Assembly: GCF_005869855.1 (NCBI RefSeq) | Contig: NZ_SZNH01000020.1 | Span: 9,294-59,068, forward strand | Length of the DNA stretch: 49,775 nt | Direction: 5' to 3' | Source: Nostoc sp. PA-18-2419 | GTDB lineage: Bacteria > Cyanobacteriota > Cyanobacteriia > Cyanobacteriales > Nostocaceae | Shown: positions 1-49,775 of the stretch, one piece after another | Layout: each line of letters begins with the position of its first letter | Position numbering within the stretch: position 1 is the stretch's first letter | Translations under genes and position numbers: made by a program | The notes under the pieces: model-generated | What the model saw: the letters and a program-made list of their open reading frames with translations, nothing else | Told to the model about the DNA's origin: nothing | Databases searched by the model: none

Positions 1-2
1 CG

Positions 3-566
3 ACAAAAAGCATTCTACTACTAGGGCTTAGCAAGCGACCAACTCAGCTTGATGAGTCTGAGATATTATTTTCTCTAACGCTGTCAGACTTGCAAATACC
101 TCCAGCCTTAGCAGCAAAAGAAGTGCAGTGTCGTTTACCACATGCACAAGAGTTGGAATTATTGATTGAATGGTGTGCTGCTTATAATATTGAAGCTTTA
201 GGACAAACAGAAACTCTGAATTTACGACCAGCTTGCCGTCAGGTATTAGAAGCACGTCAAGCTACAGCTATGCATTGGGTGTTAGTAGCAGAAAATACTC
301 CAGTTTCCTACTCTGCCTTCAATGCCACCTTACCTGATATTGTGCAAATTGGTGGAGTGTGGACACCACCAGCGTTGCGGGGTAAAGGCTACGCCAAAAG
401 TGTTGTAGCAGGTTCGTTGTTAGAAGCGCGATCGCATGGAGTAAAACGCGCTATCCTGTTTACAAATGATGACAATCAGGCAGCACAAGCAGTTTATCAA
501 GGAATTGGTTTTGTGCCTACTGGCGAGAGGTATGGATTGGTGTTGTTTGAAGATAGTCAGGGATGA
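3..566 (+). CDS. GNAT-family N-acetyltransferase, 5' end outside window
   Basis: The frame is open from the window edge (first complete codon at base 3) to TGA at 564-566, so the N-terminus is missing. A TTG at 90 is an internal Leu codon, because coding-like sequence continues upstream of it. The C-terminal half has the GNAT acetyl-CoA-binding motif A: a beta strand (QIGGVWTPPALRG) running into RGKGYAKSVVAG, then a helix, and motif B ending NQAAQAVYQGIGFVPTGERY. The family transfers an acetyl group from acetyl-CoA to an amine. The substrate cannot be told from sequence. The first ~90 residues resemble the N-terminal region of two-part cyanobacterial acetyltransferases. No terminator is visible just downstream. 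Confidence 0.85.
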   Translation, partial: TKSILLLGLSKRPTQLDESEILFSLTLSDLQIPPALAAKEVQCRLPHAQELELLIEWCAAYNIEALGQTETLNLRPACRQVLEARQATAMHWVLVAENTPVSYSAFNATLPDIVQIGGVWTPPALRGKGYAKSVVAGSLLEARSHGVKRAILFTNDDNQAAQAVYQGIGFVPTGERYGLVLFEDSQG

Positions 567-852
567 TACGCCTGGGGCATTGGAAGTACTGAAATCATTC
601 TTCAGATATAGTTTGCTCGTTCTAAAATAGGTAATCTTTTTAATTTGAATCTAATAATTAAATTGCCTTGATTGCAGTTAAAAATCAAAGCGATCGCTTT
701 AATTCATCTCTGTATTTGGCAACAATAAAATTAATGTTTTTCTACCCATAGTTGTGAAAGCGATCGCTCAAAAGAAAGAGGAAATCTCCTTTTCCTATAT
801 GTCAACGTGAGATTAGTAATAGATCCGAACACTCGAGAGAGGAGAACTACCA

Positions 853-1905
853 ATGGTAGCTACTTTAGATGATACAAAGCGCAATACTATTGCTGTGAAA
901 TTAGCAAGCATCAAAGCACTGCAAGAATTAGTTATTGAAAACGAGCAAGTACTATTGAGAGAAGGACTTGATACCGAAATTGCCGATCGCATTCGCAATT
1001 TAATCAAAGATGATGAAAAAAATCTTGGCGTTTTGGAAACTGTAATTACTCAATATGGGATTCAAGCTGAACCCAAAAAAGTTGTCACAGAATTCATTGA
1101 AAAAGCAAAAGAATTGTTTAAAAGTTCTGAGCTAAGCTTATATGAAAAAGTGTCTCAGCATGAATTACTCAAACATCAACTAGTAATGAGTGGATTAATA
1201 GTTCATAAAGCAGCTCAAAAAGTTGGTGCTGACGTAATGGTGGCGATCGCACCTTTGAATACAATTAACTTTGAAAACCGCGCTCACCAAGAGCAACTCA
1301 AAGGTATTCTAGAAATTCTGGGTGTCCGCGAACTAACTGGACAAGATGCAGATCAAGGAATTTGGGCGCGGGTTCAAGATGCTGTGGCTGCGGTAACTGG
1401 CGTAGTGGGTAGTGCTGTCACCCAATCCAGTGACAAAAAGGATCTGAATATCCAAGATGTCATCCGCTTAGATCATAACAAGGTAAATACTTTGTTTACC
1501 GAACTATTACAAAGCAACGATCCGCAAAAGATTCAAGAATACTTCGGTCAAATTTACAAGGATCTGACTGCTCACGCCGAAGCCGAAGAGGAAGTTGTCT
1601 ACCCAAGAGTACGTTCTTTCTACGGTCAAGACAATACTCAAGAACTGTATGACGAACAAGCTGACATGAAGCGGCGCTTAGACGAAATTAAATCTGTTAG
1701 CCCTTCTGCTCCTGAATTTAAACAAAAAATCAAACAGCTAATGGACATTGTTGGCGACCATATTCGTCAAGAAGAAAGTACAATGTTTACTGCAATTCGC
1801 AACAACTTGAGTACTCAACAAAGTGAGCAACTAGCTAGTGAATTCAAAGCTGCTAAGACCAGAATTCAACAAAAATTAGGCATTGTTAGCGAATCTAAGA
1901 TTTAG
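853..1905 (+). CDS. Hemerythrin HHE-domain protein with helical N-terminal domain
   Basis: 350 residues, ATG with a good ribosome-binding site (GAGAGGAG about 10 nt upstream). Residues ~197-335 form a hemerythrin-type four-helix bundle with candidate di-iron ligands H208 (LDHNKV), H241 and E245 (AHAEAEEEVVYP), and H303/E307 (DHIRQEES). Such domains bind O2, NO or iron, or sense redox state. Residues 1-~160 are also helical and contain His and Glu pairs (E56, H103, H107, H145), suggesting a ferritin-like first bundle, but I cannot prove metal binding there. No signal peptide, so it is probably cytoplasmic. It is monocistronic, followed by a hairpin terminator at 1981. Stress-linked iron or oxygen chemistry is inference. 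Confidence 0.85.
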   Translation: MVATLDDTKRNTIAVKLASIKALQELVIENEQVLLREGLDTEIADRIRNLIKDDEKNLGVLETVITQYGIQAEPKKVVTEFIEKAKELFKSSELSLYEKVSQHELLKHQLVMSGLIVHKAAQKVGADVMVAIAPLNTINFENRAHQEQLKGILEILGVRELTGQDADQGIWARVQDAVAAVTGVVGSAVTQSSDKKDLNIQDVIRLDHNKVNTLFTELLQSNDPQKIQEYFGQIYKDLTAHAEAEEEVVYPRVRSFYGQDNTQELYDEQADMKRRLDEIKSVSPSAPEFKQKIKQLMDIVGDHIRQEESTMFTAIRNNLSTQQSEQLASEFKAAKTRIQQKLGIVSESKI

Positions 1906-1980
1906 TTAACAGAAAAAATCTAAAATCTAGCCTAATTAATCTCACCCAGTTGTCATGCTAAATTGCTAGTGAAACAGAGG

Positions 1981-2012
1981 AACTCCTAACTAATAATGTT
2001 GGGAGTTTTTAT
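1981..2012 (+). terminator. Rho-independent terminator after hemerythrin gene
   Basis: Inverted repeat AACTCCTAAC / GTTGGGAGTT (one G-T wobble) with a 7-nt loop, followed by a T run. It lies 75 nt after the hemerythrin stop codon. Confidence 0.7.
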
Positions 2013-2229
2013 TGATTCTGAATTTCCAAGCTAATAATACAGCAGTTTTATTTTGCATGAAGTACAAAGTTATCGATTTTGAGGTAGGAGGCAGTTCTTG
2101 CAGGAAGCAGAAGGTAGAAACTGTTTATGTCTGATTTTAATTCCTATATTTTGTGGTAAGTTAATATCCAAGATGGCTAATCAGCTGTTTAAAGCATTAG
2201 TAGACGCGATCGCCAAAAAGTGATAACTA

Positions 2230-2374
2230 AGGGACTTCCAACAAATAAATTATCCAATTTCACGCCCATCAAAACGACTTTCTCTCTCCGCTGCTAAAAA
2301 CTCCCTGCCCCCTGCCCTAAAAGCGTTCGCGTAGCGTCCCGCAGGGATGGGATATTTTTTATTTGTCAGTCCCT
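2230..2374. repeat. MITE-like element, copy 1
   Basis: About 145 bp with imperfect terminal inverted repeats: left AGGGACTTCCAACAAATAAA; the right end read in reverse is AGGGACTGACAAATAAAAAA. An inverted second copy lies at 38809-38925; both share AAATTATCC, AAAACGACTTTCTCTC and CTCCCTGCCCCCTGCCCT. This copy carries an extra ~22 bp (GTTCGCGTAGCGTCCCGCAG plus GG) between AAGC and ATGG that copy 2 lacks. No transposase inside; any movement would depend on a transposase elsewhere. Confidence 0.65.
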
Positions 2375-2728
2375 AACTCCCTAAACTAAAGTAGGCGTTT
2401 TTAATATCAGTCAAAGGTTATGAGACTGAATTTTTGCCAAAGTACCATTCAAAACTTAGACTTTCGCGTAGCGTCTGGTATTTTCAGTAGTCTAGAATGA
2501 ACGCAAACGTATAAATTTAATTACGTATTATTTTATCCTGTAAAATATTTATGTGTTAAGCTACTCAGGGTCAACAGGAAGGCAAAAGTGGAGTCTGTAA
2601 AATATTGACGATTTTCTTAGCCGCCATCTTCATTAGTTGATGCTTTTGATTGGGGCATCGAACTAGTACAGCACAGCGGAAATAAACCAACCATTTTAAA
2701 TGTCTGAAACCCTTGCCAACAGCTATAG

Positions 2729-2842
2729 CAGGAGGCAGTTCGCCTATCCTGTCTAAGACAAGGCAGGAAGCAGAACTATTACTATTCCTAGCATTCATGC
2801 TTGTCATATGTCCTAAAGGGTGTGACTACGGCTATAATTACG
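2729..2842. repeat. Dispersed intergenic repeat, copy A
   Basis: About 115 bp sharing with 18300-18421 the ordered blocks GCAGGAGGCAGTTCGC, AAGACAAGGCAG, TAGAACTATTACTATTCCTA or its near-copy, CATTCATG and TGACTACGG(C/T)TATAA. It is the same orientation as copy B. It is intergenic, non-coding, with no clear terminal repeats. Confidence 0.6.
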
Positions 2843-2980
2843 AATTACGTTAGCGAAGCGGTAGCGATAGCGACGGAGGAGCGTCGGAACAAGCGTCATT
2901 ACGCATTATGCATTACGCCTTGCGGTACTAGGTACATTTGTCATGGCTTTCTACTTTTACCAAGCGTTATTATTTAATTA

Positions 2981-3196
2981 ATGGGGGTAATTGCTGCATC
3001 TAATTTGATTGCAAGAATCACTGGATTATTCTGGATTTGGATAAGTTATGTTATTTGTGCTTTTTTTGTAACAGTGATTCTGGGAATCAGCGGAGTTTAC
3101 TACAAAGAATCTGTGGTTATGGTTGATAAAAAAATTTATTTTTCTGCCAATGTGCTAAAGGTTCAAATAATCCAATCATTGGCAAAAAGTATTTAA
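2981..3196 (+). CDS. Possible small membrane protein (71 aa), doubtful
   Basis: ATG-initiated frame with one long hydrophobic stretch (about residues 7-41, rich in Ile, Trp and Phe) and a basic C-terminus. No ribosome-binding site is visible (TTTAATTAATG), codon use is AT-rich like the surrounding gap, and I recognise no family. It ends 81 nt before the amidase gene on the same strand. It could encode a single-pass membrane peptide, a holin-like partner for the amidase, or nothing. Confidence 0.25.
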   Translation: MGVIAASNLIARITGLFWIWISYVICAFFVTVILGISGVYYKESVVMVDKKIYFSANVLKVQIIQSLAKSI

Positions 3197-3277
3197 AAAA
3201 GTTATATATAAAATTTTATTTCTCTAAGTTTAAAAGTTTTGAACTAGTGTAAAAACAAGTAAGTTGAGGATCGAATC

Positions 3278-4219
3278 ATGAAATTTGGAATTGATAGCGG
3301 ACACAATTGTCCACCAGACACAGGAGCCAGAGGAATCAAAGTTGAGGATAATTTAACTTTAGATGTCGGTAATAGAGTAATACCGAAGTTAAGAGCTTTA
3401 GGGCATGAAGTCGTAGTATGTAAACCAAATAGTGCTAGTACAGTACGTGAATCACTTTCAAAAAGATGTGCTACCGCTAATAACAGTAACGTAGATATTT
3501 ATGTCTCGATTCATTTTAATTCTTTTAACGGGCAAGCTAATGGCACAGAAGTATTTGCAACTAGCGATACAGGAAGAAAAATTGCTAAACCTGTATTAGA
3601 TGAAATCGTCAAGTTGGGATTTTTTAATCGTGGTGTTAAGAGTGGTTCGCACTTGTTTGTCCTGAAGAATACAGATATGCCGGCGATTCTTGTAGAATGT
3701 TGCTTTGTCGATTCAGCAAAAGATATGAATCTTTTTAATGCCGAAGCAATGGCAAATGCGATCGTCAAAGGCTTAACAGGTAAAGTGCCAAGCGGTCCAG
3801 TTAACCCGGTACCAGACGAAGAGGAGAATGTAGATACCACTATTAAGAGACTACAACAAACCTTAAATCGACTTAAAATAACTGATAAAGATGGTAAGAC
3901 GTTAGTGGAAGATGGTATAAACGGGTCTAACACTAAATCTGCCATAGAAAAATTTCAGACTATTGTCGGGGTGCAGGCGACTGGAATTGCCGGCCCAACT
4001 ACATGGAATTCTATAAATGTAATTTTGGCAAAACGAATTATCCGACTAAACCATGCTGGAGGTGAAGTTATTAGATACTTGCAATACCGTCTGGGTGTGG
4101 AAGTTGATGGTGTTTACGGCCCGCAAAGCGAGGCTGCAATGAAAAACTTTCAAAAGCAAAATGGTTTGCAAGCCGATGGGATTGTCGGGCCTACTACCTG
4201 GCAGAAGTTAATTGGTTAG
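3278..4219 (+). CDS. N-acetylmuramoyl-L-alanine amidase (Amidase_3) with two peptidoglycan-binding domains
   Basis: 313 residues. Residues 1-~168 are an Amidase_3 zinc hydrolase that cuts the bond between N-acetylmuramic acid and L-Ala in peptidoglycan. Candidate zinc ligands are H9 (DSGHN), E23 (VEDN) and H79 (VSIHFN); the catalytic glutamate is E140 (AILVECC). A Pro/Glu-rich linker (170-186) leads to two PG_binding_1 repeats (~188-248 and ~264-312), each ending in a GPTTW motif. The protein begins directly with the first catalytic strand (MKFGIDSGHN) and has no signal peptide, unlike AmiC-type cell-separation amidases. This layout resembles phage or clostridial endolysins. The start is fixed by the domain edge; GTTGAGGA upstream is a plausible ribosome-binding site. 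Confidence 0.9.
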   Translation: MKFGIDSGHNCPPDTGARGIKVEDNLTLDVGNRVIPKLRALGHEVVVCKPNSASTVRESLSKRCATANNSNVDIYVSIHFNSFNGQANGTEVFATSDTGRKIAKPVLDEIVKLGFFNRGVKSGSHLFVLKNTDMPAILVECCFVDSAKDMNLFNAEAMANAIVKGLTGKVPSGPVNPVPDEEENVDTTIKRLQQTLNRLKITDKDGKTLVEDGINGSNTKSAIEKFQTIVGVQATGIAGPTTWNSINVILAKRIIRLNHAGGEVIRYLQYRLGVEVDGVYGPQSEAAMKNFQKQNGLQADGIVGPTTWQKLIG

Positions 4220-4347
4220 ACTAAAGCTATTAGAAGTGTAAAGCATGAAGGATGAAGGCAGCAGACACAAAACTATCAATCAAAATAAAAAACAAATAAG
4301 ACTTAATGTTTTGTAGTTTTTACTTCATACTTCAGCTTTTGGTCGGA

Positions 4348-4932
4348 TTAGCCACGGTTTCGTTCTAGCAGTAACATCATCATCAAACTTAACAAAATTT
4401 GCTGCTCTTGGCGATCGCCGAGTTGATCTACAGCTTTGATAATAAATTTTCTGGAGAGGAAAGTGGGGATTTTCTCCAAACGCATCACAATCGTGCCATC
4501 AGCTCGGCTGACCAAGTAGACAGGATTAAAAACATAACCAGTGAACATACCCACAACTGGGATTTCTGCGAATAGGGCATCAGCAATTTTCACCCACGGA
4601 TTTTTCTCTTGGATGTTCAAAGTAGTCGTGTCGCCATCAAAAATGTCATAACGCGCACGCCAAAGAGATTTTAATCCGCGTCGTTTTACTGAACCGATGT
4701 AAGTACCGTTGCTATCAGTGAAGTCATAGCGTGCCGAGAAGTCAATAATGCGATCTGCTTTGATGTAGTATATAGGACGAGTTTGCTCAGCATCAGCAAA
4801 GATTGTAATTGCTTCCTTGAGCTTGAAGAGTTTCTGTTTGACATAAAAAGCCAAATTCCCTTGAGCATCAACAATAGACATTTGTGGTGCGAATGCCCAG
4901 AGTTTAAAGGTGAGTTCCAGAGGATACTGCAT
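4348..4932 (-). CDS. LURP-one-related / YxjI-like protein
   Basis: 194 residues matching the LURP-one-related (tubby-like C-terminal) fold: a twelve-strand barrel around a hydrophobic helix. Pointers are the paired strand pattern MSIVDAQGNLAFYVKQKLFK...ITIFAD, YDFTDSNGTYIGSVKRRGLK, and YDIFDGDTTTLNIQEKNPWV. A hydrophobic central segment (about 115-140, ALFAEIPVVGMFTGYVF) would be the central helix, and an oily C-terminal tail follows. Bacterial members have no settled biochemical role; lipid or membrane association is suggested by kinship to scramblase and tubby folds. Monocistronic and convergent with the amidase gene. Confidence 0.7.
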   Translation of the reverse strand: MQYPLELTFKLWAFAPQMSIVDAQGNLAFYVKQKLFKLKEAITIFADAEQTRPIYYIKADRIIDFSARYDFTDSNGTYIGSVKRRGLKSLWRARYDIFDGDTTTLNIQEKNPWVKIADALFAEIPVVGMFTGYVFNPVYLVSRADGTIVMRLEKIPTFLSRKFIIKAVDQLGDRQEQQILLSLMMMLLLERNRG

Positions 4933-5121
4933 AGTTTTAGGAAAATAAGAAAATTATCACCCTATTAATCCCAATTCTAGGGGAAAAGTAACATTAATCT
5001 TGGTGAGTACTAGCAGCAGTTAAAAAATTTAGCCTTAGGGTGCATAAACAACTAAAGGTCAACCTATTAGGTAAGTGAAGGGTTTGAAACCCAAGATAGA
5101 CGTCAACACACTAATAGGAAC

Positions 5122-5778
5122 ATGACCATGAAATTCCGCCACTTCACTAGTTCTTTGTTAACAGCTACCGCACTTATAACCAGTACGCTACCAGCTTTTG
5201 CCGGCCCTTTTGATATCAAGCCTACTAGTATTTTCAAACCTGTTACTGTTACTCCCGGAGCCACTGTAGGAAATGTAACCCCTAACACTCCTGGTTCACC
5301 CAGCAATGCAGTTGGTAGTACTGAAATTCAAGGATTAGGCGACCATCAATCTTGGGTCGATCCGAGAACTTTAGCGAAAGACCCCCGCGCTTTATGCAGT
5401 GATGTTGGCTTAGGTAACAACACTCGCAGCAGTTCTACTAAACTCGCCTTGGCAAACTCTACTAGCACTCGTTCGAGTTCTTCTAGCAGCCATAATGACG
5501 GCGGTGGTGGTGGTTTTAGCTTTTTAGGTATTGGTGTCAGCGGTAATGGTGCTACCCAAGGTACGAAAAATAACAGTGATGCTCGCGATCAAAGCAGTAA
5601 CCGTACAGAGGAAAATATCAGTAGTTCCTCAACTGTTGTTCAAGGCAGGAATTGCGATGCTTTTGTTAACTCTGCTGCTGCTAGAGATATGAACTATGAA
5701 GATAACCTCACCCGTCGTTATGAAATCAAAACTGGTCGTCGGGGACAACAAGTCAATCAATTACTAGAAGATAAATAA
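5122..5778 (+). CDS. Exported Ser/Gly-rich protein of unknown function
   Basis: 218 residues. A Sec-type signal peptide is clear: basic start (MTMKFRH), hydrophobic core and the cleavage motif AFAG near residue 28. The start may be this ATG or the one at 5128, both in frame. After the signal comes a Pro/Thr-rich stretch, a conserved-looking block (QGLGDHQSWVDPRTLAKDP), then a low-complexity Ser run, a Gly run and a Ser/Asn-rich region. Two cysteines remain (CSDVG and GRNCDAF), able to form one disulfide. I recognise no family. It looks like a small periplasmic or surface protein. Confidence 0.7.
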   Translation: MTMKFRHFTSSLLTATALITSTLPAFAGPFDIKPTSIFKPVTVTPGATVGNVTPNTPGSPSNAVGSTEIQGLGDHQSWVDPRTLAKDPRALCSDVGLGNNTRSSSTKLALANSTSTRSSSSSSHNDGGGGGFSFLGIGVSGNGATQGTKNNSDARDQSSNRTEENISSSSTVVQGRNCDAFVNSAAARDMNYEDNLTRRYEIKTGRRGQQVNQLLEDK

Positions 5779-6119
5779 GCTGTTAGAGATTTACAGCAGA
5801 ACTCAGAAATTGAGAAGCAAAGCCAAACATACTGCGCTAAGGCCTTAGAAGTAAAACAGGCTTTATACCTAACTTGGAGAGTTATGTCTACTTCACCAAT
5901 TTGAAATTTGCTGTAAATTCCATATTTACTTATAAAGGTTATTCGTTGTCCGTTGTCATTTGTAATTTACAGCTGTTTTTGGGTAAATCTACCACATCTT
6001 TATTTCTCTCACGCACAGTCACAGAGGCGCAAAGAGGAATCAAGAATGTGGTCTAAAAACATAAAAACTGCTGTAAAAAGAACAGCGGACAATTACTGAA
6101 TTTAGCCTTAGGAGAAACG
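5779..6119 (+). other. 341-bp gap between two exported-protein genes
   Basis: No gene supported. The open frame at 5874-6056 has no ribosome-binding site and no coding character. A good site (TTAGGAGAAACG) at the far end serves the next gene. Confidence 0.6.
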
Positions 6120-6695
6120 ATGAAAAGCAGGCTAATAGGATTTTGGATTTGGGGTTGCACCTTTGGTACGCTGACAGCGCAACTTAGATTTTGGATTGTG
6201 GAAGAGTTGGTGAATAAGCTTTTTGGTGATAGATCTGTTGCAACTATTTATCAAATTGGTAGAACAAAGAGAATTATTGCTCTGACTACAACTGTGTTTT
6301 TGTCCATACCATCTTTAGCAATTGCACAAACTATACCACCCGCGAATGCTTCTCCCGCATTTGATAATTCTCAAATTATTCCCTATCTCTTAGATAATCC
6401 TAATGAAAACTCTTTGGTAAAAGTGCGTTGTCTTTCCACCGATAGACACCAAGTAAATAGAAAGCGGCAGATTATTAGAGAGCGACTTCTGCAACCTACT
6501 GTTGGCGATCACAATTACACTGTGACTATTGAAGTACAAGGAAGTTGTCGCAATCTCAAGGTTCACGTTCAAGACGACTCAGATTTTTCTGATGTCCCCG
6601 TTTATCATCCCTACTCGAACAATAATCCTACTGACTTTGATGACTCTTGGCTTGGTGAAGGTTCTGGATGGTATTGGCTACTACATCGCCGCTAA
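6120..6695 (+). CDS. Probable exported protein with internal signal sequence, unknown function
   Basis: 191 residues; ATG preceded by TTAGGAGAAACG, a good ribosome-binding site. Residues 1-20 are hydrophobic, and a second, more typical signal segment sits at ~50-70 (RIIALTTTVFLSIPSLAIAQ, cut after AIA). The usable export signal is therefore unusually far from the N-terminus; either the first 50 residues are an extension or initiation is further in. The mature part (~120 residues) has two Cys (VRCLST, QGSCRNL) around an RKRQIIRERLL helix and a beta-like VTIEVQGSC, and a Trp/Tyr-rich tail. No family recognised. It may form an export pair with the gene at 5122. Confidence 0.65.
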   Translation: MKSRLIGFWIWGCTFGTLTAQLRFWIVEELVNKLFGDRSVATIYQIGRTKRIIALTTTVFLSIPSLAIAQTIPPANASPAFDNSQIIPYLLDNPNENSLVKVRCLSTDRHQVNRKRQIIRERLLQPTVGDHNYTVTIEVQGSCRNLKVHVQDDSDFSDVPVYHPYSNNNPTDFDDSWLGEGSGWYWLLHRR

Positions 6696-7167
6696 CAGCT
6701 AATGCAACTATGCACTAGTGAACTGAGTAATGTCTGACGACAACCTGATGCAGCGTTTATGCACAATCGAGTTGACCGATAAAATAATCAAAATAACTAA
6801 ATAACCAGGGCGTAGGAAGCAACCTGTGTTGCTCACAGGAATTTGTTCAACTTGACAAGATTTGCGTTTGATAAGTTTCAATCGCACTTGATCGCAGGTA
6901 ATTTCCTTCGCTCTGGTGCTTCTTTGGCGGTGAAGTTTCGCCAAAAGTATAAAAGTAAAGGGCTTTACAAGCCTATAACACTTATTTCTAATTTATTGTA
7001 TGATGATATACATTTTTTGTATTTTATAACAGTTTTGGACTATATCATATCGTGTCCGATTGAATACTTATGATATCCGTGAAAGTTGGTAATGGGGAAT
7101 GGGGAAGAAAAACATAACTGTTCACCTCTTGGCAATTACCTATTACCTCTTCCCCAATTACCAAATA
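6696..7167. other. Intergenic region with a repeat near its right end
   Basis: No gene supported; the two short open frames on opposite strands overlap each other and lack coding character. The right end holds the dispersed repeat at 7088-7162. Confidence 0.55.
7088..7162. repeat. Dispersed repeat, inverted partner at 35965
   Basis: Contains GGTAATGGGGAATGGGGAAG, then AAAAACATAACTGTTCACCT, then a reverse echo (ATTACCTCTTCCCCAATTACC), so the unit can fold into a long hairpin. The reverse complement matches 35965-36034 (GAACAGTT(A/G)TGTTTTTCTT followed by CCCCATTACCC-type sequence). Confidence 0.6.
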
Positions 7168-7192
7168 TAAAAAAACCTCCCTAATCGGGAGG
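7168..7192 (-). terminator. Rho-independent terminator of the 1031-residue protein gene
   Basis: Read on the minus strand: CCTCCC, loop GATTA, GGGAGG, then a run of T. It lies about 35 nt beyond the stop codon at 7226. Confidence 0.85.
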
Positions 7193-7225
7193 CTCAAAAT
7201 TTAGCGGAGACAACTTGTAAACTTA

Positions 7226-10200
7226 CTAGCGAGATACAGCGATCGCTCCTCCCACTGCTGAGAAAACGCCGGAGACTACTGCTGTGGCAAATATCCACCA
7301 AGCTGCTGTAGCTGCGGCTTTGCGGGTTTCTTCTGCTTGTCGCTGTGCTTGATGTTTCACTTCTTCGAGGCGGCGTTGGGCTTCTTGCTGTAGGCGTTCT
7401 GCACGTTGTAATACTGTGTTGCGTGCCCGTTCAATTTGATCGACGATCCGGTTGGCATCCTCCTCGGAAATGTCTTCACGAGAACTCATAATTGCCACTA
7501 GTGTATCACGGTCAAAAGAAGACAGGCGATCGCGCAAAGCATCAAACCCGGATTGGGGATCTTCAAAAAAGGTGCGGACATCGCGCTTGATACTATCATA
7601 ATTGAGTTCTGGGCGATCCAAGGAGTTAAGATAATTACGGATGCGGCCAAAAACCCCGTCAATTGCATCTTGAATGCCTCGTTGGATGCTCCGCACTTGT
7701 TCTACAAATTGATCTCTAACCGAGACAATGTTATCGGCAATCTGCGCTGCTTCTTCATCGCTCATGTCTTCGCGAATTTTTAGCAGGGCGATGATCGTAG
7801 AACGGTCAAACTGGCCGAGGCGATCGCTAAAACTTTCTACCCCCACTCGCGGATCGTGTAACAGTAGTTGTAAGTCGCGTTTGATACCTTCTGGGTTGAG
7901 TTCTTCTTTCCCAGTTTGCCGCAGATAATCTTCCAGATAAGCTTTGAATGTTTCCACTCTTTGCTGTGTTCTGGTAGCTAAACGACGAGGCGCACGTACA
8001 ATGCTGCGAATCGAGTTTTGTACAGAATCAATAACTTCATTGACTTGTTGCTCGCTCAAGTCTTGACGTTGACTGAGCAATTTCACCAGTGTATCTCGGT
8101 CTACCCGAGATAAGCGATCGCGTAGCGCTATGGCTCCATCTTGGGGATTTTCAAACAATCTATTCAAATCGCGTTGAATACCTTCTGGATTTAACTCTTG
8201 TTTACCAGTATTCCGGAGGTAATCGGCGATGGTGGTGGTCACCGAGTCGTATTGCTCTTTAGCTTTGGTTGCTAAGGCTTGGGGTGCATGGCGGATACTA
8301 TGCCACGATTCTTCAACAGCATTGATAGTTTGATTAACTTGATCTTCAGTTAAATCTTCTCGCTGACTCAACAACTGTACCAGAGTATCGCGGTCAAAGC
8401 GAGACAATCGCGCCCCAATCGCAGCAATTCCAGCTTCGGGATCGTCTAATAACTTTTTGAGATCGGCGCGGATGGCATCAGGATTCAATTCTGATTTGCC
8501 AGTGTTACGCAGATATGATTCAACATTCAACCACAGGGTTTCTGCTTGATATTGTGCTTGTTCTGCCAGACCTTTGGATTCAATTAAAGCGCGATCGCGT
8601 TGTCTTTCTAAGTCTTCGAGAATGCTGTCTACTTCATATAACTGTATGTCACTACGTTCGAGCAATATCTCCCGCATTTGCTCGCGTTGAATATGAGCCA
8701 GTCGTCGTGACAGGGTTTCGTAATCTGCCTCTGGATCTTGCAACAGTGATTTGAAATCCCGCTCAATGCCTTCGGCTGACAATTCTGCTTTCGGAGTAAC
8801 CAGCAAATAACTATGAAGTCGGCGTTGCAAATCTTGGACGATTTCTCTTTCTTGTTCGGCTGTGACTGTAACTAGCACTTCTTGGCGCACAGTTTCTAGT
8901 CGGTCTGCAATGCGGTGAATTTGAGTTTGGGTAAGTAGTCCCCGCTGTTGCAAAATTTTGATGAAATCGTTGCGGGATAGTCGCTCTAGTTCCCTGCGGA
9001 TTGTTCCAGAATCGGCTGCTGGATCGTAAATGACATCGCGAAATTCCTGAGCAATTCTTTCTGGACTCAGTTGCCAAGCATAAGTATTGAACAAGTAGTT
9101 TTCCACATCAGCCCGAATTGGACTGTAGGGTTGGGATGGTGTGGGCAAACCTAGCTTATCTGCTTGTTCGGTAACCTTGTCTTTAGCAGTAGTCAGGCTA
9201 CCCAAGATTTTCTCTACATCAAAATCAGATAAATCAGTCCTTCCCAACACTATGGCTGTTAAAGCAGAGAGTCCTTGTTGCAGTGTATTTGGAATTGGCC
9301 CAGATGCGGCTTTTTGCTGAGATTGCTTGTCACTACGCATTTCTGTGACTAACCGATCCAGCTTAGCATTGAGTTCATCCGTCTTGGTTTGTCCGGGTGG
9401 GAGTGATTTGAGATATTGGATTAATTCACCCAAACTGTCTTGACTGGGTACTTGTTTACTTACTACCTGTTGCCATACTTTATATAAAGTATCAGCGATG
9501 CGGCTAACATCTTTTTTAGAAAGGTCGGTACGACTGCTGACTAACTCAATAAACTTTTGGCGATCAATATTGCCCAAATCCGAACTAGCGGCGATCGCTT
9601 TTACTTGCGGATCGTTGAGTAAATTTTCAAAATCACCACGAATCTTCGATAAATCGAGTTCTGGGGGACGCAGCTTTTCTAAGTAATCTTCAATGTTTTC
9701 TCGGATACTTACTGGGTCAATGCCGCTTCCTAGTTCTCGACGTACAGCAGCAGCGGCAGCTTCAGCGGTCGCTACAACTTGGTTATTAATAGCTTTTGCC
9801 CCCAGTGCGGCGGTAGCTGTCCCCATAATCGCTTGGAACCCAGAAGTTGCCGTATTTACGACCGAGCCAATCAAGGAACCCACAGTGGTGGAACTGACCC
9901 AAAATAGCAGTGAAAAGTATGCAGCCCAAATCACTAAACCAAGAATTGCCCCTTTTCCTGGATCTGAAAACAACAGGCTTAATTTCACTGCCAGGAAACA
10001 AGCAATTAAGAGGGCTATGGTTACAGTAACTAACGTCCAAATCCCTACTGCTGTGCCAACTTTGCGAATAGTGCCGCCCAAACTTCCAACTTCATCACCA
10101 CTTGAATCTGAGTCGGATGCACGCCCGAGGTAGGAAATACCGGCTGCAACTGAGAGATTAGTTAGAACTAATTGAAAAGCAAAGGCTAAAATCACACCAG

Positions 10201-10321
10201 AGATTAAAGCCACAAAAAAGCGCGGTCCGGAAGACGCGATCGCTAAGGCATCTACTGGAACCTGTGCCACGCGCAAAAATGGCTTATACAGTCCCAGCAT
10301 GATTTCCGTACTTTGAAACAT
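7226..10321 (-). CDS. Large membrane protein with about seven tandem helical repeats
   Basis: 1031 residues. The N-terminal ~175 residues hold three to four membrane helices (about 34-60, 90-115, 123-150 and a Gly/Ala-rich segment 150-175). From ~205 onward an ~80-95-residue unit recurs, starting near 207, 404, 500, 599, 698, 796 and 894, with a half unit at ~360-384. The unit pattern is Y-L-x-x-T-G-K-x-E-L-N-P-(D/E)-x-I-x-x-D, then a short D-P step, then RLSxFDRDTLVxLL, then S-Q-R-E-D-L-(S/T)-E-x-Q-V-N-x-x-I. Units are joined by long helices, and the last is followed by a Gln/Arg/Glu coiled coil (~965-1000) and a C-terminal membrane helix (1005-1028). The repeats would form a rod anchored at both ends. 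I know such proteins only as uncharacterised cyanobacterial products. Confidence 0.85.
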   Translation of the reverse strand: MFQSTEIMLGLYKPFLRVAQVPVDALAIASSGPRFFVALISGVILAFAFQLVLTNLSVAAGISYLGRASDSDSSGDEVGSLGGTIRKVGTAVGIWTLVTVTIALLIACFLAVKLSLLFSDPGKGAILGLVIWAAYFSLLFWVSSTTVGSLIGSVVNTATSGFQAIMGTATAALGAKAINNQVVATAEAAAAAVRRELGSGIDPVSIRENIEDYLEKLRPPELDLSKIRGDFENLLNDPQVKAIAASSDLGNIDRQKFIELVSSRTDLSKKDVSRIADTLYKVWQQVVSKQVPSQDSLGELIQYLKSLPPGQTKTDELNAKLDRLVTEMRSDKQSQQKAASGPIPNTLQQGLSALTAIVLGRTDLSDFDVEKILGSLTTAKDKVTEQADKLGLPTPSQPYSPIRADVENYLFNTYAWQLSPERIAQEFRDVIYDPAADSGTIRRELERLSRNDFIKILQQRGLLTQTQIHRIADRLETVRQEVLVTVTAEQEREIVQDLQRRLHSYLLVTPKAELSAEGIERDFKSLLQDPEADYETLSRRLAHIQREQMREILLERSDIQLYEVDSILEDLERQRDRALIESKGLAEQAQYQAETLWLNVESYLRNTGKSELNPDAIRADLKKLLDDPEAGIAAIGARLSRFDRDTLVQLLSQREDLTEDQVNQTINAVEESWHSIRHAPQALATKAKEQYDSVTTTIADYLRNTGKQELNPEGIQRDLNRLFENPQDGAIALRDRLSRVDRDTLVKLLSQRQDLSEQQVNEVIDSVQNSIRSIVRAPRRLATRTQQRVETFKAYLEDYLRQTGKEELNPEGIKRDLQLLLHDPRVGVESFSDRLGQFDRSTIIALLKIREDMSDEEAAQIADNIVSVRDQFVEQVRSIQRGIQDAIDGVFGRIRNYLNSLDRPELNYDSIKRDVRTFFEDPQSGFDALRDRLSSFDRDTLVAIMSSREDISEEDANRIVDQIERARNTVLQRAERLQQEAQRRLEEVKHQAQRQAEETRKAAATAAWWIFATAVVSGVFSAVGGAIAVSR

Positions 10322-10664
10322 TGTATTTCCTTGTCTTAGTGTTTTAATTTTGGGCGGATTAAGAATTTCCTGACAAGTAACTCTTAGTAATTATCTACTG
10401 TACTATAACAATACCTAACTCTTTAGATCAGAATCATGGAATTTAGGTGGTTCAAGCATCTCTCCAAAGATTGAAAAGTATATCCAGCGAAAGATATAAA
10501 TTTTATTATCTCTTGGTAGAAATTTTAATTACCTTGGTAGTTGCTATTAAGATATAGATGATTATTTTGGCAAATTTGGGTTGCCATTATCGCAATTATT
10601 TTGATGGAATTATATAGTTGTCTTCAATAAAAAAGCGAAATATTGATGCTGTGAATAGTTGATA

Positions 10665-10692
10665 GTCAACAGCCAACAGTCAACAGTCAACA
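10665..10692. repeat. Heptamer array, four copies of GTCAACA type
   Basis: Units GTCAACA, GCCAACA, GTCAACA, GTCAACA in exact 7-bp register. This is the STRR class known from heterocystous cyanobacteria. Confidence 0.7.
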
Positions 10693-10868
10693 CTGATATT
10701 TATTTACAACTCAAATACGATTGCTACAGTTTTCTGACAAATGCAACGAAGTTATTGAAGTATTTATTTCTATCACCACCCCAAGGTTGATTTGTCTAAA
10801 AAATATATTTCTAATTATCGCCCACAAGAAGTGCTTGGAGTTTGTGTCTACAGACAGAAAGCAACTTA

Positions 10869-10884
10869 ATTACAAATAGCTACA
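10869..10884 (+). promoter_or_regulatory. Imperfect HLR1-like repeat upstream of HLIP genes
   Basis: ATTACA-AATA-GCTACA: two hexamers with the 4-nt spacing of the RpaB-bound HLR1 element ((G/T)TTACA-N4-(G/T)TTACA), with one mismatch in each half. It sits ~170 nt before the first HLIP. It is only suggestive of high-light control. Confidence 0.3.
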
Positions 10885-10907
10885 TTAAAGTTAACAAATG
10901 AGTTATC

Positions 10908-10940
10908 AAGGACAAAAAATGCTTGTTTGTTGTCCTTTTT
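10908..10940 (+). terminator. Hairpin with T run in the HLIP leader region
   Basis: AAGGACAA ... TTGTCCTT (8-bp perfect stem, 14-nt loop) followed by TTT. No plus-strand gene ends before it, so it is either an attenuator in the HLIP 5' leader or the end of an unannotated small RNA. Confidence 0.45.
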
Positions 10941-11054
10941 GCTTTGTCAGTTGTATTAAGCTAATATCCAATTCCCAATGCCCAATCACTAAAGAATATC
11001 CAACTTGGGCGGATCTAAAAACTTAAAAATCAGTTGAATTTGAGAGGAAAAAGA

Positions 11055-11267
11055 ATGGAAACTCGGGAAAATCGTTCATCTACTGATTTACCACCTGTTG
11101 CTAAAGCTTACAACAACCGCGATCGCAATGAATTTCTCTTTGGCTGGACTCCCCAAGCGGAAATTTGGAATGGTCGTTTTGCAATGATTGGTTTTGTTGC
11201 TTATTTACTTTGGGATTTAGCAGGTTATAGCGTTCTACGTGACCTACTGCGGCTAATTAGCTACTAA
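11055..11267 (+). CDS. High-light-inducible protein (HLIP), first of a tandem pair
   Basis: 70 residues from ATG at 11055, chosen over the upstream TTG because AGAGGAAAAAG gives a ribosome-binding site and the second HLIP has the same N-terminal layout. It carries the single Lhc-type helix with the chlorophyll-binding signature AEIWNGRFAMIGF and a preceding FLFGWTPQ. HLIPs are one-helix thylakoid proteins that bind chlorophyll and carotenoid, dissipate energy and help photosystem II assembly. It is ~80% alike to the next gene, so the pair arose by local duplication. Likely co-transcribed with it (51-nt gap). Confidence 0.92.
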   Translation: METRENRSSTDLPPVAKAYNNRDRNEFLFGWTPQAEIWNGRFAMIGFVAYLLWDLAGYSVLRDLLRLISY

Positions 11268-11318
11268 AGCTTAAACGCCTAAAAAATTACTAAATTTTGC
11301 AAAATTTTGGCGGAAAAA

Positions 11319-11531
11319 ATGGCAACTAGAGAAACTCGTCCATCTACAGATTTACCAGCCGTTGCACCAGAATATAACGGCGTAGACCGCAATGCTTTTT
11401 TGTTTGGCTGGACTCCCCAAGTGGAAATTTGGAACGGTCGCTTGGCGATGATTGGCTTTGTTTTCTATTTACTTTGGGATTTAATCGGTTATAGCTTCCT
11501 GCGTGACGTATTGCACATCATCAGATATTAG
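11319..11531 (+). CDS. High-light-inducible protein (HLIP), second of a tandem pair
   Basis: 70 residues from ATG at 11319; the upstream TTG at 11307 is less likely given the match in length to its neighbour. Signature VEIWNGRLAMIGF in one transmembrane helix, preceded by FLFGWTPQ as in the first copy. N-terminal MATRETRPSTDLP parallels METRENRSSTDLP of the first. Differences cluster near the soluble N-terminal part (NNRDRNE versus NGVDRNA) and at the C-terminus, so the two products might differ in partner choice. The function, chlorophyll binding and photoprotection in thylakoids, is known for the family. Followed by a strong terminator. Confidence 0.92.
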   Translation: MATRETRPSTDLPAVAPEYNGVDRNAFLFGWTPQVEIWNGRLAMIGFVFYLLWDLIGYSFLRDVLHIIRY

Positions 11532-11547
11532 CTTTTGGAAAACTTAG

Positions 11548-11581
11548 ATCCCTGACTTGTGAAAGAAGTCGGGGATTTTTC
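11548..11581 (+). terminator. Rho-independent terminator after HLIP pair
   Basis: ATCCCTGACTT / AAGTCGGGGAT stem (one wobble), 7-nt loop, then TTTTT. The right arm is the same AAGTCGGGGAT core used at 41012, a recurring terminator module. Confidence 0.85.
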
Positions 11582-11731
11582 TGGTGATTAAGCTGAGGAT
11601 AGCTTGCCAATTTTCTACACCCTAACTCCAGAAATCTATATGATTGGATAGTGGCGAAAAAAGCCACCTAAGTGTAGGTGACTTGTCTATGACAACAAAA
11701 TGATAAAAATTATTTAAATTCTCAACAGCGG

Positions 11732-12367
11732 TTATTCATCAATACAGCTAGGAATACCCAAAACGGGGCAAGGAAAATCAGAACCTAGTGCCTCAATTAT
11801 GGGATGATTGACAGAATTACAACCAACAAATAGTATGTCGGCAGCTTCTATTTCCACAACTTTTTTAAGTTCTGTGGAAATGCAACCAAACCGCAAATGA
11901 GATTTAAACGAACCTTGCCATTCTTCCGCCAGACTTCGTGCTTGCCAAAGAATTCTATCTGCTTCTTGCAAGGGAGTGATAGCTGTCTGCAATTTGGGTT
12001 GAGTTAATACGAGTGTGGCAGATTTTGATATTTCACTAATCTGACATTCTAATGAAGGCTGTTGTATAGGAAAATTCAAGATGTTTGGATAGTGGCTACT
12101 TTGATTGTCTTCTAATACATAAACAGCTTGAACTGTAACTTCTGTATTCGTGGCTAAACGCGTTTGATGGGCAATCCAAAAGGCAACGTCCAATGCTGTA
12201 TGACTGTTAGGAGAAGCATCATAGGCAACAATTAAGTTAACTGAATTTGTTGCTGGAGATTCTTTAGAAAACAGTTTTTTAGGTTCTGGTAGTAATACCA
12301 TTTGTTCAATTAAATCATCTCGACCTACGGCACTTTGCAGACGTGCTAACATTGGCTTAATTTTCAC
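11732..12367 (-). CDS. Universal stress protein (UspA)-like, under a ydaO-type riboswitch
   Basis: 211 residues. After a ~40-residue leader, VNLIVAYDASPNSHTALDVAFWIA matches the first strand-loop-helix of the Usp fold, and ADILFVGCNSVNHPIIEALGSDFPCPVLGIP matches the C-terminal part. The Usp ATP loop (G-x2-G-x9-G-S/T) is degenerate here: VGCNSVNHPIIEALGSD keeps only part of it, so ATP binding is uncertain. Usp proteins act in stress, starvation and ion or osmotic adaptation. The striking point is the leader: a c-di-AMP riboswitch (12555-12735, minus strand) lies between the neighbouring ABC ATPase gene and this start, so the gene should have its own c-di-AMP-responsive transcript. Confidence 0.8.
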   Translation of the reverse strand: MKIKPMLARLQSAVGRDDLIEQMVLLPEPKKLFSKESPATNSVNLIVAYDASPNSHTALDVAFWIAHQTRLATNTEVTVQAVYVLEDNQSSHYPNILNFPIQQPSLECQISEISKSATLVLTQPKLQTAITPLQEADRILWQARSLAEEWQGSFKSHLRFGCISTELKKVVEIEAADILFVGCNSVNHPIIEALGSDFPCPVLGIPSCIDE

Positions 12368-12430
12368 AGCTTTACTTCTCCAAATGAAATGAATTAGTAA
12401 TGAGAAGCAGGGCGACTAATTTGGAATCTT

Positions 12431-12458
12431 GTCATTTGTCCTTTGTCCTTTGTCCTTT
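12431..12458. repeat. Heptamer array, GTCCTTT type
   Basis: GTCATTT followed by three GTCCTTT units in strict 7-bp register. It lies in the leader between the riboswitch and the stress-protein start. Confidence 0.7.
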
Positions 12459-12554
12459 GCAAATCACCAAGGACTAATGACTAAAGAACTAATGACTAAA
12501 ATTTAAAATCAGTAGAGGAAACCCCAATAACAACTGTATTACAGCCAAAGTTTT

Positions 12555-12735
12555 GGGGGTTCCTTCCATTGCCTACGGAGTTAGCTGACGGGCTAAGACT
12601 GGAAGGTGTCTCTCTCTTCAAAGTACTGAGTACTGAGTGCTGAGTTAATGTTAATAATTATTAACTCTTTGCTTTCTATGAGATTAGCCCCACAAGATGG
12701 TTCCTCCGCTTCAAATCCAGCTTTCATAAATTTGA
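12555..12735 (-). ncRNA. ydaO/yuaA-type c-di-AMP riboswitch upstream of the stress-protein gene
   Basis: Read on the minus strand: GCGGAGGAACC, then TTGTGGGGC, a variable AT-rich arm, then AGCCCGTCAGCTAACTCCGT and AGGC. These are the hallmark conserved blocks of the ydaO class. The closing helix CCTTCCA / TGGAAGG covaries with the other copy at 16250 (TCTCTCA / TGAGAGG), which supports the fold. Downstream, GGAACCCCCAA (12553-12563) can pair with TTGGGGTTTCC (12517-12527) as an expression-platform hairpin. Known ydaO riboswitches bind c-di-AMP and usually switch transcription off. The variable arm contains a heptamer array. Confidence 0.85.
12623..12643. repeat. Heptamer array inside the riboswitch variable arm
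   Basis: GTACTGA, GTACTGA, GTGCTGA in 7-bp register, within the non-conserved arm of the ydaO-type aptamer. A degenerate heptamer tract occupies the same place in the second riboswitch (16320-16347). Confidence 0.65.
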
Positions 12736-12769
12736 ATTAGGCTACCCACTAAAAAAATCATAATCTAGT

Positions 12770-13624
12770 TTACTCGTGTTGCGTAAAATATTGATCGAGA
12801 AAATTCAAGGCGTGATTGCGGAGTTCAAAATATTCTTTTGAGTTTCGCATGGCGGCGCGATCGCGTGGATGCTCAAAAGGAACTTCTAAAATCTCGCCGA
12901 TAGTAGCAGCAGGGCTGTTGGTCATTAATACGATGCGATCAGACATATAAATTGCTTCGTCTACATCGTGGGTAACCATCATCACTGCTTGGCGATGATT
13001 TTCCCAAATATCTAATACTTGCCGCTGCAATTTTCCACGAGTGAGGGCATCTAACGCTCCAAAAGGTTCATCCATAAGTAACATTTTAGGACGAATTGCT
13101 AATGCTCTAGCAATACCTACCCGTTGTTTCATACCTCCAGAAAGTTCATCAGGATACTTATCAGCCGCCGCCGTTAAGTTTACCATTGACAAGTGTTGAT
13201 TTACAATGCTAATTTTTTCAGAACGATTAGCATTTTTTAACACTTCATCCACAGCTAAACGGATATTTTCTCGCACTGTTAACCAAGGTAACAATGCATA
13301 ATTTTGAAACACCATCATCCGCTCTGCTCCAGGCTTGCGAATTTCTTTTCCATCTAAGCGTACTGAGCCAGAAGTTGCTTTTTCTAAACCAGCGATAATC
13401 TTCAAAAGGGTTGATTTTCCACAACCAGAGTGACCAATTATAGAAATATATTCATCTTCACCAATCGTCAGATTAACTTTATCTAACACCACAAAATTAT
13501 CTTTATCAGGTGTCGGATAATACTTGACTAAATTTTCAACTTCTAAAAATCCAGAACGGGGCATAACTTCGTTTTGAGTATCAATAGGTAATGAGGTATA
13601 TTCCATCATCAAATGCTCCGGCAA
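12770..13624 (-). CDS. ABC transporter ATP-binding protein, NrtD/SsuB/TauB class
   Basis: 284 residues. Walker A GHSGCGKST, Q-loop VFQNYALLPW, signature LSGGMKQRVGIARAL, Walker B LLMDEPFGALD and the switch His in VTHDVDEA are all present, so the ATPase should be active. It is single-domain, not the NrtC type fused to a binding domain. It is the third gene of a minus-strand unit permease, binding protein, ATPase, with only 29 nt between the binding-protein stop and this start. An alternative start at MMEYTS, 5 codons in, is possible. It energises import through the permease at 15302. The substrate class is nitrate, bicarbonate, cyanate, taurine or a relative; not fixed. Confidence 0.92.
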   Translation of the reverse strand: MPEHLMMEYTSLPIDTQNEVMPRSGFLEVENLVKYYPTPDKDNFVVLDKVNLTIGEDEYISIIGHSGCGKSTLLKIIAGLEKATSGSVRLDGKEIRKPGAERMMVFQNYALLPWLTVRENIRLAVDEVLKNANRSEKISIVNQHLSMVNLTAAADKYPDELSGGMKQRVGIARALAIRPKMLLMDEPFGALDALTRGKLQRQVLDIWENHRQAVMMVTHDVDEAIYMSDRIVLMTNSPAATIGEILEVPFEHPRDRAAMRNSKEYFELRNHALNFLDQYFTQHE

Positions 13625-13653
13625 TAATTCAGTCAGTCAATATTTGAAGGTAT

Positions 13654-15096
13654 TTAAGACATGAAAAAACGAGTGGGAGCATTAGCCCTAATAGCAAAAC
13701 TATTCAGATAGCCCACTGGATCGCTGGGATCAAAGCCTTTCTTATCTATAAATACTTCTGGTGGTTCTACTTTGTAATCATCCTTAGGACATTTAATGCC
13801 CATTTCATTTGCTATCTCTCGATATAAATCCGTTCTCCAACCTTTTTCGGCTAGTTTGTTGGCATCTTTAGGAAATGCTTTAATTTGTCCCCACCGTGCT
13901 GCTTGAGTCATCAACCAAAGACTTCTAGATCTCCATAAAAATGTCGAGTGTTCTCCTGGTTGTTTGGGAAGGTTGTCTGGAATATCAAAGAAAATTGTGG
14001 TGTCAGCAGCTTGAATGGTGCGGTCTTTGCCATCAAACCCACCATAGTTATAGTTACCGAGAATGCCCGGACTGGTAAATTTCGCAATTGGGGCATCTTT
14101 GTTTTTGGGTTTTGCACCTGTAAATGAACGGTCTGTCAGCAGTTCAGCAACTTCTTGGCGATTTTGGGCTTTACTGCAATATTGGCAAGCTTCAATCATT
14201 GCTTTGACGAGGGAACGATAAGTTTTAGGATATTTCTCGATGAAAGATTCCATTACTCCCAAAAGTCGGTCTGGGTGTCCCAGCCAAACTTCTTTGCCTT
14301 GGGCGAAGGTAAAGCCGATGTTTTCGTTACCTGTAATTGCTCTTGTGTTCCAAGGTTCTGCAACCATGTAAGCTTGCATAGCGCCAATTCGCACGTTTGT
14401 CACCATCTGGGGCGGCGGAACGATGATGATGCGAAACTCATTGAGCGGATCGACGCCAGCAGCGGCAGATAGGTAACGGACAAAGTATTCGTAAATGGCG
14501 GAACTCAGCACCACTGCCCAAACTTTGCCTTCTGGTGGCTGTCGGTCGAAGTAGCCTCGAAAATCTTTGCCAAAGGCTTCTAATGCACCATCGCCATATT
14601 TTTCTTGGTACTCGTACCACGGACGCAGCCCAGAATCCCACATGGCTTTGTTCATAGTCATGGCGTTACCGTGACGGTGAATGGTCATGGCTGCACACAA
14701 GGGGGCGTGGCGTGCGCCTTCGGCACCAATTCTGGCGTTGGTAACAGCGCCGGATACTACAGGTGAAGCATCCAAGCGACCAAAAATTACGCCGTCACGG
14801 GAGGTAGCCCAACTGGCTTCCCGGTTGAGGGTGACGTTCAAACCATATTTGCGGAAGAAGCCTTTTTTCCAGGCGATCGCAAATGGTGCACAATCATTTA
14901 CAGGAACGTATCCAACGGTAAGATTGGGTTTTTCTAAATCGCTGGATTTAACTACTGGTTGCACAGCTAAGGCTTCTTGTGTTAGTCCTTTGGCGGATCT
15001 ATCTCCTGAAATTGCACAGGAGGATAAAGCTATTCCGGCTGTGGTTGCCCCTATTCCTTTAATAAAGTTTCGTCGGGTATAGTTACAATCGCCCAT
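13654..15096 (-). CDS. NrtA/CmpA-family substrate-binding lipoprotein
   Basis: 480 residues. The N-terminus has a twin-arginine motif (RRNFIKG) and a lipobox (ALSSC), so it is probably exported folded by Tat and lipid-anchored on the outside of the inner membrane. The rest is the NrtA/CmpA-type two-lobed binding fold: NLTVGYVPVNDCAPFAIAWK, then FRKYGLNVTLNREASWATSR, and AYMVAEPWNTRAI. NrtA binds nitrate and CmpA bicarbonate; the sequence shown does not settle which, and other anions are possible. It is the second gene of the riboswitch-led operon, 205 nt after the permease gene. An ATTTGGG-type heptamer array (15121-15155) lies just upstream. Confidence 0.88.
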   Translation of the reverse strand: MGDCNYTRRNFIKGIGATTAGIALSSCAISGDRSAKGLTQEALAVQPVVKSSDLEKPNLTVGYVPVNDCAPFAIAWKKGFFRKYGLNVTLNREASWATSRDGVIFGRLDASPVVSGAVTNARIGAEGARHAPLCAAMTIHRHGNAMTMNKAMWDSGLRPWYEYQEKYGDGALEAFGKDFRGYFDRQPPEGKVWAVVLSSAIYEYFVRYLSAAAGVDPLNEFRIIIVPPPQMVTNVRIGAMQAYMVAEPWNTRAITGNENIGFTFAQGKEVWLGHPDRLLGVMESFIEKYPKTYRSLVKAMIEACQYCSKAQNRQEVAELLTDRSFTGAKPKNKDAPIAKFTSPGILGNYNYGGFDGKDRTIQAADTTIFFDIPDNLPKQPGEHSTFLWRSRSLWLMTQAARWGQIKAFPKDANKLAEKGWRTDLYREIANEMGIKCPKDDYKVEPPEVFIDKKGFDPSDPVGYLNSFAIRANAPTRFFMS

Positions 15097-15120
15097 TTTT
15101 GTGGTTCTATTGATGGCTAA

Positions 15121-15155
15121 ATTTGGGATTTGGGATTTGAGATTTTAGATTGACT
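15121..15155. repeat. Heptamer array, ATTTGGG type
   Basis: ATTTGGG, ATTTGGG, ATTTGAG, ATTTTAG, ATTGACT in 7-bp register, inside the ABC operon between permease and binding-protein genes. Confidence 0.65.
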
Positions 15156-15301
15156 TCATGGATGAATGTTTTTTTCAATCATTTTTGAATTATTCAATCC
15201 AAAGTTCCAAATTTTAAAGCTAAAATTTGATGATTAATTGCTTACACACGAGGGCAGAAAGGCGCAGACTAAATCAGAGTTTTGGTATTTTGAAGAGAAT
15301 T

Positions 15302-16156
15302 TTAATTAGCTAGATTTGTGGGGCGACGAGTTACTAATTCTTGGATTTTGCCGAGGGCGTAATCAAGAATTAATCCGGTTAAGCCAATTACAAATACGGC
15401 TAGGAAGACTGAACTAAGGTTTAAGCGACTCCATTCATCCCAGACGAAAAAGCCGATGCCAATACCGCCTGTGAGCATTTCTACGGCAACAATTACTAGC
15501 CAAGCGATGCCTAAACTAATTCGCAAACCTGTAAAAATATAGGGTAAACTTGCAGGCCAAATTATTTTTATAATCTGCCGCCAACGTGGCATTTCTAACA
15601 CTTGTGCCACATTCAAATAATCTTTGGGAACGCTAGAAACTCCTAAGGCGGTATTAATAATTGTCGGCCATAAGGAAGTAATAAAGATAACAAAAATAGC
15701 TGAAGGGTCGGCTAAATTGAAAATAGCTAGGGCAATGGGCAACCAAGCTAGAGGAGATACAGGTTTAAAAATTTGAATGATCGGATTAAGCGCTAGCATT
15801 GCCTGTCTGGACATACCAATGAGAAACCCTAGAGGTATGGCTACTACTGCACCAAGCAAAAAGCCGAGTATTACTCTTCGCAGACTTGCTATTAATAACC
15901 AACCAATTCCTAAGTTGCCGGGGCCTCGCTCATAGAAGGGATTTAAGATGTAGTCTAGATTAGCTGATAGTGCTTCTGGTGGGGTGGGCATTAATTCGTG
16001 GTTGGCAAGTGCAACAATCCACCACAGCAAAATTATTCCTAAAAAACCCAATACAGGTAAAAAGAAAACATCTTTAGAGATGACAGGTTTTGCTTTTTTC
16101 CAAGCAGCTTGTCCAGCGATCGCCGCGATCGCTGCTATATTTAGTTGAAAAATCAT
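15302..16156 (-). CDS. ABC transporter permease, NrtB class
   Basis: 284 residues with about six membrane helices. The conserved permease loop that docks the ATPase is visible as ALGVSSVPKDYLNVAQVLEM followed by PRWRQIIKIIWPASLP (the EAA-type motif). GLRISLGIAWLVIVAVEML and GIGFFVWDEWSRLN are typical of nitrate/bicarbonate/taurine-type permeases. First gene of the operon; its 5' leader carries the ydaO-type riboswitch at 16250-16445. It forms the channel for the ligand delivered by the lipoprotein at 13654, powered by the ATPase at 12770. The N-terminus is Ala/Ile-rich with two HIP1 sites in the DNA, so the first ~20 residues are probably dispensable. Confidence 0.92.
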   Translation of the reverse strand: MIFQLNIAAIAAIAGQAAWKKAKPVISKDVFFLPVLGFLGIILLWWIVALANHELMPTPPEALSANLDYILNPFYERGPGNLGIGWLLIASLRRVILGFLLGAVVAIPLGFLIGMSRQAMLALNPIIQIFKPVSPLAWLPIALAIFNLADPSAIFVIFITSLWPTIINTALGVSSVPKDYLNVAQVLEMPRWRQIIKIIWPASLPYIFTGLRISLGIAWLVIVAVEMLTGGIGIGFFVWDEWSRLNLSSVFLAVFVIGLTGLILDYALGKIQELVTRRPTNLAN

Positions 16157-16235
16157 TCACGACCTCAACAGATTTAAGTGCAGGTACAAAAAACCGAGCA
16201 GTACCAGCCTTGGACACTGATGAGATCGGAACGTT

Positions 16236-16445
16236 AAAAAATACCGTCTCTTCAGTCTCCTCTCAATGCCTACGAAGTTAGCTGACGGGCTAGGGCTGAG
16301 AGATGCCCTTCTGAAGAATGTTCTGAGTTATCAGTCAGGAGTTAATAAACTTTATTTAACTCATCACTCTTAACTGCTAACTTTCTCCAAGATACGCCCC
16401 ACAATTTGGTTCCTCCGCTCCAGCTTTATGCACTTTAATGCGCTG
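16236..16445 (-). ncRNA. ydaO/yuaA-type c-di-AMP riboswitch upstream of the ABC operon
   Basis: Minus strand, 5' to 3': GCTGGAGCGGAGGAACC, TTGTGGGGCGTATCT, a variable arm that can fold on itself (AGTTAA ... TTAACT), then CTAGCCCGTCAGCTAACTTC and GTAGGC. Helix TCTCTCA / TGAGAGG is extended by CTTCAG / CTGAAG, and a T6 run follows at 16241-16236, so this copy has a terminator-like expression platform. The conserved blocks match those of the copy at 12555, while helix bases differ by compensating changes. A second small hairpin (GGTAC ... GTACC) lies between it and the permease start. Confidence 0.87.
16320..16347. repeat. Degenerate heptamer tract in the second riboswitch arm
   Basis: GTTCTGA, GTTATCA, GTCAGGA, GTTAATA: a decayed 7-bp array at the same structural position as the array in the first riboswitch. 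Confidence 0.5.
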
Positions 16446-16927
16446 GATTAAGCTGACTTACTCTAATAAATACGAAATTACGCACAATATAAGTTCGATA
16501 TAAAGACTATAACATTGATGCTCTGTAAAAGTCATCTATTTTAGAATTAGTATTTTTTCATACTTTTCTCTCAGCAATTTACATGGTTTTTGCGTAATTA
16601 ATAAATTTGATATGTTTTGTCAATCTAGTTATTTGATGAGTAAACTCATTGCACACTCAAGGAAACAAAAATAGTTGAGTCAAGCATCAAGATTGTTTTT
16701 TGCTAGATAATCTTTATGAAGATAACATATATTATACTTTAAAATTTTTATATACGGGGAGTGAATCGAGCAATACCTACGGCTGGCTACGCCAACACCA
16801 CAATAGATAAAATTTATTACTTTTGGTAGGTTAATCTTATAAAAAATTGTGGTAGTTACTGGCTCCACTCGCTAAACTAATTGCATATAGAAATTTACTC
16901 ATCTGTCTGGTAGCTGAATTTAAGATA
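16446..16927. other. AT-rich divergent spacer
   Basis: Separates the minus-strand ABC operon from the plus-strand histidine kinase. No gene is supported; a small open frame on the minus strand (16680-16868) lacks any ribosome-binding site. A small GCTACGCC-type repeat lies near 16785. Confidence 0.5.
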
Positions 16928-18118
16928 ATGGATTTTAGTCAATTCCTGGCTGAAAAAACTGATATCATCCTAGATAAATGGGTGACAGCAGTTCGTAAAG
17001 ATCAGCAGATTAAAAGTGCTGATGATTTATCCTATATAGCAATTAAAAATCATATTCCTAATGTTTTGAAAGCAATGGTAACTGTGCTTTCAAAATCTGA
17101 AGATAATGATATTCAGTCGGTAGTTATTGCCAGTTTTGAGCATGGAACAATTCGAGCCGAACAAGGTTTTGAACCAACAGAAATTGCTAGAGAATATCAT
17201 CTTTTAAGAACAGTAATATTTGACACTATTCAGCGAGATTTACTAAAAGTAACACCGTCAGAGATAATTCGTTCTATGCGTTTGATTGACGCTATTGTAG
17301 ATGAAGCGAGCGCTCGGTGTTTCAAAAGTTATGTTCAAGAACGCTTGCGAGAATTGAGGCAGTTACAGATGTCATTAACGCTGCACAATCACGAACTCAC
17401 GCGCTTAATTAGTACCAATCAAGAGTATATTTCCCAACTAGCCCACGAATTAAAACATCCGTTAACTTCAATTATTGGTTACTCGGATTTATTTTTACGC
17501 CAACAACGGAAAAAGTCCCGGATAAAAGACAACTATACCAATTTAGAACATATTGAGCGGGTGCTACGAAATGGTAGACAATTACTTCAGTTAATCAATG
17601 ATGTATTGGAACTTTCGCGGTATGACGCAGGACAGATAAAACTCCAACTAGCACCTACTAATGTGTCTGAACTAATTAATAATGTCTGTCAAATGTTGGA
17701 ACCTTTAGCTATTGAGAAAAATTTACAACTTCTAGTAGATTACCAACACGCTCCTGAAGAATTGTTTACAGATTCTTTTCAATTGCAACAGATTGTCACA
17801 AATCTTATTAGTAATGCGATTCGCTATACAGAGTCGGGAACTATTATTGTAATGTGTCAAGTATTGGAGAAACAAAGATGGGCGATCGCAGTTTCTGATA
17901 CTGGAGTTGGTATTGCACTAGAAAATCAAGCCAAGGTATTTGAACCTTATTTTCGTGTTAGTGCTAGCGATCGTCCTTACCTTCCTAATAGTACGGGATT
18001 AGGATTAGCAATAGTTTCGCGCTTGGTGAAACTACTGCAAGGTGAAATTAACTTAGTTTCTGAAGTGGGAGTTGGTTCCACTTTCACTGTAGTTTTGCCA
18101 TTAGAAGTGAAAATGTGA
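16928..18118 (+). CDS. Sensor histidine kinase with RsbRD-type N-terminal domain
   Basis: 396 residues, no membrane helix, so cytoplasmic. Residues ~5-135 look like an RsbRD-type helical sensor domain (FLAEKTDIILDKWVTAVRKD, EHGTIRAEQGFEPTEIAREY). A coiled linker leads to the HisKA domain with phospho-acceptor H173 (QLAHELKHPLTSIIG). The HATPase domain has the N box (N296, VTNLISNAIRY), G1 (DTGVG, 324-328) and G2 (GLGLA, 357-361). All catalytic motifs are intact. No response regulator is adjacent, so it is an orphan kinase. RsbRD domains occur in stress-signalling proteins; the stimulus here is unknown. Confidence 0.9.
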   Translation: MDFSQFLAEKTDIILDKWVTAVRKDQQIKSADDLSYIAIKNHIPNVLKAMVTVLSKSEDNDIQSVVIASFEHGTIRAEQGFEPTEIAREYHLLRTVIFDTIQRDLLKVTPSEIIRSMRLIDAIVDEASARCFKSYVQERLRELRQLQMSLTLHNHELTRLISTNQEYISQLAHELKHPLTSIIGYSDLFLRQQRKKSRIKDNYTNLEHIERVLRNGRQLLQLINDVLELSRYDAGQIKLQLAPTNVSELINNVCQMLEPLAIEKNLQLLVDYQHAPEELFTDSFQLQQIVTNLISNAIRYTESGTIIVMCQVLEKQRWAIAVSDTGVGIALENQAKVFEPYFRVSASDRPYLPNSTGLGLAIVSRLVKLLQGEINLVSEVGVGSTFTVVLPLEVKM

Positions 18119-18123
18119 GAAAT

Positions 18124-18144
18124 GTCATTTGTCATTAGTCGTTT
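18124..18144. repeat. Short heptamer tract
   Basis: GTCATTT, GTCATTA, GTCGTTT in register, immediately after the kinase stop codon. Confidence 0.45.
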
Positions 18145-18182
18145 GCGTTTGCAATTGTTGATAATTTTTCTTATTAATCATC

Positions 18183-18278
18183 ATGACCATTACCCTGACG
18201 GAGAAAGAGAGCCAGGAACTATGGGCAGAAGCTGAAATGAACATCCAGCAAAACCCAGAGTCATTAGTCATCGGGTAA
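18183..18278 (+). pseudogene. N-terminal remnant of an AraC-family regulator gene
   Basis: A 31-codon frame beginning MTITLTEKESQELWAEAE and ending QQNPESLVIG then TAA. It parallels the start of the intact AraC gene 170 bp downstream (MTITLTAEQETDLWAQARQN) with identical first six residues and matched Trp and Asn-Pro positions. The rest of the gene is gone; a dispersed repeat (18300-18421) fills the space. The upstream stretch 18160-18178 (GATAATTTTTCTTATTAAT) resembles a Fur box at about 12 of 19 positions, which may be the old promoter. Confidence 0.7.
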
Positions 18279-18299
18279 ATCTACAAGTTATAGAAGAAG

Positions 18300-18421
18300 G
18301 CAGGAGGCAGTTCGCGTAGCGTATCGAAGACAAGGCAGCAGACAGGAGGTAGAACTATTACTATTCCTATCATTCATGTTTACTATATTTCATAACTTAT
18401 CTGACTACGGTTATAAATGCG
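18300..18421. repeat. Dispersed intergenic repeat, copy B
   Basis: Partner of 2729-2842 (see there). It begins 22 bp after the stop of the AraC remnant and ends 27 bp before the intact AraC start. It contains a TTCGCGTAGCGT small repeat where copy A has TTCGCCTATCCT. Confidence 0.6.
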
Positions 18422-18448
18422 TAACAACTTATCTACCAGTCATCAACT

Positions 18449-19447
18449 ATGACCATTACCCTAACGGCGGAACAGGAAACAGACCTTTGGGCACAAGCTA
18501 GACAAAATAGCCTGCAAAATCCATCAGAACCATTTGAATTCTATTGTCAAGTACCTCAACAACTGGGCAAAGGATATGTGCAAGATATTGAAGTGTATCC
18601 CCAAGTGTGGCTGGGAATTGGGAACCACGAATACTACGATGACATACTGACTAAAACCGATAATGAATCGGTTCACCCTTTGCAATTTGCGGTTCTTCTT
18701 TCAGGAATAATTAGACAGGAAAATGGTGGGCAATTAGGAGAAGGATACACACTCATTTCAGGTGGCGGCATTCAACGAAAGATGATTTGTTTGGATTCGC
18801 AATCACCACAAGTAGGTATTGGCTTGTGTATGCCTCCTGAGTTGTTGGCAACCTTTTTCTCAACAGGAGACGGAGAAATTCCACCACAACTACGTTTTTT
18901 GGCAAAAGCTAACGAGTGGCAGACATTGGTCTACCCAAAAACCACAACAGCAATCCAGACAGTGGCACAGCAAATCTTTGACTGTCCCTACCACGGGATG
19001 ACGAAGCGTCTGTATTTACAGGGTAAGGTGCTAGAGTTCGTGGCGTTGCAACTTGACCCCTTTATAGCTGAACAAGCTCAAGTGCAACCATCGCCACGAT
19101 TAAAGAATACAACGATCGCTTGCATTTATCACGCTAGGGAAATTTTGCTCTCTCGTTTGGAAAACCCGCCATCGATATTAGAATTAGCGCGACTCGTAGG
19201 GGTGAGCGAGCGCACTTTGCATTATGGGTTTCGAGAACTATTTGGTACAACAGTGTTTGGTTATCTCACACAGCTACGGATGAAACAAGCAGAGCAACTT
19301 TTACGCTCTGGTCAGCTGAGTATTGCTGAAGTTGCCAATTTGATTGGTTATTCCCAGCCAGCAAGCTTTGCTGCTGTTTTCAAAAGAAAATTTGGGATTA
19401 CACCTAGTGAATGTTTGTCTGGGAAAAAGAATATTTTCGCAGTCTAA
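18449..19447 (+). CDS. AraC/XylS-family transcriptional regulator (PchR-like)
   Basis: 332 residues. The last ~100 residues hold two helix-turn-helix units: PSILELARLVGVSERTLHYG and LSIAEVANLIGYSQPASFAA, followed by the family signature FKRKFGITPSECL. Residues 1-~215 are an unrecognised sensor region typical of cyanobacterial siderophore regulators related to PchR, which respond to a siderophore ligand. The gene sits directly upstream of, and co-directional with, a TonB-dependent siderophore receptor gene, and two 21-bp-spaced direct repeats begin right after its stop codon. It probably activates the receptor gene under iron limitation; that role is inferred from family and position. Confidence 0.9.
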   Translation: MTITLTAEQETDLWAQARQNSLQNPSEPFEFYCQVPQQLGKGYVQDIEVYPQVWLGIGNHEYYDDILTKTDNESVHPLQFAVLLSGIIRQENGGQLGEGYTLISGGGIQRKMICLDSQSPQVGIGLCMPPELLATFFSTGDGEIPPQLRFLAKANEWQTLVYPKTTTAIQTVAQQIFDCPYHGMTKRLYLQGKVLEFVALQLDPFIAEQAQVQPSPRLKNTTIACIYHAREILLSRLENPPSILELARLVGVSERTLHYGFRELFGTTVFGYLTQLRMKQAEQLLRSGQLSIAEVANLIGYSQPASFAAVFKRKFGITPSECLSGKKNIFAV

Positions 19448-19477
19448 TGCAGTTTTACGATTTCTAATTGCAGTTTT
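19448..19477 (+). promoter_or_regulatory. Candidate AraC operator: two direct repeats 21 bp apart
   Basis: TGCAGTTTT at 19448-19456 and again at 19469-19477. A 21-bp period is two DNA turns, the usual geometry for a dimeric AraC regulator. Further TGCAAT half-sites occur near 19521 and 19543. It lies 100 bp before the receptor start. Confidence 0.45.
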
Positions 19478-19576
19478 GCAATAGACACGACTGCAAGTGC
19501 CACTCTACACTAAGCTTCATTGCAATTAATAAATATCTGCAATAAATTTTTTAATTAAAATTGTGTGGGGAGTGGA

Positions 19577-22258
19577 ATGAAAAGTTGGCAGTTGAATATC
19601 TATTTGCTCGCATTAACTTTGGTAGGGACGATCACTACTCTATTAACTCAAAGAGTTGCAGCACAGGTTAAAATTGAGAATAATACTCAACAAGCTTCTG
19701 TTTTGAAGCAGGGTAGTGGTCATCGAAAAATCCGACAACTGAGCGAGTTAAAAATCCCTCTCACCAGCGCAGAATATTTATTGGTGCAGTCGCCCACGCT
19801 GACTAACCCTCCTTATGTCGCAGCTTCACCAGAGGAGAAACAGAGGGATGTTGTACCAATTACAGGGGTGAAAGCTAATTCCACTTCCCAAGGTGTGGAG
19901 GTAATTTTAGAAACCCCGCTTGGGACTCAATTGCAAGTGACAAATCGCAGTGCTGGCAGCAATTTTATTGCAGATGTATCTGGTGGACAATTGCGCTTAC
20001 CTAATGGGGATGCTTTTACATTTCGTTCAGATAAGCCACTTGCGGGAATTACAGAAATAACAGTTATAAATATAGATGCAAATACTGTGCGAGTCACAGT
20101 TGTGGGTGAAAAGGCTTTACCAAAAGTTGAGTTATTTGATGATAATGCAGGTCTAGTTTTTGGTATAACTTCTGCTGCAATTGCGACTTCTCCACCACAG
20201 CAGCCCCAACAACAGCAGCCAGCGAGTCAAACACCATCGGCACAAGCAGATGAGCCGATTGAATTAGTCGTGACGGGTGAGCAAGATGGATATCGTGTAC
20301 CAGTTGCTAGTGTGGGCACACGAACCGACACACCCCTACGCGATATTCCCCAATCGATTCAGGTGATACCTCAGCAGGTGCTACGAGATCAAAACGTCAA
20401 TAACGTGGTTGAAGCCCTCAGAAATGTAACGGGTGCAGGATTTGCAAATACTGGCAGATCACTGTTCGAGTCATCTGTTCTCCTCCGAGGTTTTAATTCT
20501 GGCGACAATGTTTTGAGGAATGGGTTGAGCGAAAGTTCGGGGGGGGTACTTGGCTTTGATGCAGCAGGGATCGAACGGATTGAAGTGCTTAAGGGACCTG
20601 CCTCTGTTCTCTATGGTCAAGCTGCGCCAGGAGGATCGGTGAACTATGTCACCAAGCAGCCCTTGAGTCAACCCTACTACGCGGTGGAAGCGTCAGCAGG
20701 TAGTTTTAACTTTTATCGCGGTGCAATTGACCTTTCGGGACCGCTCAATATCAGCAAAACCGTACTGTACCGACTCAACCTGGCAGCTCAAACAACAGAA
20801 AGTTTCTTTGATTTCTTCGAGGGACAACAATATTTTGTGGCACCCACTCTTAGTTGGCAGATTAGCGATCGTACCAAACTAACTCTAGCCTTTGAATATC
20901 TTGCTAAACCCCAATCTTCTGACCAATCCTATGGTCTCCCAGCGATAGGAACTGTGTTGCCAAATCCCAATGGAAAAATACCCCGTAACCGCTATGTGGG
21001 TGAGCCAGATGACACAGAAAGTTTGTATACGACACGAGTCGGCTATGATCTTGAACATCGGTTTAGCGACAATTGGCAGATCCGAAATGCCTTTCGATTC
21101 CTACAAATTCAAGCACCCAGGAGATTTACGTACGGCACTGCCTTAGCTAGCGATAATCGAACTCTGAGCCGAGAATTTGGAGGTGGGGCTAGGAGTGGTA
21201 AGAGTAGATCTTTTAACTCTGACACCTATGTTGTGGGTCAGTTTTCTACGGGTCGCATTCGTCATCAATTGATCACAGGCATTAATTTCACTAGACAGGA
21301 ATTCCCCTTTATTGGATTTAATCGCGAAGCATCTCCTATTGATTTATTCAATCCTATCTATGGTCAGCCGCTTGGTGATGTGACTTTCGAATATGATATT
21401 GTTGACAAAACAGACGCACTGGGTATTTATATACAAGACCAGATCACCCTGGCTGAAAATTTGAAACTGCTGCTGGGCGGACGCTTCGATCTGTTTCGAC
21501 AAACGGAAGAGGATCGGCTCGCGGATACAGAAACCAAGCAGTCTGGCAATGCCTTTAGCCCTCGTGTGGGCATTGTCTATCAGCCGATTCAGCCCATCTC
21601 ACTCTATGCCAGCTACAGTCGCTCTTTTACCCCAACGCTTGGCATTGGCTTTCGTGGCGATGCTTTTCAACCGGAACGCGGTACCCAATATGAAGTTGGA
21701 GTCAAGGCAGACTTGAATAGCCGACTAGCGGCGACGCTTGCTCTTTATGATCTGACTCGTTCCAATGTTTTAACAGACGATCCAGACAATCCTGGCTTTT
21801 CTATCCAAACAGGTGAACAGAAAAGCCGAGGTATTGAACTCACCTTTCAAGGCGAAATTCTGCCAGGATGGAACATTATTACTGGCTATGCCTACACCGA
21901 TGCAAAAGTCACTGAGGACAACACGCTTCCTGTGGGTCTTCGTTTTCGTGCTGTTCCTGAAAATACCTTTAACCTGTGGACAAGCTATGAATTTCAACGG
22001 GGTAGTTTGCAAGGGTTCGGGGCTGGCGTGGGATTATTCTTTGTCGGAGAACGACAAGGGGATACATTGAATACTTTTCAACTACCCAGCTATCTGCGGA
22101 CGGATGCGGCAATTTTTTACAAGCGCAACAGGTTTCGCGCTGCCCTTAATTTTCGGAATCTATTTGATGTCGATTACTTTGAAACTTCTTTCAATAGGTA
22201 TCGAGTTTTTTATGGTGACCCGTTGACGGTGCAAGGGACGATTTCATTTGAGTTTTGA
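19577..22258 (+). CDS. TonB-dependent siderophore receptor with AMIN domain
   Basis: 893 residues from ATG 19577, preferred to GTG 19565 because GGGGAG lies between them as ribosome-binding site. Signal peptide ~1-30 (cut near VAAQ). Residues ~92-198 are an AMIN domain (VEVILETPLGTQLQVTNR...), common at the front of cyanobacterial outer-membrane receptors. A Pro/Gln linker and a TonB-box-like IELVVTGEQD (about 224) precede the plug (~240-345: DIPQSIQVIPQQVLRDQ, IERIEVLKGPASVLYGQAAP) and a 22-strand barrel ending RYRVFYGDPLTVQGTISFEF with terminal Phe. It imports ferric siderophore through the outer membrane using TonB energy. The ligand is not predictable. Confidence 0.93.
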   Translation: MKSWQLNIYLLALTLVGTITTLLTQRVAAQVKIENNTQQASVLKQGSGHRKIRQLSELKIPLTSAEYLLVQSPTLTNPPYVAASPEEKQRDVVPITGVKANSTSQGVEVILETPLGTQLQVTNRSAGSNFIADVSGGQLRLPNGDAFTFRSDKPLAGITEITVINIDANTVRVTVVGEKALPKVELFDDNAGLVFGITSAAIATSPPQQPQQQQPASQTPSAQADEPIELVVTGEQDGYRVPVASVGTRTDTPLRDIPQSIQVIPQQVLRDQNVNNVVEALRNVTGAGFANTGRSLFESSVLLRGFNSGDNVLRNGLSESSGGVLGFDAAGIERIEVLKGPASVLYGQAAPGGSVNYVTKQPLSQPYYAVEASAGSFNFYRGAIDLSGPLNISKTVLYRLNLAAQTTESFFDFFEGQQYFVAPTLSWQISDRTKLTLAFEYLAKPQSSDQSYGLPAIGTVLPNPNGKIPRNRYVGEPDDTESLYTTRVGYDLEHRFSDNWQIRNAFRFLQIQAPRRFTYGTALASDNRTLSREFGGGARSGKSRSFNSDTYVVGQFSTGRIRHQLITGINFTRQEFPFIGFNREASPIDLFNPIYGQPLGDVTFEYDIVDKTDALGIYIQDQITLAENLKLLLGGRFDLFRQTEEDRLADTETKQSGNAFSPRVGIVYQPIQPISLYASYSRSFTPTLGIGFRGDAFQPERGTQYEVGVKADLNSRLAATLALYDLTRSNVLTDDPDNPGFSIQTGEQKSRGIELTFQGEILPGWNIITGYAYTDAKVTEDNTLPVGLRFRAVPENTFNLWTSYEFQRGSLQGFGAGVGLFFVGERQGDTLNTFQLPSYLRTDAAIFYKRNRFRAALNFRNLFDVDYFETSFNRYRVFYGDPLTVQGTISFEF

Positions 22259-22314
22259 CATCTCCCTAGCCTAACCCGTGCAAAGGGAAGAAACACCAAT
22301 TAGCTACCTGAGTG

Positions 22315-22344
22315 ACTGGAGTTTAGTTTAGTCTAAACTTCAGT
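22315..22344. terminator. Stem-loop between convergent receptor and rnc genes
   Basis: ACTGGAGTTTAG / CTAAACTTCAGT, a 12-bp stem with one wobble and a 6-nt loop. No T run follows on either strand, so it may protect 3' ends rather than terminate. Confidence 0.4.
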
Positions 22345-22412
22345 TGCTCAAGCCAACCAAGAAATATTTGTATTTTTTTATCTTGTGAGTTCTGAATTCT
22401 GACAAATCATCT

Positions 22413-23096
22413 CTACACTAACCCTTGTTCTTTCAATTTAATTAACGCATCTTCAGCAGCAGCTTTCTCAGCATCTTTTTTATTACGTCCCTTACCTTCG
22501 CCGTAAATTTTTTCACCTACAAGCACTTTGGCTACGAACTCTGGTGCATGAGACAAACCACCTGTTTGGAGTGTGAAATATTTAGGAGGAGTTTGGGTAA
22601 CATTGCGTTGCACCCATTCTTGAAAGCGATTTTTTGAGTCTACATTAGAGCGAGAAACAACAATTTGTTCCGGTACAGAATCAAACAGTGGTTCTATAAT
22701 TCCACGAACTGCTTCTATATCTGAATTATTATCTAGATAATACGCACCAAGAACAGCTTCAAATGTGCTGCTAAGTAAATTAGGATTTTGGTAACCTCCG
22801 TCTAGAATTGCGCCTCTTCCTAACCGCATTCTCAAGTCTAAATTTACCTCAATAGCAAACTTTGCCAGTTGTTTTTCATCTACCAATGCAGAACGCCGCC
22901 GCGTTAATTCATCTTCTCCCTTTTCTGGATGACGGCGATAGAGATATTCACCACTTAAAAAATTCAGCAAAGCATCGCCAAGAAATTCTAGGCGTTCGTT
23001 ATGTTCGCCTTCCCCTGGGTTTTCATGAACATAAGAACGGTGAGTCAGCGCACGGCGTAAAAGTTTTTCATTATGGAATATTAGAAGTTTGTGCAT
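22413..23096 (-). CDS. rnc: Ribonuclease III
   Basis: 227 residues. The signature NERLEFLGDAL (33-43) carries catalytic E37 and D41; STFEAVLGAYYLD carries E113. The position matching E. coli D114 is Ser110 here, so one metal ligand is altered. Residues ~151-225 are a double-stranded-RNA-binding domain (KNRFQEWVQRN ... GKGRNKKDAEKAAAEDAL). The enzyme cuts structured RNA, including rRNA precursors. Cyanobacteria often carry more than one RNase III, so this may be one paralogue. The N-terminus is compact, starting one helix before the conserved LLRRALTHRSY. Confidence 0.95.
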   Translation of the reverse strand: MHKLLIFHNEKLLRRALTHRSYVHENPGEGEHNERLEFLGDALLNFLSGEYLYRRHPEKGEDELTRRRSALVDEKQLAKFAIEVNLDLRMRLGRGAILDGGYQNPNLLSSTFEAVLGAYYLDNNSDIEAVRGIIEPLFDSVPEQIVVSRSNVDSKNRFQEWVQRNVTQTPPKYFTLQTGGLSHAPEFVAKVLVGEKIYGEGKGRNKKDAEKAAAEDALIKLKEQGLV

Positions 23097-23450
23097 TTTT
23101 ACATTATGGTCATTTATAAATATTCATAAAAGCGATCACTTGATATAACCCTACTTAATATGCTCGCTCCCCAACTTTTGGTAATAAATCCGAAAGCTGT
23201 AACTTTCTACGATCGCACATAGGTTAGTGTGTCTCTCTACTATAGCGATCGCCCAATCTCATTAGCAAAATTATATGTAATATTTACTACACTTTAGCTG
23301 CTAATATCACCTCAGCCCAACTTAGGGTAGTTTACAAAGTAAAGAATTGTAATCCAAATAGCCAAATCTAAAATCCAAAATTAGTACGAGTCACTGACTA
23401 CGGTAGTCTAGATGAGAGTGAAATTATCCCCTGGTTTGATATATTGTTTT
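23097..23450. other. 354-bp divergent spacer between rnc and hemC
   Basis: No gene. It holds HIP1-related GCGATCGC sites and an ATCCAAA-type heptamer run (23352-23386: ATCCAAA, TAGCCAA, ATCTAAA, ATCCAAA, ATTAGTA) just before hemC. Confidence 0.5.
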
Positions 23451-24422
23451 ATGACTCCAGTTGTTTCTAGTCCCCCACGCACGATTCGTATCGGTTCACG
23501 CAAAAGCCAACTTGCTCTAGTTCAAACCTACTGGGTACAAGAGCAACTTAAGAAAAGCTTTCCTGATATCACTTTTGAAGTTCACACCATGTCTACCCAA
23601 GGCGACAAAATCTTGGATGTAGCATTAGCCAAGATTGGCGATAAAGGACTTTTTACTAAAGAACTAGAGTTAGGAATGCTCAACAGGGAGATTGACTTTG
23701 CAGTTCATTCCCTCAAGGATTTGCCGACTCAGTTACCAGAAGGGTTAACACTGGCAGCAATTACCGAACGGGAAAACCCAGCCGATGCATTAGTAGTGCA
23801 TGAAAAGCACAAAGATAAACAAATCGAGACTTTACCAGAAGGTGCAGTCATCGGCACATCTTCTCTGCGGCGGTTAGCACAGTTACGCCATCGATTCCCC
23901 CACTTTAGTTTTAAAGATGTCCGAGGAAACTTGATTACACGCTTGGCAAAACTTGATGCAGGTGAATATGACGCCTTGATTTTAGCAGCAGCTGGGTTAG
24001 AGCGATTGGAAATGAGCGATCGCATTCATCAAATCCTACCTGCAGAAATCTCTCTCCACGCCGTTGGACAAGGCGCATTGGGGATAGAATGCCGTGCAGA
24101 TGATAGCGAATTAATATCGCTACTCAAAGCGATCGAACATCCCCAAACACGCGATCGCTGTTTGGCCGAACGAGCTTTTTTGCGTGATTTAGAGGGCGGC
24201 TGTCAAGTACCTATTGGTGTAAATACAGAAATCTCTAGCGAGCAATTGACTCTAACAGGTATAGTTGCCAGTGTAGATGGTCAAAAGCTGGTAAAAGATA
24301 CTGTCGTTGGAGAAGCCAACAATGCCGAAGCATTAGGCACGCAACTAGCACATCTGTTGCGGGAAAAAGGAGCGCAAGAAATTTTAGCAGAAATTTTTAC
24401 GGTGATTGGGCGGGGTTCCTGA
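23451..24422 (+). CDS. hemC: Hydroxymethylbilane synthase (porphobilinogen deaminase)
   Basis: 323 residues from ATG 23451; an in-frame ATG at 23412 would add 13 residues that do not fit the family's start ([17 protein letters not shown] comes within ~10 residues). Joins four porphobilinogens into hydroxymethylbilane for haem, chlorophyll and bilins. C251 (EGGCQVPIG) binds the dipyrromethane cofactor; D90 (HSLKDLP) is the catalytic aspartate; SSLRRLAQL and DVRGNLITR line the substrate site. All are intact. Monocistronic; a nine-unit heptamer array follows. Confidence 0.96.
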
Positions 24423-24452
24423 GCAATTGCATAAGCGGATGTGATTAGATAA

Positions 24453-24515
24453 GTAATCAGTGAGCAGTAATCAGTAGCCAGAGCCAAGAACTGAGAACTG
24501 ATAACTCATAACTGT
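24453..24515. repeat. Nine-unit heptamer array between hemC and glgA
   Basis: GTAATCA, GTGAGCA, GTAATCA, GTAGCCA, GAGCCAA, GAACTGA, GAACTGA, TAACTCA, TAACTGT, all in strict 7-bp register. Confidence 0.7.
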
Positions 24516-24545
24516 ATAGCCACAACCGGGGAAACAAAATTTACC

Positions 24546-25994
24546 ATGCGGATACTATTTGTTGCAGCAGAGGCAGCACCGATTGCGAAAGTAGGCGGAA
24601 TGGGCGACGTTGTTGGCGCATTGCCCAAATTCTTGAGAGCAATGGGGCATGATGTGCGGATATTTATGCCTTACTACGGCTTCTTGCCAGACAAAATGGA
24701 GATTCCCCAAGAACCTATTTGGTGGGGAGATGCCATGTTCCAGCACTTTGCAGTCTACGAAGCCGTTTTGCCTGGTACTGATGTTCCCTTATACTTATTT
24801 GGACATCCTGCCTTCATGCCCCGCCGCATTTACTCAGGAGAAGATGAAGACTGGCGGTTCACCTTGTTTGCCAATGGTGCAGCAGAGTTTGCCTGGAATT
24901 ATTGGAAGCCAGATATTATGCACTGCCACGATTGGCATACGGGAATGATTCCTGTGTGGATGCACCAAGATCCTGATATCACCACTGTCTTTACTATTCA
25001 TAACTTAGCTTATCAAGGACCGTGGCGTTGGTATTTAGAAAAAATTACTTGGTGTCCTTGGTATATGCAAGGACACAATACAATGGCAGCAGCGGTGCAA
25101 TTTGCCAATAAGGTAAATACAGTTTCGCCCACTTATGCTGAGCAAATTAAGACACCTACTTATGGTGAAACATTAGAAGGTTTGTTGTCTTTTATTAGCG
25201 GTAAATTATCTGGGATTATCAATGGGATTGATGTTGAAGTTTATAATCCAGAAAATGACAAATACATTGCCCAAACATTTACTGCTGATACTCTAGATAA
25301 ACGAAAGGCTGATAAAATTGCTTTGCAAGAAGAAGTTGGATTAGAAGTAAACTCTAAAGCTTTTTTAATTGGGATTGTTACACGATTAGTAGAACAAAAA
25401 GGCATTGATTTAATATTGCAAATTCTTGATCGCTTTCTTTCTTACACAGATGCACAGTTTATACTGTTAGGAACAGGCGATCGCTACTATGAAACTCAGA
25501 TGTGGCAATTAGCATCACGTTTTCCCGGACGCATGGCAACTTATTTACTCTATAATGATGCCTTGTCCCGTCGCATCTATGCAGGCACCGATGCCTTCTT
25601 AATGCCTAGCCGTTTTGAACCTTGCGGTATCAGCCAAATGATGGCTTTGCGTTATGGTTCCGTTCCCATTGTCCGCCGCACAGGTGGATTAGTTGACACT
25701 GTATCACATCACGACCCTGAAAATGCAGCAGGCACCGGTTACTGCTTTGACCGCTACGAACCGCTAGACCTTTTCACCTGTATGATTCGGGCCTGGGAAG
25801 GCTTCCGTTTCAAACCCCAATGGCAAGAACTACAAAAACGGGGTATGAGTCAAGACTTTAGTTGGTATCAATCTGCTAAGCAATACGTGAAATTATACAG
25901 GTCAATTTACGGCTTGCCAGAGGAAGAGGAGACACCACAACCAGAGTTAGTCTTAAACGAGGCAGTAGCCACTAGCAATTCCTCAACCCCCTAA
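24546..25994 (+). CDS. glgA: Glycogen synthase (GlgA1-type, ADP-glucose)
   Basis: 482 residues, GT-B fold, family GT5. The ADP-glucose-binding K15 is in AKVGGMGDVVGALP. The second half has VTRLVEQKGIDLILQILDRF, the STGG-like loop RRTGGLVDTV, and the E-x7-E type region RFEPCGISQMMALRYG. It adds glucose from ADP-glucose to glycogen. The sequence runs close to the cyanobacterial GlgA1 group (IPVWMHQDPDITTVFTIHNL; LEKITWCPWYMQG). The last ~20 residues are an acidic, Pro-rich tail. A long hairpin (26015) ends the gene. Confidence 0.96.
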   Translation: MRILFVAAEAAPIAKVGGMGDVVGALPKFLRAMGHDVRIFMPYYGFLPDKMEIPQEPIWWGDAMFQHFAVYEAVLPGTDVPLYLFGHPAFMPRRIYSGEDEDWRFTLFANGAAEFAWNYWKPDIMHCHDWHTGMIPVWMHQDPDITTVFTIHNLAYQGPWRWYLEKITWCPWYMQGHNTMAAAVQFANKVNTVSPTYAEQIKTPTYGETLEGLLSFISGKLSGIINGIDVEVYNPENDKYIAQTFTADTLDKRKADKIALQEEVGLEVNSKAFLIGIVTRLVEQKGIDLILQILDRFLSYTDAQFILLGTGDRYYETQMWQLASRFPGRMATYLLYNDALSRRIYAGTDAFLMPSRFEPCGISQMMALRYGSVPIVRRTGGLVDTVSHHDPENAAGTGYCFDRYEPLDLFTCMIRAWEGFRFKPQWQELQKRGMSQDFSWYQSAKQYVKLYRSIYGLPEEEETPQPELVLNEAVATSNSSTP

Positions 25995-26014
25995 GTAAGT
26001 AACTACTTTTTGTG

Positions 26015-26072
26015 ACTCGTGATGGCATTCTTCAGATTAGCTTGATGTCTGAAAATACTAATCACGAGTTTA
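26015..26072 (+). terminator. Long two-stem hairpin after glgA
   Basis: Outer stem ACTCGTGAT / ATCACGAGT (9 bp), inner stem TTCAGA / TCTGAA, then TTTATT. It is probably the glgA terminator. Confidence 0.6.
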
Positions 26073-26178
26073 TTCGATTAGGCCGCTTTGAAAATAGCGA
26101 GTAGGGAGTGGGAAATCGGGAATAACTTTCAAGGGCAAGTTTCTTGTCAATTTACTTACAGAGAATAGGAATTATAAA

Positions 26179-27144
26179 TTAATAATTATTAGTCAATTTT
26201 TTCAACTCATAATCAACCATTAACTCGATTAATTGTTTAAAGGAGTATTGAGGTTGCCAAGTTATCTGAGTTTTAATTTTATCAATGCAACCAATCAATT
26301 GTATGGGTTCATCAGGTCGATAAAAAGCAGGATCGACAAAAACATAATTTTGCCAATTTAATCCAACGCAATTAAACGCATACTCAACAAGTTCTCTAAC
26401 AGAGTGAGTTTCTCCGCTGGCAATAATGTAATCGTCTGACTGCTCTTGCTGTAACATCAACCACATAGCGTAAACAACATCCTTGGCATAGCACCAGTCA
26501 CGACGAGCCTCTAGATTACCTAATTTCAGTGTGTTTACTAAACCGAGTTTAATTTGGGCTGCTGCTTGTGTAACTTTGCGAAATACAAATTCCGTACCAC
26601 GTCGAGGGGATTCGTGAGTGTAAGTAATACCACAGCAAGCATAGAGGTTGTACTTTTGGCGATAATTGACAGTCATCCAATGAGCGTAAGCTTTGGCAAC
26701 ACCGTAAGGGTTACGAGGACGGAAGGCAGTCCGTTCAGTTTGGGGTGACTCGTCGGGTTGACCAAAGACTTCACTACTAGAAGCTTGGTAGAATCTAGCA
26801 TTCGGTTTACAGCGACGAATGGATTCTAAAAGGCGCGAGACACCAACAGCTGTGTACTCAGCTGTCAGGGTTGGTTGTGTCCAAGAAATCGGAACGTAAC
26901 TTTGGGAAGCTAAGTTATAAACTTCATCGGGTTGGCACTCATTCATTACATCCATCAGGGATGATTGGTCAAGAAGGTCGCCGGATACAATTTGAATGTT
27001 GTCTGAAAAATGAGTAATACGTTCTAGGTTGCTTGTGCTAGAACGGCGGACTAAACCATATACTTGATAGCCTTGTGATAAAAGAAATTCAGCAAGATAA
27101 GAGCCGTCTTGTCCGGTTAAGCCAGTAATCAGAGCTTTTTTCAT
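26179..27144 (-). CDS. gmd: GDP-mannose 4,6-dehydratase family SDR enzyme
   Basis: 321 residues. NAD(P)-binding motif TGLTGQDGSYL (7-17), catalytic Tyr147 and Lys151 (NPYGVAKAY), Ser/Thr-Glu in ASSSEVFGQP, and HESPRRGTEFV near the substrate site, as in Gmd. The family turns GDP-mannose into GDP-4-keto-6-deoxymannose, precursor of GDP-fucose or GDP-rhamnose. It is somewhat shorter than E. coli Gmd (~370) and reads GTEF where most have GETF, so a related GDP-sugar SDR is possible. It heads toward the AT-rich glycan cluster on the same strand (168-nt gap), which suggests it feeds deoxysugar to that cluster. Confidence 0.88.
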   Translation of the reverse strand: MKKALITGLTGQDGSYLAEFLLSQGYQVYGLVRRSSTSNLERITHFSDNIQIVSGDLLDQSSLMDVMNECQPDEVYNLASQSYVPISWTQPTLTAEYTAVGVSRLLESIRRCKPNARFYQASSSEVFGQPDESPQTERTAFRPRNPYGVAKAYAHWMTVNYRQKYNLYACCGITYTHESPRRGTEFVFRKVTQAAAQIKLGLVNTLKLGNLEARRDWCYAKDVVYAMWLMLQQEQSDDYIIASGETHSVRELVEYAFNCVGLNWQNYVFVDPAFYRPDEPIQLIGCIDKIKTQITWQPQYSFKQLIELMVDYELKKLTNNY

Positions 27145-27312
27145 AAGGGGTTTTAACTCATATTTAACCTTTGATTAAAGAGCCAATAGCGAAATAACCT
27201 GTAGATAGTCTGAAGATTTAGGTAGAAATTACAGCAGATTTCAACAAACGTGAAGTACACAAGTTTCACTTCAAAGCCAGGTAGAAACCCTATTTTACTT
27301 GTGCATTCTTCT

Positions 27313-28548
27313 TCAAGACTTCTGAATTCTGCTATTAGTAGATAAAACCTCCTGATAAACTTTAATTAACTCACCAGCAGAATCAATTTGGTGAAGTTTT
27401 TGAATTTGATTTTTACTATTTACTATGTTATCCATGCGGAAATCTAAGTTCTCTATCATCTGTAAAATTAAGTTTGCCATTTGATTAATATTAAATGGCT
27501 CGAAAGTAAAACGTAAATCTCCAATAGTTTCTGGAAGAGAAGTTACAGAAGAACATATAACTGGAACTTCCAAAGACATAGCCTCTAGAAGTGGAAGGCA
27601 TCCTGCTTCATATAATGATGGAATCACAACTAGCGAGCAGTTTTTATATAGCCAATATAGTTCAGTTTCAGGCACAATATCCAAAAAATGGATTTGCTCG
27701 GCAACTCCAGATGTTTTTAAATATTCTTCTATTACAGGAAAAAAACTTGAATTTTTCTTTCCAGTACATACAATATGTATGACTATACCAAACTTATCTT
27801 TAATATATTCCACTGCTTTGATTAAAGATAAATGATTTTTATGCTGCCAAGTTTGGGCAGGATAAAGCAAAAAAATATCTAAATTACTATATTTAGTTTC
27901 ATAAGTAAATTGTTCTTCCGATGTAGGTGGCTGCAAATACATCTTCTGATAAGGTAACGGTGAAACGTGAACTTTATTCTTATCTAATCGAAAATATTTA
28001 ATCAAATCTTCTTTCACATGATTAAATGAAACAACAACTTTACTGGATATTTCTAATGATTTCCAATAATGCTCTGCTCTCCAAATTCGTTCTTGAGGAG
28101 TAAAAAATTCCGGATAGTGTAGTTCTTGAACATCATGCATAGTTATGACTAATGGATATCGTAAATCATAGGATGGTGAAATCTGGTAAGGTACATGAAG
28201 TAAGTCAATATCTAGGGATGCAAACCAAATAAAAGAGGGATTAAAATATTTAACTACTTGAGTAGGAAGATTAAATATAAGTAATATTTGAGATAAAAGG
28301 TTAGTATATCGACTAACTAATGTATCCAAAAAATGAAATTTTAGTGGAATTATATATGGTTTAGCTTTAGCTTGATATTTAGTAATTAAATTCAGACATT
28401 GTTTCTCTAATTCAGCAGAACATAAAACTAAAATTTCAATTTTTTGGGATTTACTTTCGCTTAATAAAATTTCTAGTATTCGCCAAGAATATGGAGCAAC
28501 ACCACCATTCTCTAAACTTAAATCAGCTAAAAAATAACCTATTTTCAT
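27313..28548 (-). CDS. Family 4 glycosyltransferase (GT-B, group 1)
   Basis: 411 residues. N-terminal half begins MKIGYFLADLSLENGGVAPY with a Gly loop; the C-terminal Rossmann half shows LLYPAQTWQHKNHLSLIKAV, a nucleotide-sugar region, and VVIPSLYEAGCLPLLEAMSL with the E-x7-E motif of GT4 enzymes. It transfers a sugar from a nucleotide donor, retaining configuration. The donor could be the GDP-deoxysugar from the neighbouring gmd, but that is inference. The coding sequence is much richer in A+T than flanking housekeeping genes, which suggests an acquired surface-polysaccharide cluster. Confidence 0.88.
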   Translation of the reverse strand: MKIGYFLADLSLENGGVAPYSWRILEILLSESKSQKIEILVLCSAELEKQCLNLITKYQAKAKPYIIPLKFHFLDTLVSRYTNLLSQILLIFNLPTQVVKYFNPSFIWFASLDIDLLHVPYQISPSYDLRYPLVITMHDVQELHYPEFFTPQERIWRAEHYWKSLEISSKVVVSFNHVKEDLIKYFRLDKNKVHVSPLPYQKMYLQPPTSEEQFTYETKYSNLDIFLLYPAQTWQHKNHLSLIKAVEYIKDKFGIVIHIVCTGKKNSSFFPVIEEYLKTSGVAEQIHFLDIVPETELYWLYKNCSLVVIPSLYEAGCLPLLEAMSLEVPVICSSVTSLPETIGDLRFTFEPFNINQMANLILQMIENLDFRMDNIVNSKNQIQKLHQIDSAGELIKVYQEVLSTNSRIQKS

Positions 28549-28780
28549 TTAATTTATCCAGAAAAATATAATTGTTGATAATTGAGGTTTCAAGATACTT
28601 AAGTAAGTTATATTTTTTTGAATTTTCAGGTATAGTATAGAGTGAACTCCAAATATTATTAATAAATTTGTTTTGAATATAGCAATAGGTAAAGTAATTC
28701 TTCGTTTACTTCCCAAACAAATCCTAACTTTATTAAACCAAAACAGGGAATTAGTTTTGCAATAATAAATAGCTTTTAAT

Positions 28781-29755
28781 TCAAAATTCAGCACCAGCAG
28801 CTTTAAAAACTGTGTGCTGTAATGTATTATTAGGAATTTTATCTATAAAGTAAGCAACTTCTAATTCAAAAAACTGTTTAATATCTTCATCTTTCATTAA
28901 AAGAATGTCAAAATAATAAAATTTGCTTGTTAATTGATAAAATAATAAATTTTGAAAGCTACGTAGGTCACTTAATGGATATTTTCCCATCAAATATCCA
29001 AAATTATCATAAACTAAAAAATAGTTGTATCCAATTTTTTCAAAAAAGTTGAATGTCTCTAAACAATTTTCTACATAATTTTGATTTGAAAATGCATCAC
29101 ATTCAAATAAAATAGTAGGAAAATTATCTTTAATAGCCTCCTTTCCTCCAGAAATTACCTCAAAATCATGACCGTCAGTATCAATTTTGAGAATATTAAA
29201 ATATTTAAATTCAGAATTGTCTGTTACTATATCATCTAAAGACCTTGTTTCCATCTTAATAGAACCTTCAGTATTAATAACTGAAGCTGTACCATTTTTT
29301 TCGATTACTGTATACGCTCTGATACTGCTTTTATAAGAACAAATAAAGCTTAAGATTTTCACGTTCTTAATCTGTTGCCAGTTAGAAAGTAGATATTTTT
29401 TAAAGTTGGGATTAGGTTCGATCGCTAAGAAACTATCTTCAGTGTAAATATCATTATAGAAGGCAGCTATAGAGTCACCAATATTCGCGCCAACATCAAT
29501 ACACTTTAAATACCCATATTTATCATGTATATAATTACTAATTCTTGCAGGTAGGCGATCGTAAAATTGATATTCTTTGAGATATATTGGTAATGCATGT
29601 GATAGAGGCACATGGAGAGACCTACCATGTATTGTTAGCACACACGCTGGATCGTGAAAAAGCTTAATTATTATTTCCCTGAGCAATAACCAAAAATAAT
29701 AAGAAAGCCCAGAGGAACGAAGACAATTTTTATATATAAGGCTAGAAATACCCAT
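28781..29755 (-). CDS. FkbM-family methyltransferase
   Basis: 324 residues. The SAM-binding strand is CIDVGANIGDSIAAFY (85-100), followed by LAIEPNPNFKKYL (motif II), and IDTDGHDFEVISGG plus TILFECDAF, matching FkbM-type class I methyltransferases that O-methylate sugars or polyketides. The first ~80 residues, with a hydrophobic helix (YYFWLLLREIIIKLF), are an extension, perhaps membrane-associated. Same strand and AT-rich composition as the glycosyltransferase. A candidate for methylating a hydroxyl on the glycan it builds. The 232-bp gap between the two contains no convincing gene. Confidence 0.85.
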   Translation of the reverse strand: MGISSLIYKNCLRSSGLSYYFWLLLREIIIKLFHDPACVLTIHGRSLHVPLSHALPIYLKEYQFYDRLPARISNYIHDKYGYLKCIDVGANIGDSIAAFYNDIYTEDSFLAIEPNPNFKKYLLSNWQQIKNVKILSFICSYKSSIRAYTVIEKNGTASVINTEGSIKMETRSLDDIVTDNSEFKYFNILKIDTDGHDFEVISGGKEAIKDNFPTILFECDAFSNQNYVENCLETFNFFEKIGYNYFLVYDNFGYLMGKYPLSDLRSFQNLLFYQLTSKFYYFDILLMKDEDIKQFFELEVAYFIDKIPNNTLQHTVFKAAGAEF

Positions 29756-30056
29756 ATTTTTATCTCTTTGTTATGATAGTTAGCTAGTTAGTATACAGAT
29801 TTCGCTTGGAAGCTTCAACTTATATGCAACATGAAAATTTAAAAGACTAGATGAGTTACATTTACAACAACAAAGAAAAATCTCTCTTGCAATACTCAAT
29901 GCCCTATTTGCCAGACACTTAATCATCATAAAATTGGATAAATAAGTAGAAAATATGTTTATTGAAATACTAAATACTCAATATTGTTAAACGTTTTGTT
30001 TAAACTTGGACACTGTGATAAAACAATGAGATTTTTATTCATATTAAGCGTAACTT

Positions 30057-30926
30057 ATGAAAAAAAATAATTATCGATACCGGAATTATGGGTTAATTGG
30101 GTTAATATCTTTAACTGCCGTATTAAGTACAACTACATCTGCTCTAACACAATTAGTGGGCAATTCTCCAACTCAGCAAAATTTCACCTTTGCTTCTAAC
30201 TTCATTTGGCCGACTAAAGGCTTTATTTCTCAAGGCTTTCGTAAATATCAACACGAAGGAATTGATATCGCTGGAGCATCTGGAACTCCTATCGTTGCTG
30301 CTGCATCTGGTACAGTTATCAAAGCAGGTTGGGATAATTGGGGATTAGGCAATGCCATAACCATTAAGCATCCTGATGGCAGCATCAGTGTTTATGGTCA
30401 CAATCGCCGTTTATTGGTGAGCAAAGGTCAACAGGTCATTCAAGGTGAAATTATTGCCGAGATGGGATCTACGGGTAATAGTACAGCACCTCATCTTCAC
30501 TTTGAAATTCATCCAGATGGGCGAATAGCAGCCGATCCCCTTCGTCTATTGGCATCCTCGACTGCAAATTTTACCTCTACTTCTAAACAGCAACTTGGTA
30601 ACTCTAACCGTCCGGTTTCGACATCCTCACTAGCAAAGCCAATTGCAATACGTATTGCATCTTTAAATACTAATAGTGAATGCAATGGAGTTACGATCCT
30701 TAAACGTGAGACTGCAAAAATTCGTATCAAAGTCTGTAAAGAAAATGGTCAGTTATTTTATATTAGTCAGCTCAAGCAAGACCAAAGCCAGCCGATAAAA
30801 ATACCAGCTTTGAATCTTGGCAAAGGGAGATATCAAGCAGATAATGGTAGTTTTTTGTATTTAATCACTCCTGAAAGAGTAGAAGTATGGCAAAATGGCA
30901 GTCAGATTCGTTCTGAAAGTTTTTAA
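30057..30926 (+). CDS. M23-family (LytM-type) peptidase with C-terminal domain
   Basis: 289 residues. Signal peptide ~1-33. Residues ~48-165 are a LytM/M23 zinc endopeptidase: H66 and D70 (HEGID) and H146-x-H148 (HLHFE), with H115 (VYGHN) as catalytic base. All metal and catalytic residues are present, so it should cut peptide cross-links in peptidoglycan. The tail (~200-289) contains two Cys (SECNGVT, KVCKENG) and a beta-rich pattern (LGKGRYQADNGSFLYLITPE), unlike LysM or SH3; I do not recognise it. Monocistronic, upstream spacer AT-rich. Confidence 0.9.
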   Translation: MKKNNYRYRNYGLIGLISLTAVLSTTTSALTQLVGNSPTQQNFTFASNFIWPTKGFISQGFRKYQHEGIDIAGASGTPIVAAASGTVIKAGWDNWGLGNAITIKHPDGSISVYGHNRRLLVSKGQQVIQGEIIAEMGSTGNSTAPHLHFEIHPDGRIAADPLRLLASSTANFTSTSKQQLGNSNRPVSTSSLAKPIAIRIASLNTNSECNGVTILKRETAKIRIKVCKENGQLFYISQLKQDQSQPIKIPALNLGKGRYQADNGSFLYLITPERVEVWQNGSQIRSESF

Positions 30927-31114
30927 ATTGAAAATTATAAGTTATCAATTACAACCTGATTGCAAAAGTTTAGTTTTTACCTATAACTCCTAAAAGTATT
31001 AACTTTGAGTAAGTTAAGTATTACTAACTCGTTTAAATCCCTAATAAAGATTTTGGTGAATTGCAATATCAGCCTATCCACTTCCATCTGGAAAATAAAC
31101 ATTATTAATAAAGC

Positions 31115-31882
31115 TTAAAAATTTTCCTTAATAGCTAACATCTGTAAAATTTTTTCAACACGATCGAACTCTCCAACAATTCGCCGAATTGGGTGAGGCC
31201 AAACCTTCACAAGGGTAGGAGTAGCAGAAACCTGATTAATTTCTGCTTGTTCTGGATGAGTTAAAACATCAATTACCTTCAAAGTATAAGGTTGTCCGAG
31301 CGATCGCTCTAACAATTCGTGTAGATTCTCAAGGATACGTTCGGTAGTTGCGCTATGTCCTGCAACAAACAAGCGGAGGACATAGCCTTGTGTTGTTAAT
31401 TGCCCTTTTTGTGCAATTACTGGTTGCTGGTATTTTGGTACAGGTTCAGAAAGGTCTAAACGTACAATTAAATCGTGATCTTCCCAAAGTTGTGGGAATG
31501 AGGAATAATAAGTTGTTAACACCATGCGATCGCACAACCCTTCTTGCCAAGGAGCTGGTTGCCATACCAATTCCTCTGTACCAAAAATCGCATTCAGCAA
31601 AGCTTGATATCTAATTACAGCTGGATAAGCCTCAGCAAAAGTCCGCACTTGTTGAGTGCGCGGATCTAACCAGTGGTCAATAGTCGCAGTATAGCAAGGC
31701 ACTAAAAAGTGCGGTGGTTCTGTTAAATCTAGAATTTCCTGCAAAGCAGAACACAAATGCAAATGCCATCGACCTTGCTTGCTAGGGTCGATGCAGTAAA
31801 TTAAATCTCCTCCAGGTGTAAATAGTGCAATGCCTTTAAACAACTGGGGTGTGGGTAGTTTGTTTGTCGTCAAGTTATTCAC
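31115..31882 (-). CDS. KaiB-domain protein with unknown N-terminal domain
   Basis: 255 residues. Residues ~167-250 match KaiB: YVLRLFVAG start, LKVIDVLTHPEQAE, then ATPTLVKVWPHPIRRIVGEF and a final helix (DRVEKILQML). KaiB binds the KaiC ring and switches fold in the circadian clock; related domains occur in SasA. The N-terminal ~150 residues (GIALFTPGGDLIYCIDPSKQ, LVPCYTATIDHWLDPRTQQV, FPQLWEDHDLIVRLDLS) are a separate, mostly beta domain that I cannot assign. The domain keeps the two strand cores of KaiB but starts far from the protein N-terminus, unlike clock KaiB (~100 aa). Co-directional with pilT, 199 nt downstream of it. Not the core clock kaiB, because no kaiA/C is near. Confidence 0.8.
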   Translation of the reverse strand: MNNLTTNKLPTPQLFKGIALFTPGGDLIYCIDPSKQGRWHLHLCSALQEILDLTEPPHFLVPCYTATIDHWLDPRTQQVRTFAEAYPAVIRYQALLNAIFGTEELVWQPAPWQEGLCDRMVLTTYYSSFPQLWEDHDLIVRLDLSEPVPKYQQPVIAQKGQLTTQGYVLRLFVAGHSATTERILENLHELLERSLGQPYTLKVIDVLTHPEQAEINQVSATPTLVKVWPHPIRRIVGEFDRVEKILQMLAIKENF

Positions 31883-31984
31883 AGAAGCTAAGGAACTAAA
31901 AAGTAAAAATTCTTTCTTTTACCTTTTACCTTAGCTATAACCACAACCAGGAAGACAAAGATATATGAGCATGGAGCAAACAAG

Positions 31985-32051
31985 GAGTGTGGGAAGATGG
32001 GGAGGATGGGGAAGAAATCTTTCCCTCACACCTCCCACACCTCCCACACTC
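31985..32051 (-). terminator. GC-rich hairpin downstream of pilT
   Basis: GAGTGTGGGA / TCCCACACTC perfect 10-bp stem around a loop with GGGGA- and CCTCCCACA-type repeats. It lies 31 nt past the pilT stop. No strong T run, so it may be a stabilising or attenuating hairpin ahead of the KaiB-domain gene. Confidence 0.45.
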
Positions 32052-32081
32052 TCTCATCTTCTTATTCCCCAGTCCCCAATA

Positions 32082-33368
32082 TTAAACTCGACCTCGGAGA
32101 AATTGTGCCATTTCGTTAGGAGTTGGTGACATTTCTAAAGCAGTTTCCTCAGTAATGCGACCATCTTGATAGAGATTCAGCAACGATTGATTCATCGTGA
32201 TCATGCCGTCAAAGCTAGCTTGTTTCATCAGTTCGGTAATTTCATCATACTTACCGTCTTTGATCCATTCTTTGATTGCCTCAGTGTTAATCAGGACATC
32301 GTGGAAAGCAGCCCGCTTTCCGTCAGTTGTGCGGCACAAACCTTGAGCAATCACTGCCACTAAAGACTCAGAAATTGCCACACGCATAGCATCCTGTTCT
32401 TCACCAGAGTAGAGGTTGAGTATCCGCTCAATGGTTTTGACAGCACTATTGGTGTGCAACGTTCCCATCACCAAGTGACCAGTCTGAGCGGCTTTTAGAG
32501 CAGTGTTGACTGTTTCTTTATCCCGCATTTCTCCCACTAGAATCAAGTCTGGGTCTTCCCGCAAAGCTGCTTTCAAAGCGTTGTCAAATTTCCGAGTGTG
32601 CATTCCCACTTCCCGCTGTTTGACCAAGGACTTACGGCTTTGATGGACAAATTCTATCGGATCTTCGATAGTGATGATATGCTTTGCCATCTCTTTATTG
32701 ATGTAGTCAATCATCGCCGCCATTGTTGTGGACTTACCAGAACCAGTTGGCCCAGTCACTAAAATTAATCCTTTATGGTGATGACAAATATCCCGAAAAA
32801 CTGGCGGTAATCTCAACTGTTCCATAGTTAAGATTTTCAATGGAATCAACCGCAACACCATTGCAGGTCCTTTTAGGGAGCCAAAGACGTTAATCCGCAC
32901 ACGAGCAAACTCGTATTGAGTTGCTCCGTCAAATTCTAAGTGTTCTTCAAAGCGCTGAATTTCTGCCTTAGTCATCACCTCCTCCAACCAACTCATCAGA
33001 GCTTCTTTATCGGTTTCTGGATAATCCGTTGGTTGAATTTCTCCTCGGTTGCGGAAACGGGGTACTTCACCTACACCCAAATGAATATCAGAATATCCTT
33101 GGTCGTAAGCTTCCCTGATAATCTGCGCTAAAGTTAGTCCGGGAGTGCTATTTTTAGAGCGAGCTGAACTAGGTATTGGCGGTGGTGTACCCGGACGATG
33201 AGCTGCAACAGGCGCAGAGTTAACAATAGGAGAGTTGGCACTCGACATATCCAATGTTTGTGTCATCTGACGCTGTGTACTCAATGTTGGAGGTGGTGGT
33301 GGCGGCATTGGTGGCAGGTTACGTCCAGCGGCAGAATTAATATTTAATGGAGAGTGGGATTCTGTCAT
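32082..33368 (-). CDS. pilT: PilT-type type IV pilus retraction ATPase
   Basis: 428 residues. Walker A GPTGSGKST (206-214), Asp box ITIEDPIEF, Walker B DLILVGE (274-280), and the PilT His box TGHLVMGTLHTNSA are intact. The N2 domain begins LAQIIREAYDQGYSDIHLGV. The first ~75 residues are a Pro-rich tail (MPPPPPPTLS), giving the length of the cyanobacterial PilT2 type rather than the shorter PilT1. PilT drives pilus retraction for twitching, phototaxis and DNA uptake. No pilB or pilC adjacent. Next gene on the strand encodes the KaiB-domain protein. Confidence 0.93.
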   Translation of the reverse strand: MTESHSPLNINSAAGRNLPPMPPPPPPTLSTQRQMTQTLDMSSANSPIVNSAPVAAHRPGTPPPIPSSARSKNSTPGLTLAQIIREAYDQGYSDIHLGVGEVPRFRNRGEIQPTDYPETDKEALMSWLEEVMTKAEIQRFEEHLEFDGATQYEFARVRINVFGSLKGPAMVLRLIPLKILTMEQLRLPPVFRDICHHHKGLILVTGPTGSGKSTTMAAMIDYINKEMAKHIITIEDPIEFVHQSRKSLVKQREVGMHTRKFDNALKAALREDPDLILVGEMRDKETVNTALKAAQTGHLVMGTLHTNSAVKTIERILNLYSGEEQDAMRVAISESLVAVIAQGLCRTTDGKRAAFHDVLINTEAIKEWIKDGKYDEITELMKQASFDGMITMNQSLLNLYQDGRITEETALEMSPTPNEMAQFLRGRV

Positions 33369-34095
33369 ATATCTTCACATTCCGTAGTTAAAAAATTAAA
33401 TTAGCAACAAGTCAAGTCAATTTCTAAAAAGAGTTCTGAAAGACGCTACCATGCAAGCCCTAGCAGTAATGCAAGGCGATTGAAACTTTAGAACCACGTC
33501 AATCTATTTGCTCGACCCCTATATGTATCTTTTTTTGCTACTTTTTAAAAAATCAGAAGTTTTATAAAAACTACTTAGCTTGTATAACCTGGTTTAACAT
33601 ATACAATATATAAAATAGCCTCAGTAAATATCCTTTATAATAAAGTATTTATTAATACTTTTATACATAAAATAAATATTTAACTCTATTAGATGAGAAA
33701 TTTATCGCAACTATCGAGTCTAATTGCTAGCAATTAACAACATAAATATGAATGGTTGATGAATTTAGCGAATCTCTGAATTATGAGAATAAGTACTAAT
33801 TGTTATAAGAAATGTTAATTCAAATCGGAATGATATACGGGGATCAAGCTTTAAAGTATATCTCTTTTAGCTTATGTGCCTGAAGACAGATGCAGAAAGG
33901 AAGCTTTTTGAATACAAAGCAACTTGACTTTACATTCATAATTACAAAAAATTAACTGTAAACTTTAGTAAAAAAATGCTCATTTTCCTGATTAGGTTTT
34001 ATATACTGAATTTCACTAAATGATTCAGTTTACTCGCGAAAAGCGGGAAAAAACTGGGAATTAAAACTTGCTGTGTATTTTTGGGAGGAAAAGTC
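33369..34095. other. 727-bp AT-rich spacer
   Basis: Divergent region between pilT and the small membrane protein gene. No gene, tRNA or repeat array recognised. A short hairpin (CTGAAT / ATTCAG, near 34006-34027) lies close to the small gene and may be part of its control region. Confidence 0.5.
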
Positions 34096-34470
34096 ATGGT
34101 TTCGGCTCGGAGCTCTAATCTAGGAAAGACCTACTCCTTGATGATGATTAAAAGCTTTTTAATATGGACTTTCACATTGGCAGTATGCTTGCTGGTTGTC
34201 GGTTTTCCACTAGTTGTTCTGATGGCTACGGTCGGATGTCTGTTGTCAGTGATTTTGCAATCTGTAATGCCAGTTAGTGCTGTTTTGCTGGTAGCAGGTG
34301 CTTTAGTCATGTTCAATGTCATGGCAGTTGTATTTGCTGCGGGTGTGCTTACTGTTAAAGGAGTTCATCCTAACGAAGTCAAATGGTTAAGCTGGCTGCA
34401 TGGAGAGTCAGACCAAATGCAGACTACTGTTTACGCTTCTTGCCCTTTAACTTGTGAGATTAAAATCTAG
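34096..34470 (+). CDS. Small integral membrane protein, unknown function
   Basis: 124 residues from ATG 34096, chosen over TTG 34081 because GGGAGGAAAAGTC supplies a strong ribosome-binding site just before it. Three membrane segments are likely (about 23-52, 52-72 and 72-94 in one hydrophobic block with few breaks), followed by a soluble tail with Lys-Gly-Val-His-Pro and Trp-rich WLSWLHGES. No family recognised. A clear terminator follows, and the terminator region is duplicated just beyond, so this is a real short transcript. Confidence 0.65.
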   Translation: MVSARSSNLGKTYSLMMIKSFLIWTFTLAVCLLVVGFPLVVLMATVGCLLSVILQSVMPVSAVLLVAGALVMFNVMAVVFAAGVLTVKGVHPNEVKWLSWLHGESDQMQTTVYASCPLTCEIKI

Positions 34471-34503
34471 TCATTACAATTTAATTCGACAAACAGTGCA
34501 TCT

Positions 34504-34525
34504 GCCCGGTTCAGCCGGGTTTTTT
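34504..34525 (+). terminator. Rho-independent terminator after the small membrane protein gene
   Basis: CCCGG TTCAG CCGGG, then TTTTTT. A decayed tandem copy lies at 34567-34612. Confidence 0.88.
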
Positions 34526-34566
34526 CATGTTTTATATAATTTTCACTAAGATAAAAGTCTAATTAT

Positions 34567-34612
34567 TGCATTTGCTCGGTTCAGCTAGTTTTTTTGATGT
34601 TTTGTATAATTC
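34567..34612 (+). repeat. Decayed tandem duplicate of the preceding terminator
   Basis: GCATTTGCTCGGTTCAGCTA parallels GCATCTGCCCGGTTCAGCCG of the first copy, and both run on through a T run into ATGTTTT(A/G)TATAATT. In the second copy the stem is broken (CTCGG versus CTAG), so it probably no longer terminates. Confidence 0.7.
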
Positions 34613-34712
34613 ATCGTTTAATAATTTGTGATTTGTGTGATGATTCATAGTTAACTATTGACTATTAAGCCTAGAGCGTTGACCATAGCTTTTGATAAAT
34701 TACAACCAACAA

Positions 34713-35825
34713 ATGACTAATCAAAAGCGGGTTTGCATTATTTTGGGTACTCGTCCGGAAGCAATTAAACTAGCTCCAGTGATTCAAGTTTTCCAAAAGT
34801 GTTCAGATTTTGAGTCGCAAGTAATTTTAACTGGGCAGCATCGGGAAATGGTTGAGCAAGTCATGCAACTGTTTAATATCAAGGCAGATTATGACTTAGA
34901 AATTATGCAGGCTCAGCAATCTTTAAATGATATTACCTGTCGTAGTTTACAAGGGTTAGCAGCATTATTCCAGCAAAAAAAGCCAGATTTAGTTGTGGTG
35001 CAGGGAGATACTACCACAGCTTTTGCAGCAGCATTAGCAGCTTTTTATCAAAAAATTCCTGTTGGTCACGTAGAAGCAGGGTTAAGAACTGATGATATAT
35101 TCAATCCTTACCCAGAAGAAGCTAATCGGCGGTTGATTTCTCAAATTACTCAGTTACACTTTGCACCAACTCCTTGGGCTGTAGAAAATTTGCAGCGTTC
35201 TGGTGTCTTGGGTGAAATTCACTTGACTGGTAACACGGTAATTGATGCATTATTGAATGTTGCTGCAACCCAAGTTAGCTGCAATGTACCAGGTTTGAAT
35301 TGGGATTCATATCGCGTTTTGTTAGCAACAGTACATCGTCGGGAGAATTGGGGAGAACCACTGCAAGCGATCGCTGCTGGGTTTTTACAAATCTTAGACA
35401 AGTTTCCAGATACAGCTTTGCTGTTACCATTGCACCGCAATCCAACTGTGCGAGTACCATTACAACAACTTTTAGGAAATCATCAGAGAATTTTCTTAAC
35501 AGAGCCTCTAGATTATGGAGAATTGGTGGGAGCAATTAAGCGATCGCATCTTTTGCTAACTGACTCTGGTGGATTGCAGGAAGAAGCCCCCAGTTTGGGA
35601 AAACCAGTACTAGTTTTGAGAGACACCACAGAAAGACCGGAGGCTGTAACAGCAGGTACAGCCAAACTTGTAGGAACTGAGAGTAAAAATATTTTTGCAA
35701 CTGCTAGTGAGTTACTCAGCAACCAAACCGCTTATGAAGCAATGGCTAATGCAATTAATCCTTTTGGAGATGGTCACGCAGCAGAGCGCATTTTGCAGAT
35801 TGTCAAAAATTACTTGGGTCTTTAA
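34713..35825 (+). CDS. wecB: UDP-N-acetylglucosamine 2-epimerase (non-hydrolysing)
   Basis: 370 residues from ATG 34713; TTG 34692 upstream is in frame but lacks support. GT-B-like fold with IILGTRPEAIKLAPVI at the start, TGQHREMV, GDTTTAFAAALAAF, GHVEAGLRT and TDSGGLQEEAPSLGKPVLVLRDTTERPE (shown here as separate motif blocks TDSGGLQEEAP and RDTTERPE). These are the UDP-GlcNAc-binding and catalytic residues of WecB/MnaA. It interconverts UDP-GlcNAc and UDP-ManNAc for surface polysaccharide. Monocistronic. Confidence 0.95.
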   Translation: MTNQKRVCIILGTRPEAIKLAPVIQVFQKCSDFESQVILTGQHREMVEQVMQLFNIKADYDLEIMQAQQSLNDITCRSLQGLAALFQQKKPDLVVVQGDTTTAFAAALAAFYQKIPVGHVEAGLRTDDIFNPYPEEANRRLISQITQLHFAPTPWAVENLQRSGVLGEIHLTGNTVIDALLNVAATQVSCNVPGLNWDSYRVLLATVHRRENWGEPLQAIAAGFLQILDKFPDTALLLPLHRNPTVRVPLQQLLGNHQRIFLTEPLDYGELVGAIKRSHLLLTDSGGLQEEAPSLGKPVLVLRDTTERPEAVTAGTAKLVGTESKNIFATASELLSNQTAYEAMANAINPFGDGHAAERILQIVKNYLGL

Positions 35826-35964
35826 TTACCAACATCGATTTAGGAATCTAAATTAAACAAAATCTCAAATTTCTATTTCTTAGGGTGCATTCTTTAACAC
35901 CCTAACATACTGAAAAACTCTCATATCAAGTTCGGCTAATTACTTACAATATGGTTGGTCTTTT

Positions 35965-36034
35965 TGGTAATTGGTAATTAGTAATTGGGAAAAGATGAAC
36001 AGTTGTGTTTTTCTTCCCCATTACCCATTACCCA
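35965..36034. repeat. Dispersed repeat with heptamer edges, partner at 7088
   Basis: Starts with heptamers GGTAATT, GGTAATT, AGTAATT and ends with CATTACC, CATTACC, CATTTAT; between them is GATGAACAGTTGTGTTTTTC. The two ends are mutually complementary, giving a hairpin. Inverted relative to 7088-7162. Confidence 0.6.
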
Positions 36035-36087
36035 TTTATGATTAAATCTTTTCCCATCTGTGTGTCCTCATCACTCTCCAACCATTA

Positions 36088-36771
36088 TTAAATACCAAGA
36101 GCTCCTCTAGTTTCTGGGCCGACGATACCATCTACAAGTAAACCTTTGCTTGCTTGAAAGTTTCGTACTTGACGAACAGTGTCTGGGCCATAAATTCCAT
36201 CAACTCTCAGACTACCTAAAGCTGTTTGAACGTCTCTGACAAGCTGACCTCTAGAACCGGGAGTCAAAATGAATGAACCACCAACCCCACCAGGTCTACT
36301 CGTAGTAGGACTGTTAACTTGATCGCCAACCCATCGGGCAAAAACATATCTACCTGTAGCAAGCCTAGCAAAACCATTTTCATAGCTTTCAATGGCTGGA
36401 AGTGGCGTCCCATTTCTTATACAATCTACATACGAATAGTTAATGCTTGGGCCTGTACGAATACGTAGACAACTGCCGTTGGTTCTTACATATGCTGCGG
36501 AACTAATTTCAATTTGGCTGACAGCAATAAGTAAGACACCAATACTAGCTAAAGCTAACCAAGCAGAAGATTTGAGAAGTTTTTTCCAATTTGATTTAAA
36601 TTTGAGTTGATTATCTTTACTATTGGTAGATGTTAGTTTATTAGTAATAATTATGGAAGAAAATTTAAAAGATTTTTGCCAATTTAACTTTGATTTAGAA
36701 AAATTATATTCTGTATTTGTAGATGCCTCTTCTTGAGCAATAAACATGTGGGAATAAGCAAGATATTCCAT
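36088..36771 (-). CDS. SH3-like and peptidoglycan-binding domain protein
   Basis: 227 residues. N-terminus MEYLAYSHMFIAQEEA is a conserved cyanobacterial opening for this type of protein. One membrane anchor at ~68-90 (WLALASIGVLLIAVSQI) leaves ~67 residues inside. Outside, residues ~93-148 look like a bacterial SH3 domain (GSCLRIRTGPSINYSYVDCI) and ~168-226 are a PG_binding_1 domain (VQTALGSLRVDGIYGPDTV ... VDGIVGPETRGALG). Probably holds or senses peptidoglycan. No catalytic domain. Related in its binding module to the amidase at 3278. Confidence 0.85.
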   Translation of the reverse strand: MEYLAYSHMFIAQEEASTNTEYNFSKSKLNWQKSFKFSSIIITNKLTSTNSKDNQLKFKSNWKKLLKSSAWLALASIGVLLIAVSQIEISSAAYVRTNGSCLRIRTGPSINYSYVDCIRNGTPLPAIESYENGFARLATGRYVFARWVGDQVNSPTTSRPGGVGGSFILTPGSRGQLVRDVQTALGSLRVDGIYGPDTVRQVRNFQASKGLLVDGIVGPETRGALGI

Positions 36772-37732
36772 AATACGCCCCTCTATATAAAAAATGAGTA
36801 TTGACAGAGTAGTTAATCGGCTTTTCTCTGTATTTACTCTTAGTATATTTTATATCATTTATCTGAAAAACGTTTTTACTTGTGGCAAAATTAATAAAAA
36901 TAAAGTTAGTCGAAGAATTCTACCAGAAAAAGCTACCAACGCGCTAATTAAATGTTGCTAGGCGATCGCCTTCTCACTATAAATTAAATTTATTTAGTTA
37001 AAAGCTTTCTTTGGACTCAGCTAAACTAGTAACCACACTAGTTAATTTATTTAAATCTATTACTCTACTTATAAATATAAACTTTGTTAGCAGCGATCAC
37101 ACTAAAAATTTCCTGGTTATGTAAGTATAACAAATATTGAGTATTTTTTATTGCTACAAATTGTTGTATACAAGCTCTTGTGTCTCTGGCAGATGTATAT
37201 AATTTGCCCTCTACTCTTCATCTTTTCTACCTCTGTTTCAGATAAATGCACATCTGTGGATCCCTATGCTCTGTATTGCATACATTAAAGTTGGCTATAA
37301 ATACAGTAATAGCGAGCATTTACTTAGTTGCAGAAATAGAAATGTGCAAGGCTCAAAACAGCATACCTTATATGAACAATTATTAAGACTTAATTTTAAA
37401 ACAATCTTAAAACTTTCTGTTATACTACGGTAAGTCAGTAAAATTATCGTAGTATAAGATGAGGTTAAAAAAGCCCATTATACAAAAATTTCATAAAAAT
37501 AAGTATTTTGTACTATTATTTGATAATTTTTGTTAATTTAAATTAGCTTATTTCTCTAGTTTATCTATGAATTAAAAACTGTCTAAAAGATAATTGAACT
37601 ATTAATTTATCCTCTGATAAATAATAATTTAGCGGTAATGTCACTATTTTATTAGCTAATTCGGTTTAATAGAATTATTTGATAAAAAAGCAAAAATTCC
37701 CCTTTGAATCAACTGAATAATTACAGAGAAAT
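36772..37732. other. 961-bp AT-rich spacer with one perfect inverted repeat
   Basis: No coding region supported. The only strong structure is TTATACTACG (37420-37429) / CGTAGTATAA (37448-37457), a perfect 10-bp inverted repeat with an 18-nt spacer, ~275 bp before the aldo/keto reductase gene. One HIP1 site near 36961. Confidence 0.6.
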
Positions 37733-38770
37733 ATGAAGCAAAACCAACTTGGGACTAGTAACTTAAAAGTTTCTGAAATTTGTCTGGGCACTATGACCTA
37801 TGGACAGCAAAATACCATCAAAGAAGCCCACCAGCAGCTAGATTATGCTATCAGTCAAGGAGTCAATTTTATTGATGCCGCTGAAATGTATCCAGTACCC
37901 CCAAGTGCCGAAACTTATGGATTAACTGAAACTTATATTGGGGAATGGTTAAAGCATCAACAAAGAGATAAACTTATTATTGCTACTAAAATCGCGGGGC
38001 CTGGTAGAGGCTTTAAATGGGTACGTGATGGAGCCAAAGCAATTGACCGTGATAATATCAAACAAGCCATAGACGATAGCCTCAAAAGATTACAAACAGA
38101 CTATATAGATTTGTACCAAATTCACTGGCCAGACCGCAACGTACCAAGGTTTGGACAAACAGTTTTTCAGCCGAATCAATTAGAAGAAACAGTTCCTATA
38201 GCTGAACAGTTAGCAGTTTTTGCTGATGTTATTAAAGCAGGCAAAATTCGCTATATCGGTTTAAGTAATGAAACTCCTTGGGGAGTTACCCAGTTTAGTA
38301 ACATTGCTAAACAGTTAGGACTGCCCAAAGTTGTTTCGATTCAAAATGCTTACAACTTAATCAATCGAGTATTTGATGGAGCCTTAGCAGAAGCAGTTTA
38401 TTACGAAGAAATCGGGTTACTAGCTTATAGTCCTTTGGGGTTTGGCTTTTTAAGTGGCAAATATTTAAATAGTAACCCAGAGAAAACAAGAGTGACTTTG
38501 TTTGAAAACTTTGGTCAGCGGTATCGTAAACCAAAAGTAAACGAAGCAGTTAAAGCTTATGTAGAAATTGCCAAGCACTATCAGCTTAGTCCAGCACATC
38601 TGGCTTTGGCTTTTGTGCGGAGTCGTTGGTTTGTGGCTAGCACAATTATTGGTGCTACAACACTCGAACAACTCAAAGAAAATTTGGAAAGCGTGAATGT
38701 AGTTCTCAACAAAGACATTTTAGAAGAGTTAGATAAAGTTCACGTTCAGTTTCCAAACCCAGCACCGTAA
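37733..38770 (+). CDS. Aldo/keto reductase (Tas-like)
   Basis: 345 residues, TIM-barrel oxidoreductase. The AKR catalytic tetrad is present: D48, Y53 (DAAEMY), K86 (ATKIAG) and H131 (YQIHWPD). The NADPH-binding part is LAFVRSRWFVASTIIGATTLEQL. Length and the insertion VPRFGQTVFQP fit the Tas/YajO-like subgroup that reduces aldehydes and ketones with NADPH. Substrate unknown. Monocistronic; a MITE-like element follows its stop codon. Confidence 0.93.
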   Translation: MKQNQLGTSNLKVSEICLGTMTYGQQNTIKEAHQQLDYAISQGVNFIDAAEMYPVPPSAETYGLTETYIGEWLKHQQRDKLIIATKIAGPGRGFKWVRDGAKAIDRDNIKQAIDDSLKRLQTDYIDLYQIHWPDRNVPRFGQTVFQPNQLEETVPIAEQLAVFADVIKAGKIRYIGLSNETPWGVTQFSNIAKQLGLPKVVSIQNAYNLINRVFDGALAEAVYYEEIGLLAYSPLGFGFLSGKYLNSNPEKTRVTLFENFGQRYRKPKVNEAVKAYVEIAKHYQLSPAHLALAFVRSRWFVASTIIGATTLEQLKENLESVNVVLNKDILEELDKVHVQFPNPAP

Positions 38771-38808
38771 GAGTGGGGAGATGGAAAGATGAGGGAGTGT
38801 AGGGAGAT

Positions 38809-38925
38809 TAAGGACTTCCAATTAAAAAATATTCCATTGCTTTGAGGGCAGGGGGGCAGGGAGCAAGGGAGAGAAAGTCGTTTTGATCTGTGAAATAGGA
38901 TAATTTATTTTCTGGAAGTCTCTTA
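38809..38925. repeat. MITE-like element, copy 2 (inverted relative to copy 1)
   Basis: Ends AAGGACTTCCAATTAAAAAA and, on the other strand, AGAGACTTCCAGAAAATAAA. The body matches the reverse complement of 2230-2374, but lacks the ~22-bp GTTCGCGTAGCG-type insert. It lies 38 bp past the aldo/keto reductase stop codon. Confidence 0.65.
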
Positions 38926-39030
38926 TAAAAAAGCAACAACCTTTCCCACACTCCCAATTCCTGTTTGGTCAATGCTCACTCTATAAAAATAGCTTGATTG
39001 ATAAAAAATCAGATATTTACTAGGTAGAAT

Positions 39031-40158
39031 ATGGCTTTTACAGCAACATTGGTTGACCAGAATACTATTCGTCGTCGGGGTACTGGTTTAAAGGCTTATA
39101 ATCCCGAAAAAGTTTTCAAAGGATATACACTTTTTACGCCCCTAACAGGTCAAGGTGAAGTTTACCTGTTGAATCTGGAAGGAGAAGTAGTACACCAGTG
39201 GAATCTGCCATATCCACCAGGGTTATATGGTTATCTCTTACCTAATGGCAACCTTTTTTATAACGGTAAAACTCCACCAGAAGAACCACTACGTTTTGCC
39301 TTATGGGCTGCATTCAAAAGTGGCGTTGTTTTAGAAGCAGATCCCAAAGGAAATATTATCTGGGAATATAAGCATCCAGATCATCATCACGATGGACGCA
39401 GACTAGCCAATGGCAACACAATTTTACTAGCGATTGAAAAAATACCTCAGTCTTTGGTTCCCCGGATTCAAGGTGGTGTAGCGGGTACAGAAGCGAATGG
39501 TGATATCTACGCTGATGTACTTTATGAAGTGACCCCAGCAGGTGAAATTGTTTGGACTTGGCACGCGTGGGAACATCTCGATCCAGATATATTTACGATT
39601 ACTCCTCAGGATCATCGACACGAATGGACTCATGGAAACACTGTAGGTGAACTCGCTGATGGGAATATTATTGTCAGCTTTCGTAATATATCTACAGTAG
39701 TGATTATCGATCGCCATACCGGAGAAATCATCTGGACGCTGGGCGATCAGGTACTAGCACAGCAACATTTCCCTAACGAATTAGCTAATGGTAATATCCT
39801 GATTTTTGACAATGGCGCACATCGCCGTCATATCGCCCTGAATTTCTCCCGTGTGATTGAGGTAAACCGTCAAACAAAAGAGATAGTTTGGGAATACACC
39901 GATAGTCCACCCCAAAATTTCTTTAGTTCCTACATATCAGGCGCACAACGTTTAGCAAATGGCAATACCTTAATTACAGAAGGTGCTTACGGTCGCATAT
40001 TTGAGGTGACAATTACCGGAGAAATTGTTTGGGAATACATCAACCCCCACTTTGGATCTCGGAATATTCCAGGTGAGAAATCGCCAGTGACTCGTGGCGA
40101 ACAAAATACAGTTTTCCGCGCCTTCCGTTATGCACCGGAAGAGATACCCTGGCTTTGA
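39031..40158 (+). CDS. Arylsulfotransferase (ASST)-like beta-propeller protein
   Basis: 375 residues. Repeating blades with the pattern LLPNGNLFYNG, RLANGNTILLA, ELADGNIIVSF, ELANGNILIFD and RLANGNTLITE, each followed by a G-E-I-V/I-W strand, match the arylsulfotransferase propeller. His-rich loops (PDHHHDGR, DHRHEWTHGNT, GAHRRHI) sit where the enzyme's catalytic histidines cluster. ASST moves sulfate between phenols. There is no signal peptide, unlike periplasmic AssT, so this cytoplasmic form may have another role. Monocistronic. Confidence 0.82.
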   Translation: MAFTATLVDQNTIRRRGTGLKAYNPEKVFKGYTLFTPLTGQGEVYLLNLEGEVVHQWNLPYPPGLYGYLLPNGNLFYNGKTPPEEPLRFALWAAFKSGVVLEADPKGNIIWEYKHPDHHHDGRRLANGNTILLAIEKIPQSLVPRIQGGVAGTEANGDIYADVLYEVTPAGEIVWTWHAWEHLDPDIFTITPQDHRHEWTHGNTVGELADGNIIVSFRNISTVVIIDRHTGEIIWTLGDQVLAQQHFPNELANGNILIFDNGAHRRHIALNFSRVIEVNRQTKEIVWEYTDSPPQNFFSSYISGAQRLANGNTLITEGAYGRIFEVTITGEIVWEYINPHFGSRNIPGEKSPVTRGEQNTVFRAFRYAPEEIPWL

Positions 40159-40160
40159 GG

Positions 40161-40202
40161 GTACTGGGGACTAGTGATTGGGTACTAGGTATTGGATTAG
40201 GA
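40161..40202. repeat. Six-unit heptamer array
   Basis: GTACTGG, GGACTAG, TGATTGG, GTACTAG, GTATTGG, ATTAGGA in register, immediately after the propeller gene's stop codon. Confidence 0.6.
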
Positions 40203-40297
40203 AACCTCTTCCCCAGTCCTCTTTTTAGATTTGGGATGTTGAATTAAAGTTCAATTCTCAATTGCTCAATAAGTCCTAATTTTCAAAGGAACTTAAA

Positions 40298-40969
40298 ATG
40301 GCTGAAATCAAACTATACAGTGCAGTTGTTTGTCCTTATGCTCACCGTACCCGCTTGGTACTTCAAGAGAAAGGCATTGACTTCGATTTGAATGAGATTG
40401 ATTTGCAGAATCCACCGGAGGGCTTTAGGAAGGTTTCCCCTTACGGTAAAGTCCCAGCAATTACTCATAATAATGAGCGAGTTTGGGAGTCAGCAATCAT
40501 TAATGAGTATCTAGATGAGGTATTTCCTAATCCACCTTTGTTACCCAGTGATCCGATCGCTAGGGCACAGGCTCGCATCTGGATCGATTTTGCTAATACC
40601 AGGTTTGTTTCTGCTTTTTCTGACCTTCTACGAAGTTCAGATGTTCAAAAACAAGAACAAGCTAAGCAGGAACTATACAAACACTTGGAATTTATTGAAA
40701 ACGAAGGTTTAAGAAAGCTATCTGGAGAAGGCCCTTACTGGTTTGGTGAATCCATCAGTTTGGTTGATTTTACCTATTTCCCCTGGTTTGAACGCTGGGC
40801 TGCACTCAAAGAGTATCGTGGCTTTGGCATACCCACAGAATTCACTCGTCTGAGACAATGGAAGCACGCCCTGAAGGAACGTGATTCTGTAAAGGCGATC
40901 GCTAACTCTAAAGAATTTTACATCCAGCGATATGCTAGATTTGCTGCGCCTACTCCTGTTAGTGTTTAA
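40298..40969 (+). CDS. Glutathione S-transferase, Cys-active (omega/lambda-like)
   Basis: 223 residues. The N-terminal thioredoxin-like domain has C12 in VCPYAHRTRLVL and the cis-Pro motif GKVPAITHN, then ESAIINEYLDE, the glutathione-contact region. The C-terminal helical domain carries WFGESISLVDFTYFPWFERW. An active-site Cys rather than Ser or Tyr points to thiol-transfer or dehydroascorbate-type reduction rather than classic conjugation. AAGGAAC is the ribosome-binding site. A terminator follows. Confidence 0.92.
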   Translation: MAEIKLYSAVVCPYAHRTRLVLQEKGIDFDLNEIDLQNPPEGFRKVSPYGKVPAITHNNERVWESAIINEYLDEVFPNPPLLPSDPIARAQARIWIDFANTRFVSAFSDLLRSSDVQKQEQAKQELYKHLEFIENEGLRKLSGEGPYWFGESISLVDFTYFPWFERWAALKEYRGFGIPTEFTRLRQWKHALKERDSVKAIANSKEFYIQRYARFAAPTPVSV

Positions 40970-40993
40970 CCAATAAAGTTTCGCAGTTTTGAG

Positions 40994-41032
40994 ATCCCCG
41001 ATTTCTTTAAGAAGTCGGGGATTTCTCTTTTT
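40994..41032 (+). terminator. Rho-independent terminator after the GST gene
   Basis: ATCCCCGA / TCGGGGAT stem with TTCTT / AAGAA inner pairing, then a T-rich tail. Shares the AAGTCGGGGAT arm with the terminator at 11548. Confidence 0.85.
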
Positions 41033-41192
41033 ATAAATGATTTAGCTGGGATTTGTGACAAAAAACTCGAAAATACGGTCAAAAACTCAGAAAATATTTT
41101 AGCTAGTGGAATTAATAAAAAATAATCCTTCCTAAGGTATTATGCTGTTATTTTCTAATTAATTATTACTACTAGCGATCGCTGCATTGGCA

Positions 41193-42506
41193 ATGTTATA
41201 CCAAAAGTCAATAAAAAACCTGCAAAAAATTATACAAAAAAAATTTTTTCATCTAGGGATTTTTCTGACAATTCTATTAAGTATCATTTTGTTTAGGGTA
41301 GCACTTTCGCAGCAACCAGTTACCCTAAATATGCTGATTACTGCCCCTGATGCCGAACCTTGGAAGCAGGGTTTGATTAAAGACTTTGAAGCTGAGAACC
41401 CAGGTATTCGCATTAACTTGGTTGAAGGGCCAAATGCGACAAATTTGCTCGAAGACCTGTATACCTCATCTTTTATTTTAGGTGAATCTCCTTATGATTT
41501 AGTAAATATGGATGTCATTTGGACATCCAAATTTGCTGCTGCTAAATGGTTGCTTCCCTTAGATGATCGCATTTCCAAAGAGGAGTTGGCAGCATTTTCA
41601 CCCAAGGATGTAGAAGGGGGACGTTACCAAGGCAAGTTGTACCGGATTCCAATGCGTTCTGATGTGGGAATGCTCTACTACCGGGAAGATTTATTAAAGG
41701 AAGCAGGATTGCAACCACCAGAAACCTTTGAGGATTTGATGCAAATTTCTCAAACCTTGCAGAAGAAAAACAAGGTAAATTGGGGCTATGTTTGGCAGGG
41801 ACGCCAGTATGAAGGACTTGTGGCGATGTTTGTGGAAGTCCTTAATGGTTTCGGTGGCTTCTGGGTTAATCCCGACACACTCGAAGTTGGGCTGGATCGT
41901 CCAGAAACATTACGAGCCATTGAGTTTTTACGTAGTACTATCAGCCAAGGTGTATCTCCTCCTGGAGTTACAACTTATCAGGAGGAAGATACTCGACGCT
42001 TGTTTCAAAGTGGTCAAGTAGCGTTTTTACGTAGCTGGCCTTATGCATGGCCTTTAGCTCAAGCAAAAGATTCGCCAATCCAAGGCAAAATTGCAATCAA
42101 ACCGATGGTTCATGCTCCTGGTAAGACTGGAGCAGCTTGTCTGGGAGGCTGGGGTATAGGGATTGCTAAATCTTCTAAACATTCCCAAGAAGCTTGGAAA
42201 GCAATTCAATATTTTACTAGTGAAAAGGCACAGCAGCGATTCATTTTGAGTGCAGGCTATGTACCAAGTCGCCGGGATTTGTTTACAAATCCAGAAATTG
42301 TTGCCAAATATTCCCACTATCCGCAGTTACTACAGGTCGTGGACAATGCAGTTTTACGTTCGCCGATCGCCCAATATGCCCAAACGTCCGATATTTTGCA
42401 GCGTTATCTCAGCGCCGCACTATCCAATCGGATGAATCCAGAACAAGCAATGAAAGCTGCTGCGAATGAAACGCGGCGACTGCTAGAAGCTGGAAGAAAA
42501 AGATAA
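41193..42506 (+). CDS. Carbohydrate ABC transporter, substrate-binding protein
   Basis: 437 residues from ATG 41193 (TTG 41187 is 2 codons upstream). A hydrophobic N-terminal helix (~17-37) is a signal peptide or anchor; no lipobox. The body is a family 1 (MalE-type) binding fold: VTLNMLITAPDAEPWKQGLI, FEAENPGIRINLVEGPNATN, then VEGGRYQGKLYRIPMRSDVG and ACLGGWGIGIAKSSKHSQEA. First gene of a four-gene importer cluster. The ligand class, oligosaccharide or glucosyl-glycerol-like solute, is not fixed by sequence. Confidence 0.92.
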   Translation: MLYQKSIKNLQKIIQKKFFHLGIFLTILLSIILFRVALSQQPVTLNMLITAPDAEPWKQGLIKDFEAENPGIRINLVEGPNATNLLEDLYTSSFILGESPYDLVNMDVIWTSKFAAAKWLLPLDDRISKEELAAFSPKDVEGGRYQGKLYRIPMRSDVGMLYYREDLLKEAGLQPPETFEDLMQISQTLQKKNKVNWGYVWQGRQYEGLVAMFVEVLNGFGGFWVNPDTLEVGLDRPETLRAIEFLRSTISQGVSPPGVTTYQEEDTRRLFQSGQVAFLRSWPYAWPLAQAKDSPIQGKIAIKPMVHAPGKTGAACLGGWGIGIAKSSKHSQEAWKAIQYFTSEKAQQRFILSAGYVPSRRDLFTNPEIVAKYSHYPQLLQVVDNAVLRSPIAQYAQTSDILQRYLSAALSNRMNPEQAMKAAANETRRLLEAGRKR

Positions 42507-42555
42507 AACCTTTTTGATACTTCGTCCTTTCCTCAATCTCCAATCCCTAACTACT

Positions 42556-43464
42556 ATGATCGACCTGCATACACTCCGAGGTAGGGAACAACAGACGGCT
42601 TGGCTGTTACTAGCACCAGCATTGCTGCTGCTATTATTTGTATTCGGCTATCCGATTTTGCGAGCATTCTGGTTAAGTGTATTTACTAAGAATTTGGGAA
42701 CAGAGTTACAACCCGTATTCTCTGGTTTAGACAATTATCTGCGGATGGCGGGGGATGGTCGTTTCTGGCAGAGTTTATGGGCGACGACTGTGTTCACAAC
42801 AGCATCCGTACTCTTAGAACTACTGCTGGGATTGGGAATTGCCCTAGTTCTCAATCAGGCGTTTTTTGGACGGGGCATAGTGCGAACGACTGCTATTCTA
42901 CCTTGGGCTTTGCCTACCGCTTTGATTGGTCTGGCATGGAGTTGGATTTTTAACGACCAATTTGGAGTTGTAAACGACATTCTTCGGCGGTTGGGGCTGA
43001 TTAAAATTGGAATTAACTGGTTAGGAGATCCAACTCTGGCAATGCTGGCAGCGATTTTTGCTGATGTATGGAAAACTACACCCTTTATTAGTATTCTGTT
43101 GTTGGCTGGCTTGCAGTCAATATCAGCAGATCTCTATGAAGCCTACTCTGTCGATGGAGCAAATGCTTGGCAAAGCTTTCGTAAGATTACCCTACCACTA
43201 CTGCTGCCACAAATCTTGATTGCAGTCCTATTTCGATTTGCTCAAGCTTTCGGAATTTTCGACTTAATTGCTGTGATGACCGGGGGTGGCCCTGGAGGTG
43301 CTACTGAAGTGGTGTCGCTGTACATCTATTCCACAGTGATGCGTTATTTAGATTTTGGTTATGGAGCAGCCCTAGTAGTAGTGACATTTCTGATCTTGAT
43401 TGCTGCGGTGGCGATCGCTAGTTTCTTGCTCAATAAATACCGTGCTAGAACAGGAGCCATTTAA
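42556..43464 (+). CDS. Carbohydrate ABC transporter permease, MalF type
   Basis: 302 residues from ATG 42556; TTG 42514 would only add a poor leader. Six membrane helices. The ATPase-docking EAA motif is EAYSVDGANAWQSFRKITLP. AWLLLAPALLLLLFVFGYPI is the first helix. Pairs with the MalG-type permease 3 nt downstream, so the two are translationally coupled. Gap to the binding-protein gene is 49 nt. Confidence 0.93.
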   Translation: MIDLHTLRGREQQTAWLLLAPALLLLLFVFGYPILRAFWLSVFTKNLGTELQPVFSGLDNYLRMAGDGRFWQSLWATTVFTTASVLLELLLGLGIALVLNQAFFGRGIVRTTAILPWALPTALIGLAWSWIFNDQFGVVNDILRRLGLIKIGINWLGDPTLAMLAAIFADVWKTTPFISILLLAGLQSISADLYEAYSVDGANAWQSFRKITLPLLLPQILIAVLFRFAQAFGIFDLIAVMTGGGPGGATEVVSLYIYSTVMRYLDFGYGAALVVVTFLILIAAVAIASFLLNKYRARTGAI

Positions 43465-43467
43465 CCG

Positions 43468-44349
43468 ATGAGTGTAATTCCACAAACAGTTTCAAGGACT
43501 CCAGGACGAACAGGGAATTGGTTATCTCTGAAAAAAATCTTGCTACTAATCGCAATTGTATTAGTGGTACTATTCAGTCTAGCGCCAGTTCTATGGCAAT
43601 TACTAACTTCCTTTAAAGTGAATGAGGATATTGCCGCCGTCCCTACTGTTTATTTCCCCAAGCGATTTACTTTTAGTCACTACATTGAATTATTCACCCG
43701 TCGTCCATTTTGGCACTACATCTTCAACAGCGCCTTTGTGTCGATTACTTCTACAGCTTTAGCTTTAGCAGTGGGAGCGCCGGCTGCCTATGCTCTAGCA
43801 CGGTTACGACCTTGGGGCGAACGAGTTATTCTCGCTAGTATTTTAATCGTCACCTTATTTCCAGGAATTCTGTTGTTTTTAGGGTTGCTAGAAATTATCC
43901 AAGCGTTGAGATTGGGCAACAACTATTTGTCATTGATTATACCTTACACTGCCATCAATTTACCGCTGACAATTCTGGTACTCAAAAGCTTTTTTCAACA
44001 ATTGCCCAAAGACTTAGAAGATTCTGCTAGGGTCGATGGCTACAACACTTTTCAACTTTTGTGGCAAATCGTGCTGCCAATGACCCTTCCGGCTTTAGTG
44101 ACTACTGGAATTCTCACCTTTATTTTTGCCTGGAACGAGTTTATCTTCGCTCTGACATTTATGACGCGTGAAGAGTTGAAGACGATTCCTGTTGCTGCTG
44201 CTCAATTGGGCGGGGCAACAGTATTTGAAATTCCCTATGGTGCGATCGCTGCTGCTACCGTTTTGGGAACGTTACCCCTAGTTTTACTTGTTTTGTTTTT
44301 CCAGCGCCGGATTGTCCAAGGTCTTACTGCTGGTGCTGTTAAAGGATGA
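43468..44349 (+). CDS. Carbohydrate ABC transporter permease, MalG type
   Basis: 293 residues; start codon 3 nt after the preceding stop. Six membrane helices and the EAA motif EDSARVDGYNTFQLLWQIVL followed by PMTLP. Together with the MalF-type protein it forms the transport channel. The 3' end is followed by a repeat-rich 175-nt spacer before the ATPase gene rather than the usual tight join. Confidence 0.93.
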   Translation: MSVIPQTVSRTPGRTGNWLSLKKILLLIAIVLVVLFSLAPVLWQLLTSFKVNEDIAAVPTVYFPKRFTFSHYIELFTRRPFWHYIFNSAFVSITSTALALAVGAPAAYALARLRPWGERVILASILIVTLFPGILLFLGLLEIIQALRLGNNYLSLIIPYTAINLPLTILVLKSFFQQLPKDLEDSARVDGYNTFQLLWQIVLPMTLPALVTTGILTFIFAWNEFIFALTFMTREELKTIPVAAAQLGGATVFEIPYGAIAAATVLGTLPLVLLVLFFQRRIVQGLTAGAVKG

Positions 44350-44440
44350 GGCAGAGGGGTAGGGGGCAGGGGAGATAAGGAGACAAGGGGACAAGGAAGA
44401 CAAGGAAGAATAAGGGAGACAAGAAATAATAATTTCTTCT

Positions 44441-44517
44441 GCCTCCTGCCCCCTGCCCCCTGCCTCCTGCCTCCTGACAAGTGACAAATGACAACTAACA
44501 ACTGACCACTGACAATT
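44441..44517. repeat. Eleven-unit heptamer array splitting the ABC operon
   Basis: Five units of GCCYCCT (GCCTCCT, GCCCCCT, GCCCCCT, GCCTCCT, GCCTCCT), then six of GACAANT type (GACAAGT, GACAAAT, GACAACT, AACAACT, GACCACT, GACAATT), all in 7-bp register. It ends 7 nt before the ATPase start and overlaps where a ribosome-binding site would be. Confidence 0.8.
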
Positions 44518-44524
44518 TAGAAAA

Positions 44525-45625
44525 ATGGCTAAACTTGAACTCAAAAACTTGAATAAAACTTATACTTCTAAAGTTATCCCTGTCAAAGACATTAGCTTAA
44601 CTGTAGATAATGATGAGTTTTTGACTTTACTTGGCCCTTCTGGCTGTGGCAAATCTACCGTCCTACGCATGATTGCAGGTTTAGAAGAACCTACTCGCGG
44701 TCAGATTGTAATCGGAGACGTAGATGTTACCTATAAGCGACCAGCCGATCGCAACATCGCGATGGTATTTCAAAGCTACGCACTCTACCCCCACATGACA
44801 GTGTACGAAAATCTCGCTTCTGGACTGAAGCTGAAAAAAACACCATCAGCAGAAATTAAACAGCGAGTGGCAGAAGTGGCAAAAGTTTTAGGATTAGAAG
44901 AGTTAATGAACCGTAAACCCGGTCAGATGTCTGGAGGTCAACGGCAGCGGGTTGCAGTCGGTCGTGCTTTAGTGCGTAATGCCAATGTGTACCTACTGGA
45001 CGAACCGTTAAGTAACTTAGATGCACTGCTGCGCGAACGAGTTAGAGCTGACCTCAAGCAAATTTTTGCAAATCAAAAAGTCCCAGTGGTTTATGTCACC
45101 CACGACCAAACAGAAGCGATGACACTCTCCACGAAAGTAGCTTTACTCAACGATGGCTATGTCCAGCAACTTGACTCGCCCGAACTAATCTACAATCATC
45201 CAGCGAATCTATTTGTGGCTGGATTTGTTGGTAGTCCGCAAATGAATTTGCTAACTCTACCTTGTAAAGGACGATACGCCATCCTGGGTAACTTCCAAGT
45301 GCTTCTCCCAGATATACCAACTGTACCACCCCAGATTGTCCTGGGAATCCGCCCAGAAGATGTCCGCATTGCTCAACCAGGTGATACCCAGACTATCCGA
45401 GGACGAGTGTATTTAGTGGAAAACTTGGGTATGCAATATTTGGTCAGTGTCAAAGTTGAGGGTTCACAAACCGAACCAATTACAGTACGCGCTTTGTTGC
45501 CAACAGACCAAAATTGGAGCAGGGAGGATATTACACTAGCTTTGCCTCCTGAGGATATTCATTGGTTTGATGTTCAATCTGGTCATGCTCTTGTTAGGAG
45601 GCAAAAGTTAGGTGTAAAGAGCTAG
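44525..45625 (+). CDS. Sugar ABC transporter ATPase, MalK/UgpC type
   Basis: 366 residues. Walker A GPSGCGKST, Q-loop VFQSYALYPHM, signature MSGGQRQRVAVGRAL, Walker B VYLLDEPLSNLDA, switch His VTHDQTEAM. Residues ~235-360 form the TOBE/regulatory domain (GIRPEDVRI). It energises the two permeases upstream. Such ATPases may serve several sugar importers. The heptamer spacer before it leaves only GACAATTTAGAAAA ahead of ATG, with no purine-rich site. Confidence 0.95.
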   Translation: MAKLELKNLNKTYTSKVIPVKDISLTVDNDEFLTLLGPSGCGKSTVLRMIAGLEEPTRGQIVIGDVDVTYKRPADRNIAMVFQSYALYPHMTVYENLASGLKLKKTPSAEIKQRVAEVAKVLGLEELMNRKPGQMSGGQRQRVAVGRALVRNANVYLLDEPLSNLDALLRERVRADLKQIFANQKVPVVYVTHDQTEAMTLSTKVALLNDGYVQQLDSPELIYNHPANLFVAGFVGSPQMNLLTLPCKGRYAILGNFQVLLPDIPTVPPQIVLGIRPEDVRIAQPGDTQTIRGRVYLVENLGMQYLVSVKVEGSQTEPITVRALLPTDQNWSREDITLALPPEDIHWFDVQSGHALVRRQKLGVKS

Positions 45626-45840
45626 TACCGCTGTGAAGTCAAAACGAGTAAGTGCATTGGGGAGATAACGCTATAGGCGAGTTCCCCGATTAGAGGCTGC
45701 TTGTTGGAGGGTAGCAACTGGCTCTCAAAAGTCAAAAGTATTATGAAATAGCCTTTTTAAAGATTTTAAATAGTTGCTCTATTTACGATGCAGTGTACTT
45801 AGTACAGTTTTGCATCAAAGTGTAGCGTTTGTTAATCCAA
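45626..45840. other. Spacer before the minisatellite
   Basis: No gene or terminator of note. AT-rich with a short palindromic GTACTTAGTAC (45794-45804). Confidence 0.45.
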
Positions 45841-46038
45841 GGGGATGTATTGGCATTGCAGAGGCACACATTAACAATGCATGGAGATGCATTGGCATTG
45901 CAGAGGCACGCATTAACAATGCATGGGGATGCATTAGCATTGCAGAGGAACGCATTAATAATGCATCGGGATGCATCGGCATTGCAGAGGAACGCATTAA
46001 TAATGCATCGGGATACATCGGTATTGTAGAGTGTTGCC
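45841..46038. repeat. 42-bp tandem repeat (minisatellite), 4.7 units
   Basis: Units start at 45841, 45883, 45925, 45967 and 46009 (partial, ends ~46038). Each unit reads GGGGATGCATTGGCATTGCA, then GAGGAACGCATTAATAATGC, then AT, with a few changes. Because 42 is a multiple of 3, frames stay open on both strands; one reading repeats a 14-residue GCIGIAEERINNAS-like block. GCATTG and CAATGC (or near copies) at the ends let each unit fold as a hairpin. I see no start site or ribosome-binding site for a protein. Confidence 0.85.
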
Positions 46039-46206
46039 AAATTTAATTTGTTAAACTGTCGCCTATCTAAATTGCAACAAACATTGTGGGTCAAATCAAA
46101 ATTAATGGGGAGTATAAACCTTAAATTTTCAATAAAGGCGATCGCTTTCCTCCCTCTCCTTGTAATAAGAGTTATGTCTGCGGTGGGCTACGCCTCGCAC
46201 TCTACA

Positions 46207-46234
46207 ACAAAAACCTCGGCATTAAATACCGAGG
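46207..46234 (-). terminator. Rho-independent terminator of the Ssl1498-like gene
   Basis: On the minus strand: CCTCGG TATTTAATG CCGAGG then TTTTTG. It lies 57 nt past the stop codon at 46291. Confidence 0.85.
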
Positions 46235-46290
46235 TGAGGGGGAAAAGCCTAAATGTCAATGGGAGATACCGTTACCGTTGTCGAAAAATC

Positions 46291-46461
46291 TTAACTAACC
46301 GCAAAACTAGCCAAAACTAGAGCGGTAACTAACATAGTTGCAATTGCACCTTGTATCAGGTAGTTAGGTTGTTCCCAAGTTGCAGGGTACTCAGCACAGT
46401 ACACTTGGGGTTCATTTCGGTAATTGTTGAGAATGCGGTTTTTATTAACAGTGTTGTACAT
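46291..46461 (-). CDS. Ssl1498-family light-harvesting-like miniprotein (56 aa)
   Basis: A short gene read on the minus strand: begins MYNTVNKNRILNNYRNEP, continues QVYCAEYPATWEQPNYLIQG, and ends AIATMLVTALVLASFAVS. The pattern NN(Y/F)xxEPxVYxAEYP, then a YxxQGAIATxLVTxLVLxxFxVS helix, matches the cyanobacterial Ssl1498 family, one-helix thylakoid proteins linked to light harvesting and photosystem assembly. A promoter (46498-46526) and terminator (46207-46234) frame it, giving a ~280-nt transcript. The exact function is not established. Confidence 0.85.
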   Translation of the reverse strand: MYNTVNKNRILNNYRNEPQVYCAEYPATWEQPNYLIQGAIATMLVTALVLASFAVS

Positions 46462-46497
46462 GGTTTTTTATTGCTTATTTATTAATTTATGTAAACT

Positions 46498-46526
46498 AAT
46501 ATAATGTAATTGTTACACTGGGTCAA
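46498..46526 (-). promoter_or_regulatory. Sigma-70-type promoter for the Ssl1498-like gene
   Basis: On the minus strand: TTGACC, 17 nt, TATATT. This is close to the consensus for the main cyanobacterial sigma factor and lies 37 nt before the start codon, giving a ~30-nt leader. Confidence 0.55.
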
Positions 46527-46533
46527 CATAAAT

Positions 46534-47057
46534 TGATACAGAAAGGCTAATAGAGTTAATAAAAGTTGCTTATCAAAAACGCATGAGGTAAGCAATTGCT
46601 CTCGTGCTAACTTTTACAAGAGAACTAATGTAAAATACAAGCCAGCGAATAAAAAGAATTCATCACCTAGGCAATTGAGCCTCCCTTGGAACCAGTGCCA
46701 GGTATTAGAAAATCCCGAAGTGCAAGAGATTGCAGAAAAGTTTACTCGTGCCAATTGCTTCAAACGTTGAAAATTTGCTAATCTTGTTGTTGGTTACTTT
46801 CCCCCGTCCATTGGATTCGTTCCGAACGCCCGCAGCATTGTGATGTTTTCAAAAGGTACTCTAATGGTGTATTAATGGGGACGGAAAAAGGGAAAGGAGC
46901 CGCGTAAGCTGCTAGGTGTTCGTTCATTCAACCTAACTTCAGGGCTAACCTTGAAGAAGCGCAGGATAACTGTATTTTTACAGATGTCCAGAGCTTATCA
47001 CGAATTGCTACTGCAATCTGTGATTTGAGTTGTATGCACGAATACCCGGTCAAATAA
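46534..47057 (+). pseudogene. Possible decayed coding stretch, function unknown
   Basis: Three open pieces look like protein but lack starts. Frame ending TGA at 46770: WNQCQVLENPEVQEIAEK then FTRANCFKR. In another frame, ending TAA at 46907: WIRSERPQHCDVFKRYSN then GVLMGTEKGKGAA. The same frame continues after that stop to TAA at 47057: FRANLEEAQDNCIFTDVQ then SLSRIATAICDLSCMHEYPV. One stop and at least one frameshift separate them. I recognise no family; it may be a broken gene or chance. Confidence 0.3.
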
Positions 47058-47114
47058 AGCAGCATAAAAATAAGCTTTTAGCTACCGGAATTGTTGCAAA
47101 CGCTCTCTTCAAGG

Positions 47115-47151
47115 CAGCCTCCTAGAGTAAACCTAAGGAGGTTAAATAAAG
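47115..47151 (+). promoter_or_regulatory. Strong ribosome-binding site masked by a hairpin
   Basis: AAGGAGG (47135-47141) is an ideal Shine-Dalgarno, but CCTCCT (47118-47123) can pair with it across a 12-nt loop. A GTG lies 9 nt after it at 47151, in frame with the small lipoprotein-like ORF. It is a candidate leader control. Confidence 0.45.
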
Positions 47152-47207
47152 TGCAACGTTCTGCCAAGTGTGTGAGCAATAGCAATAAAACCGCATTCAA
47201 TGTGGAT

Positions 47208-47236
47208 GCCCCAGGCTGTCTATGTCTGGGGCTTTT
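47208..47236 (+). terminator. Hairpin terminator inside the 47151 leader frame
   Basis: GCCCCAG / CTGGGGC perfect 7-bp stem, 11-nt loop, then TTTT. It interrupts the GTG-started frame and precedes the ATG at 47316, so it looks like an attenuator or the end of a small RNA. Confidence 0.65.
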
Positions 47237-47315
47237 GCTTTTGCAGTCTTTATTTGCAGAAAAAAGCCCGGAGTTTCTCCAGGCCGAAAATTTAACTCAC
47301 TCTAATCATAAAGTC

Positions 47316-47534
47316 ATGTCCGTTAAAAAGAAAAACTCGCCCCTACCTCCCAAGAGAAACTTGCCTCCTGGGAAGTATGCTTACTTGTTCCTTGCCCTTG
47401 TAGCGATCGCTCCTATCTTTGCTGCCCTGCTATCAGGTTGCAACCCTGTGAGCTTCTACCTAAGAGGGTTGGGAATTGAGTATCAGTTTCAAAAAAAGGC
47501 TTGTCAACTTCCCGCAAATCAACCGCAAAAGTAG
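47316..47534 (+). CDS. Small lipoprotein-like membrane protein (72 aa)
   Basis: From ATG 47316: a Lys/Pro-rich N-terminus (MSVKKKNSPLPPKRNLPPGK), a hydrophobic stretch (AYLFLALVAIAPIFAALL) ending in the lipobox LSGC, then a ~33-residue tail. It could be a small lipoprotein or a single-pass protein. No ribosome-binding site is obvious. An alternative GTG start at 47151, with a strong site, would make a 128-residue form that reads through a terminator hairpin. No family recognised. Confidence 0.45.
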   Translation: MSVKKKNSPLPPKRNLPPGKYAYLFLALVAIAPIFAALLSGCNPVSFYLRGLGIEYQFQKKACQLPANQPQK

Positions 47535-47973
47535 GATGACGTAAATCAAAATATCCAGTGGTATGGTGCGATGCTACTGGGCATTGCCTACTGTGGTCTG
47601 TGCTTTATGCGATCGCTCTACTTATTCTCTAAGAATTGTATGAGGGCGATCGCTCAAAATCTGGAATCGCAATATAGGCGTTGTAGTTGTTATTAGATAA
47701 ATACTTCTATAAATAGCTTTTAAGAAATATAACCCCATCCAAAGCCCAGTTATGACAACTAGGTTTTTTGATAATAGAGCGATCGCCCTTGATTCAATGC
47801 ATGAATGTTGCTCTTATAGCAATAGTGTTAAAATTTTCAATCTCAAATCTAAAATTCATTCACAAAGCTACTTCAGCCTGACCACAAAGTAGCACACATA
47901 AAGCCTTGTCAGTGTCACCTTTACGTTATTGTATTATATAAACCACAAGTACATACTACAAGTAAATATAGAC
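47535..47973. other. 439-bp spacer with HIP1 sites
   Basis: No gene supported. Contains three HIP1-like GCGATCGC sites and short AT tracts, with a weak heptamer-like ATCTCAA, ATCTAAA near 47840. Confidence 0.5.
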
Positions 47974-48891
47974 ATGATGAAACATAAATTTTGGGCAAGT
48001 TATCTGCTTGCTGCTTTAGCATTTCTGCCCTCTGCACCTCTGGGCATGACTCAAGTATTAGCAACAGAGTCAGTTTACCAAATGGCACAAGCTAAATCTG
48101 CTTATACTCAAAATATGGTGCTTGGTTATACTGAAACCAAACGAAGAAATTATCGAAAAGCTTTAGGATATTTTCAGCAAGCAGAGCGCTTACGTCCTGG
48201 AGATAAATATGCTACTACTGCAATTAGAAATGTTACGAGTTACATTCAACGTGGTAGAAATCGTATTGCTTTCGTTCCTGGTATACCTGGTAGAGTCAGG
48301 TCAGCAGGAACACGGGGAGGTTGCTTTAAAACTGGAGAATCTTTGATTCCTCTAATACCAACAAATAAGGAAGCTCAACAAACCACGGCAGAACATCCTA
48401 CATTCTATTTCTACATTCCTCAAACTTCTACAAAAGTAGAAGCATTAGAATTTGTTTTGCAGGATGATGATAGCAGTGACCCCTTATACAAGGGAACTTT
48501 TAAACAGATTGCACAGAATGGCATTGTTAATGTAACTGTACCTGCCTCTAAGTCACCTCTACAAATCGGTAAAAAATATAGTTGGACTTTTTCAATGATT
48601 TGCGATGTTGGCAACCCAGATAAAAACTCATATATAGAAGGTACAATAGTGCGATCGCAGGACGAAAATCTATCCCTTGAACTCAAACAACCAAACACAG
48701 ATTTGGATCGTGCAGTTTTGTATGCCACAGCTGGATTTTGGGAAGACGCTCTGAGAACTTTAGCTAATTTACGCCGCCAACGTCCTAACGATCCTGAAGT
48801 GCAGAAATATTGGGAAGATTTATTAAATTCTGTAGACATTAAAGAAGTTATAAACAAGCCTCTATTGCCCTGTTGTACTGCCCAGAACTAA
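47974..48891 (+). CDS. DUF928 protein with flanking TPR-like helices, exported
   Basis: 305 residues from ATG 47974 (the frame opens at a TTG 45 nt earlier, unlikely as start). Signal peptide ~1-30 (FLPSAPLGMTQVLA). Residues ~45-80 look like a TPR unit (NYRKALGYFQQAERLRPGD). The middle is DUF928: GGCFKTGESLIPLIP, HPTFYFYIPQTS, LEFVLQDDD, and PLQIGKKYSWTFSMICD. A second TPR-like unit closes the protein (WEDALRTLANLRRQRPNDPE). DUF928 is a cyanobacterial domain with no known activity, often near signalling or surface genes. Followed by a terminator. Confidence 0.85.
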   Translation: MMKHKFWASYLLAALAFLPSAPLGMTQVLATESVYQMAQAKSAYTQNMVLGYTETKRRNYRKALGYFQQAERLRPGDKYATTAIRNVTSYIQRGRNRIAFVPGIPGRVRSAGTRGGCFKTGESLIPLIPTNKEAQQTTAEHPTFYFYIPQTSTKVEALEFVLQDDDSSDPLYKGTFKQIAQNGIVNVTVPASKSPLQIGKKYSWTFSMICDVGNPDKNSYIEGTIVRSQDENLSLELKQPNTDLDRAVLYATAGFWEDALRTLANLRRQRPNDPEVQKYWEDLLNSVDIKEVINKPLLPCCTAQN

Positions 48892-48906
48892 ATTAACAAT
48901 TATTTA

Positions 48907-48940
48907 AAAACCCGGTTTTGATATCAAAGCCGGTTTTTTT
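48907..48940 (+). terminator. Rho-independent terminator after DUF928 gene
   Basis: ACCCGG ... CCGGTT stem with ATATC centre, then a seven-T run. Confidence 0.8.
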
Positions 48941-49003
48941 GCTTCAAAATTACATTAATAAACTCATAAGCTATCGTACATGAAGAACAAGCCAAACCCA
49001 AGC

Positions 49004-49615
49004 TTAAATTGATTGTGACTTAATCATCCACACTAAAATACCTAATATTTGCTCCACTGGGGGAATTAAATATTCGGTTAAATCAATAGTTACAGTGTTG
49101 TCTTCCAACTTAAGGAATGTCCACAGATTACCACTGCTAACACTACCGAAAATGGTAGCAATAGTTTTTTCGTTTTTGCTATTAAACCTTTGAGCAACTA
49201 TCATTTCTGCAATACACCGCCCCAAACCACCTTTAAGATTTTCCTTTTTAGCTTCTACAATCACCACTGCTGGGGCTTCAATAAATAACTGCTCTGGCGA
49301 AAGACTAATTAGAAAGTCGCAAAATCCTGCAAGTCCAATTTCTGGTTCAACGCTAAACTCTTCTCCCGAAAAAAAGCTGATTTGTCTGTTGAGAATTTTT
49401 CGGACTTCAAACAAAATTGGGCTAATAATCAATTCCGCTCTAGCTTTTTCAGAACCCATTGCAATTGCTAACTGAATACTTTCTCCTAAAAATTCAGCCA
49501 ACAGAGGACTAGGTAAAATTGGTTCTATAGGCGGCAAAAATTGTCCGCCTTCCACAAGGGTAAGGTTAAAGTCTTGTTTTACTTTTCTTAGAGAAAACTC
49601 TCTATAAGACATCAA
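49004..49615 (-). CDS. Uncharacterised protein, possible PD-(D/E)XK fold
   Basis: 203 residues. GFCDFLISLSPEQLF (D around 119) followed by AVVIVEAKKENLKGG is a D ... E-x-K arrangement with a hydrophobic core strand, as in PD-(D/E)XK nuclease-like proteins. The segment FLGESIQLAIAMGSEKARAE before it is helical. No second nuclease gene, methylase or toxin partner is visible, so it is not part of a recognisable restriction system here. Such single genes are common in filamentous cyanobacteria with unknown role. Confidence 0.55.
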   Translation of the reverse strand: MMSYREFSLRKVKQDFNLTLVEGGQFLPPIEPILPSPLLAEFLGESIQLAIAMGSEKARAELIISPILFEVRKILNRQISFFSGEEFSVEPEIGLAGFCDFLISLSPEQLFIEAPAVVIVEAKKENLKGGLGRCIAEMIVAQRFNSKNEKTIATIFGSVSSGNLWTFLKLEDNTVTIDLTEYLIPPVEQILGILVWMIKSQSI

Positions 49616-49625
49616 CTGTCTCCCA

Positions 49626-49654
49626 TTAAAATCCCCTCTCAGTTTGGAGAGGGG
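49626..49654 (-). terminator. Hairpin terminator of the R3H-domain gene
   Basis: CCCCTCTC / GAGAGGGG 8-bp stem with a 6-nt loop; on the minus strand it is followed by ATTTTAAT. It is 13 nt past the stop codon of the gene that runs off the window end. Confidence 0.5.
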
Positions 49655-49666
49655 TTTAGGGTAAAG

Positions 49667-49775
49667 TTACGCTGGATAAATCCTGAGTCGGCGATTTGGT
49701 TCTTCGCCAAAGCTGTGGGACTTGAGTCGATAGTGTTCTACCAACTCATGCTGCATTTTGCGGACTTGCGGAGAA
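49667..49775 (-). CDS. R3H-domain nucleic-acid-binding protein, C-terminal end only
   Basis: The last 35 codons are in the window, stop TAA at 49669-49667. The translated end is SPQVRKMQHELVEHYRLKS then HSFGEEPNRRLRIYPA. This matches the R3H domain with its conserved Arg-x3-His (RKMQHELVEHY) and the closing EPNRRLRIYP of cyanobacterial R3H-AAA proteins. R3H binds single-stranded nucleic acid. The rest of the gene lies beyond base 49775. Confidence 0.75.
   Translation of the reverse strand, partial: SPQVRKMQHELVEHYRLKSHSFGEEPNRRLRIYPA

Follow-up and report, generated by a model that had tools for sequence, protein, structure and literature searches.

We found two c-di-AMP riboswitch aptamers in a single operon region of a Nostoc genome: RS1, which precedes a three-gene ABC importer operon, and RS2, which lies further downstream, in front of a gene for a Usp-domain protein. 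From the evidence set out below, we consider it likely that RS1 acts as a translational OFF switch, that RS2 controls Usp separately, and that a single c-di-AMP regulon, most likely an osmotic one, unites Usp and the importer with a probable sucrose-phosphate synthase encoded elsewhere in the genome. The riboswitch class is known; what is unusual is to see two switches in one operon. What appears noteworthy is the intercistronic RS2 with its tie to Usp, the presence of two distinct, recurring expression platforms, and an importer ligand that is probably misnamed by annotation. Known c-di-AMP effectors of cyanobacteria are few, and with two riboswitches for one ligand in one operon the locus lends itself to testing in a compact form.

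Two c-di-AMP aptamers in one operon region

Scanning the window, i.e., the whole stretch of 49,775 nucleotides analyzed, with cmscan against Rfam 15 yielded three matches, two to RF00379 and one to PsrR1, a photosynthesis regulatory sRNA (RF02701; 46292-46209, minus strand; 60.3 bits). RS1 scored 65.7 bits (E 4.1e-13; the RF00379 gathering score is 38 bits) and spanned the full model, positions 1-134, so that, at the level of the covariance model, it is an ordinary c-di-AMP riboswitch aptamer. This agrees with a preliminary description of the locus, which had named a c-di-AMP-type riboswitch and had proposed the comparison with the Rfam ydaO-yuaA covariance model that gave a significant match on the whole window; the hallmark blocks that it quoted, AGCCCGTCAGCTAAC and GTAGGC, were both found. 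The element that it placed at 16236-16445 is real, and its borders had to be shifted, as that interval stopped 19 nt short on the 5' side and ran 16 nt beyond the 3' end of the aptamer. The missing 19 nt include the AGUC of the outer P1 (16458-16455), which is found in all 63 RS1 leaders; its presumed partner GACU (16257-16254) is common to the outer P1 and to hairpin H1 of the expression platform. Absent from that earlier account was RS2, a match of 57.7 bits (E 7.2e-11) that likewise covers the full model. A whole-genome search with RF00379 returned three sites: RS1, RS2 and one on another contig.

Table 1. Coordinates of the two aptamers, their candidate platform elements and the associated genes in the window.
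Feature	Position	Strand	Basis
RS1, c-di-AMP (ydaO/yuaA) aptamer 5' of the ABC operon	16252..16464	-	RF00379; in 63/66 ortholog loci
Outer P1 of RS1, 5' strand AGUC	16455..16458	-	predicted pairing with GACU 16257-16254
RS1 loop CUCUCA, putative pseudoknot partner of UGAGAG 16265-16260	16297..16302	-	sequence complementarity
RS1 platform hairpin H1/H2	16212..16260	-	covariation test
Anti-Shine-Dalgarno AUCUCAUCAG	16217..16226	-	complementary to CUGUUGAGGU 16171-16162
Hairpin H4 GGUAC/GUACC, second U run in loop	16183..16205	-	covariation test
CUGUUGAGGU with permease Shine-Dalgarno GAGG 16166-16163	16162..16171	-	sequence and alignment
ABC permease, NtrB type	15302..16156	-	TIGR01183, 239.8 bits (cut-off 209.05)
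NMT1_2-family substrate-binding protein with lipobox and Tat-like RR	13654..15096	-	PF13379, 211.5 bits
ABC ATPase, NtrCD type, without C-terminal regulatory domain	12770..13624	-	TIGR01184, 363.4 bits (cut-off 291.8)
RS2, second c-di-AMP aptamer, between ATPase and Usp genes	12555..12753	-	RF00379; 37/66 loci
RS2 platform hairpin GGAACCCCCAA ... UUGGGGUUUCC	12517..12563	-	recurs with variants in 37 RS2 leaders, by eye
Hairpin CUUCUC/GAGAAG over Usp Shine-Dalgarno	12375..12407	-	recurs in RS2 loci, by eye
Usp-domain protein, 211 aa, GTG start	11732..12367	-	PF00582, E 3.5e-7, 31.3 bits (cut-off 24)

The arrangement of permease, binding protein and ATPase genes downstream of RS1, also part of the preliminary description, was borne out (Table 1). 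The ATPase is a single, unfused protein of 284 aa, and the orthologs of the binding protein carry the RR in 66/66 cases and the lipobox pattern in 64/66; the closest binding proteins among named genomes come nearly all from Nostoc, with up to 98% identity. A comparison of the 4.7 kb operon region with plasmids gave no match, and for the Usp protein no solved structure matched at E 1. The genome encodes a diadenylate cyclase domain (PF02457, 129.6 bits). A divergent gene beside the operon (16928-18118, plus strand) encodes a histidine kinase whose N-terminal domain is of the RsbRD type.

RS1 proved to be a near-constant companion of this operon. Searching 145 genomes of the same GTDB family with the binding protein (E 1e-60) gave 97 full orthologs from 97 genomes (64-100% identity), a set that excludes a 130-residue match (G155) and the weaker matches, of ~35-40%, to NrtC-type frames. 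Of the 145 genomes, 131 carry RF00379; among the matches listed, it lies 1.0-1.3 kb 5' of the binding-protein gene for 81 of the 97 orthologs; scanning the other 16 loci at the gathering score revealed RS1 in 13, which brings its presence to 94/97. The three orthologs that lack it are at L175, L176 and L196. In one genus, L175 and L176 are without RS1 and L206 has a weak copy (42.9 bits); L177 and L214, from the genus of L175 and L176, retain full-scoring copies (67.7 and 70 bits). Twelve nrtA/cmpA-type loci from six related genomes, taken as a control with 1.5 kb flanks, gave no Rfam match at the gathering score. Comparisons of gene order used 66 loci, namely the window, 60 Rfam-scanned loci and five from a stricter RF00379 search. 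At one locus, L163, a group I intron (RF00028; 668-913, minus strand) was seen near the ABC operon.

Across the order, RF00379 occurs in 89 of 148 genomes. From the matches listed, with those of the window's genome excluded, 146 sites were taken; 7 outside the fetched loci were dropped, which left 139, and the first open reading frame of at least 80 aa within 900 nt was counted as the next gene. Among these listed matches, the permease of this operon comes next at 55/139 sites, which span 53 genomes, 35 genera and 19 families; a permease group presumed to be slr0753-like comes next at 31, and Usp, thus a recurrent target with a riboswitch of its own, at 21, from 21 genomes, 13 genera and 7 families. 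A glycosyltransferase and a group of 183-aa proteins followed with 6 each, other genes were fewer, and 3 sites had none. In the 183-aa group, the gene lies 485-770 nt from RF00379 (G017, G067, G085, G102, G119, G134). We take the permease group to be slr0753-like from its resemblance and from a partial, weak CitMHS match of a fragment. Among the sites sampled from the order, RF00379 thus stands before the importer operon more often than before any other target, and the operon is hence no odd target for the ydaO class. With other members of the RF00379 class, RS1 and RS2 share the full-length covariance match, the conserved core and, in the case of RS1, a transporter target in a cyanobacterial host; they differ in that two elements with two platforms stand in one operon region, and in that the platform of RS1 is proposed to be translational. 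The Synechocystis slr0753 riboswitch is likewise a cyanobacterial RF00379 target, and slr0753 is described in PMC10117731 as a putative chloride exporter, unlike the importer here.

RS2 and the Usp gene

RS2 starts 17 nt past the stop codon of the ATPase gene, with the Usp-domain gene downstream, and its presence follows that of Usp. In 45 of the 66 loci, a Usp gene lies downstream in the same orientation. All 37 loci with RS2 have Usp, and in the stretch examined RS2 occurs in 0/21 Usp-less loci (Fisher 5e-11, with loci counted as independent despite kinship). In the eight loci that have Usp and no RS2 match, Usp begins 103-145 bp past the ATPase gene in six, after a gap of 396 bp in L213 and after 1891 bp in L048.

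The platform of RS2 is unlike that of RS1, and ACCC is common to its hairpin and to the outer P1 of RS2. This P1 analog, GGGU/ACCC, has GGGU in 37/37 leaders, and the six letters 3' of GGAAGG read AACCCC in 23 leaders, AACUCC in 6, AACCUC in 6, AACCGC in 1 and GGCCCC in 1. The pseudoknot partners CUUCCA/UGGAAG of RS2 occupy the same places as CUCUCA/UGAGAG of RS1, with both partners changing together. The hairpin over the Usp Shine-Dalgarno sequence stands, as judged by eye, at a variable distance from the platform hairpin. We propose that RS2, located 17 nt past the ATPase stop codon and equipped with its own platform, would control Usp separately.

That RS2 serves a separate Usp transcript made from its own promoter, and no part of the operon transcript, is a serious alternative that we rate at somewhat under an even chance. 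A -10-like pattern in the 50 nt ahead of RS2 in 28/37 loci (a raw count without background) speaks for it, as do the order-wide Usp sites among the matches listed, where the stretch fetched contains ABC genes at 11 sites and none at the other 10. It is countered by the close spacing, RS2 lying 17-52 nt past the ATPase stop codon in 31/37 loci, and by a sigma-70 scan that found no site upstream of RS2. Tentatively, one mRNA could instead be gated twice in series, with RS1 shutting the importer and RS2 setting another threshold, or the opposite sign, for Usp; if true, one c-di-AMP signal would order the outputs of a single operon. Within family f18, six Usp genes (L105, L117, L119, L122, L125, L128) follow an RS1-type platform, as seen by eye, and the stretch fetched around each shows no ABC gene.

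Importer ligand and probable osmotic setting

The nearest solved chains of the binding protein are the C-terminal regulatory domains of NrtC/CmpC (E about 1e-65), with NrtA (4e-46) and CmpA (6.5e-45) farther away. We anchored the pocket numbering through 2g29 and compared the residues named in two papers, His196 and Lys269 of the NrtA pocket (PMC8786288) and Glu271 of CmpA (PMC13249358). At the His196 position, all 66 orthologs have Tyr (in six with the pattern shifted by one residue); the CmpA Glu271/NrtA Lys269 position is Arg in 66/66, and the Gln155 position is a constant Asn in 66/66. The acidic Ca2+ ligand of CmpA, Glu271, is thereby absent from the binding protein. As the places of His196, Glu271 and Gln155 are all changed, the pocket residues argue against a Ca2+-bicarbonate site and against a bicarbonate-like pocket, and the same changes leave nitrate unproven. 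Of the nitrate/bicarbonate-type importer named in the preliminary description, the assignment to the NrtA/CmpA superfamily stands, and the bicarbonate idea is weakened by the invariant Arg and by the nearest solved relatives being regulatory domains of NrtC and CmpC.

Compared with NrtABCD/CmpABCD, the permease scores above the NCBIfam cut-off for ntrB, the ATPase above that for ntrCD, and the binding protein is of the same superfamily; the gene order here is, in contrast, permease, binding protein, ATPase, with a single ATPase, changed pocket residues and a binding protein nearest to the NrtC/CmpC regulatory domain. PII is reported to act on the regulatory domain of NrtC (PMC13249358), and the operon's single ATPase has no regulatory domain of the NrtC type. 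Nitrate or bicarbonate uptake, by which the riboswitch would couple nitrogen or carbon uptake to c-di-AMP, is in our judgment doubtful. It would account for the NtrB and NtrCD scores and for the conserved Trp, Asn and Arg of the pocket; furthermore, the branch nearest to the binding protein includes the CmpC regulatory domain that reportedly senses nitrate (PMC13249358), and a PF13379 search of the window's genome gave 11 matches with one above 73 bits, no NMT1_2 match besides the binding protein itself exceeding that score. Against it stand the Tyr and Asn at the His196 and Gln155 positions, the separate NrtA-like and CmpA-like proteins present besides it in six of eight genomes searched, and the other identified targets (Usp, the probable sucrose-phosphate synthase and the permease group), none of them a known gene for nitrogen or carbon uptake. 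A small anion or an osmolyte is probably the substrate of the importer, and we see here a reason to consider it for such ligands over the nitrate/bicarbonate label.

The third RF00379 site of the genome precedes a glycosyltransferase gene whose product has as its best solved relative Tll1590 (PDB 6kih), which we take to be a sucrose-phosphate synthase; no listed NCBIfam model scored above its cut-off, and the target is, by this resemblance, a probable sucrose-phosphate synthase. Since the third switch stands before such a gene, osmotic adjustment is the likeliest setting, and c-di-AMP control at this locus probably serves it. The importer, Usp and the distant probable sucrose-phosphate synthase would then make up one c-di-AMP regulon. 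At two loci, L164 and L173, a relative of the probable sucrose-phosphate synthase gene (86% and 85% identity over the part compared) lies divergently beside the ABC operon itself, preceded by a divergent RF00379 (L164, 529-711, minus strand; L173, 6399-6566, plus strand).

Among the titles and abstract openings listed in literature searches, none described this operon. The target lists of Nelson et al. 2013 or Block et al. 2010 may include the ABC operon already, and the importer may already fall under a published statement on osmoprotectant transport. In PMC5986932 and PMC4284465, which cite Nelson 2013, cyanobacterial c-di-AMP riboswitches are held to point to osmoprotectant synthesis and transport, and PMC3766115 describes a wide variety of transporters as targets of c-di-AMP riboswitches, perhaps all of them osmoregulatory.

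Proposed expression platform of RS1

The 3' side of the RS1 aptamer overlaps a hairpin that would compete with a candidate anti-Shine-Dalgarno sequence. In this hairpin, H1 pairs GGAGACUGA (16260-16252) with UCAGUGUCC (16220-16212), and H2 pairs GAGA (16250-16247) with UCUC (16225-16222). H2 covaries clearly, with 242/248 cells paired and 15 double-change cells, a result reached by 0/500 shuffles. For H1, the excess over shuffles is small: 481/567 cells are paired (84.8%, against a shuffle mean of 84.4%; 1/500 shuffles reach this), with 2 double-change cells (13/500 shuffles reach). Within the family, hairpin H4 had 302/315 cells paired and zero double changes (169/500 shuffles reach), and the helix between AUCUCAUCAG and CUGUUGAGGU did not covary above shuffles (300/500 reach); both are near-invariant and lack covariation at this level. 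Across the order, duplexes between the 3' strand of H1/H2 and the Shine-Dalgarno region had an observed mean of -8.51, compared to -7.50 (sd 0.43) for between-family swaps, with 13/1000 permutations as low as observed. This test covered 38/56 leaders from 15 families; the other 18 were dropped for want of a start, match or motif that the script could recognize, and in a few of the rows retained (e.g., G081 and G011) the motif is probably misplaced. An RNAalifold consensus on a MAFFT alignment of 61 leaders (without L187 and L206) was uninformative.

Upon blocking GGAGACUG in folds of the platform, the median accessibility of the Shine-Dalgarno sequence dropped from 0.25 to 0.06, with a decrease of more than 0.2 in 13/63 leaders and an increase in 1. 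In the unconstrained fold, the Shine-Dalgarno sequence was 25% unpaired at the median and above 0.5 in only 1/63 leaders; as it is mostly paired even then, the openness of the ON state is left unsupported by these folds. The aptamer lies 95-110 nt from the permease gene in 57/63 leaders (range, 78-132), and the sequence of this spacer is strongly conserved.

These data suggest the following model. When the aptamer holds c-di-AMP, its outer P1 (AGUC/GACU) and its pseudoknot would retain the 5' strand of H1, such that AUCUCAUCAG is free to pair with CUGUUGAGGU and mask the Shine-Dalgarno sequence. Without ligand, H1/H2 would fold and sequester AUCUCAUCAG, leaving the start region accessible. High c-di-AMP would thus, most likely, reduce translation of the ABC operon. 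The predicted competition between a covarying hairpin and the anti-Shine-Dalgarno helix fits translational control by RS1, and the platform evidence supports an OFF switch, whose direction we infer from the model and from the class, c-di-AMP riboswitches being known mainly as OFF switches.

Such a translational platform fits RS1 better than termination. The leader has two T6 runs, and the preliminary description had read a nearby T6 as a mark of transcription termination, which we find poorly supported. The first run (16241-16236) sits in the apical loop of H2 and is kept as T6 in only 9/63 leaders (T5 in 26/63), and for both reasons is a poor terminator signal. The second (16193-16188) sits in the loop of H4 and is T5 or longer in 37/62 leaders (36/63 by a looser pattern), because of which we retain termination as a rival. 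In this rival, the bound aptamer would permit pairing of CAGUGUCC with GGUACUG ahead of the U run at 16193-16188. The recurrence of that run, a terminator-like hairpin and U run at 16219-16199, and the mechanism shown for the c-di-AMP riboswitch of B. thuringiensis kdp (PMC6488665) make this worth weighing. It is nonetheless unlikely: terminator-like sites number 4 against 4.5 expected from shuffles, the stem and the U run are five bases apart, T5 is absent from 25/62 leaders, and the alternative helix is without covariation (500/500 shuffles reach). An intrinsic terminator conserved at the T6 runs was likewise weighed and, from the shuffles, the scan and the U-run counts, ranked no higher than a rival. 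According to PMC6488665, the kdpFABC riboswitch has the same aptamer class before a multi-gene importer operon and a canonical terminator, whereas here the U run is found in part of the leaders and the importer is of the NMT1_2 type.

The reverse sense, an ON switch in which the bound aptamer releases CUGAAGA for an open hairpin, is very improbable, as the UCUUCAG of the window's variable arm is able to pair with CUGAAGA but is, by eye, unconserved across the 63 leaders, which also led us to reject this pairing as the switch, and as the class acts mainly by OFF switching, of which PMC6488665 describes one case. As for RS1 itself, its aptamer is doubled in two genomes of one genus, where two RF00379 aptamers stand ~400 nt apart before the same permease (in riboswitch orientation, 9201-9347 and 9754-9888 in L083, and 10325-10471 and 10874-11009 in L084).
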